Shown here: in pieces, positions 1-30,761 of the stretch | How the letters are laid out: each line of letters begins with the position of its first letter | Numbering within the stretch: the stretch's first letter is position 1 | IMG/VR virus record: IMGVR_UViG_3300028767_000073 | Location: 1 to 30,761 of that record | Length of the DNA: 30,761 nucleotides | Direction: 5' to 3' (one strand) | From: a virus | Position numbers and translations under genes: made by a program | The notes under the pieces: model-generated | What the model was told of the DNA's origin: nothing | The model's database searches: none | What the model saw: only the letters and a program-made list of their open reading frames with translations

Positions 1-1494
1 CCTGCTAAGCATTTGAACACTCTGATGCAACAGATGGTGAACTTTTTGGGCATCACACAGAATGAGTGGGCAGGTGCAATGGCCTATAGCTCGTTTGATA
101 CTTATGTTGCACCGTTTGTTCGAGTAGATAACTTGACAGATAGAGAAATACGTCAGTGTATGCAGACCTTTGTGTTTGGTATCAATACACCCTCCCGATG
201 GGGATCGCAGGCTCCATTCAGTAATATTACATTGGATTGGGCATGCCCAGCAGATCTCAAAGATATGCAAGCAATTGTTGGTGGTAAAGAGCAAAATTTT
301 ACCTATGGTGATTGTCAGCCAGAGATGGATCGTGTGAACAAAATCTTTATGGAAGTTATGCTTGAGGGAGATGCTAACGGTCGTGGGTATCAGTATCCTA
401 TTCCCACTTACAACATCACTAAGGACTTTAACTGGGAACATCCTAACTGTGAACTTTTGTTTAGTATGACTGCTAAGTATGGGACACCCTATTTCCAGAA
501 CTTTATCAACTCTGACTTGAATCCTTCTGACGTAAGAAGCATGTGCTGTCGCTTACAGCTCGATAAACGTGAGCTTCGTAAGCGTGGTGGTGGTCTTTTT
601 GGTTCTGATGAGTTCACAGGATCTATCGGTGTAGTGACACTCAATCTCCCTCAGTTGGCATATCTTGCTAAACAGGAGACTTTGGACAAACCTGAGCTTA
701 CTGAATGGATGTTTAAGGAAAAAATTTGTGCCACTATGGAACTTGCCAAACAGAGTCTTGAGATTAAGCGGAAGAAACTAAATGAGTGGTTTGACCAAGG
801 CATGTATCCTTACACCAAACGATACCTGCATATGAAGTTTAAGAATCACTTCAATACCATCGGACTTGTTGGAATGAACGAAGCCCTTTTGAATCTTATT
901 GGTGAGGACATCACTTCAGAGTATGGAGCAATTCTAGCAGAAAAGGTGCTCCTCTATATGCGGGATATGCTTACCAAGTTTCAAGAAGAGACAGGGAATC
1001 TTTATAATCTGGAAGCTACTCCTGCTGAAAGTACCTCATATAGGCTCGCAAAGCATGATAAAGAGAACTATCCTGATATTATTGCAGCAGGAGAAGAGGA
1101 TCCTTATTATACTAATAGTAGTCAACTCCCTGTAGGATTTACTACTGATGTGATAGACGCTCTCGATAGGCAGGAACCTCTCCAGACTAAATATACGGGT
1201 GGAACGGTGTTTCATGTTATGCTTGGAGAACGTATCTCAAATTGGAAATCTTGTATGGCATTAGTCAAGATGATGTGCTCACAGTATAAGATCCCATATT
1301 TCTCAATATCCCCCGTCTATTCCATTTGCTCTGAGCATGGCTATCTTGATGGGGAACAGTCTGTATGCCCTAAGTGTGGTAAAGAGACTGAGGTGTATGC
1401 TCGTATCGTGGGTTATTACCGTGCTGTGCGTAACTGGAACAAAGGTAAGAAATCTGAAAAGAAACAGCGTGTAGCATTTATTCCAAAGATTTAA
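1..1494 (+). CDS. nrdD: Anaerobic (class III) ribonucleoside-triphosphate reductase, C-terminal part
   Basis: This is the C-terminal ~497 residues of the oxygen-sensitive glycyl-radical enzyme that reduces ribonucleoside triphosphates to dNTPs. The frame is open to the left edge (first codons PAKHLNTL), so the real start lies outside the window and the in-frame TTG at 13 is not a start. Family marks are NEWAGAMAYSSFDTY, the NTPSRWG block, MCCRLQLDKRELRKR (region of the catalytic thiyl cysteine), a C-terminal zinc-site pattern (CSEHG then CPKCG), and the glycyl-radical loop RIVGYY followed by WNKGK. The radical glycine is the G of RIVGYY. The activase NrdG is not in the window. The enzyme would supply dNTPs under anaerobic growth, which points to a host infected without oxygen. 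Identity is secure. Confidence 0.96.
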   Translation, partial: PAKHLNTLMQQMVNFLGITQNEWAGAMAYSSFDTYVAPFVRVDNLTDREIRQCMQTFVFGINTPSRWGSQAPFSNITLDWACPADLKDMQAIVGGKEQNFTYGDCQPEMDRVNKIFMEVMLEGDANGRGYQYPIPTYNITKDFNWEHPNCELLFSMTAKYGTPYFQNFINSDLNPSDVRSMCCRLQLDKRELRKRGGGLFGSDEFTGSIGVVTLNLPQLAYLAKQETLDKPELTEWMFKEKICATMELAKQSLEIKRKKLNEWFDQGMYPYTKRYLHMKFKNHFNTIGLVGMNEALLNLIGEDITSEYGAILAEKVLLYMRDMLTKFQEETGNLYNLEATPAESTSYRLAKHDKENYPDIIAAGEEDPYYTNSSQLPVGFTTDVIDALDRQEPLQTKYTGGTVFHVMLGERISNWKSCMALVKMMCSQYKIPYFSISPVYSICSEHGYLDGEQSVCPKCGKETEVYARIVGYYRAVRNWNKGKKSEKKQRVAFIPKI

Positions 1495-1505
1495 TCCAAA
1501 CCCGC

Positions 1506-1535
1506 TTGACAAGGGTACCTACTTCGTGGTAGAAT
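1506..1535 (+). promoter_or_regulatory. Sigma70-type promoter downstream of nrdD
   Basis: A perfect TTGACA (1506-1511) is separated by 18 bp from TAGAAT (1530-1535), which is preceded by TGG (extended -10). It lies in the short gap after nrdD and before a run of plus-strand genes starting at 1567, so it probably drives the small genes, the tRNA and dut. Spacing is one base over the optimum. Confidence 0.7.
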
Positions 1536-1566
1536 GTCCTTGTTGAGTGATTCTAAGGAGGTATGA

Positions 1567-1686
1567 ATGTATGAAGTTAAGTATTGTCCCTATTGTGGCT
1601 CTCTGGAAATAGAGTTCGTAGGGGTGACTGGATTTGGTAGTAGATATCTATGCAAGAAATGCAAGCATAGATTTGTTATAATGTAA
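1567..1686 (+). CDS. 39-residue zinc-ribbon protein
   Basis: This small ORF was read directly from the sequence. It begins with ATG five bases after AAGGAGG (1555-1561). The product is 39 residues with two CxxC pairs, CPYCG at residues 7-11 and CKKCKHRF at 29-36, the layout of a zinc ribbon. It is the first gene after the promoter at 1506. Its leader (attctaaggaggtatg) is repeated in front of the next gene. Zinc ribbons of this size often bind nucleic acid or protein, but the target cannot be told. Two other nearby ATGs (1563, 1571) are out of frame and short. Confidence 0.7.
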   Translation: MYEVKYCPYCGSLEIEFVGVTGFGSRYLCKKCKHRFVIM

Positions 1687-1704
1687 TTCTAAGGAGGTAT
1701 GGGT

Positions 1705-1974
1705 ATGATAGAAGTGGAATTGAGAAAGAACAAAGAAAGCAAGTTTGTAGTAGCTATTCTGGGTTTTTATGACGACATAGAGAATGAAGATCTTCGTAAG
1801 GCTGTCTATTATGTAGGTGTTAGGGATAGATTTCCACGTATACAAGCTGAGGCTCTTGCGTTTGATGATGAGGAAGCAGCTGTTAAAAAAGGAACAGAGG
1901 TGTACAACAATATACTAGAAGGTAGGGCAGCAGAGCAGGCTAGAAAGGCTTGGCGAAGACATATTGCCCCATAG
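1705..1974 (+). CDS. Small hypothetical protein (89 aa)
   Basis: Function not recognised. ATG at 1699 and 1705 are in frame. I chose 1705 because AAGGAGG (1691-1697) is only one base from the first but seven from the second. The product starts MIEVELRKNKESKFVVAIL and ends in a charged segment rich in A, R and E (GRAAEQARKAWRRH), probably helical. The middle (DRFPRIQAEALAFDDEEAA) is acidic. It sits between the zinc-ribbon gene and the tRNA, in the same transcription unit. Confidence 0.6.
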   Translation: MIEVELRKNKESKFVVAILGFYDDIENEDLRKAVYYVGVRDRFPRIQAEALAFDDEEAAVKKGTEVYNNILEGRAAEQARKAWRRHIAP

Positions 1975-1983
1975 TTTCTTCTG

Positions 1984-2059
1984 GGGATAGTAGCTCAGAT
2001 GGTTAGCAAGCAAGCGCCTTATAAGCGAGAGGTCGGTGGTTCAAGTCCACCCTATCCCA
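1984..2059 (+). tRNA. tRNA-Ile (anticodon UAU)
   Basis: A cloverleaf can be drawn. The 7-bp acceptor stem is perfect (GGGATAG 1984-1990 with CTATCCC 2052-2058), with discriminator A2059. The D arm is GCT/AGC with an 11-base loop. The anticodon loop CTTATAA (2018-2024) gives anticodon TAT at 2020-2022. The T arm is GGTGG-TTCAAGT-CCACC. The anticodon stem has only three Watson-Crick pairs, with G-A and A-G at its base. No CCA is encoded. A UAU tRNA reads AUA, a codon used heavily by the neighbouring genes. Confidence 0.85.
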
Positions 2060-2086
2060 TATTTTATTTTATAAGGAGTGTAACTA

Positions 2087-2548
2087 ATGCAACTGTACTT
2101 TAAGAAACTGTATCCAGAATCTATTCTGCCTACGTTCGGACATGATGACATTAACAATGCTGGGTTTGATTTCTACTCCCTCCACGACATCACCATCGCC
2201 CCGCATGGCTTCGCCATTATAGGCACGGGTGTAGCGTGGGATGGGATGCAGGCTACAGGAGACTTCTGTACACCTTCTGAGAAATGCTATATTGAAGTTC
2301 GTGCCCGTTCTGGTCTTGTATTTAAGGACAACATAGAAGGAACTTGTGCCGGCATTATCGATTCTGGTTTTTCTGGGGAAATTAAATACAAGGTTTTCAA
2401 TAAGAATGAATTTCCGTTTATTATTAAAAAAGGAGATAGGTTTGCTCAAGGTATCTTTCATGTAGAACCTTTGTTTGACATTGAAGAAACTACCACTATA
2501 GAAGAAACCTCTCGTGGAGACCAAGGTTTCGGGAGTTCTGGTAAATGA
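2087..2548 (+). CDS. dut: dUTPase (deoxyuridine 5'-triphosphate nucleotidohydrolase)
   Basis: Hydrolyses dUTP to dUMP, keeping uracil out of phage DNA and providing dUMP for thymidylate synthesis. All five motifs of the trimeric dUTPase family are present: I, AGFDFYS (25-31); II, RARSGL (72-77); III, GIIDSGFSGEI (89-99), with the catalytic Asp in IDSG; IV, GDRFAQ (116-121); V, SRGDQGFGSSGK (142-153), the P-loop-like tail closing the active site. At 153 residues it has typical length. AAGGAG stands about ten bases before the ATG. The stop overlaps the next ATG. A ThyX-like gene lies 0.8 kb downstream, consistent with a dUTP to dUMP to dTMP route. Confidence 0.95.
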   Translation: MQLYFKKLYPESILPTFGHDDINNAGFDFYSLHDITIAPHGFAIIGTGVAWDGMQATGDFCTPSEKCYIEVRARSGLVFKDNIEGTCAGIIDSGFSGEIKYKVFNKNEFPFIIKKGDRFAQGIFHVEPLFDIEETTTIEETSRGDQGFGSSGK

Positions 2549-2742
2549 TGGATAGAACCATGTGTACAGACAATGCGTGCCCTTATAATGGCATGTGCAT
2601 GCGTTGGTCTACTTCTAGTAATGTAGAATGGCGCTTCACAGAGACTCCTCGTAAGGGAGATAGATGTGATATGTTCTGGGGTAGGAATCAACAGAACATT
2701 ATGGATAAGTTGGAAAGCATTGTAAAAGGAGAAGAGAAATGA
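2545..2742 (+). CDS. Small cysteine-rich hypothetical protein (65 aa)
   Basis: Starts inside the dut stop codon (ATGA overlap) and overlaps the start of the next gene by four bases, so it is translationally coupled on both sides. Four cysteines follow the spacing CTDNACPYNGMC ... GDRC, with aromatic residues after the last (CDMFW). This suggests a metal or Fe-S site, but no family can be assigned safely. The start could equally be the second ATG at 2548. Confidence 0.65.
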   Translation: MMDRTMCTDNACPYNGMCMRWSTSSNVEWRFTETPRKGDRCDMFWGRNQQNIMDKLESIVKGEEK

Positions 2743-3377
2743 GATTCAAAGTAGGGGATAAAGTACAAGCCAAGAGCAAAGAATGGTATTACAAGAATAA
2801 GAACAGTTATGGGCTTGTAAGTGAGTCAAATGCTCACTATGCGTTTATTCCAGAGATGGCAGGCTTATGTGGAGAAACCCTTACTATTAGTGATGTGGAA
2901 ACTCTTTCTGATTCCTATAGAGTAGAGGAGAGTACATTTAAGTGGACTGATTCTATGTTAGAAGATGTAGTAGCTAGTTCCTTAATAAAGGGAAATACTC
3001 CTTTTTCTACAGGGGAACTTAAAGCTAATGCAGATGCTCTCTTTGCTATTAAGTCAGAAGAGGCCTCAAAATTGCCTCTGTATTCGGACACGCAGCAGGA
3101 TATGCAGCACGTTCTTGACTCTATGAAGGATCTCCTTGTTTACAAGAATAATAAGTACGGTAACTCTGCTCTGGAGCCTATGGATGTGTTTACCAGACAC
3201 GTATGTGACCAGAATACTGCGGGGCTTAACTCTATCCTCGTGCGTCTTGATGATAAACTTAAGCGTATTCAGAATGCAGAAGAGCTTCGTAAAAACGATT
3301 GCTCAGATTTAATCGGGTATCTCACACTTCTTTGTGTAGATCAGGAATGGACAGACTTCTCTGAGTTTAAGGACTGA
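2739..3377 (+). CDS. DUF1599/MazG-like (nucleotide-modification-associated) domain protein
   Basis: A two-part protein of 212 residues. The N-terminus (MRFKVGDKVQAKSKEW) looks like a small SH3-like barrel of the 'KVGDKV' kind. The C-terminal ~90 residues match the helical DUF1599 layout: a K-N-x-K-Y-G-N helix (136-142), then RLDDKLKRIQ (169-178), then NDCSDLIGYLTLL (186-198), where conserved acidic residues would bind metal. DUF1599 is related to MazG-type nucleotide pyrophosphatases and is often found beside phage nucleotide genes. The neighbours, dUTPase and a ThyX-like protein, support a role in nucleotide metabolism. The substrate is unknown. Confidence 0.6.
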   Translation: MRFKVGDKVQAKSKEWYYKNKNSYGLVSESNAHYAFIPEMAGLCGETLTISDVETLSDSYRVEESTFKWTDSMLEDVVASSLIKGNTPFSTGELKANADALFAIKSEEASKLPLYSDTQQDMQHVLDSMKDLLVYKNNKYGNSALEPMDVFTRHVCDQNTAGLNSILVRLDDKLKRIQNAEELRKNDCSDLIGYLTLLCVDQEWTDFSEFKD

Positions 3378-3378
3378 T

Positions 3379-3999
3379 ATGATAACACTCCGAATTCTTA
3401 ATGAAGAACCACTTGAGGATCTTAGGGAAGCCATCGCTACTGCAATAGGCAAAGATCGCCTCAAGGATTGGAAGCCAACTGATAGTATCCACAAGGATCT
3501 TTTTAGGTACTATGCAGAGCTTTTCATTGCAAACCACAGTATTGTCCGTTCTGTGCATTTCCGTATCAAGATAGACAATGCTCGAAAGGATGTCACTCGG
3601 CAGCTCCTTCGCGCAACCAAGGGGCATCCACAGCCCTTCGTTGAATCAAGTAGGCCGGATTGGACAGGTGTTGCTCGGGATGAAAATGCTACTAATAGGT
3701 TTACTTGGGATCATACCCCCGAATCTTTTATAGCTATGACGCAGCAGAGACTTTGTTTTAGAGCTATGAAAGAAACTAGGCAAGAAATGCTTGACATTAT
3801 TCAGGCTATGTGGGATAGTGGGGAGCCTTTGCTGGAAGCAGTTGCGTTTTGTTCAGTCCCTTCCTGTGTGTTTCAGATGGGATGTCCAGAAGGAAAACAG
3901 TGTTGCCATTGGATTGATGACGGATTAGATGTTATTCCTATGGATCTTTGGAGACGTAGAGAATGGTTTAACGAGTGGCGTAAGGAGGTACAGAAATGA
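3379..3999 (+). CDS. Divergent ThyX-like (flavin-dependent thymidylate synthase family) protein
   Basis: The 206-residue protein has the layout of ThyX, which methylates dUMP using FAD, NADPH and methylene-tetrahydrofolate. The helix QQRLCFRAMKETRQEM (122-137) resembles the ThyX segment LRLC..AQWEIR, and the tail CPEGKQCC (169-176) resembles the 'CPEG..CG' found at the end of many ThyX proteins. The central motif is changed: where ThyX has RHR(x7)S followed by R, this protein has RATKGHPQPFVESSR (78-92), keeping the outer arginines and serine but lacking RHR. It may be a diverged thymidylate synthase or a relative acting on another pyrimidine. It starts one base after the previous stop, and dut is upstream. 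Confidence 0.6.
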   Translation: MITLRILNEEPLEDLREAIATAIGKDRLKDWKPTDSIHKDLFRYYAELFIANHSIVRSVHFRIKIDNARKDVTRQLLRATKGHPQPFVESSRPDWTGVARDENATNRFTWDHTPESFIAMTQQRLCFRAMKETRQEMLDIIQAMWDSGEPLLEAVAFCSVPSCVFQMGCPEGKQCCHWIDDGLDVIPMDLWRRREWFNEWRKEVQK

Positions 4000-4142
4000 A
4001 GAAAGCAGTATCAGAATTGGTGAACAAGATCGAGAATGGTTATGGAGACAAGCAGTTTGAGGTGTTGTCTATTGCAAAGACTGCAGAGACAGGTAACTAT
4101 ACTGTCGAAGTCAAAGAAATCTCTGTAGAGGAAGATAAATGA
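3996..4142 (+). CDS. Small hypothetical protein (48 aa)
   Basis: This short ORF was read from the sequence. Its ATG (3996) overlaps the stop of the ThyX-like gene, and AAGGAGG lies eight bases upstream. The stop overlaps the next start (ATGA at 4139-4142). The product (MKKAVSELVNKIENGYGDKQ...) has an amphipathic N-terminal helix and an acidic C-terminus (EISVEEDK). No family recognised. Perfect tiling with both neighbours is the main support. Confidence 0.65.
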   Translation: MKKAVSELVNKIENGYGDKQFEVLSIAKTAETGNYTVEVKEISVEEDK

Positions 4143-4402
4143 GGGAGTTTAAGAAAGGTGATCTTGTAGAATACACGGGAGAAACTGAGTATGGTCTTGT
4201 CTATGGGATGAAGGGAGGTGTGCTTGGTTATCCCAAAAAGGGTGAAACTAATCCCGGTGTATCTTTTGTCCGTGGCAATATGGATGTAGTTGTTGCCTTC
4301 CCTGATACAGTAAGGAATACTTGGGACTGCAACGGGATTGCTCCAGATGGGAACGGGCTTTATATCAGGGAATGTTACCTGAAGAAGGTGAAGGAGAAAT
4401 AG
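4139..4402 (+). CDS. Small hypothetical protein with SH3-like start (87 aa)
   Basis: Begins MREFKKGDLVEYTGETEYG, a pattern (K-x-GD-x-V-x-Y) typical of small SH3-like beta barrels and similar in style to the N-terminus of the protein at 2739. Glycine-rich beta content continues to a basic tail (KKVKEK). The start overlaps the previous stop, and the next gene begins directly after the stop. Function not recognised. Confidence 0.65.
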   Translation: MREFKKGDLVEYTGETEYGLVYGMKGGVLGYPKKGETNPGVSFVRGNMDVVVAFPDTVRNTWDCNGIAPDGNGLYIRECYLKKVKEK

Positions 4403-4612
4403 ATGAAAAGTGTAGAAGATATTGTGTGGCTTGCATCAGTTGCTATTGGAAAGAATCTGGATTATGAGACTTTCAAAGATAGTGATTACTGTTCTAGTGA
4501 CAGAGAATTAGCAGATGAAGTTTGGATTTACGTAGATGAGTGCAGAGAAATTGGAACCAAGGCTTTTAAGGAAAAGTACGTTGGTGATGGGTATAAGTTC
4601 TTTCCAATTTAA
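4403..4612 (+). CDS. Small hypothetical protein (69 aa)
   Basis: Starts on the base after the preceding stop. A Shine-Dalgarno-like GAAGGAGA lies inside the end of that gene. The sequence is acidic and helical (SSDRELADEVWIYVDECREIG), ending KEKYVGDGYKFFPI. No family recognised. The reading frame is supported by tight packing between neighbours. Confidence 0.6.
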   Translation: MKSVEDIVWLASVAIGKNLDYETFKDSDYCSSDRELADEVWIYVDECREIGTKAFKEKYVGDGYKFFPI

Positions 4613-4621
4613 GGAGGCTAA

Positions 4622-5071
4622 ATGAAGGATTTTGGTGTGGATCCCAAGGCAGATTCAGAGATTGACAAGAATCACCTTGAGGATGAATGCGTTCTGCGTC
4701 CGCAAATGTACTACTTCTATGCTATGCAGCTTGCAGAGGCAAGGAATGAACTGGATGTAGCTAAGAGTAATCTTGATGCTACTACTGCTCGTAGGAGTGC
4801 TGTCTACTATAAGGAACCTGTTCCCGGTATCAAAACTACTGCAGATGGTATGAAGGTGATGGTAGACAATGACACAGAAGTACAGGAGGCTAAAGATGTC
4901 GTAGATAAAAAACAGGCAGCAGTGGGGGTGCTTTATGCACAAGTAAACACGGTAGAGATGTCAAAAGGTTGTTTAGACAACTTGGTGAAATTGTCTTTGG
5001 CACGTTACTATAACGAAAGCGAAACAGATACATCAGGACAGACACGACTCAAAGATACGATGAAACGATAA
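4622..5071 (+). CDS. Helical protein, candidate UvsY-like recombination mediator
   Basis: A 149-residue, mostly helical protein beginning nine bases after its upstream neighbour, with AAGGAGG just before the ATG. The segment MYYFYAMQLAEARNELD (29-45) followed by a charged helix, a short loop with KEPVPG and a second helix recalls T4 UvsY (137 aa), which loads UvsX onto ssDNA coated with gp32. There is no diagnostic motif, so the call depends on size, helical layout and position directly before a gp32-type ssDNA-binding gene and close to a UvsX gene. It could be an unrelated helical protein. Confidence 0.4.
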   Translation: MKDFGVDPKADSEIDKNHLEDECVLRPQMYYFYAMQLAEARNELDVAKSNLDATTARRSAVYYKEPVPGIKTTADGMKVMVDNDTEVQEAKDVVDKKQAAVGVLYAQVNTVEMSKGCLDNLVKLSLARYYNESETDTSGQTRLKDTMKR

Positions 5072-5083
5072 GGAGACAAGAAT

Positions 5084-6016
5084 ATGGCATATGATTTTAG
5101 CAATCGCAGAGAGATTAAGAGTTCTAGTGGCGGGTTTACTAATGCACTTGACCTGAGTGGCCTTGCAAAGAAACCCGAGTTTTTCAAGCTCAAGGCTGGG
5201 CCGAATAAGTTTGACATTCTCCCCTATGAGATTTCGTCGAACTTCCACCCACTTGTAGCATCTAAGGCGCTTTCCAAAGGGGATCCTGACTACAACCTGA
5301 CGTTGTGGGTACATACCGATGTAGGCCCGAGTAAGGCCAAGTATGTTTGCCCCAATAAGAACTATGGAAAGCCCTGCCCCATCTGTGAAGCCCAGAGTAA
5401 GGCTAAGGAGAATGGGGATAAGGATACTGCTGATGTACTCTTTCCGAAGCGTCGTGTGTACTACAATATCGTAGACGCTATGGATCGTGAAAAGGGTGTT
5501 CAGCTCTTTGAGACCAACGTAAAGTATTTCCAGAAGCCCCTTGAAGTGGCAGATGAAGATGCTCGTAAAGACCCCGATCAGGAAGGGTACACATTCTTCG
5601 CGGATCCTAAAGATGGTGGCCGCTCTATCAAGGTTTCTGGCTCTGCTGAGAAGTTTGCTGGGCATGACTTTGTTCAGGCTACCAATATCTCCTTTGCCAA
5701 GCGCCGTGATGGAATTGAAGAGCTTCTTGATGAGGTGATCCCTCTTGACAAGTGCATCAAGCTCCTTTCCTATGAGGAACTGGAATCTGCTTTCATGGGT
5801 GGCATTGACGAAGATATCGAGGACGAAAAGCCCGAAGAGAAACCTACTAAGAAAGCCCCTCCTGTAGAGGAAGAGGACGCGCCTGCTAAGAAAGAAGTCA
5901 AGGACGATGGATGCCCGAATGGGCACAAGTTCGGTAAGGATTGGGGTGAGTGCAAGGAGTGTGATGATTGCTCCACTGATACTTACAAGGCTTGTCGCAA
6001 GGCTTCCCGCGAATAA
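5084..6016 (+). CDS. Single-stranded DNA-binding protein, T4 gp32 type
   Basis: A replication/recombination protein that coats ssDNA. The core resembles T4 gp32: a basic N-terminus (MAYDFSNRREIK), then an OB-fold with an internal zinc site, H77 ... C89 ... C98-x2-C101, closely matching the gp32 His-Cys3 spacing. A long acidic, proline-rich linker follows (about 245-275, DEDIEDEKPEEKP), the kind of tail that contacts partner proteins. Unlike gp32 the protein does not end there: residues 277-304 form a second Cys/His-rich module (C277, H281, C290, C293, C296, C304). AAGGAG is in place before the ATG. Neighbours are a UvsY-like candidate upstream and UvsX downstream. Confidence 0.85.
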   Translation: MAYDFSNRREIKSSSGGFTNALDLSGLAKKPEFFKLKAGPNKFDILPYEISSNFHPLVASKALSKGDPDYNLTLWVHTDVGPSKAKYVCPNKNYGKPCPICEAQSKAKENGDKDTADVLFPKRRVYYNIVDAMDREKGVQLFETNVKYFQKPLEVADEDARKDPDQEGYTFFADPKDGGRSIKVSGSAEKFAGHDFVQATNISFAKRRDGIEELLDEVIPLDKCIKLLSYEELESAFMGGIDEDIEDEKPEEKPTKKAPPVEEEDAPAKKEVKDDGCPNGHKFGKDWGECKECDDCSTDTYKACRKASRE

Positions 6017-6024
6017 GGGGGATA

Positions 6025-6056
6025 GCCCGTGGGTATAAAAGCCTACGGGCTTATTT
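6025..6056 (+). terminator. Hairpin with T-rich tail after the ssb gene
   Basis: GCCCGT (6025-6030) pairs with ACGGGC (6045-6050) around a 14-base interval, followed by TTATTT. It lies directly after the ssb stop and before the HNH gene. It may act as a weak terminator, reducing transcription of the inserted HNH gene and downstream uvsX. The stem is only six perfect pairs and the T tract is broken, so function is uncertain. Confidence 0.45.
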
Positions 6057-6075
6057 CGTAGAAATAGGAGTAGTT

Positions 6076-6753
6076 ATGGGTAGGCCAAAAGGAAGTGGAC
6101 AAGTTTCTCTTGTCGGAAAACAATTTAATAGGCAGGAAATAATAGATCAAGAGTTTCGTGATATTGTTGGAAAGAAAGTAAAGTTTGTAAAAATAAAGTG
6201 CCACTGTGGTAGTGAACGATGGCTTAGGTTCTCTAATTCTGTATTAGGGTCCAATTCATGTGGATGTCTTCTATCAGAACTAGTCTCCGAACACAAGAAG
6301 AAACATGGTGGATGTGGTACAAGGTTATACATTATATGGAAGAATATGCGTACTCGTTGCAATGATCCCAGTAATCATGACTTTAAGCACTATGGTGGTA
6401 GAGGTATAACCATTTGCCAAGAATGGCAACATGATTTTACACCATTCCAGAAATGGGCAGAAGAGACTGGGTATAATGACTCCTTAACTATAGACCGTAT
6501 AAATGTTAATGGAAACTACTACCCAGAGAACTGTAGATGGGCGACTACTAAGCAGCAGAGTAGAAACTTACGAAAGACTGTGTATATGACACTAGATGGA
6601 GCTACGAAATCTATGCAGGACTGGTGCGATGAGCTTCACTTGAATAGTTCTATGATAGAGGCACGAAGGCTCCTTGGTTGGAGTGATGAAGACTGTCTAC
6701 TATACAAAAAGAATGGGCGCTATAAAATAAAAGATGCAGGTGAGGCAGTTTAA
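6076..6753 (+). CDS. HNH homing-endonuclease-like protein
   Basis: The 225-residue product starts at ATG 6076 (MGRPKGSGQ), six bases after AGGAG; the frame is open further upstream into ssb, but that part is not coding. Residues 42-64 hold two Cys pairs (CHC, CGC). The core is the phage HNH-type block: IWKNMRTRCNDP (87-98), HYGGRGITICQEW (105-117), LTIDRINVNGNYYPENCRW (137-155). The C-terminus (about 170-208) has a DNA-binding repeat of the type found after homing nucleases: YMTLDGATKSMQDWCDELHL, then ARRLLGWSDEDCL. Its position, a freestanding gene between ssb and uvsX overlapping the latter by one base, is typical of a mobile homing gene. Confidence 0.8.
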   Translation: MGRPKGSGQVSLVGKQFNRQEIIDQEFRDIVGKKVKFVKIKCHCGSERWLRFSNSVLGSNSCGCLLSELVSEHKKKHGGCGTRLYIIWKNMRTRCNDPSNHDFKHYGGRGITICQEWQHDFTPFQKWAEETGYNDSLTIDRINVNGNYYPENCRWATTKQQSRNLRKTVYMTLDGATKSMQDWCDELHLNSSMIEARRLLGWSDEDCLLYKKNGRYKIKDAGEAV

Positions 6754-7868
6754 TGACAGACAAGGAGTTAAAGAATTTAAGGAGTTCACAGATGACGGAG
6801 AAAACAAGCAATAGAAAGAAACCTGTCTACTTTACAACAAATTCAACTTTGATGGATCTCGTAGTAGGCGGGGGTGAGAAAATCGGGTATGGCTTCGGCT
6901 ATATGAGTGGATCTGTAATCCGTGACCATGCTGGAGAAGGATCCTCGAAATCATTCAAGGCAGTAGAATGTATTGCAGCGAACTACCATAAGTATAAAGA
7001 CAAGTTCCGGTGGCGTTACATTGACGTGGAGCGCGGAAATACTATTGATACAGAAGCTCTCTACGGAGTAGACATCTTTTCTGCAGACCATATTCCTTCT
7101 GATAAGCATCCCGTGGCTACGGTGGAACAATGGCAATGTGATATTACTTCATGGCTCAATGGCATTAAGGAAGACGAGTGTGGTATTTATGTACTTGATT
7201 CTCTGGATGCTCTTTCTTCTCAGGAACTTGAGGAACGCAAGGAAGAACGTCTCAAAGCCTATGAGAAAGGTAAAGATTACGATCAGGGGAGTTTCTTAGG
7301 AAGTTCTGCTAAGTTTCTTAGTCAGGAATTCTTTCGTGGGTTGACTGCAAAATTAGAAGAGAAGAACTGCATTCTATACATTATCAATCAGGAAAGAGAT
7401 AATATGAATGCAGGTCTATATGGCAAGAAGTATCGTATAGGTGGTGGCAGAGCAGTTGGTTTCTATGAATCTGTTAGGGTTCAGAGCAAGCTTAAAAATA
7501 AGATGGAGAAGGAGGGCCGCGCAGTTTCTGCTCTTATTGAAATTACTGCAGAGAAAACTAGGCATCCCCGTCCTTATCGCTCCTGCTTTATCACCCTTAT
7601 TTTTACATATGGCGTAGACTCTCTTTATGATGAACTGTGCTTTCTATTTGACTGTCGTTCTGAAAAGACGGGGGAGCTTCTTAAGACTGCTGAAAAAATA
7701 GTCTATAAAGAAGATGTGAAACCCATGACCTTGGACGAGCTTGTTGAGTATGTTTATAAAAATAAGCTCAGGAAAGAGGTAAAGGAATCTGTCATAGCAA
7801 AGTGGGAAGCCATTGAAGATTCCATTGCTATCAAACGCCCAGCCAAGTTTGCTGACGAGGAGGACTAA
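6753..7868 (+). CDS. uvsX: UvsX/RecA-family strand-exchange recombinase
   Basis: A DNA-dependent ATPase that forms filaments on ssDNA and drives homologous pairing and recombination-dependent replication. The 371-residue protein shows a P-loop region DHAGEGSSKSFKAV (58-71), a strand ending in acidic DVERG (91-95) equivalent to the RecA D-x-E, Walker B VLDSLDAL (147-154), and a DNA-binding-loop region around NQERDNMNAGLYGKK followed by GGGRAVGFYESVRV. The P-loop is not canonical: it lacks GK[ST], but SKSFK aligns with the UvsX P-loop SKSFKS. The start ATG overlaps the HNH stop (TAATG); a second in-frame ATG (residue 14) follows GGAG and could be the original start. Confidence 0.85.
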   Translation: MTDKELKNLRSSQMTEKTSNRKKPVYFTTNSTLMDLVVGGGEKIGYGFGYMSGSVIRDHAGEGSSKSFKAVECIAANYHKYKDKFRWRYIDVERGNTIDTEALYGVDIFSADHIPSDKHPVATVEQWQCDITSWLNGIKEDECGIYVLDSLDALSSQELEERKEERLKAYEKGKDYDQGSFLGSSAKFLSQEFFRGLTAKLEEKNCILYIINQERDNMNAGLYGKKYRIGGGRAVGFYESVRVQSKLKNKMEKEGRAVSALIEITAEKTRHPRPYRSCFITLIFTYGVDSLYDELCFLFDCRSEKTGELLKTAEKIVYKEDVKPMTLDELVEYVYKNKLRKEVKESVIAKWEAIEDSIAIKRPAKFADEED

Positions 7869-8066
7869 ATGATAGGATGTGAGGTTTGTGCTGAAGAGTA
7901 TGAAGATGATGAAGAGGGCATGAATGTTGATAGGTACATTTCTGATATGATGGAACGGGATAAGATATTCATCGAGGCAGAATATCAGTTAGGGTGTATC
8001 TCTATGGAGACCCGAGATTATACTACTGAGTTCATCAATAAGTATCTTGAAGCACTAGATGCCTAG
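7869..8066 (+). CDS. Small acidic hypothetical protein (65 aa)
   Basis: Begins directly after the uvsX stop, with GAGGAGG upstream. Strongly acidic (EVCAEEYEDDEEG) with a CxxC near the N-terminus (C4, C7) and a helical C-terminal half. The next gene's ATG lies within its last codons. Function not recognised. Strong acidity next to uvsX would fit a small recombinase-modulating or DNA-mimic protein, but that is only a guess. Confidence 0.6.
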   Translation: MIGCEVCAEEYEDDEEGMNVDRYISDMMERDKIFIEAEYQLGCISMETRDYTTEFINKYLEALDA

Positions 8067-8442
8067 AGTTAAGAAAGAAATTCTCCCCCCAGAACATTGT
8101 ACTTCTGTAACGGATTATGAAAAGAGTAAATATTGGGCAGCTAAGTCTAAAAAGCTATTGGAGCCGAAAGACTTAGTATGCCCCGTTTGCGGTCGAAAGC
8201 GGTGGCTATGGATGCCAAGAAAAAAGAAGTGGAAGTGTATTCGCTTTGTGTCACATCACATCGAATATAGCCACTGTCCGAATGAACAAGAAAAAGACAT
8301 ATTAATCATTTGCTGGCAATGTCATGATTTCTTCCACTTGCTATTGCGTCTGGAAAAGTGGGGTGGCGTGTTTGCTGAACTAGGGCAAATAGCTAGAAGG
8401 GTCTTTAAGTACGACGGAATTCAGACTTTTAAACCTTGGTAG
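8059..8442 (+). CDS. HNH-type endonuclease domain protein
   Basis: 127 residues with CPVCG (residues 42-46), then VSHHIEY with the double histidine, then ICWQCHDFFH. This is the Cys-Cys/His-His/Cys-Cys-His order of zinc-containing HNH nucleases, in which the first His of the HH pair acts as general base and the terminal H binds metal. The N-terminus is basic. It overlaps the previous gene by eight bases and is the last gene before a new promoter. It may be a recombination or homing nuclease; substrate unknown. Confidence 0.6.
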   Translation: MPRVKKEILPPEHCTSVTDYEKSKYWAAKSKKLLEPKDLVCPVCGRKRWLWMPRKKKWKCIRFVSHHIEYSHCPNEQEKDILIICWQCHDFFHLLLRLEKWGGVFAELGQIARRVFKYDGIQTFKPW

Positions 8443-8445
8443 CTA

Positions 8446-8474
8446 TTGACAAGAATTAGTTTTTATGATAATAT
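8446..8474 (+). promoter_or_regulatory. Sigma70-type promoter of the second plus-strand block
   Basis: TTGACA (8446-8451) is followed after exactly 17 bp by TAATAT (8469-8474), with TGA just before it as an extended -10 element. It lies in a 94-base gap between 8442 and the ATG at 8537. Its -10 box runs into the left arm of the inverted repeat at 8471-8517. Confidence 0.75.
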
Positions 8475-8517
8475 ACCCTATAAGGTTTTATATGAAAATA
8501 TGCCTTGTAGGGTATAT
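8471..8517 (+). repeat. 15-bp inverted repeat overlapping the promoter -10
   Basis: ATATACCCTATAAGG (8471-8485) is complementary to CCTTGTAGGGTATAT (8503-8517) with one G-T pair, around a 17-base A/T-rich loop. In RNA from upstream it would form a strong hairpin followed by TTCTATT. On DNA it spans the -10 box and expected start site, so it could be an operator. The two readings are not exclusive. Confidence 0.75.
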
Positions 8518-8536
8518 TTCTATTCAGGAGGTATGC

Positions 8537-8701
8537 ATGGACGAACAATGGCTAGAGAAACTTAGAACTCTATTGAAAGCGACAGGACTTAAAAACATAG
8601 ACGCCTTTTTAGGCTGTGCTGATATTCCTGCCTATGAAGAAGTGGGGAAATCTATCCAACTAGAGATGGAAGATGCATGGAAGTATAGGCAACTACAATA
8701 G
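8537..8701 (+). CDS. Small hypothetical protein (54 aa)
   Basis: First gene after the promoter at 8446. I place the start at ATG 8537, five bases after AGGAGG (8526-8531); the frame is open further upstream, but that part covers the promoter and hairpin. Helical and acidic (MDEQWLEKLRTLLKATGL...). No family recognised. Confidence 0.6.
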   Translation: MDEQWLEKLRTLLKATGLKNIDAFLGCADIPAYEEVGKSIQLEMEDAWKYRQLQ

Positions 8702-8710
8702 GAGTAAAAA

Positions 8711-9694
8711 TTGGACGACCAAGAACTAAAACGTAGAATCTTAGAGCTGTTGGCTGCTGGTGATCTTACGAAGCAGCAGATTAAAGATACACTATGGGTA
8801 AAAAGTGAAAAGACACTAAATCTCCTCTTGAAAGAGCTACAAGTGGATAATTTGATCTATAGGCACGGTGCTATTTATAGTATTGTCAAACCCATAGAGA
8901 AGCCTAAGAAACCAGTTACTAAAAAGGTAGCACCTAAATCCAGTTTCTTAGTAGAAGATTTACTGCGCATAATGTTTGCTATTGTAGGTGTTGGAACTAC
9001 TATAGTTGGCATCAGAAATACCGCAGTTTTCACAGCAACAGTATTTCCAGTACCATTTTGTTACATCCTTTCTGGTGTTATAGCCCTATTTATGATTGGA
9101 GCTATCCCTGCTGTTATCTATCTTTGGAGTCACAATAGAAAACCATCTGCTTGTGTACTTACTCCTATCTGGCTTGTTGTAACACTGTTTTCTATGTTTT
9201 GTACTATAGAGGGTATGTATTCTATTCAGAAAGACAACTTTATTGAGTCAGAAACCATTTCTAATATTGACACAACTAATGAATCTCTGTATAATGAGTA
9301 TGAAAAACAGGCGAAATCTATTCGGGGTCTTATAGATGCTAAACAGATTACTTTGGACAGGTATAATAAAGAGATTGTAGGTTATGATACACAGGAAGAA
9401 ATACAAGCTGATTTGAAGAACTACAATAGACTTGCTACTAATATATCTGCTGCTGAGAAGTTTATTCAGGGGCAGACGGTAGAACTAACTAAAGTGTCAG
9501 AGAAGAAAACAGCTTTGCTTAGTAAGCAAGAAGGTAAAAAAATTGTAGTCAAGAGCTTCTACGAGCGTATTGAGGCTATGAGCGGGATTAATGCATTTCT
9601 ATTGCAGTTTATAGTGAGTTGCTTTGCAGCAATTATATTGGATATATTGGGGCCAATCTCTATGAGTTTGGCTATGTATTTGAAAAAGGAGTAG
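8711..9694 (+). CDS. Winged-helix / multi-pass membrane / coiled-coil protein
   Basis: 327 residues, with a TTG start six bases after AGGAG. Residues 4-60 look like a winged helix-turn-helix (RILELLAAGDLTKQQIKDTL, then LLLKELQVDNLIYRHGAIYSI). A Lys/Pro-rich linker follows (61-78). Three hydrophobic segments come next (about 85-103, 113-138, 147-168), then a charged helical region (about 190-280), then a last hydrophobic segment (about 294-324). This is an integral membrane protein with a DNA-binding-like cytoplasmic head. It could tether DNA or a replication complex to the membrane, or sense infection. Function not recognised. Confidence 0.7.
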   Translation: MDDQELKRRILELLAAGDLTKQQIKDTLWVKSEKTLNLLLKELQVDNLIYRHGAIYSIVKPIEKPKKPVTKKVAPKSSFLVEDLLRIMFAIVGVGTTIVGIRNTAVFTATVFPVPFCYILSGVIALFMIGAIPAVIYLWSHNRKPSACVLTPIWLVVTLFSMFCTIEGMYSIQKDNFIESETISNIDTTNESLYNEYEKQAKSIRGLIDAKQITLDRYNKEIVGYDTQEEIQADLKNYNRLATNISAAEKFIQGQTVELTKVSEKKTALLSKQEGKKIVVKSFYERIEAMSGINAFLLQFIVSCFAAIILDILGPISMSLAMYLKKE

Positions 9695-9697
9695 GGT

Positions 9698-10000
9698 ATG
9701 GAAGATAATTTTTATTGGATTAATGGGGATGGAGAGGCTGATCATTGCAATGCTTCGTACATGCTGAAATCGGATTTGAGACAGCATGATGAACGTATAC
9801 GAAAGGCGATTGCTGAAAAGGTTCGTAATTATTTGTATGACAAATGGTTCACACTTAATGGTGTAAAAATAATGCTCCCTTTGGGAGAACTAGAGATAAT
9901 TACCAAACTCATTACGGATGAGGATAACAATGTTTCACACAGATCAAGAAGCAATAGACTTCCTTGTAAGCAAGGGATGGACACTCAGTCACCAGTTTAA
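9698..10000 (+). CDS. Hypothetical protein (100 aa) with a C-terminus overlapping the next gene
   Basis: Starts three bases after the membrane-protein gene. The first ~75 residues (MEDNFYWINGDGEADHCN... to ITKLITDEDNN) look like a normal soluble helical protein. The last ~22 residues, from VSHRSRS onward, overlap the start of the next gene and are basic and unlike the rest, so the original stop may have been lost. No family recognised. Confidence 0.55.
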   Translation: MEDNFYWINGDGEADHCNASYMLKSDLRQHDERIRKAIAEKVRNYLYDKWFTLNGVKIMLPLGELEIITKLITDEDNNVSHRSRSNRLPCKQGMDTQSPV

Positions 10001-10103
10001 CTTCTTCTCTCCAAAACCCTATGGGGAATGTTCTCACGAAGAGAAGTTAGCTATACTATATCTTTTGAATGAATATGATTTTTCGTATGGAGGGAAAATA
10101 TGA
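9930..10103 (+). CDS. Small hypothetical protein (57 aa)
   Basis: I choose ATG 9930 (MFHTDQEAIDFLVSKGW), six bases after GAGG, over the in-frame ATG 9918. It overlaps the 3' end of the preceding gene by 71 bases in another frame and runs into the next start (ATGA-type overlap at 10100). Composition is that of a small soluble alpha/beta protein. Not recognised. Confidence 0.6.
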   Translation: MFHTDQEAIDFLVSKGWTLSHQFNFFSPKPYGECSHEEKLAILYLLNEYDFSYGGKI

Positions 10104-10291
10104 AGTATTTCGTTAGTTATTTTATGGCCTTTAAGGATAGAACACAGGCATATGGAAATACAATATATGAGAAGCAACATCCTATGTCCAGTGAAGAAGA
10201 CATTCGTGCTATAGAAGAAGATATCGAGATGAGAAATGAAGCACTCAGTGTGACTCTGATTAACTGGCGACGGCTTGAGGACTCAGAATAA
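10100..10291 (+). CDS. Small hypothetical protein (63 aa)
   Basis: Coupled to both neighbours: its ATG overlaps the previous stop, and its stop shares a base with the ATG of the SbcC-N gene. GGAGGG precedes the start. N-terminus MKYFVSYFMAFKDRTQAYGN, then an acidic helix (EEDIRAIEEDIEMRNEAL). The end LINWRRLED resembles small phage proteins of unknown role. Confidence 0.6.
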   Translation: MKYFVSYFMAFKDRTQAYGNTIYEKQHPMSSEEDIRAIEEDIEMRNEALSVTLINWRRLEDSE

Positions 10292-11382
10292 TGCTTAAAC
10301 AAATCGAGTTATTTAATTATGAATCACACGTACATAGTGTTATAGACCTCTCAGAAGGTATCAATATCTTCTCAGGGGCTTCTGGACAAGGTAAGTCCTC
10401 TATCCGTCGTGCTATCATGTGGTGTATGACTAATAAGCCTAATGGTGACGCTATGGTGTCTTGGAGCGCGTTCGACGCTAAAGGAAACCAGAAAGAGCCT
10501 TGCCGTGTTATTCTCACCTTTGATGATCTTGTTATAGAGCGTCAGAAAGGGCCAAAGCTTAATGGATACATAATAAACAATGATGACAAACATCCGTTAG
10601 AAGCTGTTGGAGTATCCTTACCAGAACAGGTTTCCTCCTTACTTAATGTAAATGATATTAACTATGAAGACCAACTGGGAGCACCATTTCTCCTCTCTGA
10701 GTCCTCTGGTGAAGTTGCTCGATACCTTAACCGCATTGTAAACCTTGATGAGGCAGATAGATTCCAATCCGAGGTAGAAAGCAAACGGCAGAAGTGCAAC
10801 AAAGACATTGCGCTTACAGAAGGGTCGATCAAACGACTGTCTGAGAGCGTAGAGTCTCTTGCATGGCTGGATAAGGCAGACCAGCTCATAGGGCAGATAG
10901 AATCAAAAGATACTATCATAGAAGGTAAGGAAACCACTATAAGCAGTATCAAGCAGTCTATTACTGACTATGAAGAACTGTCTCGAAAAATGGATAGTTA
11001 TCGAGGCGTCCCTGAGAAGGCTACCGCTCTTATCAAGAAGATTGAGTCTTTTGATATAGAGGATAAGATTAAAGAGAAACAGGCGCTTTTTGACAGTTTG
11101 TTGCATTATAAGACCTATCTAAAAGAAGCTGGGCTTGGTGATACTATTGATGAAGCAGAACGGAAGGTACGAAAGATAGGCAAGCTCAATGATATTATTA
11201 CTGATGCTCAAAAAGATCTTGACAGTCTAAAGACTTCTCTGATACAATACAAGAAGCTCAAAGAAGATTGGCTTGCTAATGAGAAAGAACTGGATGTGGC
11301 TGAGGCAGAAATGAAACTGAGTTGTGTATGCCCAGTAACCGGAAAAAGCTGCAATCGATTAGAAACGTCTGTAGCGTTTTAA
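10291..11382 (+). CDS. Rad50/SbcC-type ATPase, N-terminal half (ends at a zinc-hook-like motif)
   Basis: Begins like Rad50, SbcC and T4 gp46: MLKQIELFNYESH, then the Walker A GASGQGKSS (29-37). An N-terminal ATPase lobe follows to about residue 160, including FLLSESSGEVARYLNRIV. Residues ~160-340 are coiled coil. The protein stops nine residues after CVCPVTGKSC (345-354), which has the look of the hook where the two coil arms meet. There is no signature motif, Walker B or second coil here; these are in a separate gene at 13034-13639. It would act with the SbcD-like nuclease encoded at 11617 to process DNA ends. Confidence 0.85.
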   Translation: MLKQIELFNYESHVHSVIDLSEGINIFSGASGQGKSSIRRAIMWCMTNKPNGDAMVSWSAFDAKGNQKEPCRVILTFDDLVIERQKGPKLNGYIINNDDKHPLEAVGVSLPEQVSSLLNVNDINYEDQLGAPFLLSESSGEVARYLNRIVNLDEADRFQSEVESKRQKCNKDIALTEGSIKRLSESVESLAWLDKADQLIGQIESKDTIIEGKETTISSIKQSITDYEELSRKMDSYRGVPEKATALIKKIESFDIEDKIKEKQALFDSLLHYKTYLKEAGLGDTIDEAERKVRKIGKLNDIITDAQKDLDSLKTSLIQYKKLKEDWLANEKELDVAEAEMKLSCVCPVTGKSCNRLETSVAF

Positions 11383-11392
11383 GGAAGGCAAT

Positions 11393-11617
11393 ATGTCTAA
11401 AAGAGTTCAGAAAAACGAGGCACTGAGATTACTTACTACGTGTATGCAGAAATGTATAGCCAGTAAAGAAGCTATTATGATAGTTAATGTAGAATATGGG
11501 TATAAAGATCCTCCTATAGGAGAATATCTTGTATCTATGCCAAAACCTGATGGGCACACCAAAATAACAATAGAGCTGGATTGTTATGATGAAACTTCTG
11601 AGGGGTACTATAAATAA
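11393..11617 (+). CDS. Small hypothetical protein (74 aa)
   Basis: Lies between SbcC-N and SbcD, with AAGGAAGG before the ATG, and its stop overlaps the SbcD ATG (TAATG). Basic N-terminal helix (MSKRVQKNEALRLLTTCMQKC), then beta-rich sequence ending ELDCYDETSEGYYK. Not recognised. Its place inside the nuclease operon suggests, without proof, a link to that complex. Confidence 0.6.
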   Translation: MSKRVQKNEALRLLTTCMQKCIASKEAIMIVNVEYGYKDPPIGEYLVSMPKPDGHTKITIELDCYDETSEGYYK

Positions 11618-12510
11618 TGTCTAAATTTATCCTATCGTCGGATCAGCATATGCGCGGGGATCGTCCTATATGCAGGACAGAAACAGAAGAAGAATGGCTT
11701 GAGTTTCAAGCAACTAGACTCAATGAAGTTGTCTCCATAGCTAATGAACATAAGGCAGAACTTATTCTTGGTGGAGATATGTTCGACATTCCAAACTGTC
11801 CTTCTTATGTGGTGGCTACTGTCATAAATGCTCTTCTTAGTATGAAGAAGCCTTGTCATATTCTAGCAGGCAATCACGAGTTACCTTATAGGCGTTTTGC
11901 TAACGTAGGAACTTCCAGTATAGGTATTCTCAAGGCTATAGCAGGGGATAATACAGGGATACTTAGATTCTACACACCTAAAGAGCAGCTTATAGAAGGG
12001 CGTTTTCAGCACTCCCATCAAGCCATACCCAACATCTCCGTCGTACATACCTTGTCATTTCCAACAAGCGATGATATTCCGTTTAACGCTAAGGCAACTA
12101 CAGCAGAAGAGCTTTGCAAAGAGTATCCGACTAAATATGTTCTAGTTGGGGATCTTCATGAAACTTATCATGTTCAGATAGGCGAACAGCATGTATTTTC
12201 ATCTGGCGCTCTCACACAGCAAACAGTCAAGGAACGAGACGCTAATCCCGGTGTCTGGTACATAGATACTGACAAAGAGGAATTCGAGTTTATTGAAGTG
12301 TACCACGATGCCTCTAAGATATCTGATGAGCATCTCCTCCGTAAACGTGAGCGTGTAGCTGAGATAGAGTCTGTACTGGAAGCAATGAAGTCAGGGAAAA
12401 CTGACGTTTCTCTTGACTATATTAAGAATCTCTATTACTATGTAGAGCATAACAAAGTCTCTGAAGGGGCTATCGAGATCATAGACGAAATAAAGGAAGG
12501 TATAGAGTGA
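11617..12510 (+). CDS. SbcD/Mre11/gp47-type nuclease
   Basis: Calcineurin-like metallophosphoesterase of the Mre11 class, the nuclease partner of Rad50/SbcC. Metal-binding motifs are in order: DQH (9-11), GGDMFD (52-57), GNHE (85-88), VVHTLSF with H144, and GDLHETYHV (178-186) with H181. The C-terminal ~60 residues are charged helices (LLRKRERVAEIESVLEAMK) suited to contacting the ATPase coil base. At 297 residues it is close to gp47-type proteins. It is encoded between the two halves of the ATPase. By eye about 15 of its 26 isoleucines use ATA. Confidence 0.9.
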   Translation: MSKFILSSDQHMRGDRPICRTETEEEWLEFQATRLNEVVSIANEHKAELILGGDMFDIPNCPSYVVATVINALLSMKKPCHILAGNHELPYRRFANVGTSSIGILKAIAGDNTGILRFYTPKEQLIEGRFQHSHQAIPNISVVHTLSFPTSDDIPFNAKATTAEELCKEYPTKYVLVGDLHETYHVQIGEQHVFSSGALTQQTVKERDANPGVWYIDTDKEEFEFIEVYHDASKISDEHLLRKRERVAEIESVLEAMKSGKTDVSLDYIKNLYYYVEHNKVSEGAIEIIDEIKEGIE

Positions 12511-12665
12511 ATGAATTTGGCAAGTTGTTTCGGTATTTTTCAGATGCATCTTGCTCAAATAATGATAGGCTGTTGTTCAATGCTGTTAGTGCGCTAATTA
12601 CTATTGCAGAAAGACAACAGGAAGAGATTGAAGCACTCAAAAAGGAGATAGGAAATGAAAATTGA
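12507..12665 (+). CDS. Small hypothetical protein (52 aa), GTG start
   Basis: This short ORF was read from the sequence. GTG at 12507 overlaps the SbcD stop (GTGA), with AGGAAGG upstream. The product (MNEFGKLFRYFSDASCSNND...) ends in a charged helix (AERQQEEIEALKKEIGNEN), probably coiled coil. An ATG at 12511 in another frame gives only 28 Cys-rich residues and is less likely. Overlaps the next gene by 11 bases. Confidence 0.55.
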   Translation: MNEFGKLFRYFSDASCSNNDRLLFNAVSALITIAERQQEEIEALKKEIGNEN

Positions 12666-12807
12666 TTGGGCTAAACTGGACAAAGAAATCATGTATCTTA
12701 TGGGAACTTGCATCGCTGTGTGTATCGGGCTTGCACTTGTATGTGGTGCCGGATGGCTTCTGGTGTTTGCTGGGAAGGCATTCCTGACTATTCTGGGGGT
12801 TATGTAA
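12655..12807 (+). CDS. Small single-pass membrane protein (50 aa)
   Basis: Read from the sequence. ATG 12655 follows AGGAGATAGG. After MKIDWAKLDKE comes a hydrophobic stretch of about 35 residues rich in G, V, L and C. One long or two short membrane segments are possible. The stop shares a base with the next ATG (TAATG). A membrane protein inside the recombination-nuclease operon is unexpected; function not recognised. Confidence 0.6.
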   Translation: MKIDWAKLDKEIMYLMGTCIAVCIGLALVCGAGWLLVFAGKAFLTILGVM

Positions 12808-13049
12808 TGGACACAAAGACGTTTGAATCAATTAAGACTAAGGTAGACACCCTCAAGCAGAGACGGGCTAAAGCTGAAGGTGCTATTGAATCCATTGAAG
12901 GTGATTGGCTCAAGAATTACAAGACTAAAAACATCAAGGAACTTGAGGCTAAACTGGCTGAAATGGAAGAAGACGTGGAGGCCGATACTGCAGATAGGGA
13001 CAAGGTATTTGAAGAGCTTAAAGGACTCCACACATGGCAGTTCGTATAG
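12807..13049 (+). CDS. Coiled-coil protein (80 aa) beside the split Rad50
   Basis: ATG 12807 overlaps the preceding stop. Almost the whole protein has heptad-like charge and hydrophobic spacing (FESIKTKVDTLKQRRAKAEG, then ELEAKLAEMEEDVEADTADR), ending GLHTWQFV. It overlaps the C-terminal ATPase gene by 16 bases. The N-half of the ATPase has ~180 residues of coil, but the C-half has only ~60. This protein could supply part of the missing returning coil, or be a remnant of a once-continuous gene. Confidence 0.65.
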   Translation: MDTKTFESIKTKVDTLKQRRAKAEGAIESIEGDWLKNYKTKNIKELEAKLAEMEEDVEADTADRDKVFEELKGLHTWQFV

Positions 13050-13639
13050 CTCAGTATAAAGACTTCACCACAAGGAAGCTTGGAGAGCGTTCTCTGCTCC
13101 AGAAGCAACTTGCAGAAGCACAAGAGCATCATATTTATCTCAAGGCACGAGCTTTGTCTATCATAGAAGCCCAGACTATTATCCAGAAGATAGCGGTAGA
13201 GACACAGACACAGCTACGCTTCAAGATAGAGGATATAGTCAACAAGATCCTTGAGACCACCTTCCCAGAATATTCTTTTGAACTAGAGTATGAAGTTAAG
13301 CGTGGTAAGAGTGAGGCAAACCTTAAATTCTACAAGGGAACTCATCAGGTAGATCTCATGGACGGATGCGGTGGGGGAAATGTAGATTGTGCTTGCATAG
13401 CTTTAAGACTAGCAATATGGAGTTTATCAGATACACGCTCATTACTTATACTAGATGAAGCTACAAAACACCTAAGTGCAGATGATACACCTAGATTTGC
13501 TTATATATTCTCCGCTATAGTCAATGAACTTGGGATACAGGTTATAATGCCAACCCACTCTGATGCAATCAGGGAAGTTGCTGATACCTGTTATGATGTG
13601 TGGCTTAAAGGACAAGTATCACAGGTACAGAAACAATGA
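13034..13639 (+). CDS. Rad50/SbcC-type ATPase, C-terminal half
   Basis: 201 residues carrying the parts missing from the protein at 10291. A short helical arm (1-60) leads into the C-terminal lobe: a glycine-rich signature-like stretch MDGCGGGNVD (109-118) in place of the usual LSGGE, Walker B LLILDE (137-142), D-loop-like ATKHLS, and the H-loop MPTHSD (H175). There is no Walker A. Two ATP sites would need the N-half protein in trans. The start ATG lies inside the coiled-coil gene, and the stop overlaps the next start. Confidence 0.85.
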   Translation: MAVRIAQYKDFTTRKLGERSLLQKQLAEAQEHHIYLKARALSIIEAQTIIQKIAVETQTQLRFKIEDIVNKILETTFPEYSFELEYEVKRGKSEANLKFYKGTHQVDLMDGCGGGNVDCACIALRLAIWSLSDTRSLLILDEATKHLSADDTPRFAYIFSAIVNELGIQVIMPTHSDAIREVADTCYDVWLKGQVSQVQKQ

Positions 13640-13875
13640 AAGGCAAGGTTGTAGAGTATGCAGGAAACTATGGGCAAACACAGTATGTTCTTGTGCCTAT
13701 ACCTAAAAACCCTCCTACTATTACTGATAAATGGGGGTGGAAGTGGCTATATTTGGGTGTATTAGAAGGTTTTGAAGATGAGTTCATTAGAGTAGCAAAA
13801 GCTGATAAAAATGGCCTAGTGGATATTGTCACACTAGGCATCATTAGAAAAGATAGCTTCCCAGAACTTATCTAG
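13636..13875 (+). CDS. Small hypothetical protein (79 aa), last gene of the plus-strand block
   Basis: Starts MKGKVVEYAGNYGQTQYVLVPIP and is beta-rich with several aromatic residues (WGWKWLYLG). Coupled by ATGA overlap to the ATPase C-half. Its last four bases overlap the stop of the convergent minus-strand gene. An 8-bp inverted repeat (13814-13821 / 13832-13839) lies near its 3' end. Function not recognised. Confidence 0.6.
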   Translation: MKGKVVEYAGNYGQTQYVLVPIPKNPPTITDKWGWKWLYLGVLEGFEDEFIRVAKADKNGLVDIVTLGIIRKDSFPELI

Positions 13876-14030
13876 TTGGCTTCTTGCTTTACAGGGGGGG
13901 GGTCTTCTTCTTGAATACTTGCAAGAATAATTTGCACGGCAGAAAGATTTTGTATTCCTCCAGATTTTAAGGCTATATCACAAAGGCCTTGGAGAGCATC
14001 CCTTGCTTCTTTGTCTACAATAAATTTCAT
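13872..14030 (-). CDS. Small hypothetical protein (52 aa), last gene of the late operon
   Basis: Read from the sequence on the minus strand, with AAGGAG seven bases before the ATG. The product starts MKFIVDKEARDALQGLCDIA, a helical small protein, and ends EEDPPPVKQEAN. The PPP is coded by a run of nine C (G on the plus strand, 13894-13902), a likely site of length errors that would change the last residues. Converges with the plus-strand operon by a four-base overlap. Confidence 0.6.
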   Translation of the reverse strand: MKFIVDKEARDALQGLCDIALKSGGIQNLSAVQIILASIQEEDPPPVKQEAN

Positions 14031-14042
14031 AGTATCTCCTTA

Positions 14043-15017
14043 TTAGTATACAACTTTAACCGCTTCACCTGTTCTATAAAATGCTCCAGCATTAAGCCCT
14101 GCCGCAATTGCAGTAGCATTATTTGTGTATTCTGCAAGTCCAACAACTTGGAGTGCTGCTGTTGGTGCAGTTGTTCCAATTCCTACTCTGCCATTATTAT
14201 TGATATGCATAGCAGAAATGAATGTTTGAGTAGCACCAGCAGACACGGATGGGGCAACTTGAAATTCAATTTGTCCTGTACCTTGTAATATTGAACTTGC
14301 AGCACCAGTACCTATTGCTTTACTTGTTCCATTATAATATGTATTGTTTGCCCAAGCTGTCTGACCATATCCTGTTCCAGACCAGCCAGTACCATTATGA
14401 CTTCCCAATATAGTACCACAACCAAGTAGATCTATTACTCTATAATTACTATCCCATGTTCCACAAGAGGAATCACCTAATGTTAATGAACAAGTAGGAC
14501 TCGTCGTCCCAACACCTACCGTGCCAGTAAATATACCAGTCATAGCACGCAAATTTGCAGGTAGTGTTACGTTTCCTGATAAATCAACGCTAGCACTACT
14601 CAAATTAGTTATGGTAGTTATTAGTTGACTACCTGTATGATTTGATCTACTGAAGGCATCACCACCAATTGACTGAGGATCATACACTGATTGCAACATA
14701 TTTCCAATGGAAGCTATCCCAGAATTAACCCAGATAGAATTACTTACCGCCCATATTGTACTAGTTTCTGAATTCCATGCACTCCATCCAGCAGAGGGTG
14801 CTCCATATGCTGCAAGAATTGCAGCCTTATTTACAAATACTCCCTTAAAAGAATCTGTCAAATTCCCCAACTTTATTTTTTCAGCAGATGTGTATGAAGC
14901 TTCAGTAGTATCGAGTATAAGTTTATTGGCATGAGAGTGTGTATTGGAAATCGCTATTGCTAAATTTTGCTTTTGTGCAAACGTCATGCCTTCTTTCGCC
15001 GAAGCCCAGATACTCAT
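14043..15017 (-). CDS. Tail fibre / receptor-binding-like structural protein
   Basis: 324 residues from ATG 15017 (MSIWASAKEGMTFAQKQN); this ATG overlaps the stop of the upstream gene, and GGGGGAG is just ahead. The in-frame TTG at 15029 is a poorer start. The sequence is rich in G, S, T, N and A, with two copies of the fibre motif VG(V/I)GTT(S/A)PT (in GTVGVGTTSPTCSLTL and GRVGIGTTAPTAALQV) common in phage tail fibres and spikes. No S74 intramolecular-chaperone domain follows. Placement after the lysis genes suggests a second, separately encoded adhesin. Confidence 0.65.
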   Translation of the reverse strand: MSIWASAKEGMTFAQKQNLAIAISNTHSHANKLILDTTEASYTSAEKIKLGNLTDSFKGVFVNKAAILAAYGAPSAGWSAWNSETSTIWAVSNSIWVNSGIASIGNMLQSVYDPQSIGGDAFSRSNHTGSQLITTITNLSSASVDLSGNVTLPANLRAMTGIFTGTVGVGTTSPTCSLTLGDSSCGTWDSNYRVIDLLGCGTILGSHNGTGWSGTGYGQTAWANNTYYNGTSKAIGTGAASSILQGTGQIEFQVAPSVSAGATQTFISAMHINNNGRVGIGTTAPTAALQVVGLAEYTNNATAIAAGLNAGAFYRTGEAVKVVY

Positions 15018-15310
15018 TTGCTCCCCCAAATAGACACATTAGTTGATACTGAGGTTATATTTGTTACTTTTATATAACAAACTGCATCACAAATATCTAA
15101 AGATGCAGCACTAACTGATGCATTAGCCCATTCAAGCCAATTATTATTATCATTTGAAGTGTGTATTGTGGCTGTTCCTGATGTCGGAACAATTTCTACA
15201 GTAAATTTACTATAGGGCATTTTAGTGGAATATACTGTAGAGGTTGAAACCCCTACTACAGTATCAGTAATAAGTACATTTTGTTCACTATTAAGGTATT
15301 CTGAGGTCAT
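15014..15310 (-). CDS. Small beta-rich structural protein (98 aa)
   Basis: Starts after AAGGAG at MTSEYLNSEQNVLITDTVVG and ends VSIWGSK. The T/S/V-rich sequence with alternating hydrophobics (KFTVEIVPTSGTATIHTSND) suggests a beta-sandwich such as those of phage virion accessory or tail proteins. Overlaps the start of the fibre-like gene by four bases, so the two are probably coupled. No specific family assigned. Confidence 0.55.
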   Translation of the reverse strand: MTSEYLNSEQNVLITDTVVGVSTSTVYSTKMPYSKFTVEIVPTSGTATIHTSNDNNNWLEWANASVSAASLDICDAVCYIKVTNITSVSTNVSIWGSK

Positions 15311-15320
15311 ATGCTTCTCC

Positions 15321-15746
15321 TTATTTTATTAATGCAACTAAGACAGTAGTTGCTATACTTACTACGCTAACACCCCCCAGACACCACATTATTTTCTCAT
15401 TTCGTTTCTGAGAGGTTAACAATGTTTGATACGATTTGTTCAAGTTCAGTAAGGTCTGTTCGGTCTGACTTTGCTCTGTCTTCTGCTTCTCGAAGGAGTT
15501 TTTCTCTGTCTGAAACTCTAGCTTCTCTTGCTGCAATGAGGTCTTCTCGCTGTTTAAGTTCTCCTGATCTTTCAGCAAGGTAGCTTCGCGTAAGTTCAAC
15601 GATTCGACTAATCTCACCACTATATTCTGTGCTAGTTTGGCTTGGCTGTTTAATTGCTGTAAGACGACCTGTGAGGAATCCTCCTCCGAATAGCAGAGTA
15701 ATGGTAAACAGAGAACCGCCAAGATACATAAGTATTTTTTGCACAC
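15321..15746 (-). CDS. Spanin candidate: signal peptide, coiled coil, C-terminal membrane segment
   Basis: 141 residues from GTG 15746, which shares a base with the holin-candidate stop (TAGTG), implying coupling. Residues 1-18 (MCKKYLCILAVLCLPLLC) form a signal peptide with cysteines at 12 and 18; C18 could be lipidated, though the lipobox is poor. About 90 residues of Glu/Gln/Lys coiled coil follow. The C-terminus is a membrane segment (about residues 119-140) ending in K. This N-terminal outer-membrane anchor, coiled coil and C-terminal inner-membrane anchor is the layout of a unimolecular spanin (as phage T1 gp11), which fuses the inner and outer membranes in the last step of Gram-negative lysis. 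Confidence 0.6.
   Translation of the reverse strand: MCKKYLCILAVLCLPLLCYSEEDSSQVVLQQLNSQAKLAQNIVVRLVESLNLREATLLKDQENLNSEKTSLQQEKLEFQTEKNSFEKQKTEQSQTEQTLLNLNKSYQTLLTSQKRNEKIMWCLGGVSVVSIATTVLVALIK
15397..15729 (-). CDS. Embedded ORF with N-terminal membrane segment and coiled coil (possible second spanin)
   Basis: An open frame lying wholly inside the spanin candidate. From ATG 15729 it encodes 110 residues: MYLGGSLFTITLLFGGGFL (membrane segment), then a long Arg/Glu coiled coil (SYLAERSGELKQREDLIAAR and on) to a stop at 15397. This is the layout of an inner-membrane Rz spanin, and lambda Rz1/Rz are likewise nested. Against it: no ribosome-binding site precedes the ATG, and coiled-coil codons often read as coiled coil in another frame. 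I regard it as possible, not established. Confidence 0.3.
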   Translation of the reverse strand: MYLGGSLFTITLLFGGGFLTGRLTAIKQPSQTSTEYSGEISRIVELTRSYLAERSGELKQREDLIAAREARVSDREKLLREAEDRAKSDRTDLTELEQIVSNIVNLSETK

Positions 15747-16015
15747 TATTTTTCCTCTGTTTTCTTGAACAGGAACTTCTGCATAATGCTTTCATAACCA
15801 AGCTGAGAGACAGCAAGGATACCAAGGAAGTTCCACAGGATAACAGTGCCTCCACCAGCATAGGCAGCCGCAAAAGACAATCCAGCGGAAATAATACCGT
15901 AGATCCATTTATGGGGGGATTTGAGTTTAATGAAGGATTTGATCCATTGGGTGAGTCCGGCGACTATAAGTGCACCGGCTATCCAGAGAGCAACACAAGA
16001 AAATAAGTCGAACAT
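15746..16015 (-). CDS. Holin candidate (89 aa, three membrane segments)
   Basis: Three hydrophobic segments (about residues 5-24, 37-54, 57-73) and a short basic tail (MQKFLFKKTEEK), the size and topology of a class I holin that makes lethal holes in the inner membrane. TGGAGG precedes the ATG, and the promoter at 16038-16065 drives it. It is followed by the coupled spanin candidate. Holins lack catalytic motifs, so the call rests on topology and position. Confidence 0.6.
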   Translation of the reverse strand: MFDLFSCVALWIAGALIVAGLTQWIKSFIKLKSPHKWIYGIISAGLSFAAAYAGGGTVILWNFLGILAVSQLGYESIMQKFLFKKTEEK

Positions 16016-16037
16016 ATAGCCTCCAAGTGTATACTAA

Positions 16038-16065
16038 ACCATACACCTTAGAGACTATTTGTCAA
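16038..16065 (-). promoter_or_regulatory. Late promoter ahead of the holin candidate
   Basis: On the minus strand TTGACA (16065-16060) is followed after 16 bp by TATGGT (16043-16038). Upstream bases GTATGAGGGTTC resemble those before the other late promoters in the window. It sits between the phosphoesterase stop and the holin-candidate start. Confidence 0.6.
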
Positions 16066-16071
16066 GAACCC

Positions 16072-17304
16072 TCATACAAGGGAGGTTATTGTTACCTTGG
16101 TATTAGGTGAAGCACTGCGGACATTATATCTCTCTAACTCGGGTATAATATGATAGCCTTCATATCCATCAGTGTTCTGAAGGTCTATCTTGATGCCATC
16201 ATACCCAAGGTCATCATTGATAATATATATGTTTTGACTAGCTCTACTGGCGCACCCCAAATCATTAGTACTGTAGGAATTACCTCCGCAGAGAGATGCA
16301 GAACGGCTCACTATATCTCCTACTGCTGCACTATGAATATGTCCACAGAGAGCCATGTGTATAGGAATGCCTCGTAGAGTATAGTTCTGGACTATCTTAG
16401 GAAGGGATCTATCGGGGGAATTCTTGAAGAATGTACCGTGAGTCAGTAGAACATTGAAACCGTTAGGGAGTTTTACTACATCGTTTACATGATTATGTAG
16501 TTCTGGAAATGAAACGGGCCTACCAGTGAACAGCATCTTTAGTTGTTCATATATCATATAGTCCCAGTTATTTGATGCAAGTATATCGGATGTGTCAAAA
16601 TCGTTCTCCCCCAACCGAGTCTCATTTCCGACAACACCAGCAAACGCTACGGAGAAGTCTTTAGATAAATCAATAATAGCTTGCTGAATAAGGTATGTGG
16701 TAAGAAGGGCTGCACGCACTTGTGAGGTTGCAGACGCCAGTTTCTCGGATAAGCGGCGGTCACTGTTTATCCAGTCCCCTGTTCCTGCTACAAGAATATG
16801 CGTTATGCCCTGCGCCTTAAATACACACTTAGCCTTATCCACAAACTTTTGCAATCGCTTTGCAAATACTAGGAAATCAAAACTATTACCATTAGACTCG
16901 GTTGGTTCTATGATTTCATTGCAGTGTATGTCGCTCAGCTGAAGAATTCCCCATTTAGGTTTGTCTTCAGGAATTCTAACAATGGGATCTAGTTTGAAAT
17001 CCGCTAGTGGACAAGACTTTAGTAGTGTTGTATACTCTCTATAGACTTCATCAAGAGAATTATAGAGCCTATATGACTCTCGGTTCTCTTTCTTAATGAC
17101 TGTGTTAATATCAGTTAGACGTTGCTTCTGTGCAGAGAGTTTGACCAAGTCGTCAGTAACTTCTTCTTCGGTTTCCTCATAAGAGGCCACCGCAAGGTAT
17201 TCCTTCAGCTTACTCTCTGATATATGAAAGTGCTGACATGCTTCTTTCTTACCATATTTGCTCACATAATCGGCTTTTATAAGGGCATTTTCACGTTTAA
17301 TCAA
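16072..17304 (-). CDS. HTH-containing metallophosphoesterase
   Basis: 410 residues from a TTG start at 17304, placed by AGGAG five bases upstream; the frame is open 19 codons further, but that covers the terminator/promoter element. The N-terminal ~45 residues (ADYVSKYGKKEACQHFHISE) resemble a helix-turn-helix, followed by a helical linker. Calcineurin-type motifs are SDIH (D125, H127), GTGDW (D177), GNE (N227), THGTF (H289) and GHIH (H322, H324), giving a two-metal site. Its substrate (DNA, RNA, nucleotide or protein phosphate) is unknown. Position just before the lysis genes, with its own promoter, is notable. It is distinct from the SbcD-like protein at 11617. Confidence 0.8.
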   Translation of the reverse strand: MIKRENALIKADYVSKYGKKEACQHFHISESKLKEYLAVASYEETEEEVTDDLVKLSAQKQRLTDINTVIKKENRESYRLYNSLDEVYREYTTLLKSCPLADFKLDPIVRIPEDKPKWGILQLSDIHCNEIIEPTESNGNSFDFLVFAKRLQKFVDKAKCVFKAQGITHILVAGTGDWINSDRRLSEKLASATSQVRAALLTTYLIQQAIIDLSKDFSVAFAGVVGNETRLGENDFDTSDILASNNWDYMIYEQLKMLFTGRPVSFPELHNHVNDVVKLPNGFNVLLTHGTFFKNSPDRSLPKIVQNYTLRGIPIHMALCGHIHSAAVGDIVSRSASLCGGNSYSTNDLGCASRASQNIYIINDDLGYDGIKIDLQNTDGYEGYHIIPELERYNVRSASPNTKVTITSLV

Positions 17305-17320
17305 GGTATCTCCTATTGAG

Positions 17321-17361
17321 TAAATAATAAAAAACCTACCATATTTCGGTAGGTTTGTCAA
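17321..17361 (-). promoter_or_regulatory. Combined terminator-promoter element, copy 1
   Basis: On the minus strand TTGACA (17361-17356) and TAGGTT (17338-17333) are 17 bp apart. A perfect 9-bp inverted repeat (AAACCTACC / GGTAGGTTT, 7-base loop, 17332-17356) occupies that interval, followed by TTTTTTATTATTTA. It reads both as an intrinsic terminator for the lipase-like gene and as a promoter for the phosphoesterase. A near-identical copy lies at 18560-18599. Confidence 0.7.
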
Positions 17362-17404
17362 GGGGTCTTATACTACAAATGATTCAATGCTTCTATATAT
17401 ATAT

Positions 17405-17992
17405 TCACATTTTTGCCAATGTCTGCATATATTCCTCAGGAGAATGACCAGATAACCAACGTAAGAGACTGCATCCAATTGGCCTTTTAGCTTTACCAGT
17501 AGTTAAAGTCTCCTTTCCAATATGTCTAAAATACCAACCAGCAAACGGAACATGTTTTACTATATCCCATTTATTATTGATTCTATGAAATTGTGTAAAC
17601 CATTTACCTAATGATTTTGCCGTTTTCCTATCAAAATAACGTGGGGTAGCAAAGGCATAGGAATTTGGCTCCTTACCCATTCTTGCTACATAATTCAGAT
17701 GTGCTGCTGCAGCTAATGCAGAACCTTCTGAATACCCATCTATTTCTGAATAAGAAAGTTTTTCTATATCAGACCTTATAGATAACCAAAGGGCAGCAAA
17801 TCCAGCATGTGCAATAACAGTAATACCATGCTCATCATATGTGACTTTTGCAGCAAAAAGATTAAAGAACCAATCTGACACACCATGAGTGCATTGAAAA
17901 TAAAGAACTCCATCTACAACTTTATACTGTACATTAAGTCCTCCTGTTACCCAGCCTTCACCTGTAACTATCTTATACTTTTCCGCTAACAT
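17405..17992 (-). CDS. Class-3-lipase-like serine hydrolase
   Basis: 195 residues matching the order of alpha/beta-hydrolase class 3 lipases: CTHGVSDWFFNL (34-45, compare FRGT..DW..NL), AHAGF (61-65), nucleophile elbow GYSEG (86-90, S88) followed by SALAAAAHL, FATPRYF (114-120, compare FG.PR), NNKWDIVKHVP (139-149, with D143), and WYFRHIG with H157 as the probable catalytic His. There is no signal peptide, so export would depend on the holin or on virion incorporation. It lies between two peptidoglycan-type enzymes and the lysis genes, and may hydrolyse membrane lipids during lysis. The elbow has Glu where GHSLG has Leu. Confidence 0.7.
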   Translation of the reverse strand: MLAEKYKIVTGEGWVTGGLNVQYKVVDGVLYFQCTHGVSDWFFNLFAAKVTYDEHGITVIAHAGFAALWLSIRSDIEKLSYSEIDGYSEGSALAAAAHLNYVARMGKEPNSYAFATPRYFDRKTAKSLGKWFTQFHRINNKWDIVKHVPFAGWYFRHIGKETLTTGKAKRPIGCSLLRWLSGHSPEEYMQTLAKM

Positions 17993-18009
17993 ACATGCTT
18001 CCTCCTCTA

Positions 18010-18540
18010 TTATATTTCAACTAACTCAGTAGGAACAAGATCCCCTTGTTTTACACCATTGTCGTCAAATAGTTTACCTAGTGCAACTAAATCAGCATCC
18101 TTAATGACAATACATCCAGCAGACCATGCGACGCGAGTATCAACTCCTGCAGGACTGGTTGAATTTAGTTTTTCCCAATCATGAACAAGCCACCGTGCTG
18201 GATCCTTATTTGTAATAGAGTAACCATTAATTTTATCACCAGCTAATGTGATAGCAGAAACAATTTCATGGATCCTTCCATAATGTTGCCTTCCCGGAAC
18301 AAATGCTCGAATATAGAATTTTCCGGGCGCAATGGTACTGGTATACTTTACACCTTCGTCTAATCCTTCAAGATTTGAAACGGTCTGTGCATTAAAAATA
18401 GCAATAGGCAAATTATCTTTTAATACCTGAAATGTATCTAGGGAATTATTAGCATCATTATTGTGCCAATCAGCTTGTACTGATGGATCTCGTTTATAAT
18501 GATGCGATATAGCTTTTCTAACAATTTTAATCTGTAACAT
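18010..18540 (-). CDS. L,D-transpeptidase-like (YkuD-type) protein 1
   Basis: 176 residues from an ATG preceded by AGGAG. The C-terminal part has the YkuD-type catalytic pattern: H120 in WLVHDWEKL and a cysteine motif WSAGCIVI (139-146, C143), about 20 residues apart as in L,D-transpeptidases. The N-terminal half carries beta-strand sequence (FYIRAFVPGRQHYGRIHEI). Such enzymes act on peptidoglycan stem peptides; phage relatives may cut or modify crosslinks. It is preceded by the second terminator-promoter element and followed by the lipase-like gene. Only low similarity to the neighbouring protein at 18606 can be seen outside the GCI motif. Confidence 0.55.
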   Translation of the reverse strand: MLQIKIVRKAISHHYKRDPSVQADWHNNDANNSLDTFQVLKDNLPIAIFNAQTVSNLEGLDEGVKYTSTIAPGKFYIRAFVPGRQHYGRIHEIVSAITLAGDKINGYSITNKDPARWLVHDWEKLNSTSPAGVDTRVAWSAGCIVIKDADLVALGKLFDDNGVKQGDLVPTELVEI

Positions 18541-18559
18541 ATGGTATCTCCTATCGAAT

Positions 18560-18599
18560 AAATAATTAAAAACCTACCATAAATAGGTAGGTTTGTCAA
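18560..18599 (-). promoter_or_regulatory. Combined terminator-promoter element, copy 2
   Basis: Same design as at 17321: minus-strand TTGACA (18599-18594), 17 bp, TAGGTT (18576-18571), with AAACCTACC / GGTAGGTTT (18570-18594) around a 7-base loop and a T-rich tail. It ends the gene at 18606 and starts the one at 18540. Flanking bases (GTATAAG-CCCC upstream, ATAGGAGATACC downstream) are also shared with copy 1. Confidence 0.7.
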
Positions 18600-18605
18600 G
18601 GGGGC

Positions 18606-19070
18606 TTATACAACTTCTATCATAATAACATCGCCTTGTGCTTGATAATTTTTAAGTTGTGTCACAAACCACAATAGATCATCCTTATTTAGTAATTTTA
18701 TACATCCTTGAGTAGAGGTACTTGTAGAAAAATGTAATCCATATCCTTTATCCTTAGTCATATTAGCAGTGGCTTTTTTATAGCATTTATTTTCATCTAG
18801 TTCCCAGATGGGCAAATATTGCCACGCCGAGGTAGGGGTAAAATACGGTGCAAGATAGGGGTCAGTTCTTGTATCTGGTTTACCCACCGACCAAATTCCT
18901 TTCGGGAATTGTCTAGGCTGAATAGGTTTATTATCAGGTATGGAATATACTACTTGATCTGATTTTCTCCACCCGTTTACTTCATTTCGTACTATACATG
19001 CTATAGGGATTTCTCTATCGAACATATGTAGAATACCTTTAGCCAGATCCGCTGTTACAGTTCGCGTCAT
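18606..19070 (-). CDS. L,D-transpeptidase-like (YkuD-type) protein 2
   Basis: 154 residues; the ATG overlaps the upstream stop (ATGA). The layout fits YkuD-type enzymes: FPKGIWSVG (55-63, compare TP.G.f.i), then H113 in GYGLHFSTS and the cysteine motif TQGCIKL (120-126, C123). The enzyme would act on peptidoglycan peptides. With no classical lysozyme or amidase seen in the window, this or the protein at 18010 is the best endolysin candidate. An alternative is a virion-associated wall-modifying enzyme, since the tail-tip gene is just upstream. Confidence 0.6.
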   Translation of the reverse strand: MTRTVTADLAKGILHMFDREIPIACIVRNEVNGWRKSDQVVYSIPDNKPIQPRQFPKGIWSVGKPDTRTDPYLAPYFTPTSAWQYLPIWELDENKCYKKATANMTKDKGYGLHFSTSTSTQGCIKLLNKDDLLWFVTQLKNYQAQGDVIMIEVV

Positions 19071-19465
19071 TTAGTTACCTCCACAGTTTCTACGCAATGT
19101 CTAAGTTCATCTATTCCTCTAAGAATAATGGGACGAGAAAATGCCAAAATGACAACACATATTACTATAAGAACTCCTATTGATACTGTTTTCAGTATTC
19201 TAGCCATAAGTTTATTAATAGCATTATCAAACATATCTGGTATTTCGTTCTTTATAGATTGTATATCATCTTTCATCTCTTTCTTAAAGTCTATGAAATC
19301 TTGTGACATAGTATTCATCCTGTTGCCTAAATTTTGTATCATAGACTCATGCTCAATATCCTTATTAGTTTGTATAATACTAGCTTCTTTAACGTCAAGA
19401 TTTGTCTTACATAATTGAAATTCTAATTTTTTTATCTCGTGGCAATCTTCACATAATTCAGGCAT
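19067..19465 (-). CDS. CxxC / coiled-coil / single membrane segment protein (132 aa)
   Basis: N-terminal CEDCHE (C5, C8) is followed by about 80 residues of coiled coil (HESMIQNLGNRMNTMSQDFI, FKKEMKDDIQSIKNEI), a membrane segment (about 92-110) and a short tail. The coil plus membrane span recalls XhlA-type hemolysin/holin-accessory proteins, but topology is the only support. AGGAG precedes the ATG. Its position between the tail-tip gene and the wall enzymes fits a lysis accessory role. Confidence 0.5.
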   Translation of the reverse strand: MPELCEDCHEIKKLEFQLCKTNLDVKEASIIQTNKDIEHESMIQNLGNRMNTMSQDFIDFKKEMKDDIQSIKNEIPDMFDNAINKLMARILKTVSIGVLIVICVVILAFSRPIILRGIDELRHCVETVEVTK

Positions 19466-19477
19466 ATTCAGGCTCCT

Positions 19478-22400
19478 TTATAAGTTTGGCGCAACAGCTA
19501 GTATTTTAATGCCACCAAAATTGGCGCCAATACATGCCATTAGACCATATCCTAAAGGAATTGCTCTATGAGGCATATCTATAGTACTAGAAGATAAGCC
19601 TCGAAATTCCTCAGAATCAAACCTTGTGGCAGAAATACCTCTCCATATAGTAATACTTGTTCTATCGTTAATCGTGTCAAATTGAAATATTCCATTACCA
19701 TATATGCTGCACCTAGCACAACGATTATTATAAATATTATTATAATAGCCTAGTGTCATAACTTGTGTGAATGTATCTATCTTCACTATAAAATTATTTA
19801 ACAATACAATACTTTCTGATTTCGTAATTCCCTCATCCCGGAAATAGTTAGTTTGTAATAATTGATTTTGCCAACCCGGATCATATCCCGTTGGATGAGA
19901 AAGAGTATATAATAATGTTAAAGAAGAATCGCTTGTTTTATACCCATATAACCGCATTTCGTTTGTGTGTGTAGTCGATGTGCTTACAAGCACATCGACT
20001 ACATATAGGGTACTATAAATAGATATAGTAGATGCTGGGCATGAAAGTACGCTGTTTACATTTACTGGGAATACCAATGTCGATAGCAATGTCATTGTTC
20101 CCGCTAAGGACAATGAATACCTCCGTATTATAGACGCGTTTAATATGGAAATATATACACCATCTACAAAATTTCCAGAAATACTTACTATGTCAAATGA
20201 GGAATAATTAGTCCCTGCTGTCGGAATAGTGGTAGTAACTATTTTTGTAACTGCACCTAATAAATACCTATATAAAATTAGTGTATTAGCTGATGTAATC
20301 ACCACAAAATATCCACCAGAATTTGGTATAGTTGCAGCACGAAGATACTCTGATTCATAACTATCTCCAGTATATGTTGCAAGTATCCCCGTTGGATGCC
20401 ACTTGCTAGTATTTGTATCACCATAATATGGAGAAATGCTAGTATATTGTTCCTGTCCATTACCTATATAGATACCTTCTTCACGTTGATCTACAGATTC
20501 CCCCAAAAAATTATAACGATTTCCATTAGTAAATATACCACGAGCACTAATATTATTCATTTCCATAGTACCAGTTGATGCAATATTAAATCCAGAAACG
20601 CCAGTAGTATATCCTGAATCTCTGATATTACCTCCAGATAGTAAAATTATGTTTTGTGCGAATAAGGTCTTGACAATTGCCGTTATAAATGTAGTAAATC
20701 CACCCACAGTAATCCCCCCAACTTGAAGATTACATAGATCAATAGAAGCTGCACTTATATAATCAACATCATTAGTAATACTCCATATAAAACCATCCCA
20801 TACATATATTCCAAGAGGTAAATTAGTTGCATCATAATTTACCATCCAATCTCCAATATATGCACTAATAGTTGTTGAAACTGCTATAACACCATTTTCA
20901 TTCACGATACCCCCCACAAAAGCAACACTTACAGCAGAACTTAATATACCTATTCCTCTATAAGCAGGAGATGAGTTGGCTATAGCAACAGGTGTTCCAA
21001 TAGTACTTATAACAGGATAGGTATAAGAAGGATCTATCGTAGCCGTAGTACTAACTGTCTGTGCAGTTAAGGCAGGCTTATTCACAGAATAAGACATGAG
21101 TGTATAGTTATAGTATTCAGACTGTTCGTCCCAAGAACGGTTTTGCACTATACATAGTTGATTAGTCCCATCTTCTAGCACTACGGTAGCAAGAGTTCCA
21201 ACAAATACATCCTCCTCTGATGGAAATGTGTACATGGTTCTATGACCCGCATATTGAGCAGCATAAGTTTTGGCAAGAACATCTGCGTGAATTTTGTCAA
21301 ATATGTAGCTGGCAGTGTATTCATATCTATTATCTGGCGCTAGTACATTGTCAACTGTGGAAGTTCGTTCTGCTGATTTATACCACACATCTCCGTATAC
21401 GTTATTATAGTATAGTTTAAGTCCACTATCTGCTGTGGGATTATTGTACAACAATCGACATTTCTTGTTATAGAATTCGGGGGTAGTTGCTGCAATCCCA
21501 GTAGAATACTTCACGTCCATGAAATGCTTTTCAGTAGCAACTATAGCAGAAAAGTCCGAACTAAATGCCTTGTAATTATAGTCAAGCTTATTCTTGATGG
21601 CCTTATTAGTCCAATATTTGATACTGTCGTCGGTGTATTCTTGATATACAACAGTCGGGAGTCCAGTAGTTTCATCTATAACATTAGTTTCTGGGGGATA
21701 GGAATAGCCTGCAACTATGTTATATCCGGCAAAGGTGCCATCCTCATTATAGCTACAGTTATCGTCCCTATAGAGTAATACTTTACTTGCAGAACCTAAT
21801 TCATAATAGATAATTTTAGAGCCATCGTAATTCTGTACAGTATCTTTTATAGTTATAGAAGATATAATAGTATCTTCGTCAAAGGAAGCAATCTGGGTGG
21901 GAATAGCGTCATATATCCACTTTATAGGCTCCAATACACCATAACCATTAATATTCAACACATAACCATACTCATAGAGAAGAGTATCAAGTATTGTGAG
22001 GATACTTTCCGTCTCTTTTTCTGGAGCAAATTTGGCTATAGTAACATCTATAGTGGTATTGGCTGATATATTGGTAAATCCTGCTATTCCTGCTAAGATG
22101 TGCACTAGAGACGCTGTAGGGTTAGCTGGATCGAGAATTTTGCAGTTGGTGAGTATAATGTCCCCAACTTCCTTGTCAAGCAGGTCTAGCTCATCAGTGG
22201 CCTCAAGGGAAAGAATAGTGTTGTTTAGTATACCATTATAGGAACGTGATCTAGTAGGCTTAATTTGCCCATAGAACACCGGAGTTGCTATGCCTTGCTC
22301 TGCAATAAGATAAAAAGCATCTTCAGTGGTAAGGAGCCAATTGGATTCCGTGGTAAGCATAGTCTCTGTAGACCAGTCTACTATCCGAACTATAATATTC

Positions 22401-22597
22401 TTATCAGTGGATAGTATAAGTGAAGTAAATGTTTCATTATAAATAGCATCAAACGAACATGTATTCTGAGAATAGTGATATGTGTCATTAAATGCTGACA
22501 TATTAATAGTAAAAGTATTATATTTTACTATAGCACTAACGTCTTGAAAACCAGTGCCATCTTGAAAATCAAAATATACTTTACGCAAGTTGCTCAT
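19478..22597 (-). CDS. Large tail-tip / baseplate-hub-like protein (1039 aa)
   Basis: Third large gene after the tape measure. GGGGGA precedes the ATG. The N-terminal ~500 residues (MSNLRKVYFDFQDGTGFQDV ... up to NRSWDEQSEYYNYTLMSY) are beta-rich with the flow of a tail hub or tip protein, including an ILTILDTLLYEYGYVLNING stretch seen in gp27-like hubs. The C-terminal half, rich in S, T, Y and I, contains spaced blocks such as YFVVITSANTLILYRYLLG and YISILNASIIRRYSL, suggesting beta-propeller-like or fibre modules for receptor contact. No catalytic site seen. A perfect 16-bp palindrome lies within the C-terminal coding part (19970-20003). Confidence 0.6.
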   Translation of the reverse strand: MSNLRKVYFDFQDGTGFQDVSAIVKYNTFTINMSAFNDTYHYSQNTCSFDAIYNETFTSLILSTDKNIIVRIVDWSTETMLTTESNWLLTTEDAFYLIAEQGIATPVFYGQIKPTRSRSYNGILNNTILSLEATDELDLLDKEVGDIILTNCKILDPANPTASLVHILAGIAGFTNISANTTIDVTIAKFAPEKETESILTILDTLLYEYGYVLNINGYGVLEPIKWIYDAIPTQIASFDEDTIISSITIKDTVQNYDGSKIIYYELGSASKVLLYRDDNCSYNEDGTFAGYNIVAGYSYPPETNVIDETTGLPTVVYQEYTDDSIKYWTNKAIKNKLDYNYKAFSSDFSAIVATEKHFMDVKYSTGIAATTPEFYNKKCRLLYNNPTADSGLKLYYNNVYGDVWYKSAERTSTVDNVLAPDNRYEYTASYIFDKIHADVLAKTYAAQYAGHRTMYTFPSEEDVFVGTLATVVLEDGTNQLCIVQNRSWDEQSEYYNYTLMSYSVNKPALTAQTVSTTATIDPSYTYPVISTIGTPVAIANSSPAYRGIGILSSAVSVAFVGGIVNENGVIAVSTTISAYIGDWMVNYDATNLPLGIYVWDGFIWSITNDVDYISAASIDLCNLQVGGITVGGFTTFITAIVKTLFAQNIILLSGGNIRDSGYTTGVSGFNIASTGTMEMNNISARGIFTNGNRYNFLGESVDQREEGIYIGNGQEQYTSISPYYGDTNTSKWHPTGILATYTGDSYESEYLRAATIPNSGGYFVVITSANTLILYRYLLGAVTKIVTTTIPTAGTNYSSFDIVSISGNFVDGVYISILNASIIRRYSLSLAGTMTLLSTLVFPVNVNSVLSCPASTISIYSTLYVVDVLVSTSTTHTNEMRLYGYKTSDSSLTLLYTLSHPTGYDPGWQNQLLQTNYFRDEGITKSESIVLLNNFIVKIDTFTQVMTLGYYNNIYNNRCARCSIYGNGIFQFDTINDRTSITIWRGISATRFDSEEFRGLSSSTIDMPHRAIPLGYGLMACIGANFGGIKILAVAPNL
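19970..20003. repeat. Perfect 16-bp inverted repeat inside the tail-tip gene
   Basis: TGTAGTCGATGTGCTT (19970-19985) and AAGCACATCGACTACA (19988-20003) are exact reverse complements around a 2-base centre. It is inside the coding sequence, encoding roughly YVVDVLVSTSTTH on the minus strand. There is no T tract, so it is not a terminator. Confidence 0.9.
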
Positions 22598-22651
22598 GTT
22601 GTCCCCCTATAGTGTTCCATTGAGCTTTTTACCAGTCAATGTAAAAAATCA

Positions 22652-22798
22652 TTATGCGGGGCCTAAGTAGTCTATGCTCATTCCCGTGAGTGTGTTAGCG
22701 GTAACAGCTCCATTTGAGTTGAAAGATAATGTATCGCTAATTCCTAATATTATAGTTGTAGAACCAGCCACTATAAGAGACACTTGTAAGCTGCTCAT
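22652..22798 (-). CDS. Small hypothetical protein (48 aa) between fibre and tip genes
   Basis: Read from the sequence. The ATG follows directly on the stop of the fibre gene, suggesting coupling. Product MSSLQVSLIVAGSTTIILGI then SDTLSFNSNGAVTANTLTGM and a YLGPA end. It is beta-rich without a clear membrane span. Short structural proteins of this kind occur next to tail-tip genes. Function not recognised. Confidence 0.6.
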   Translation of the reverse strand: MSSLQVSLIVAGSTTIILGISDTLSFNSNGAVTANTLTGMSIDYLGPA

Positions 22799-25348
22799 TT
22801 AATCGCCAACTCGTAAGACCGTTACATAAGCCCCATTTGCAGTCTGACCAGTAATCTGAAAACCTATTAAACTTCCTTTTGTGCATCTAATTTTACGGGC
22901 GCAATAAGGTGCAATGCCGTATCCGGACGCCGCATTTTCATAATTTGTAGCAATCGTAATTGAGTCTTTTATTATTGATGCTGCAAGTGCAGCAGCACCG
23001 CTAGTAGTTGCAGCAACACCAAGTTCAAATTCGTATATTCCATCAAATGGAACTACCCATTGATTAGATGCGTTTATTGCTGAGTACGTGTCCTCCACTT
23101 TCATTGCTGACGTAAATGCTCCAGAGAGTGTTGCAGAATAATAACTCGCAAATACTATTGGCTTAACCTCGCTCATCCCTGCTTGTCCAATACGAACACG
23201 CCAATTGTCAAAACCGTCAGATGCAGAGGTTATGTTTGCCCATGTTCTAACAGCTACAACGCCAACTAATGCTGATGCTCCATATACAGCACAGAAATAA
23301 ACACGTATTTGCCCAGCAACAGACTTTGCAAGACTAATTCCTTGTAGCTGAACAAGTGTTGAAGTTCCTATGTCAGTATACATAGCTGAGCCAAGTTTTA
23401 CAAATAGGGAGGGTACAATTGCATCGTCTGCATCATACCAATTACCATCGATTTTTGATCTTACTTGTACTTTTGGTGTCTCATTTGGAAGTAATGCCCT
23501 AGGAAGAGTCATATCAAAATAAAAACCAGCACTTGATGTATTGGCAACTATTGCAGATCCGTCTAATCCTAATTTAGTTTTTGTTGAGACTCCATTAGTG
23601 GCTAACGAAGATTCAGTGTTTGAAATATAGAAAGGCTCATTAATCCCATTGTAAACAGTGTTGACTGAAAATTGGGCACATGGTATTCGTGCATCAAAAG
23701 ACATTATTTGACCAGAACTTAACACATTAGAACCGAGTTGTTTTATAAACCCAGCCCCTGCTGAGGACTGAAAACCGAATGTTACATATCCCTTACTTGG
23801 TTCGTCATATATTGCAAATTGTGCTACCGATGTAGAACTAATGATACCATAGCCAACCTTTTCTATCGTGGCGATGTTAGCTTTGCTAGTATATGTTCCC
23901 GGTAGAGTCATTTGTGCTTCAACAGCAGTTGACGTTCCGGAAGTAAATTTTACATTTAGAAGAATTTCTTCTCCATCTCGTCTCCATTGTGCTTTGTTTA
24001 TTGTGACAGTTCCAAATCCTGTGAACGTAGGAGTATAATCGACCCATGGAGTCATGGCAGGAGAAATATAGCTCTCTTTCCCACCAATCTGTACATTGTC
24101 AATTTTTACCGTATAATCAAGTGCCGAAGTGGATGCAATGTGAAAAATGATTCGATAGTGCGTATGACCAAGATTTGGGAAGAACTGGAAGACATGAGAA
24201 CCCGGAGTTGTAAACGTTGCAGCGAGTGCTTTGTTATTTACGGGGCAAAGTACACTTCCGGCAATGTCGTAAACGAACATACAGATGTCACTAGCAACGT
24301 AATTTGCTGAAGTATTGTAAACTAACTTTACCTGACATGGTGCATTAGTCAATCCAGAATCAATGGTAATAGGAGTTGCAACACCTTCACCCTGACGATT
24401 TGCTGATCCTGCCTTCGTGATGAGTCCTGAATAACTACCGACAAGTGGCTCCGTTGCCGTTGCAGTAAACGTAGTATTTGCAGTACCACCCGTTCCGTCT
24501 ACAGGTGTATCAGCGGCAGCATCTGCATATGTTGACCAGTCGGTTACTGTTCCATTCTCAAATTGCCCATTGGGGATACTGTAACCTATATTTCCCGTCT
24601 CTCCACTACCCCCGGTCACTTCCCAATAAAGCGGTGAATTATCTGGTTGATGCCCTGTGTTATCAGCACTGAGTGATTTATAAGGAACCCCGTCATAAAA
24701 ACAAGGCTCATTTAAAGCATATGGATAATCTGGATCATAGAGCTTAAATGCCTCAAGAGGTACTAAGGAGGAATCTGTTGCGTAAGGATTACTCGCACTA
24801 GGAGTCCCCGTTCCAGCGAGTGCGGCCTTCTGATCCGAAGTTGGTGTATTAGGATCAGCAGATACGGTAAGTTCCACCCAGTTAGACAAAGTAGATGCTG
24901 GAGATGCTGATAAGATAAAAGTCTTAGCAGGAGTATAATCAGTACGTTTTGCAATATCACCTTGTTCTGCAGTAGTAAGGGCAAGCATTGCTGCCTGAGT
25001 TGCAACGACAAATACATCAGTAATAACGAGCTGGGGCATCTGTGTAGAAGGCACCTTACCAGTGGAATCGAGAGTTGCGATGCCACTAGGCAACCCCACT
25101 TTAAGTCCAGTTATGTTATTGTCTACATACTTTTTAGTACTAGCTTGCATGTCTGTAGTAGGGGTAGGTACAACTGGAGATGAAGAAAAAGTTTTAACTC
25201 CGGCAATGGTTTCATTACCAGAATTTTTTACCATATAATCGAACAGAGAATACTTGTACGTATCGCCACTATGAACAACAGGAATATAATCTGCTGTCTG
25301 TAGTTGCTGGGCTAATGTAGGAAGCTCACTTAGTTTAATCTGATTCAT
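22799..25348 (-). CDS. Tail fibre protein (849 aa)
   Basis: AAGGAG precedes the ATG, 12 bases after the tape measure. The N-terminus (MNQIKLSELPTLAQQLQTAD, then YVDNNITGLKVG) and the block GIATLDSTGKVPSTQMPQLV followed by a TDVFVVATQAAMLALTTAEQ segment are typical of tail fibres (compare 'LDSNGKVP..QLP'). A carbohydrate-binding-like beta-sandwich may lie around 260-440, and jelly-roll-like modules near 600-849 end in a TNF/C1q-like stretch (GIYEFELGVAATTSGAAALA). It is probably the main adhesion fibre. Placement directly after the tape measure is unusual, as distal-tail and hub genes normally come first. Confidence 0.7.
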   Translation of the reverse strand: MNQIKLSELPTLAQQLQTADYIPVVHSGDTYKYSLFDYMVKNSGNETIAGVKTFSSSPVVPTPTTDMQASTKKYVDNNITGLKVGLPSGIATLDSTGKVPSTQMPQLVITDVFVVATQAAMLALTTAEQGDIAKRTDYTPAKTFILSASPASTLSNWVELTVSADPNTPTSDQKAALAGTGTPSASNPYATDSSLVPLEAFKLYDPDYPYALNEPCFYDGVPYKSLSADNTGHQPDNSPLYWEVTGGSGETGNIGYSIPNGQFENGTVTDWSTYADAAADTPVDGTGGTANTTFTATATEPLVGSYSGLITKAGSANRQGEGVATPITIDSGLTNAPCQVKLVYNTSANYVASDICMFVYDIAGSVLCPVNNKALAATFTTPGSHVFQFFPNLGHTHYRIIFHIASTSALDYTVKIDNVQIGGKESYISPAMTPWVDYTPTFTGFGTVTINKAQWRRDGEEILLNVKFTSGTSTAVEAQMTLPGTYTSKANIATIEKVGYGIISSTSVAQFAIYDEPSKGYVTFGFQSSAGAGFIKQLGSNVLSSGQIMSFDARIPCAQFSVNTVYNGINEPFYISNTESSLATNGVSTKTKLGLDGSAIVANTSSAGFYFDMTLPRALLPNETPKVQVRSKIDGNWYDADDAIVPSLFVKLGSAMYTDIGTSTLVQLQGISLAKSVAGQIRVYFCAVYGASALVGVVAVRTWANITSASDGFDNWRVRIGQAGMSEVKPIVFASYYSATLSGAFTSAMKVEDTYSAINASNQWVVPFDGIYEFELGVAATTSGAAALAASIIKDSITIATNYENAASGYGIAPYCARKIRCTKGSLIGFQITGQTANGAYVTVLRVGD

Positions 25349-25359
25349 TCAAGTACTCC

Positions 25360-28300
25360 TTAAACTGTTAAAGCGCCACGAGAACGCTGTACATATATTG
25401 CTTGTGCTATACTGGTTGCGAGATCATTCTCAGTCTGCACTGACCCCTGTACAGTAACACTAACTACTACATTTTGTCCAGACCCCCCATTCTTTCCAGA
25501 AGATAGTGTGAGTTCTCCTGAACGTATGCTGTCCATAAATGTAGAGGGGATTATGCCCTCTCCCTTATGGATCTGAGCAGTCATATCAGAGGGCACGTTC
25601 GCCGTACCGACTGCAAACGTTTTGTACCCAGATACATCTAGTCCCATATTTGTGGCTGCAATCAGCGCGGCGTTATATGCTGCAAGTGCCGCCTGATACT
25701 GTGCAGATTGTGAGTTAAGTGCGTTTCGGTATTGGTTCAGTTGCCCATCCGTTGCCATTTGAGCACTAGGCGATTCATAGGAACCTGATGTTTTACTTTG
25801 TGCTGCCTGTTGTTGAGTAGTATTTATAGCGGACTGTAATGAGGCAATAGTAGGTGCTAGTGCGGTGATTGTCTGTAGAGATGAGGCTAATGTCGCTAAA
25901 ACTGTATCAGATGCATTGGATGTAGTTGTTGAAGTACCGCCTGTAGAAGCGTTATACGCCTGCAAGGCAGCCAATACCGCGTTTTTAATTAAGGATTCTT
26001 CAGTCTGCGCAGATATCCCATACTCTTGTAACAACTCAGTGATTTTTTCACTGCTTAAGTTACCATTCTCAATCGTATCCTTCAGATCATACAGTGCATA
26101 CAGTCGCTCATAGATGTCTTTTCCAGTCAATGCCATATCTGCAGAAGAGACAGCCACACTGTCTGTACTGATTTTCTGAGCATTAAGAGCCGTGACTTGA
26201 GCATCATAGCTGGTAGCAGAAACAGCGCCCACCTCATATAGATCTTTGAGACTAGACAATTGGTCATCTATAGCATTATTGATTTTATTGGTCAAATATG
26301 TTATAGTCTTATCAAGAGCACTTTTCTGATTATTAATAGTGGCGGTTAGATCAGCTACAGCGGTTCCCATTTTCTGTAACTGATCTATGTATCTAATATG
26401 CACACCGGGAATACGGTTCAGTACTTTTATGATAGCATTAGCTATATTAATTATCCCGTTAGCTACAGGTACTATAATATAATTATAAAACCATGTAAAC
26501 CCTGCAGCTAATATCTGAAGAGCTGCTATAACAGGGGAGATTGCCAGATATAGTATTACTAGTGCAGGTTTTAGAGCTGCTACTAAAACTCCTATGATAG
26601 GTGCAATCGCTTCCCCCACCATTTGTAATATATCTACAAGAGGCTGTAGTACATTATTAATAATAGGTTCCAAAATAGAACGCATAGCTTCAAATATAGT
26701 GGTAAAAGGATTAAGTACAGCATTCACATTTTTTATAGACTTTGCAAAATCAACCAAGGCTGTCACAGCAACAGCAACAGGGTTCCCTCCCGTAGCCATA
26801 GTCCCCATCTGAGTACCAGAAAGCGTCTGCGAGGTGCCTTGAATAGCAGCACCAGTTGCAGTTCCAGAAACGCCCCCCTGTGTATATGCGGCTCCAGCAC
26901 TAGCCTTCCACTGATCCATCACAGCAGAGTTACCTTCTGTTGCTAGTTCATATTTCTTTAGATTTTGCTGTTTTTCTGATTCTGCGTTTATATCTTTATG
27001 AAGCCCCAATAATGTCATAAAAAGCTCTACTCTCTGGGCAGCAATATTATTAAGTTCTGTCTCATTACCACCCTCAGAGGCGAGTAGAGTAGCTTGCTTA
27101 TCAAGTATAGCAACTTGATTGGCATATTCCTTATCCACAGACTCCAAAGATTGTAATTGTGCTATCTGCATATCGTCTATAGGATCAAGTGTATTCTTAG
27201 CAGACTGAAGCATAGGAGTCCACCAAGTAGATAGCACTGGAATGAGTTCCTGTTGAACTTTTTTAGCTTTCTTCCCCATACCGTCGAGTTCTTTATTGAC
27301 TACAGCTAAACGAGATCGAAGGGTTTCATCATAGTTTGTATCAAATAAACCATCCACCTTAGAACCACTTTCCAAAGCTGATGTAAGACCCTTTGCCTCA
27401 GCTTCAAGCGATTGTTTTAATTGATCTGAACTATAAGCAAATCCAAATATATCCTTTTCTTTTGCTCGTGCTTCTGCAAATCCAGCTATATAATCTTTAG
27501 CACCTTTGTTACCTAAAGCATTAAGATCTACATTAGAAAGATCTTCATATACAGACGCATCTTTACCAGTAAGGTTGGAGAGAAAGGCCATCTGATCTTG
27601 TTCTATGGTAGTAGAAACGTGTTTCAGACCTGTTGCAATCTTTTCCTGTTCTGTAAGAGCGACATTAGCAGACTTGGTATTAAGGTATTGTTGCCATGCA
27701 TCACCAGACAAGGCCCCCGTATTTTTAAGTATATTTGCGGTGAGACCTTCTGTGAGTTTATATTGCTCTGCTATCTTTGCAACATCTTCTGCTTTAACAG
27801 AATTATTCTTAAGACTATAAGGCGCAACAGAAATATTCTTAAGACTATAAGGCGCAACAGCATAGTCTTCAGATAACTGCTGCGCGCGTACATTTTCATT
27901 TGTTGAATTACGAGCACTTTTTGCTGTACTATTTATAATTGTAATAACTGCACCGCCGGCAGCAGCTATTATGATAAGCGCCAGAAGCCACGGATTAGCT
28001 GCGGCTAGAGCAACCAAACTAGAAGATAGGGCTGCAATGCCTGTAGAAGCAGTTGCTGCCCCCATTGCCATAGCAGATTCAGCTGCTGTAGTAGCTATCA
28101 ACTGGGAATTTAATGCTACAAATCCGGCAGCTAATGTACTAGCAGCATCACCAATACCCATCAAAATTCCGGGTAAGCTACTCATTATAGCAATTCTAGC
28201 TAGCACTATAGCAGGTAAGGCCAATACTTTTATCATGGTTGATAATACCGGCAACAGAGCCACAACTGCTTCCAGTACCTTTGCTAAGACTCCTGCCAAT

Positions 28301-29166
28301 ACGCCTAATGCACTCCCTGCATCTTCAATAAATGACTGAAAACCTTTTCCACTAATAGCCTTAGTCATCTCATCTACAAATAGTTTTAGCTGATCGGTAA
28401 CGCTCTGCATAAGAGTACCCATAGATTGCTGCCCTATATCAGACAGCATAGATAATTTACCTGTTAACGTAGCCATGTAACCTTCAAGAATACCAGAAAA
28501 TCTACCACTTCCGGTAGTCATATTCTGAAAAGCTGTTTCTACTTCTGCAAAACCTATTTTACCTTCACTTGCTAATTTTTGAATCTGAGTTACATTAACA
28601 CCCATGACTTTAGCTAATTCTTCATATATAGGAATACCACGCATACCAAACTGCATAAGATCGCGGCTGTATGCTCTGCCCTGTGACTTCAATGTACCAT
28701 ATACATAAGATATATCATCAAGAGAATGGCCTGTAGCAATAGCAACAGAACCAAGAGTTTTCATAGTTGGAATGAGTTCTTCTGCTGTAAAACCATAAGC
28801 CATAAGTTGTTTACTTGAGGCAGCAGTTTCTTTGAAAGTCAAAGGAGATGCAACAGCAAAATCATACAAGTCTTTCATCTGCTGTTTTGCTTTATCAGCA
28901 GACTTCATCATAACAGTAAAGCTCATAGTGGTATTTTCTACAAACTGGTCAAAGCCCACACCAGAAGAAACAACATTTTGAACAGAACGAGCAACAGCAG
29001 CTAATCCAATAAATTGAGAAACCATGTTATTCAGAGACCTTGTTACAGCGGCCTCCGAAGCAGACATGGTTTTAGTGGTGGTTTGCTGAAAGGAAGTGAA
29101 CTGGGAGGCAGCATTGTCCACCCCAGTTACACTTACCTCAAGTACAGCTTGTTCTTTAACAGCCAT
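25360..29166 (-). CDS. Tape measure protein
   Basis: 1268 residues, one of the largest genes of the module, directly after the tail chaperones (start and upstream stop overlap as TAATG). The N-terminal third shows the classical tape-measure domain: FVENTTMSFTVMMKSADKAK, ASPLTFKETAASSKQLMAYG, GRAYSRDLMQFGMRGIPIYE. Hydrophobic segments follow (about 290-330, 395-415, 840-900) and helical regions to the C-terminus. It sets tail length and is ejected with the DNA; at about 0.15 nm per residue this suggests a tail near 190 nm. A 10-residue tandem duplication (VAPYSLKN-S) is present near residue 440. Confidence 0.92.
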   Translation of the reverse strand: MAVKEQAVLEVSVTGVDNAASQFTSFQQTTTKTMSASEAAVTRSLNNMVSQFIGLAAVARSVQNVVSSGVGFDQFVENTTMSFTVMMKSADKAKQQMKDLYDFAVASPLTFKETAASSKQLMAYGFTAEELIPTMKTLGSVAIATGHSLDDISYVYGTLKSQGRAYSRDLMQFGMRGIPIYEELAKVMGVNVTQIQKLASEGKIGFAEVETAFQNMTTGSGRFSGILEGYMATLTGKLSMLSDIGQQSMGTLMQSVTDQLKLFVDEMTKAISGKGFQSFIEDAGSALGVLAGVLAKVLEAVVALLPVLSTMIKVLALPAIVLARIAIMSSLPGILMGIGDAASTLAAGFVALNSQLIATTAAESAMAMGAATASTGIAALSSSLVALAAANPWLLALIIIAAAGGAVITIINSTAKSARNSTNENVRAQQLSEDYAVAPYSLKNISVAPYSLKNNSVKAEDVAKIAEQYKLTEGLTANILKNTGALSGDAWQQYLNTKSANVALTEQEKIATGLKHVSTTIEQDQMAFLSNLTGKDASVYEDLSNVDLNALGNKGAKDYIAGFAEARAKEKDIFGFAYSSDQLKQSLEAEAKGLTSALESGSKVDGLFDTNYDETLRSRLAVVNKELDGMGKKAKKVQQELIPVLSTWWTPMLQSAKNTLDPIDDMQIAQLQSLESVDKEYANQVAILDKQATLLASEGGNETELNNIAAQRVELFMTLLGLHKDINAESEKQQNLKKYELATEGNSAVMDQWKASAGAAYTQGGVSGTATGAAIQGTSQTLSGTQMGTMATGGNPVAVAVTALVDFAKSIKNVNAVLNPFTTIFEAMRSILEPIINNVLQPLVDILQMVGEAIAPIIGVLVAALKPALVILYLAISPVIAALQILAAGFTWFYNYIIVPVANGIINIANAIIKVLNRIPGVHIRYIDQLQKMGTAVADLTATINNQKSALDKTITYLTNKINNAIDDQLSSLKDLYEVGAVSATSYDAQVTALNAQKISTDSVAVSSADMALTGKDIYERLYALYDLKDTIENGNLSSEKITELLQEYGISAQTEESLIKNAVLAALQAYNASTGGTSTTTSNASDTVLATLASSLQTITALAPTIASLQSAINTTQQQAAQSKTSGSYESPSAQMATDGQLNQYRNALNSQSAQYQAALAAYNAALIAATNMGLDVSGYKTFAVGTANVPSDMTAQIHKGEGIIPSTFMDSIRSGELTLSSGKNGGSGQNVVVSVTVQGSVQTENDLATSIAQAIYVQRSRGALTV
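27795..27859 (-). repeat. 30-bp in-frame tandem duplication in the tape measure gene
   Basis: Two copies with a 30-base period differ at one position over about 35 bases (core attcttaagactataaggcg at 27804 and 27834). They encode VAPYSLKNIS then VAPYSLKNNS. The high identity indicates a recent slippage or recombination event, kept in frame. Confidence 0.9.
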
Positions 29167-29540
29167 TATTTTTTACTTCCTGCTTTTCGCATGAAACTCT
29201 TTGGATCACCAGACTGCTGTTTTTTACCACCATTTCGTGCATCGTCTAGCTCCTCATGTTCCAAAGCCTTAGCCTCAAGTTCCAACGCTGTAATTGCATC
29301 AAGCACTTCTATTGGTTCATTCGCCCATCCGTTGCCATTTGGGCTGCCCCATAACTTCGTCAGTTGATATATACTGAGAGCTTCCTGAAATATTGGATCT
29401 GTTACCATTCCTAGTACTTCATCTCTTCTTATTGCTACTGGCTCCCCCATAACGGTTAAGATATGGGGTATATGTCCTTTTTCGGGTCTATACAGTTCTG
29501 TATGCTTACCAGTCGCCAGCAACCGATAAGCAGTTCTTAG
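29166..29540 (-). CDS. Tail chaperone frameshift extension (T part of G-T)
   Basis: This frame continues the G-like gene after a -1 frameshift at 29540-29546. From CTA (29540) it encodes 124 residues (LRTAYRLLATGKHTELYRPE ... DPKSFMRKAGSKK), so the fusion would be about 258 residues. The only nearby start would be a TTG at 29522 without a clear ribosome-binding site, so it is most likely made only as the fusion. In lambda, gpGT recruits the tube protein to the tape measure, and its T part contacts the tube protein. The charged C-terminus (ALEHEELDDARNGGKKQQSG) and position before the tape measure fit. Confidence 0.85.
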   Translation of the reverse strand, partial: LRTAYRLLATGKHTELYRPEKGHIPHILTVMGEPVAIRRDEVLGMVTDPIFQEALSIYQLTKLWGSPNGNGWANEPIEVLDAITALELEAKALEHEELDDARNGGKKQQSGDPKSFMRKAGSKK

Positions 29541-29941
29541 TTTTTTTCGTCTACCCTCTGATTAAGCATATCGTTACAGAAAGCAAAGATTTCCTCAATA
29601 AGTGGATACAGTCCTACTTCAAGATCAGCATCAAACAGAGACTGTACTGTGGCAATCTTTTTTGCTTCCCCACCATTGACTGCATAACCAAGATTCTCAA
29701 TACCTGTAATAAGTTTATCAAGTGTCCTACGCATATCAATCTGAAGAGAAACAGTTGGTTCCATTTCACCAGACTGAGAATTCTTTTTAAGATCTACATT
29801 ACGACGTACCAGATCTTCCTTAATGGAAGAAGTAATCGCTTTGTAATGAACCTTGATCTGGTCATTTGGATCGGCTTTATCATTGCCGTCAAAAGTCGGA
29901 ATGAAAACGCGCTCAGTGTTAATCGAAATCTGCTTAATCAT
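29537..29941 (-). CDS. Tail assembly chaperone (G-like)
   Basis: 134 residues starting MIKQISINTERVFIPTFDGN after AAGGAGATACC. Helical C-terminal half (VQSLFDADLEVGLYPLIEEI, then FAFCNDMLNQRVDEKN). It lies between the tail tube and the tape measure, the fixed site of tail assembly chaperones in long-tailed phages, and its 3' end carries an A AAA AAC slippery site just before the stop. The chaperone coats the tape measure before tube polymerisation and is not in the finished virion. Confidence 0.85.
   Translation of the reverse strand: MIKQISINTERVFIPTFDGNDKADPNDQIKVHYKAITSSIKEDLVRRNVDLKKNSQSGEMEPTVSLQIDMRRTLDKLITGIENLGYAVNGGEAKKIATVQSLFDADLEVGLYPLIEEIFAFCNDMLNQRVDEKN
29540..29546 (-). other. 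Programmed -1 ribosomal frameshift site (A AAA AAC)
   Basis: Minus-strand codons at the end of the G-like gene are GAC GAA AAA AAC TAA. The heptamer A AAA AAC is in the correct phase for simultaneous slippage (X XXY YYZ), and the -1 frame beyond it is open for 124 codons to the tape measure start. No downstream stimulatory structure was checked. Confidence 0.88.
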
Positions 29942-29969
29942 TAGGTATCTCCTTTTAATGATTTAACTA

Positions 29970-30623
29970 TTAGGTCGTCTGGGTGACTTTGGTGAAGATG
30001 ATCGGGCTGGTCAACATACGAGTGTCAGAAGACCAAGACTGGGCATCAGAGGTGGCAGCGCCGAAGTCGTATCCAAGAAGCTCGACCTGCGCTGCAAGCC
30101 ATATCTGAGTTTCTCCATCGGAATCATCCTTCTGAAGATAGCATTTAACAAAGAGGTCAGATGTATCTACTGTATTAAGAGTGGTGTCACCAGTAGAACC
30201 AATATTAACAATACGGATGAAACGATTAGCAAGAGAGGAACCATCAGCAAGGGCATCCACAAAAGTGATACCTTCAATGGTGCCTGTTACATCAGATTTT
30301 CCCGCACGATATACCTTGACCAAATCAGCAAGAGTAGTAACCTCAACAGCATCCTTAGAAAAGGTAAACTTAAAAGAGGTGATCTCACCAACAAGTTTAG
30401 CTGTTGCAAGAGCAGCACTATTAGTTGCTGAAAATGTTGGAGGAGTGGTTTTCGGACAAGTCCACAAATCCCCAACTTTGTAGCCTGCAGGGAATACTGT
30501 AGTCCCATCAAGTTTTACAATTTTATATTCAGCACCAGCAGTTGCTGAACCTGTAATGAGAGGTGTTCCAAAGGTATAGCCCCAAAGCTCACCATCACTT
30601 CCTACGAGTCTATTCAAACTCAT
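29970..30623 (-). CDS. Major tail (tube) protein
   Basis: 217 residues starting MSLNRLVGSDGELWGYTFGT and rich in beta sequence with a typical tube-protein middle (LVGEITSFKFTFSKDAVEVT, VTGTIEGITFVDALADG). It is upstream of the chaperone pair, matching the order tube - G/GT - tape measure. It would polymerise into the tail tube around the tape measure. No sheath gene is visible between it and the chaperones; a sheath gene upstream, outside the window, cannot be excluded. TCTCCT on the plus strand gives AGGAGA before the ATG. Confidence 0.8.
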   Translation of the reverse strand: MSLNRLVGSDGELWGYTFGTPLITGSATAGAEYKIVKLDGTTVFPAGYKVGDLWTCPKTTPPTFSATNSAALATAKLVGEITSFKFTFSKDAVEVTTLADLVKVYRAGKSDVTGTIEGITFVDALADGSSLANRFIRIVNIGSTGDTTLNTVDTSDLFVKCYLQKDDSDGETQIWLAAQVELLGYDFGAATSDAQSWSSDTRMLTSPIIFTKVTQTT

Positions 30624-30642
30624 CGTTTTCTCCTATTTTTAG

Positions 30643-30663
30643 GCCCTCTATAAATAGGAGGGC
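30643..30663 (-). other. Hairpin in the tail-tube leader
   Basis: GCCCTC (30643-30648) and GAGGGC (30658-30663) form a 6-bp stem with a 9-base loop, about 20 bases before the tail-tube ATG on the minus strand. It could affect mRNA stability or translation. No T tract follows on either strand, so a terminator is unlikely. Confidence 0.5.
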
Positions 30664-30668
30664 ATCTC

Positions 30669-30702
30669 TTTGTATAAGTGCCAAACTGGCATTGTATACA
30701 AA
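30669..30702. repeat. Interrupted palindrome near the tail-operon promoter
   Basis: Nested arms TTTGTATA / TATACAAA (30669-30676, 30695-30702) and TGCCA / TGGCA (30679-30683, 30687-30691) are centred on AAC. It lies where transcripts from the promoter at 30703-30730 would start, suiting an operator or a 5' stabilising hairpin. Confidence 0.6.
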
Positions 30703-30730
30703 AGGATACACTACTGTATGATTTTGTCAA
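30703..30730 (-). promoter_or_regulatory. Candidate promoter of the tail genes
   Basis: On the minus strand TTGACA (30730-30725), 16 bp, TATCCT (30708-30703). Upstream sequence GTTATGAGGGGTG resembles that before the promoter at 16060, and a GGTGGGTTTTTG terminator-like end lies further upstream at the window edge. The -10 box is weak. Confidence 0.5.
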
Positions 30731-30761
30731 CACCCCTCATAACAAAGCAAAAACCCACCTA

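Follow-up and report, generated by a model that had tools for sequence, protein, structure and literature searches.

The best profile match for both of the proteins treated here, and one of the best in fold, is archaeal Rad50 (P. furiosus 1f2t/1ii8/9a9j, and 3aux), which in nature is one chain with its hook in the middle, whereas the split form has its hook at the end of a chain and xGGGxxD as its signature. The head of Pyrococcus Rad50 was indeed solved as two chains, N and C, by structural biologists' design, and since in these structures it is made from separate chains they offer a precedent for a two-chain head, a division made there by design and here by nature. T4 gp46/gp47 and the fused phage SbcC (phrog_77) likewise constitute a phage-encoded SbcC/SbcD pair, but T4 gp46 is one chain and falls outside the split clade; bacterial SbcC (of Paenibacillus, Sutcliffiella and others that carry split genes) has the same kind of head, with CPxC mid-chain, but its chains, of about 1,000 aa, are unbroken and form a clade of their own. 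In an overview of jumbo phages (PMC7824862), SbcC is regarded as one ABC ATPase, and the literature searched, which comprised open-licence papers only, yielded no description of a split Rad50/SbcC. Matching protein families do exist, phrog_16465 and phrog_1499 for the N-half and phrog_15167 for the C-half, but they are catalogued as if unrelated, under the labels "exonuclease", "unknown function" and "ATPase", and are not recognised as two parts of one protein.

The viral sequence analysed here, 30,761 nucleotides in length (the window), very probably encodes a phage DNA-end nuclease of the Mre11-Rad50 (SbcCD) type, with a permanent break in the Rad50 chain just past the zinc hook. As the same cut is kept in more than 100 related phage sequences, the split Rad50/SbcC is a real, and apparently undescribed, form of this universal repair machine.

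Two predicted half-heads and a putative nuclease

All the genes of the locus lie on the + strand, and ORF positions, motifs and family profiles agree with the reading frames placed in the earlier note. The N-half (10291–11382, 363 aa) comprises the N-lobe of an ABC head and one arm, matches AAA_23 (9e-9), phrog_16465 (9e-24) and SbcC/exonuclease PHROGs, and carries the Walker A motif GASGQGKS at residues 29–36 (10375–10398), of which G29, G34 and K35 are invariant across 58 relatives. Its C-terminal sequence is LSCVCPVTGKSCNRLETSVAF, and it stops nine residues past the last cysteine of CVCPVTGKSC (residues 345–354; 11323–11352), the motif just after which the earlier note had placed its end. 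It is followed by an SbcD-like gene, a 52-aa ORF, a 50-aa ORF predicted to span the membrane (12655–12807), the 80-aa helical hairpin, or coil, protein (12807–13049, with its ATG at 12807) and the C-half (13034–13639, 201 aa), the first 16 bases of which lie within the coil gene. The small membrane-spanning ORF is also kept in a sister phage (L013, 8648–8800). Between the N-half and SbcD there is a 74-aa ORF (11393–11617) that found no match in family searches and is probably foreign to the complex; in the related loci L011 and L013 its position is taken by another gene or an HNH gene.

The C-half, comprising the base of the return arm and the C-lobe of the head, matches phrog_15167 ("ATPase", 7e-26) and the C-terminal end of phrog_77 SbcC. 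Within GCGGGNVD, LLILDE and THS it holds, respectively, a signature stretch (CGGGNVD, residues 112–118; 13367–13387), Walker B (LLILDE, residues 137–142; 13442–13459) and an H-loop (TH, residues 174–175; 13553–13558), and its 201-aa translation contains no Walker A, all as first read. A complete set of ABC/SMC-type head motifs, that is, Walker A, signature, Walker B and H-loop, is thus found only when both halves are taken together. The earlier note had also thought the signature, MDGCGGGNVD, unusual, and it does differ from the canonical SGG(E/Q), but it is no peculiarity of this phage: in the columns of 129 C-halves, G at 113 is present in all, G at 115 in 128 and D at 118 in 125, which gives the family pattern xGGGxxD, while the first position is Ser in 55, Cys in the window, and R, C or G are the frequent replacements. 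Being family-wide, it is not a mark of lost function in this phage. The Asp-Glu of Walker B is present in 129/129, and the H-loop position is H in 116 and D in 12, the change from His to Asp being found with Walker B kept in, for example, the C-halves of L024, L027, L029 and L033.

AlphaFold monomer models give each half the fold of one side of a Rad50 head. The N-half model (pLDDT 85, pTM 0.43) finds its top matches in chain A of P. furiosus Rad50 (9a9j/1f2u/1ii8), with Z 12.2 over 170 aligned residues and rmsd 7.7 against 9a9j_A, and Z 12.8 over 126 residues and rmsd 2.9 against 1f2u_C; the C-half model (pLDDT 94, pTM 0.76) finds its best in chain B (3qkr/1ii8/1f2t/9a9j), with Z 14.6, 163 residues and rmsd 3.6 against 9a9j_B, and Z 13.7, 141 residues and rmsd 2.5 against 1f2u_B. 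SMC heads score about equally for the N-half, so that its fold alone does not single out Rad50, and it is the hook, the linkage to SbcD and the sequence profiles that do so.

The gene which the earlier note had placed between the halves as SbcD-like (11617–12510, 297 aa) does indeed encode an SbcD/Mre11-like nuclease, matching Metallophos (8e-6) and phrog_100 (8e-12) and showing the metal-binding motifs DQH, GGDMFD, GNHE and GDLH of a calcineurin-like nuclease domain. Around the locus, the window carries on the same strand genes for nucleotide metabolism, a UvsX-like recombinase, HNH genes and an SSB-like gene, from which the natural reading is a role in phage recombination and DNA-end processing. 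PADLOC does give matches to LmuB, AriA and mad3, as would suit an ATPase-nuclease module of defence or anti-defence, Lamassu-like or PARIS-like, in place of a repair complex; these matches, however, are weak, reflect the general ABC head and are surpassed by the PHROG matches, and with SbcD as partner and such neighbours a defence module seems very improbable. A second exonuclease-type gene is found in the window on the − strand (16075–17361; phrog_284, 5e-49).

The split among related phages

Scans of viral contigs and one scan of bacterial genomes, followed by profile searches of all ORFs, yielded 132 distinct matches to the C-half and, dereplicated by C-half sequence, 119 loci at which the two halves are separate genes, a total that includes near relatives (e.g., L043–L063) as entries of their own; alignments that took in the C-halves of every group were too diverse to serve for scanning the collection. 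In these 119 sets the two head lobes and the arms are borne not by one polypeptide but by two head chains and a small coil protein, which removes the possibility that the window is the isolated oddity of one phage. SbcD lies near 118 of them, in the orders N-SbcD-C (75), N-C-SbcD (35) and SbcD-N-C (2), or fused to the N-half (6), and in one set N-C was seen without it. The six fusions (L067, L180, L181, L188, L191 and L192) are in frame, as one ORF of 707–805 aa. The same set occurs in Bacillus phage vB_BboS-125 (L001) and Microcystis phage Mvi-JY20 (L004); in the former (NC_048735.1) no gene is annotated in the stretch that encodes SbcD (9238–10218). Megablast with the first 12 kb of the window matched no named phage.

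Close IMG/VR relatives, whose N-halves are 75–86% and C-halves 89% identical to those of the window, still have both halves separate, and the dN/dS values against them (0.18–0.20 for the N-half, 0.07 for the coil protein, 0.12–0.13 for the C-half and 0.05–0.18 for SbcD) indicate that all four proteins are maintained by purifying selection; decay of one half was not seen in the window's lineage. The earlier note would have yielded to a frameshift joining the two frames, or to relatives with one half absent or decayed. No joining frameshift is possible, with 1.65 kb and SbcD between the halves, and both are kept in the 119 sets almost without exception. A possible exception is L057 / L030, an 82.5-kb contig on which an N-half with the hook CCPFC is accompanied by no detectable C-half and by only an SbcD-like match below threshold; it may be a fragment. 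The apparent in-frame TGA of one N-half turned out to be its normal stop.

It could still be imagined that frameshifting, RNA splicing or protein splicing joins the halves, or that assembly error has parted them, so that an ordinary one-chain SbcC would result, seeing that introns and inteins occur in phages and that an HNH gene lies between the N-half and SbcD in L013. An error of frame or assembly is contradicted by the spacing, with SbcD in the gap, by the split in relatives and by purifying selection. As for joining, a complete SbcD gene often stands between the halves, the gene order varies, the residues at the boundaries are those of a hook tail and a coil start, and no joined protein appears among close relatives in more than 100 contigs; furthermore, in the records of Microbacterium phage Magritte and Tunturiibacter phage Tunturi_5 the halves are, by the coordinates of the records, about 93 and 107 kb apart, which excludes joining in cis there. 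We regard this explanation as extremely unlikely. The models did pick up three joined N-C proteins (L073, L077 and L080), but these are of SbcC type, only distantly related, and fall outside the split clade.

In a tree of both lobes, the 53 sampled split sequences form one clade (bootstrap 100; FastTree 0.993) from which T4 gp46, four bacterial SbcC, fused phage SbcC and SMC are excluded, and within which the six SbcD fusions group together (92). The split form would appear to be a single old phage lineage; as the sampling began from split queries, the clade may contain a fused member that it missed. Bacterial genomes with split genes also encode a full-length SbcC, and the C-half is rare among bacteria, with 2 strong matches from the 199 genomes searched in one family, in keeping with prophages.

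The distances of N-half, C-half and SbcD correlate (r 0.86–0.91), and this co-inheritance bears on whether the halves work together. They might instead have independent roles, the N-half tethering DNA through paired hooks together with SbcD and the C-half serving as a regulator, with no shared ATPase head, since their association is a matter of inference, replacements of the signature Ser are frequent, Asp takes the place of the H-loop His in 12/129 and the N-half of Magritte has no hook. Nevertheless, conserved Walker A in one half and conserved Walker B in the other would be useless apart, and separate chains do make one head in the Rad50 structures 1f2t/1ii8/9a9j, so that separate action, while less remote than joining, remains improbable beside an ATPase head which, to judge from sequences and models, would be assembled in trans from N-half and C-half.

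Among the sister phages, the window and L011 (7359–8252) have the same SbcD allele, whereas in L010 (7859–8740) and L013 (7770–8651) the first ~235 residues are only 20–57% identical per 30-residue block, despite which the last ~60 are 89–100% identical. These phages have exchanged the nuclease domain and kept the C-terminal tail, which is what docking of the tail on the N-half arm would lead one to expect. Next to the exchanged allele of L013 there is an HNH-like gene.

The hook and the arm

In 109 of the 115 complete N-halves a CxxC lies 3–28 residues (median 10) before the end, a placement found in only 33/467 control ORFs of similar size. All the remaining six, with the window's lineage among them, have CX6C at the same place, against 6/467 controls. 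The hook-like motif of the earlier note therefore does stand at the end of the N-half, but as a CX6C variant in this lineage rather than as CxxC: in the window it is C347-P-V-T-G-K-S-C354, with C345 in addition, and C347 is invariant across 58 N-halves. CX6C is common to the window and three other lineages, the variants being CPVTGMSC (L007, L008), CYITGKPC (L009), CPIFSVPC (L099), CPVTGEYC (L108) and CPFYNVIC (L160); its presence in at least three places on the trees suggests repeated origins of the variant hook. No CxxC was found in the first 70 residues of the C-halves examined. At family level, then, there is the CxxC at the coil apex that characterises a zinc hook, the hook being a predicted one and the window itself having CX6C. 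The N-half of Magritte (L019, 2839–3891), far from its C-half, lacks a hook entirely.

The 80-residue coiled-coil gene reported directly 5' of the C-half proves to be a conserved member of the set. Its family (77–100 aa) has two predicted helices around a short turn and is usually encoded directly upstream of the C-half, and ORFs fitting the hairpin model are present at 113 of the 119 split sets, a count that is partly circular, as the model was seeded with 62 sequences from the same loci and coil profiles match easily by composition. Both the operon position and weak collinear matches to profiles of one-chain Rad50 suggest that the hairpin is a detached piece of the return arm, of which it probably supplies a part: in the Rad50_Sulf profile the hairpin matches 640–695 and the C-half 725–868, and in ASRP the N-half matches 10–312 and the hairpin 333–392, collinear in both cases but with E about 0.008. 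Homology of the hairpin to a defined stretch of one-chain Rad50 is accordingly no more than suggestive, and a profile search of the PDB gave no convincing match for it.

The lengths of the arms count against the simple version of this idea. From Walker A to hook there are 262–481 aa, whereas hairpin and C-half coil make a return arm of only about 125 aa; moreover, the length of the N-arm differs by more than 200 residues from group to group, whereas that of hairpin and C-half coil together remains near 125 and is no greater in the long-armed group. Several copies of the hairpin, or an N-arm partly pairing with itself, are candidate readings that would resolve the mismatch.

The proposed complex and its meaning

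In the complex that we propose, the N-half would supply Walker A, the ascending arm and the hook, the latter as a free C-terminus that would pair two complexes, presumably by zinc; the C-half, beginning at the base of the returning arm, would supply signature, Walker B and H-loop; and the two chains would co-fold to form a single ABC head. A pair of these heads would close upon ATP and take hold of DNA, the end of which SbcD would cut. The hairpin protein would most likely give part of the missing return arm. In its fullest form this would be a Rad50 of three chains, interrupted both at the hook and within the return arm, and the arm could be opened at the apex, because the hook would be a free chain end and the return arm a detachable subunit. 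We put this forward tentatively, as a possibility somewhat short of an even chance; if it were true, the apex could act as a DNA gate, and the arm would signal without a continuous chain through the hook.

For those who annotate phage genomes, several families labelled "exonuclease", "ATPase" and "unknown" would be parts of one complex. In a wider sense, evolution has kept a version of Rad50 without a peptide link across the hook, and with it a natural experiment on whether tethering, zipping, nuclease activation and control by ATP depend on an arm without a break.
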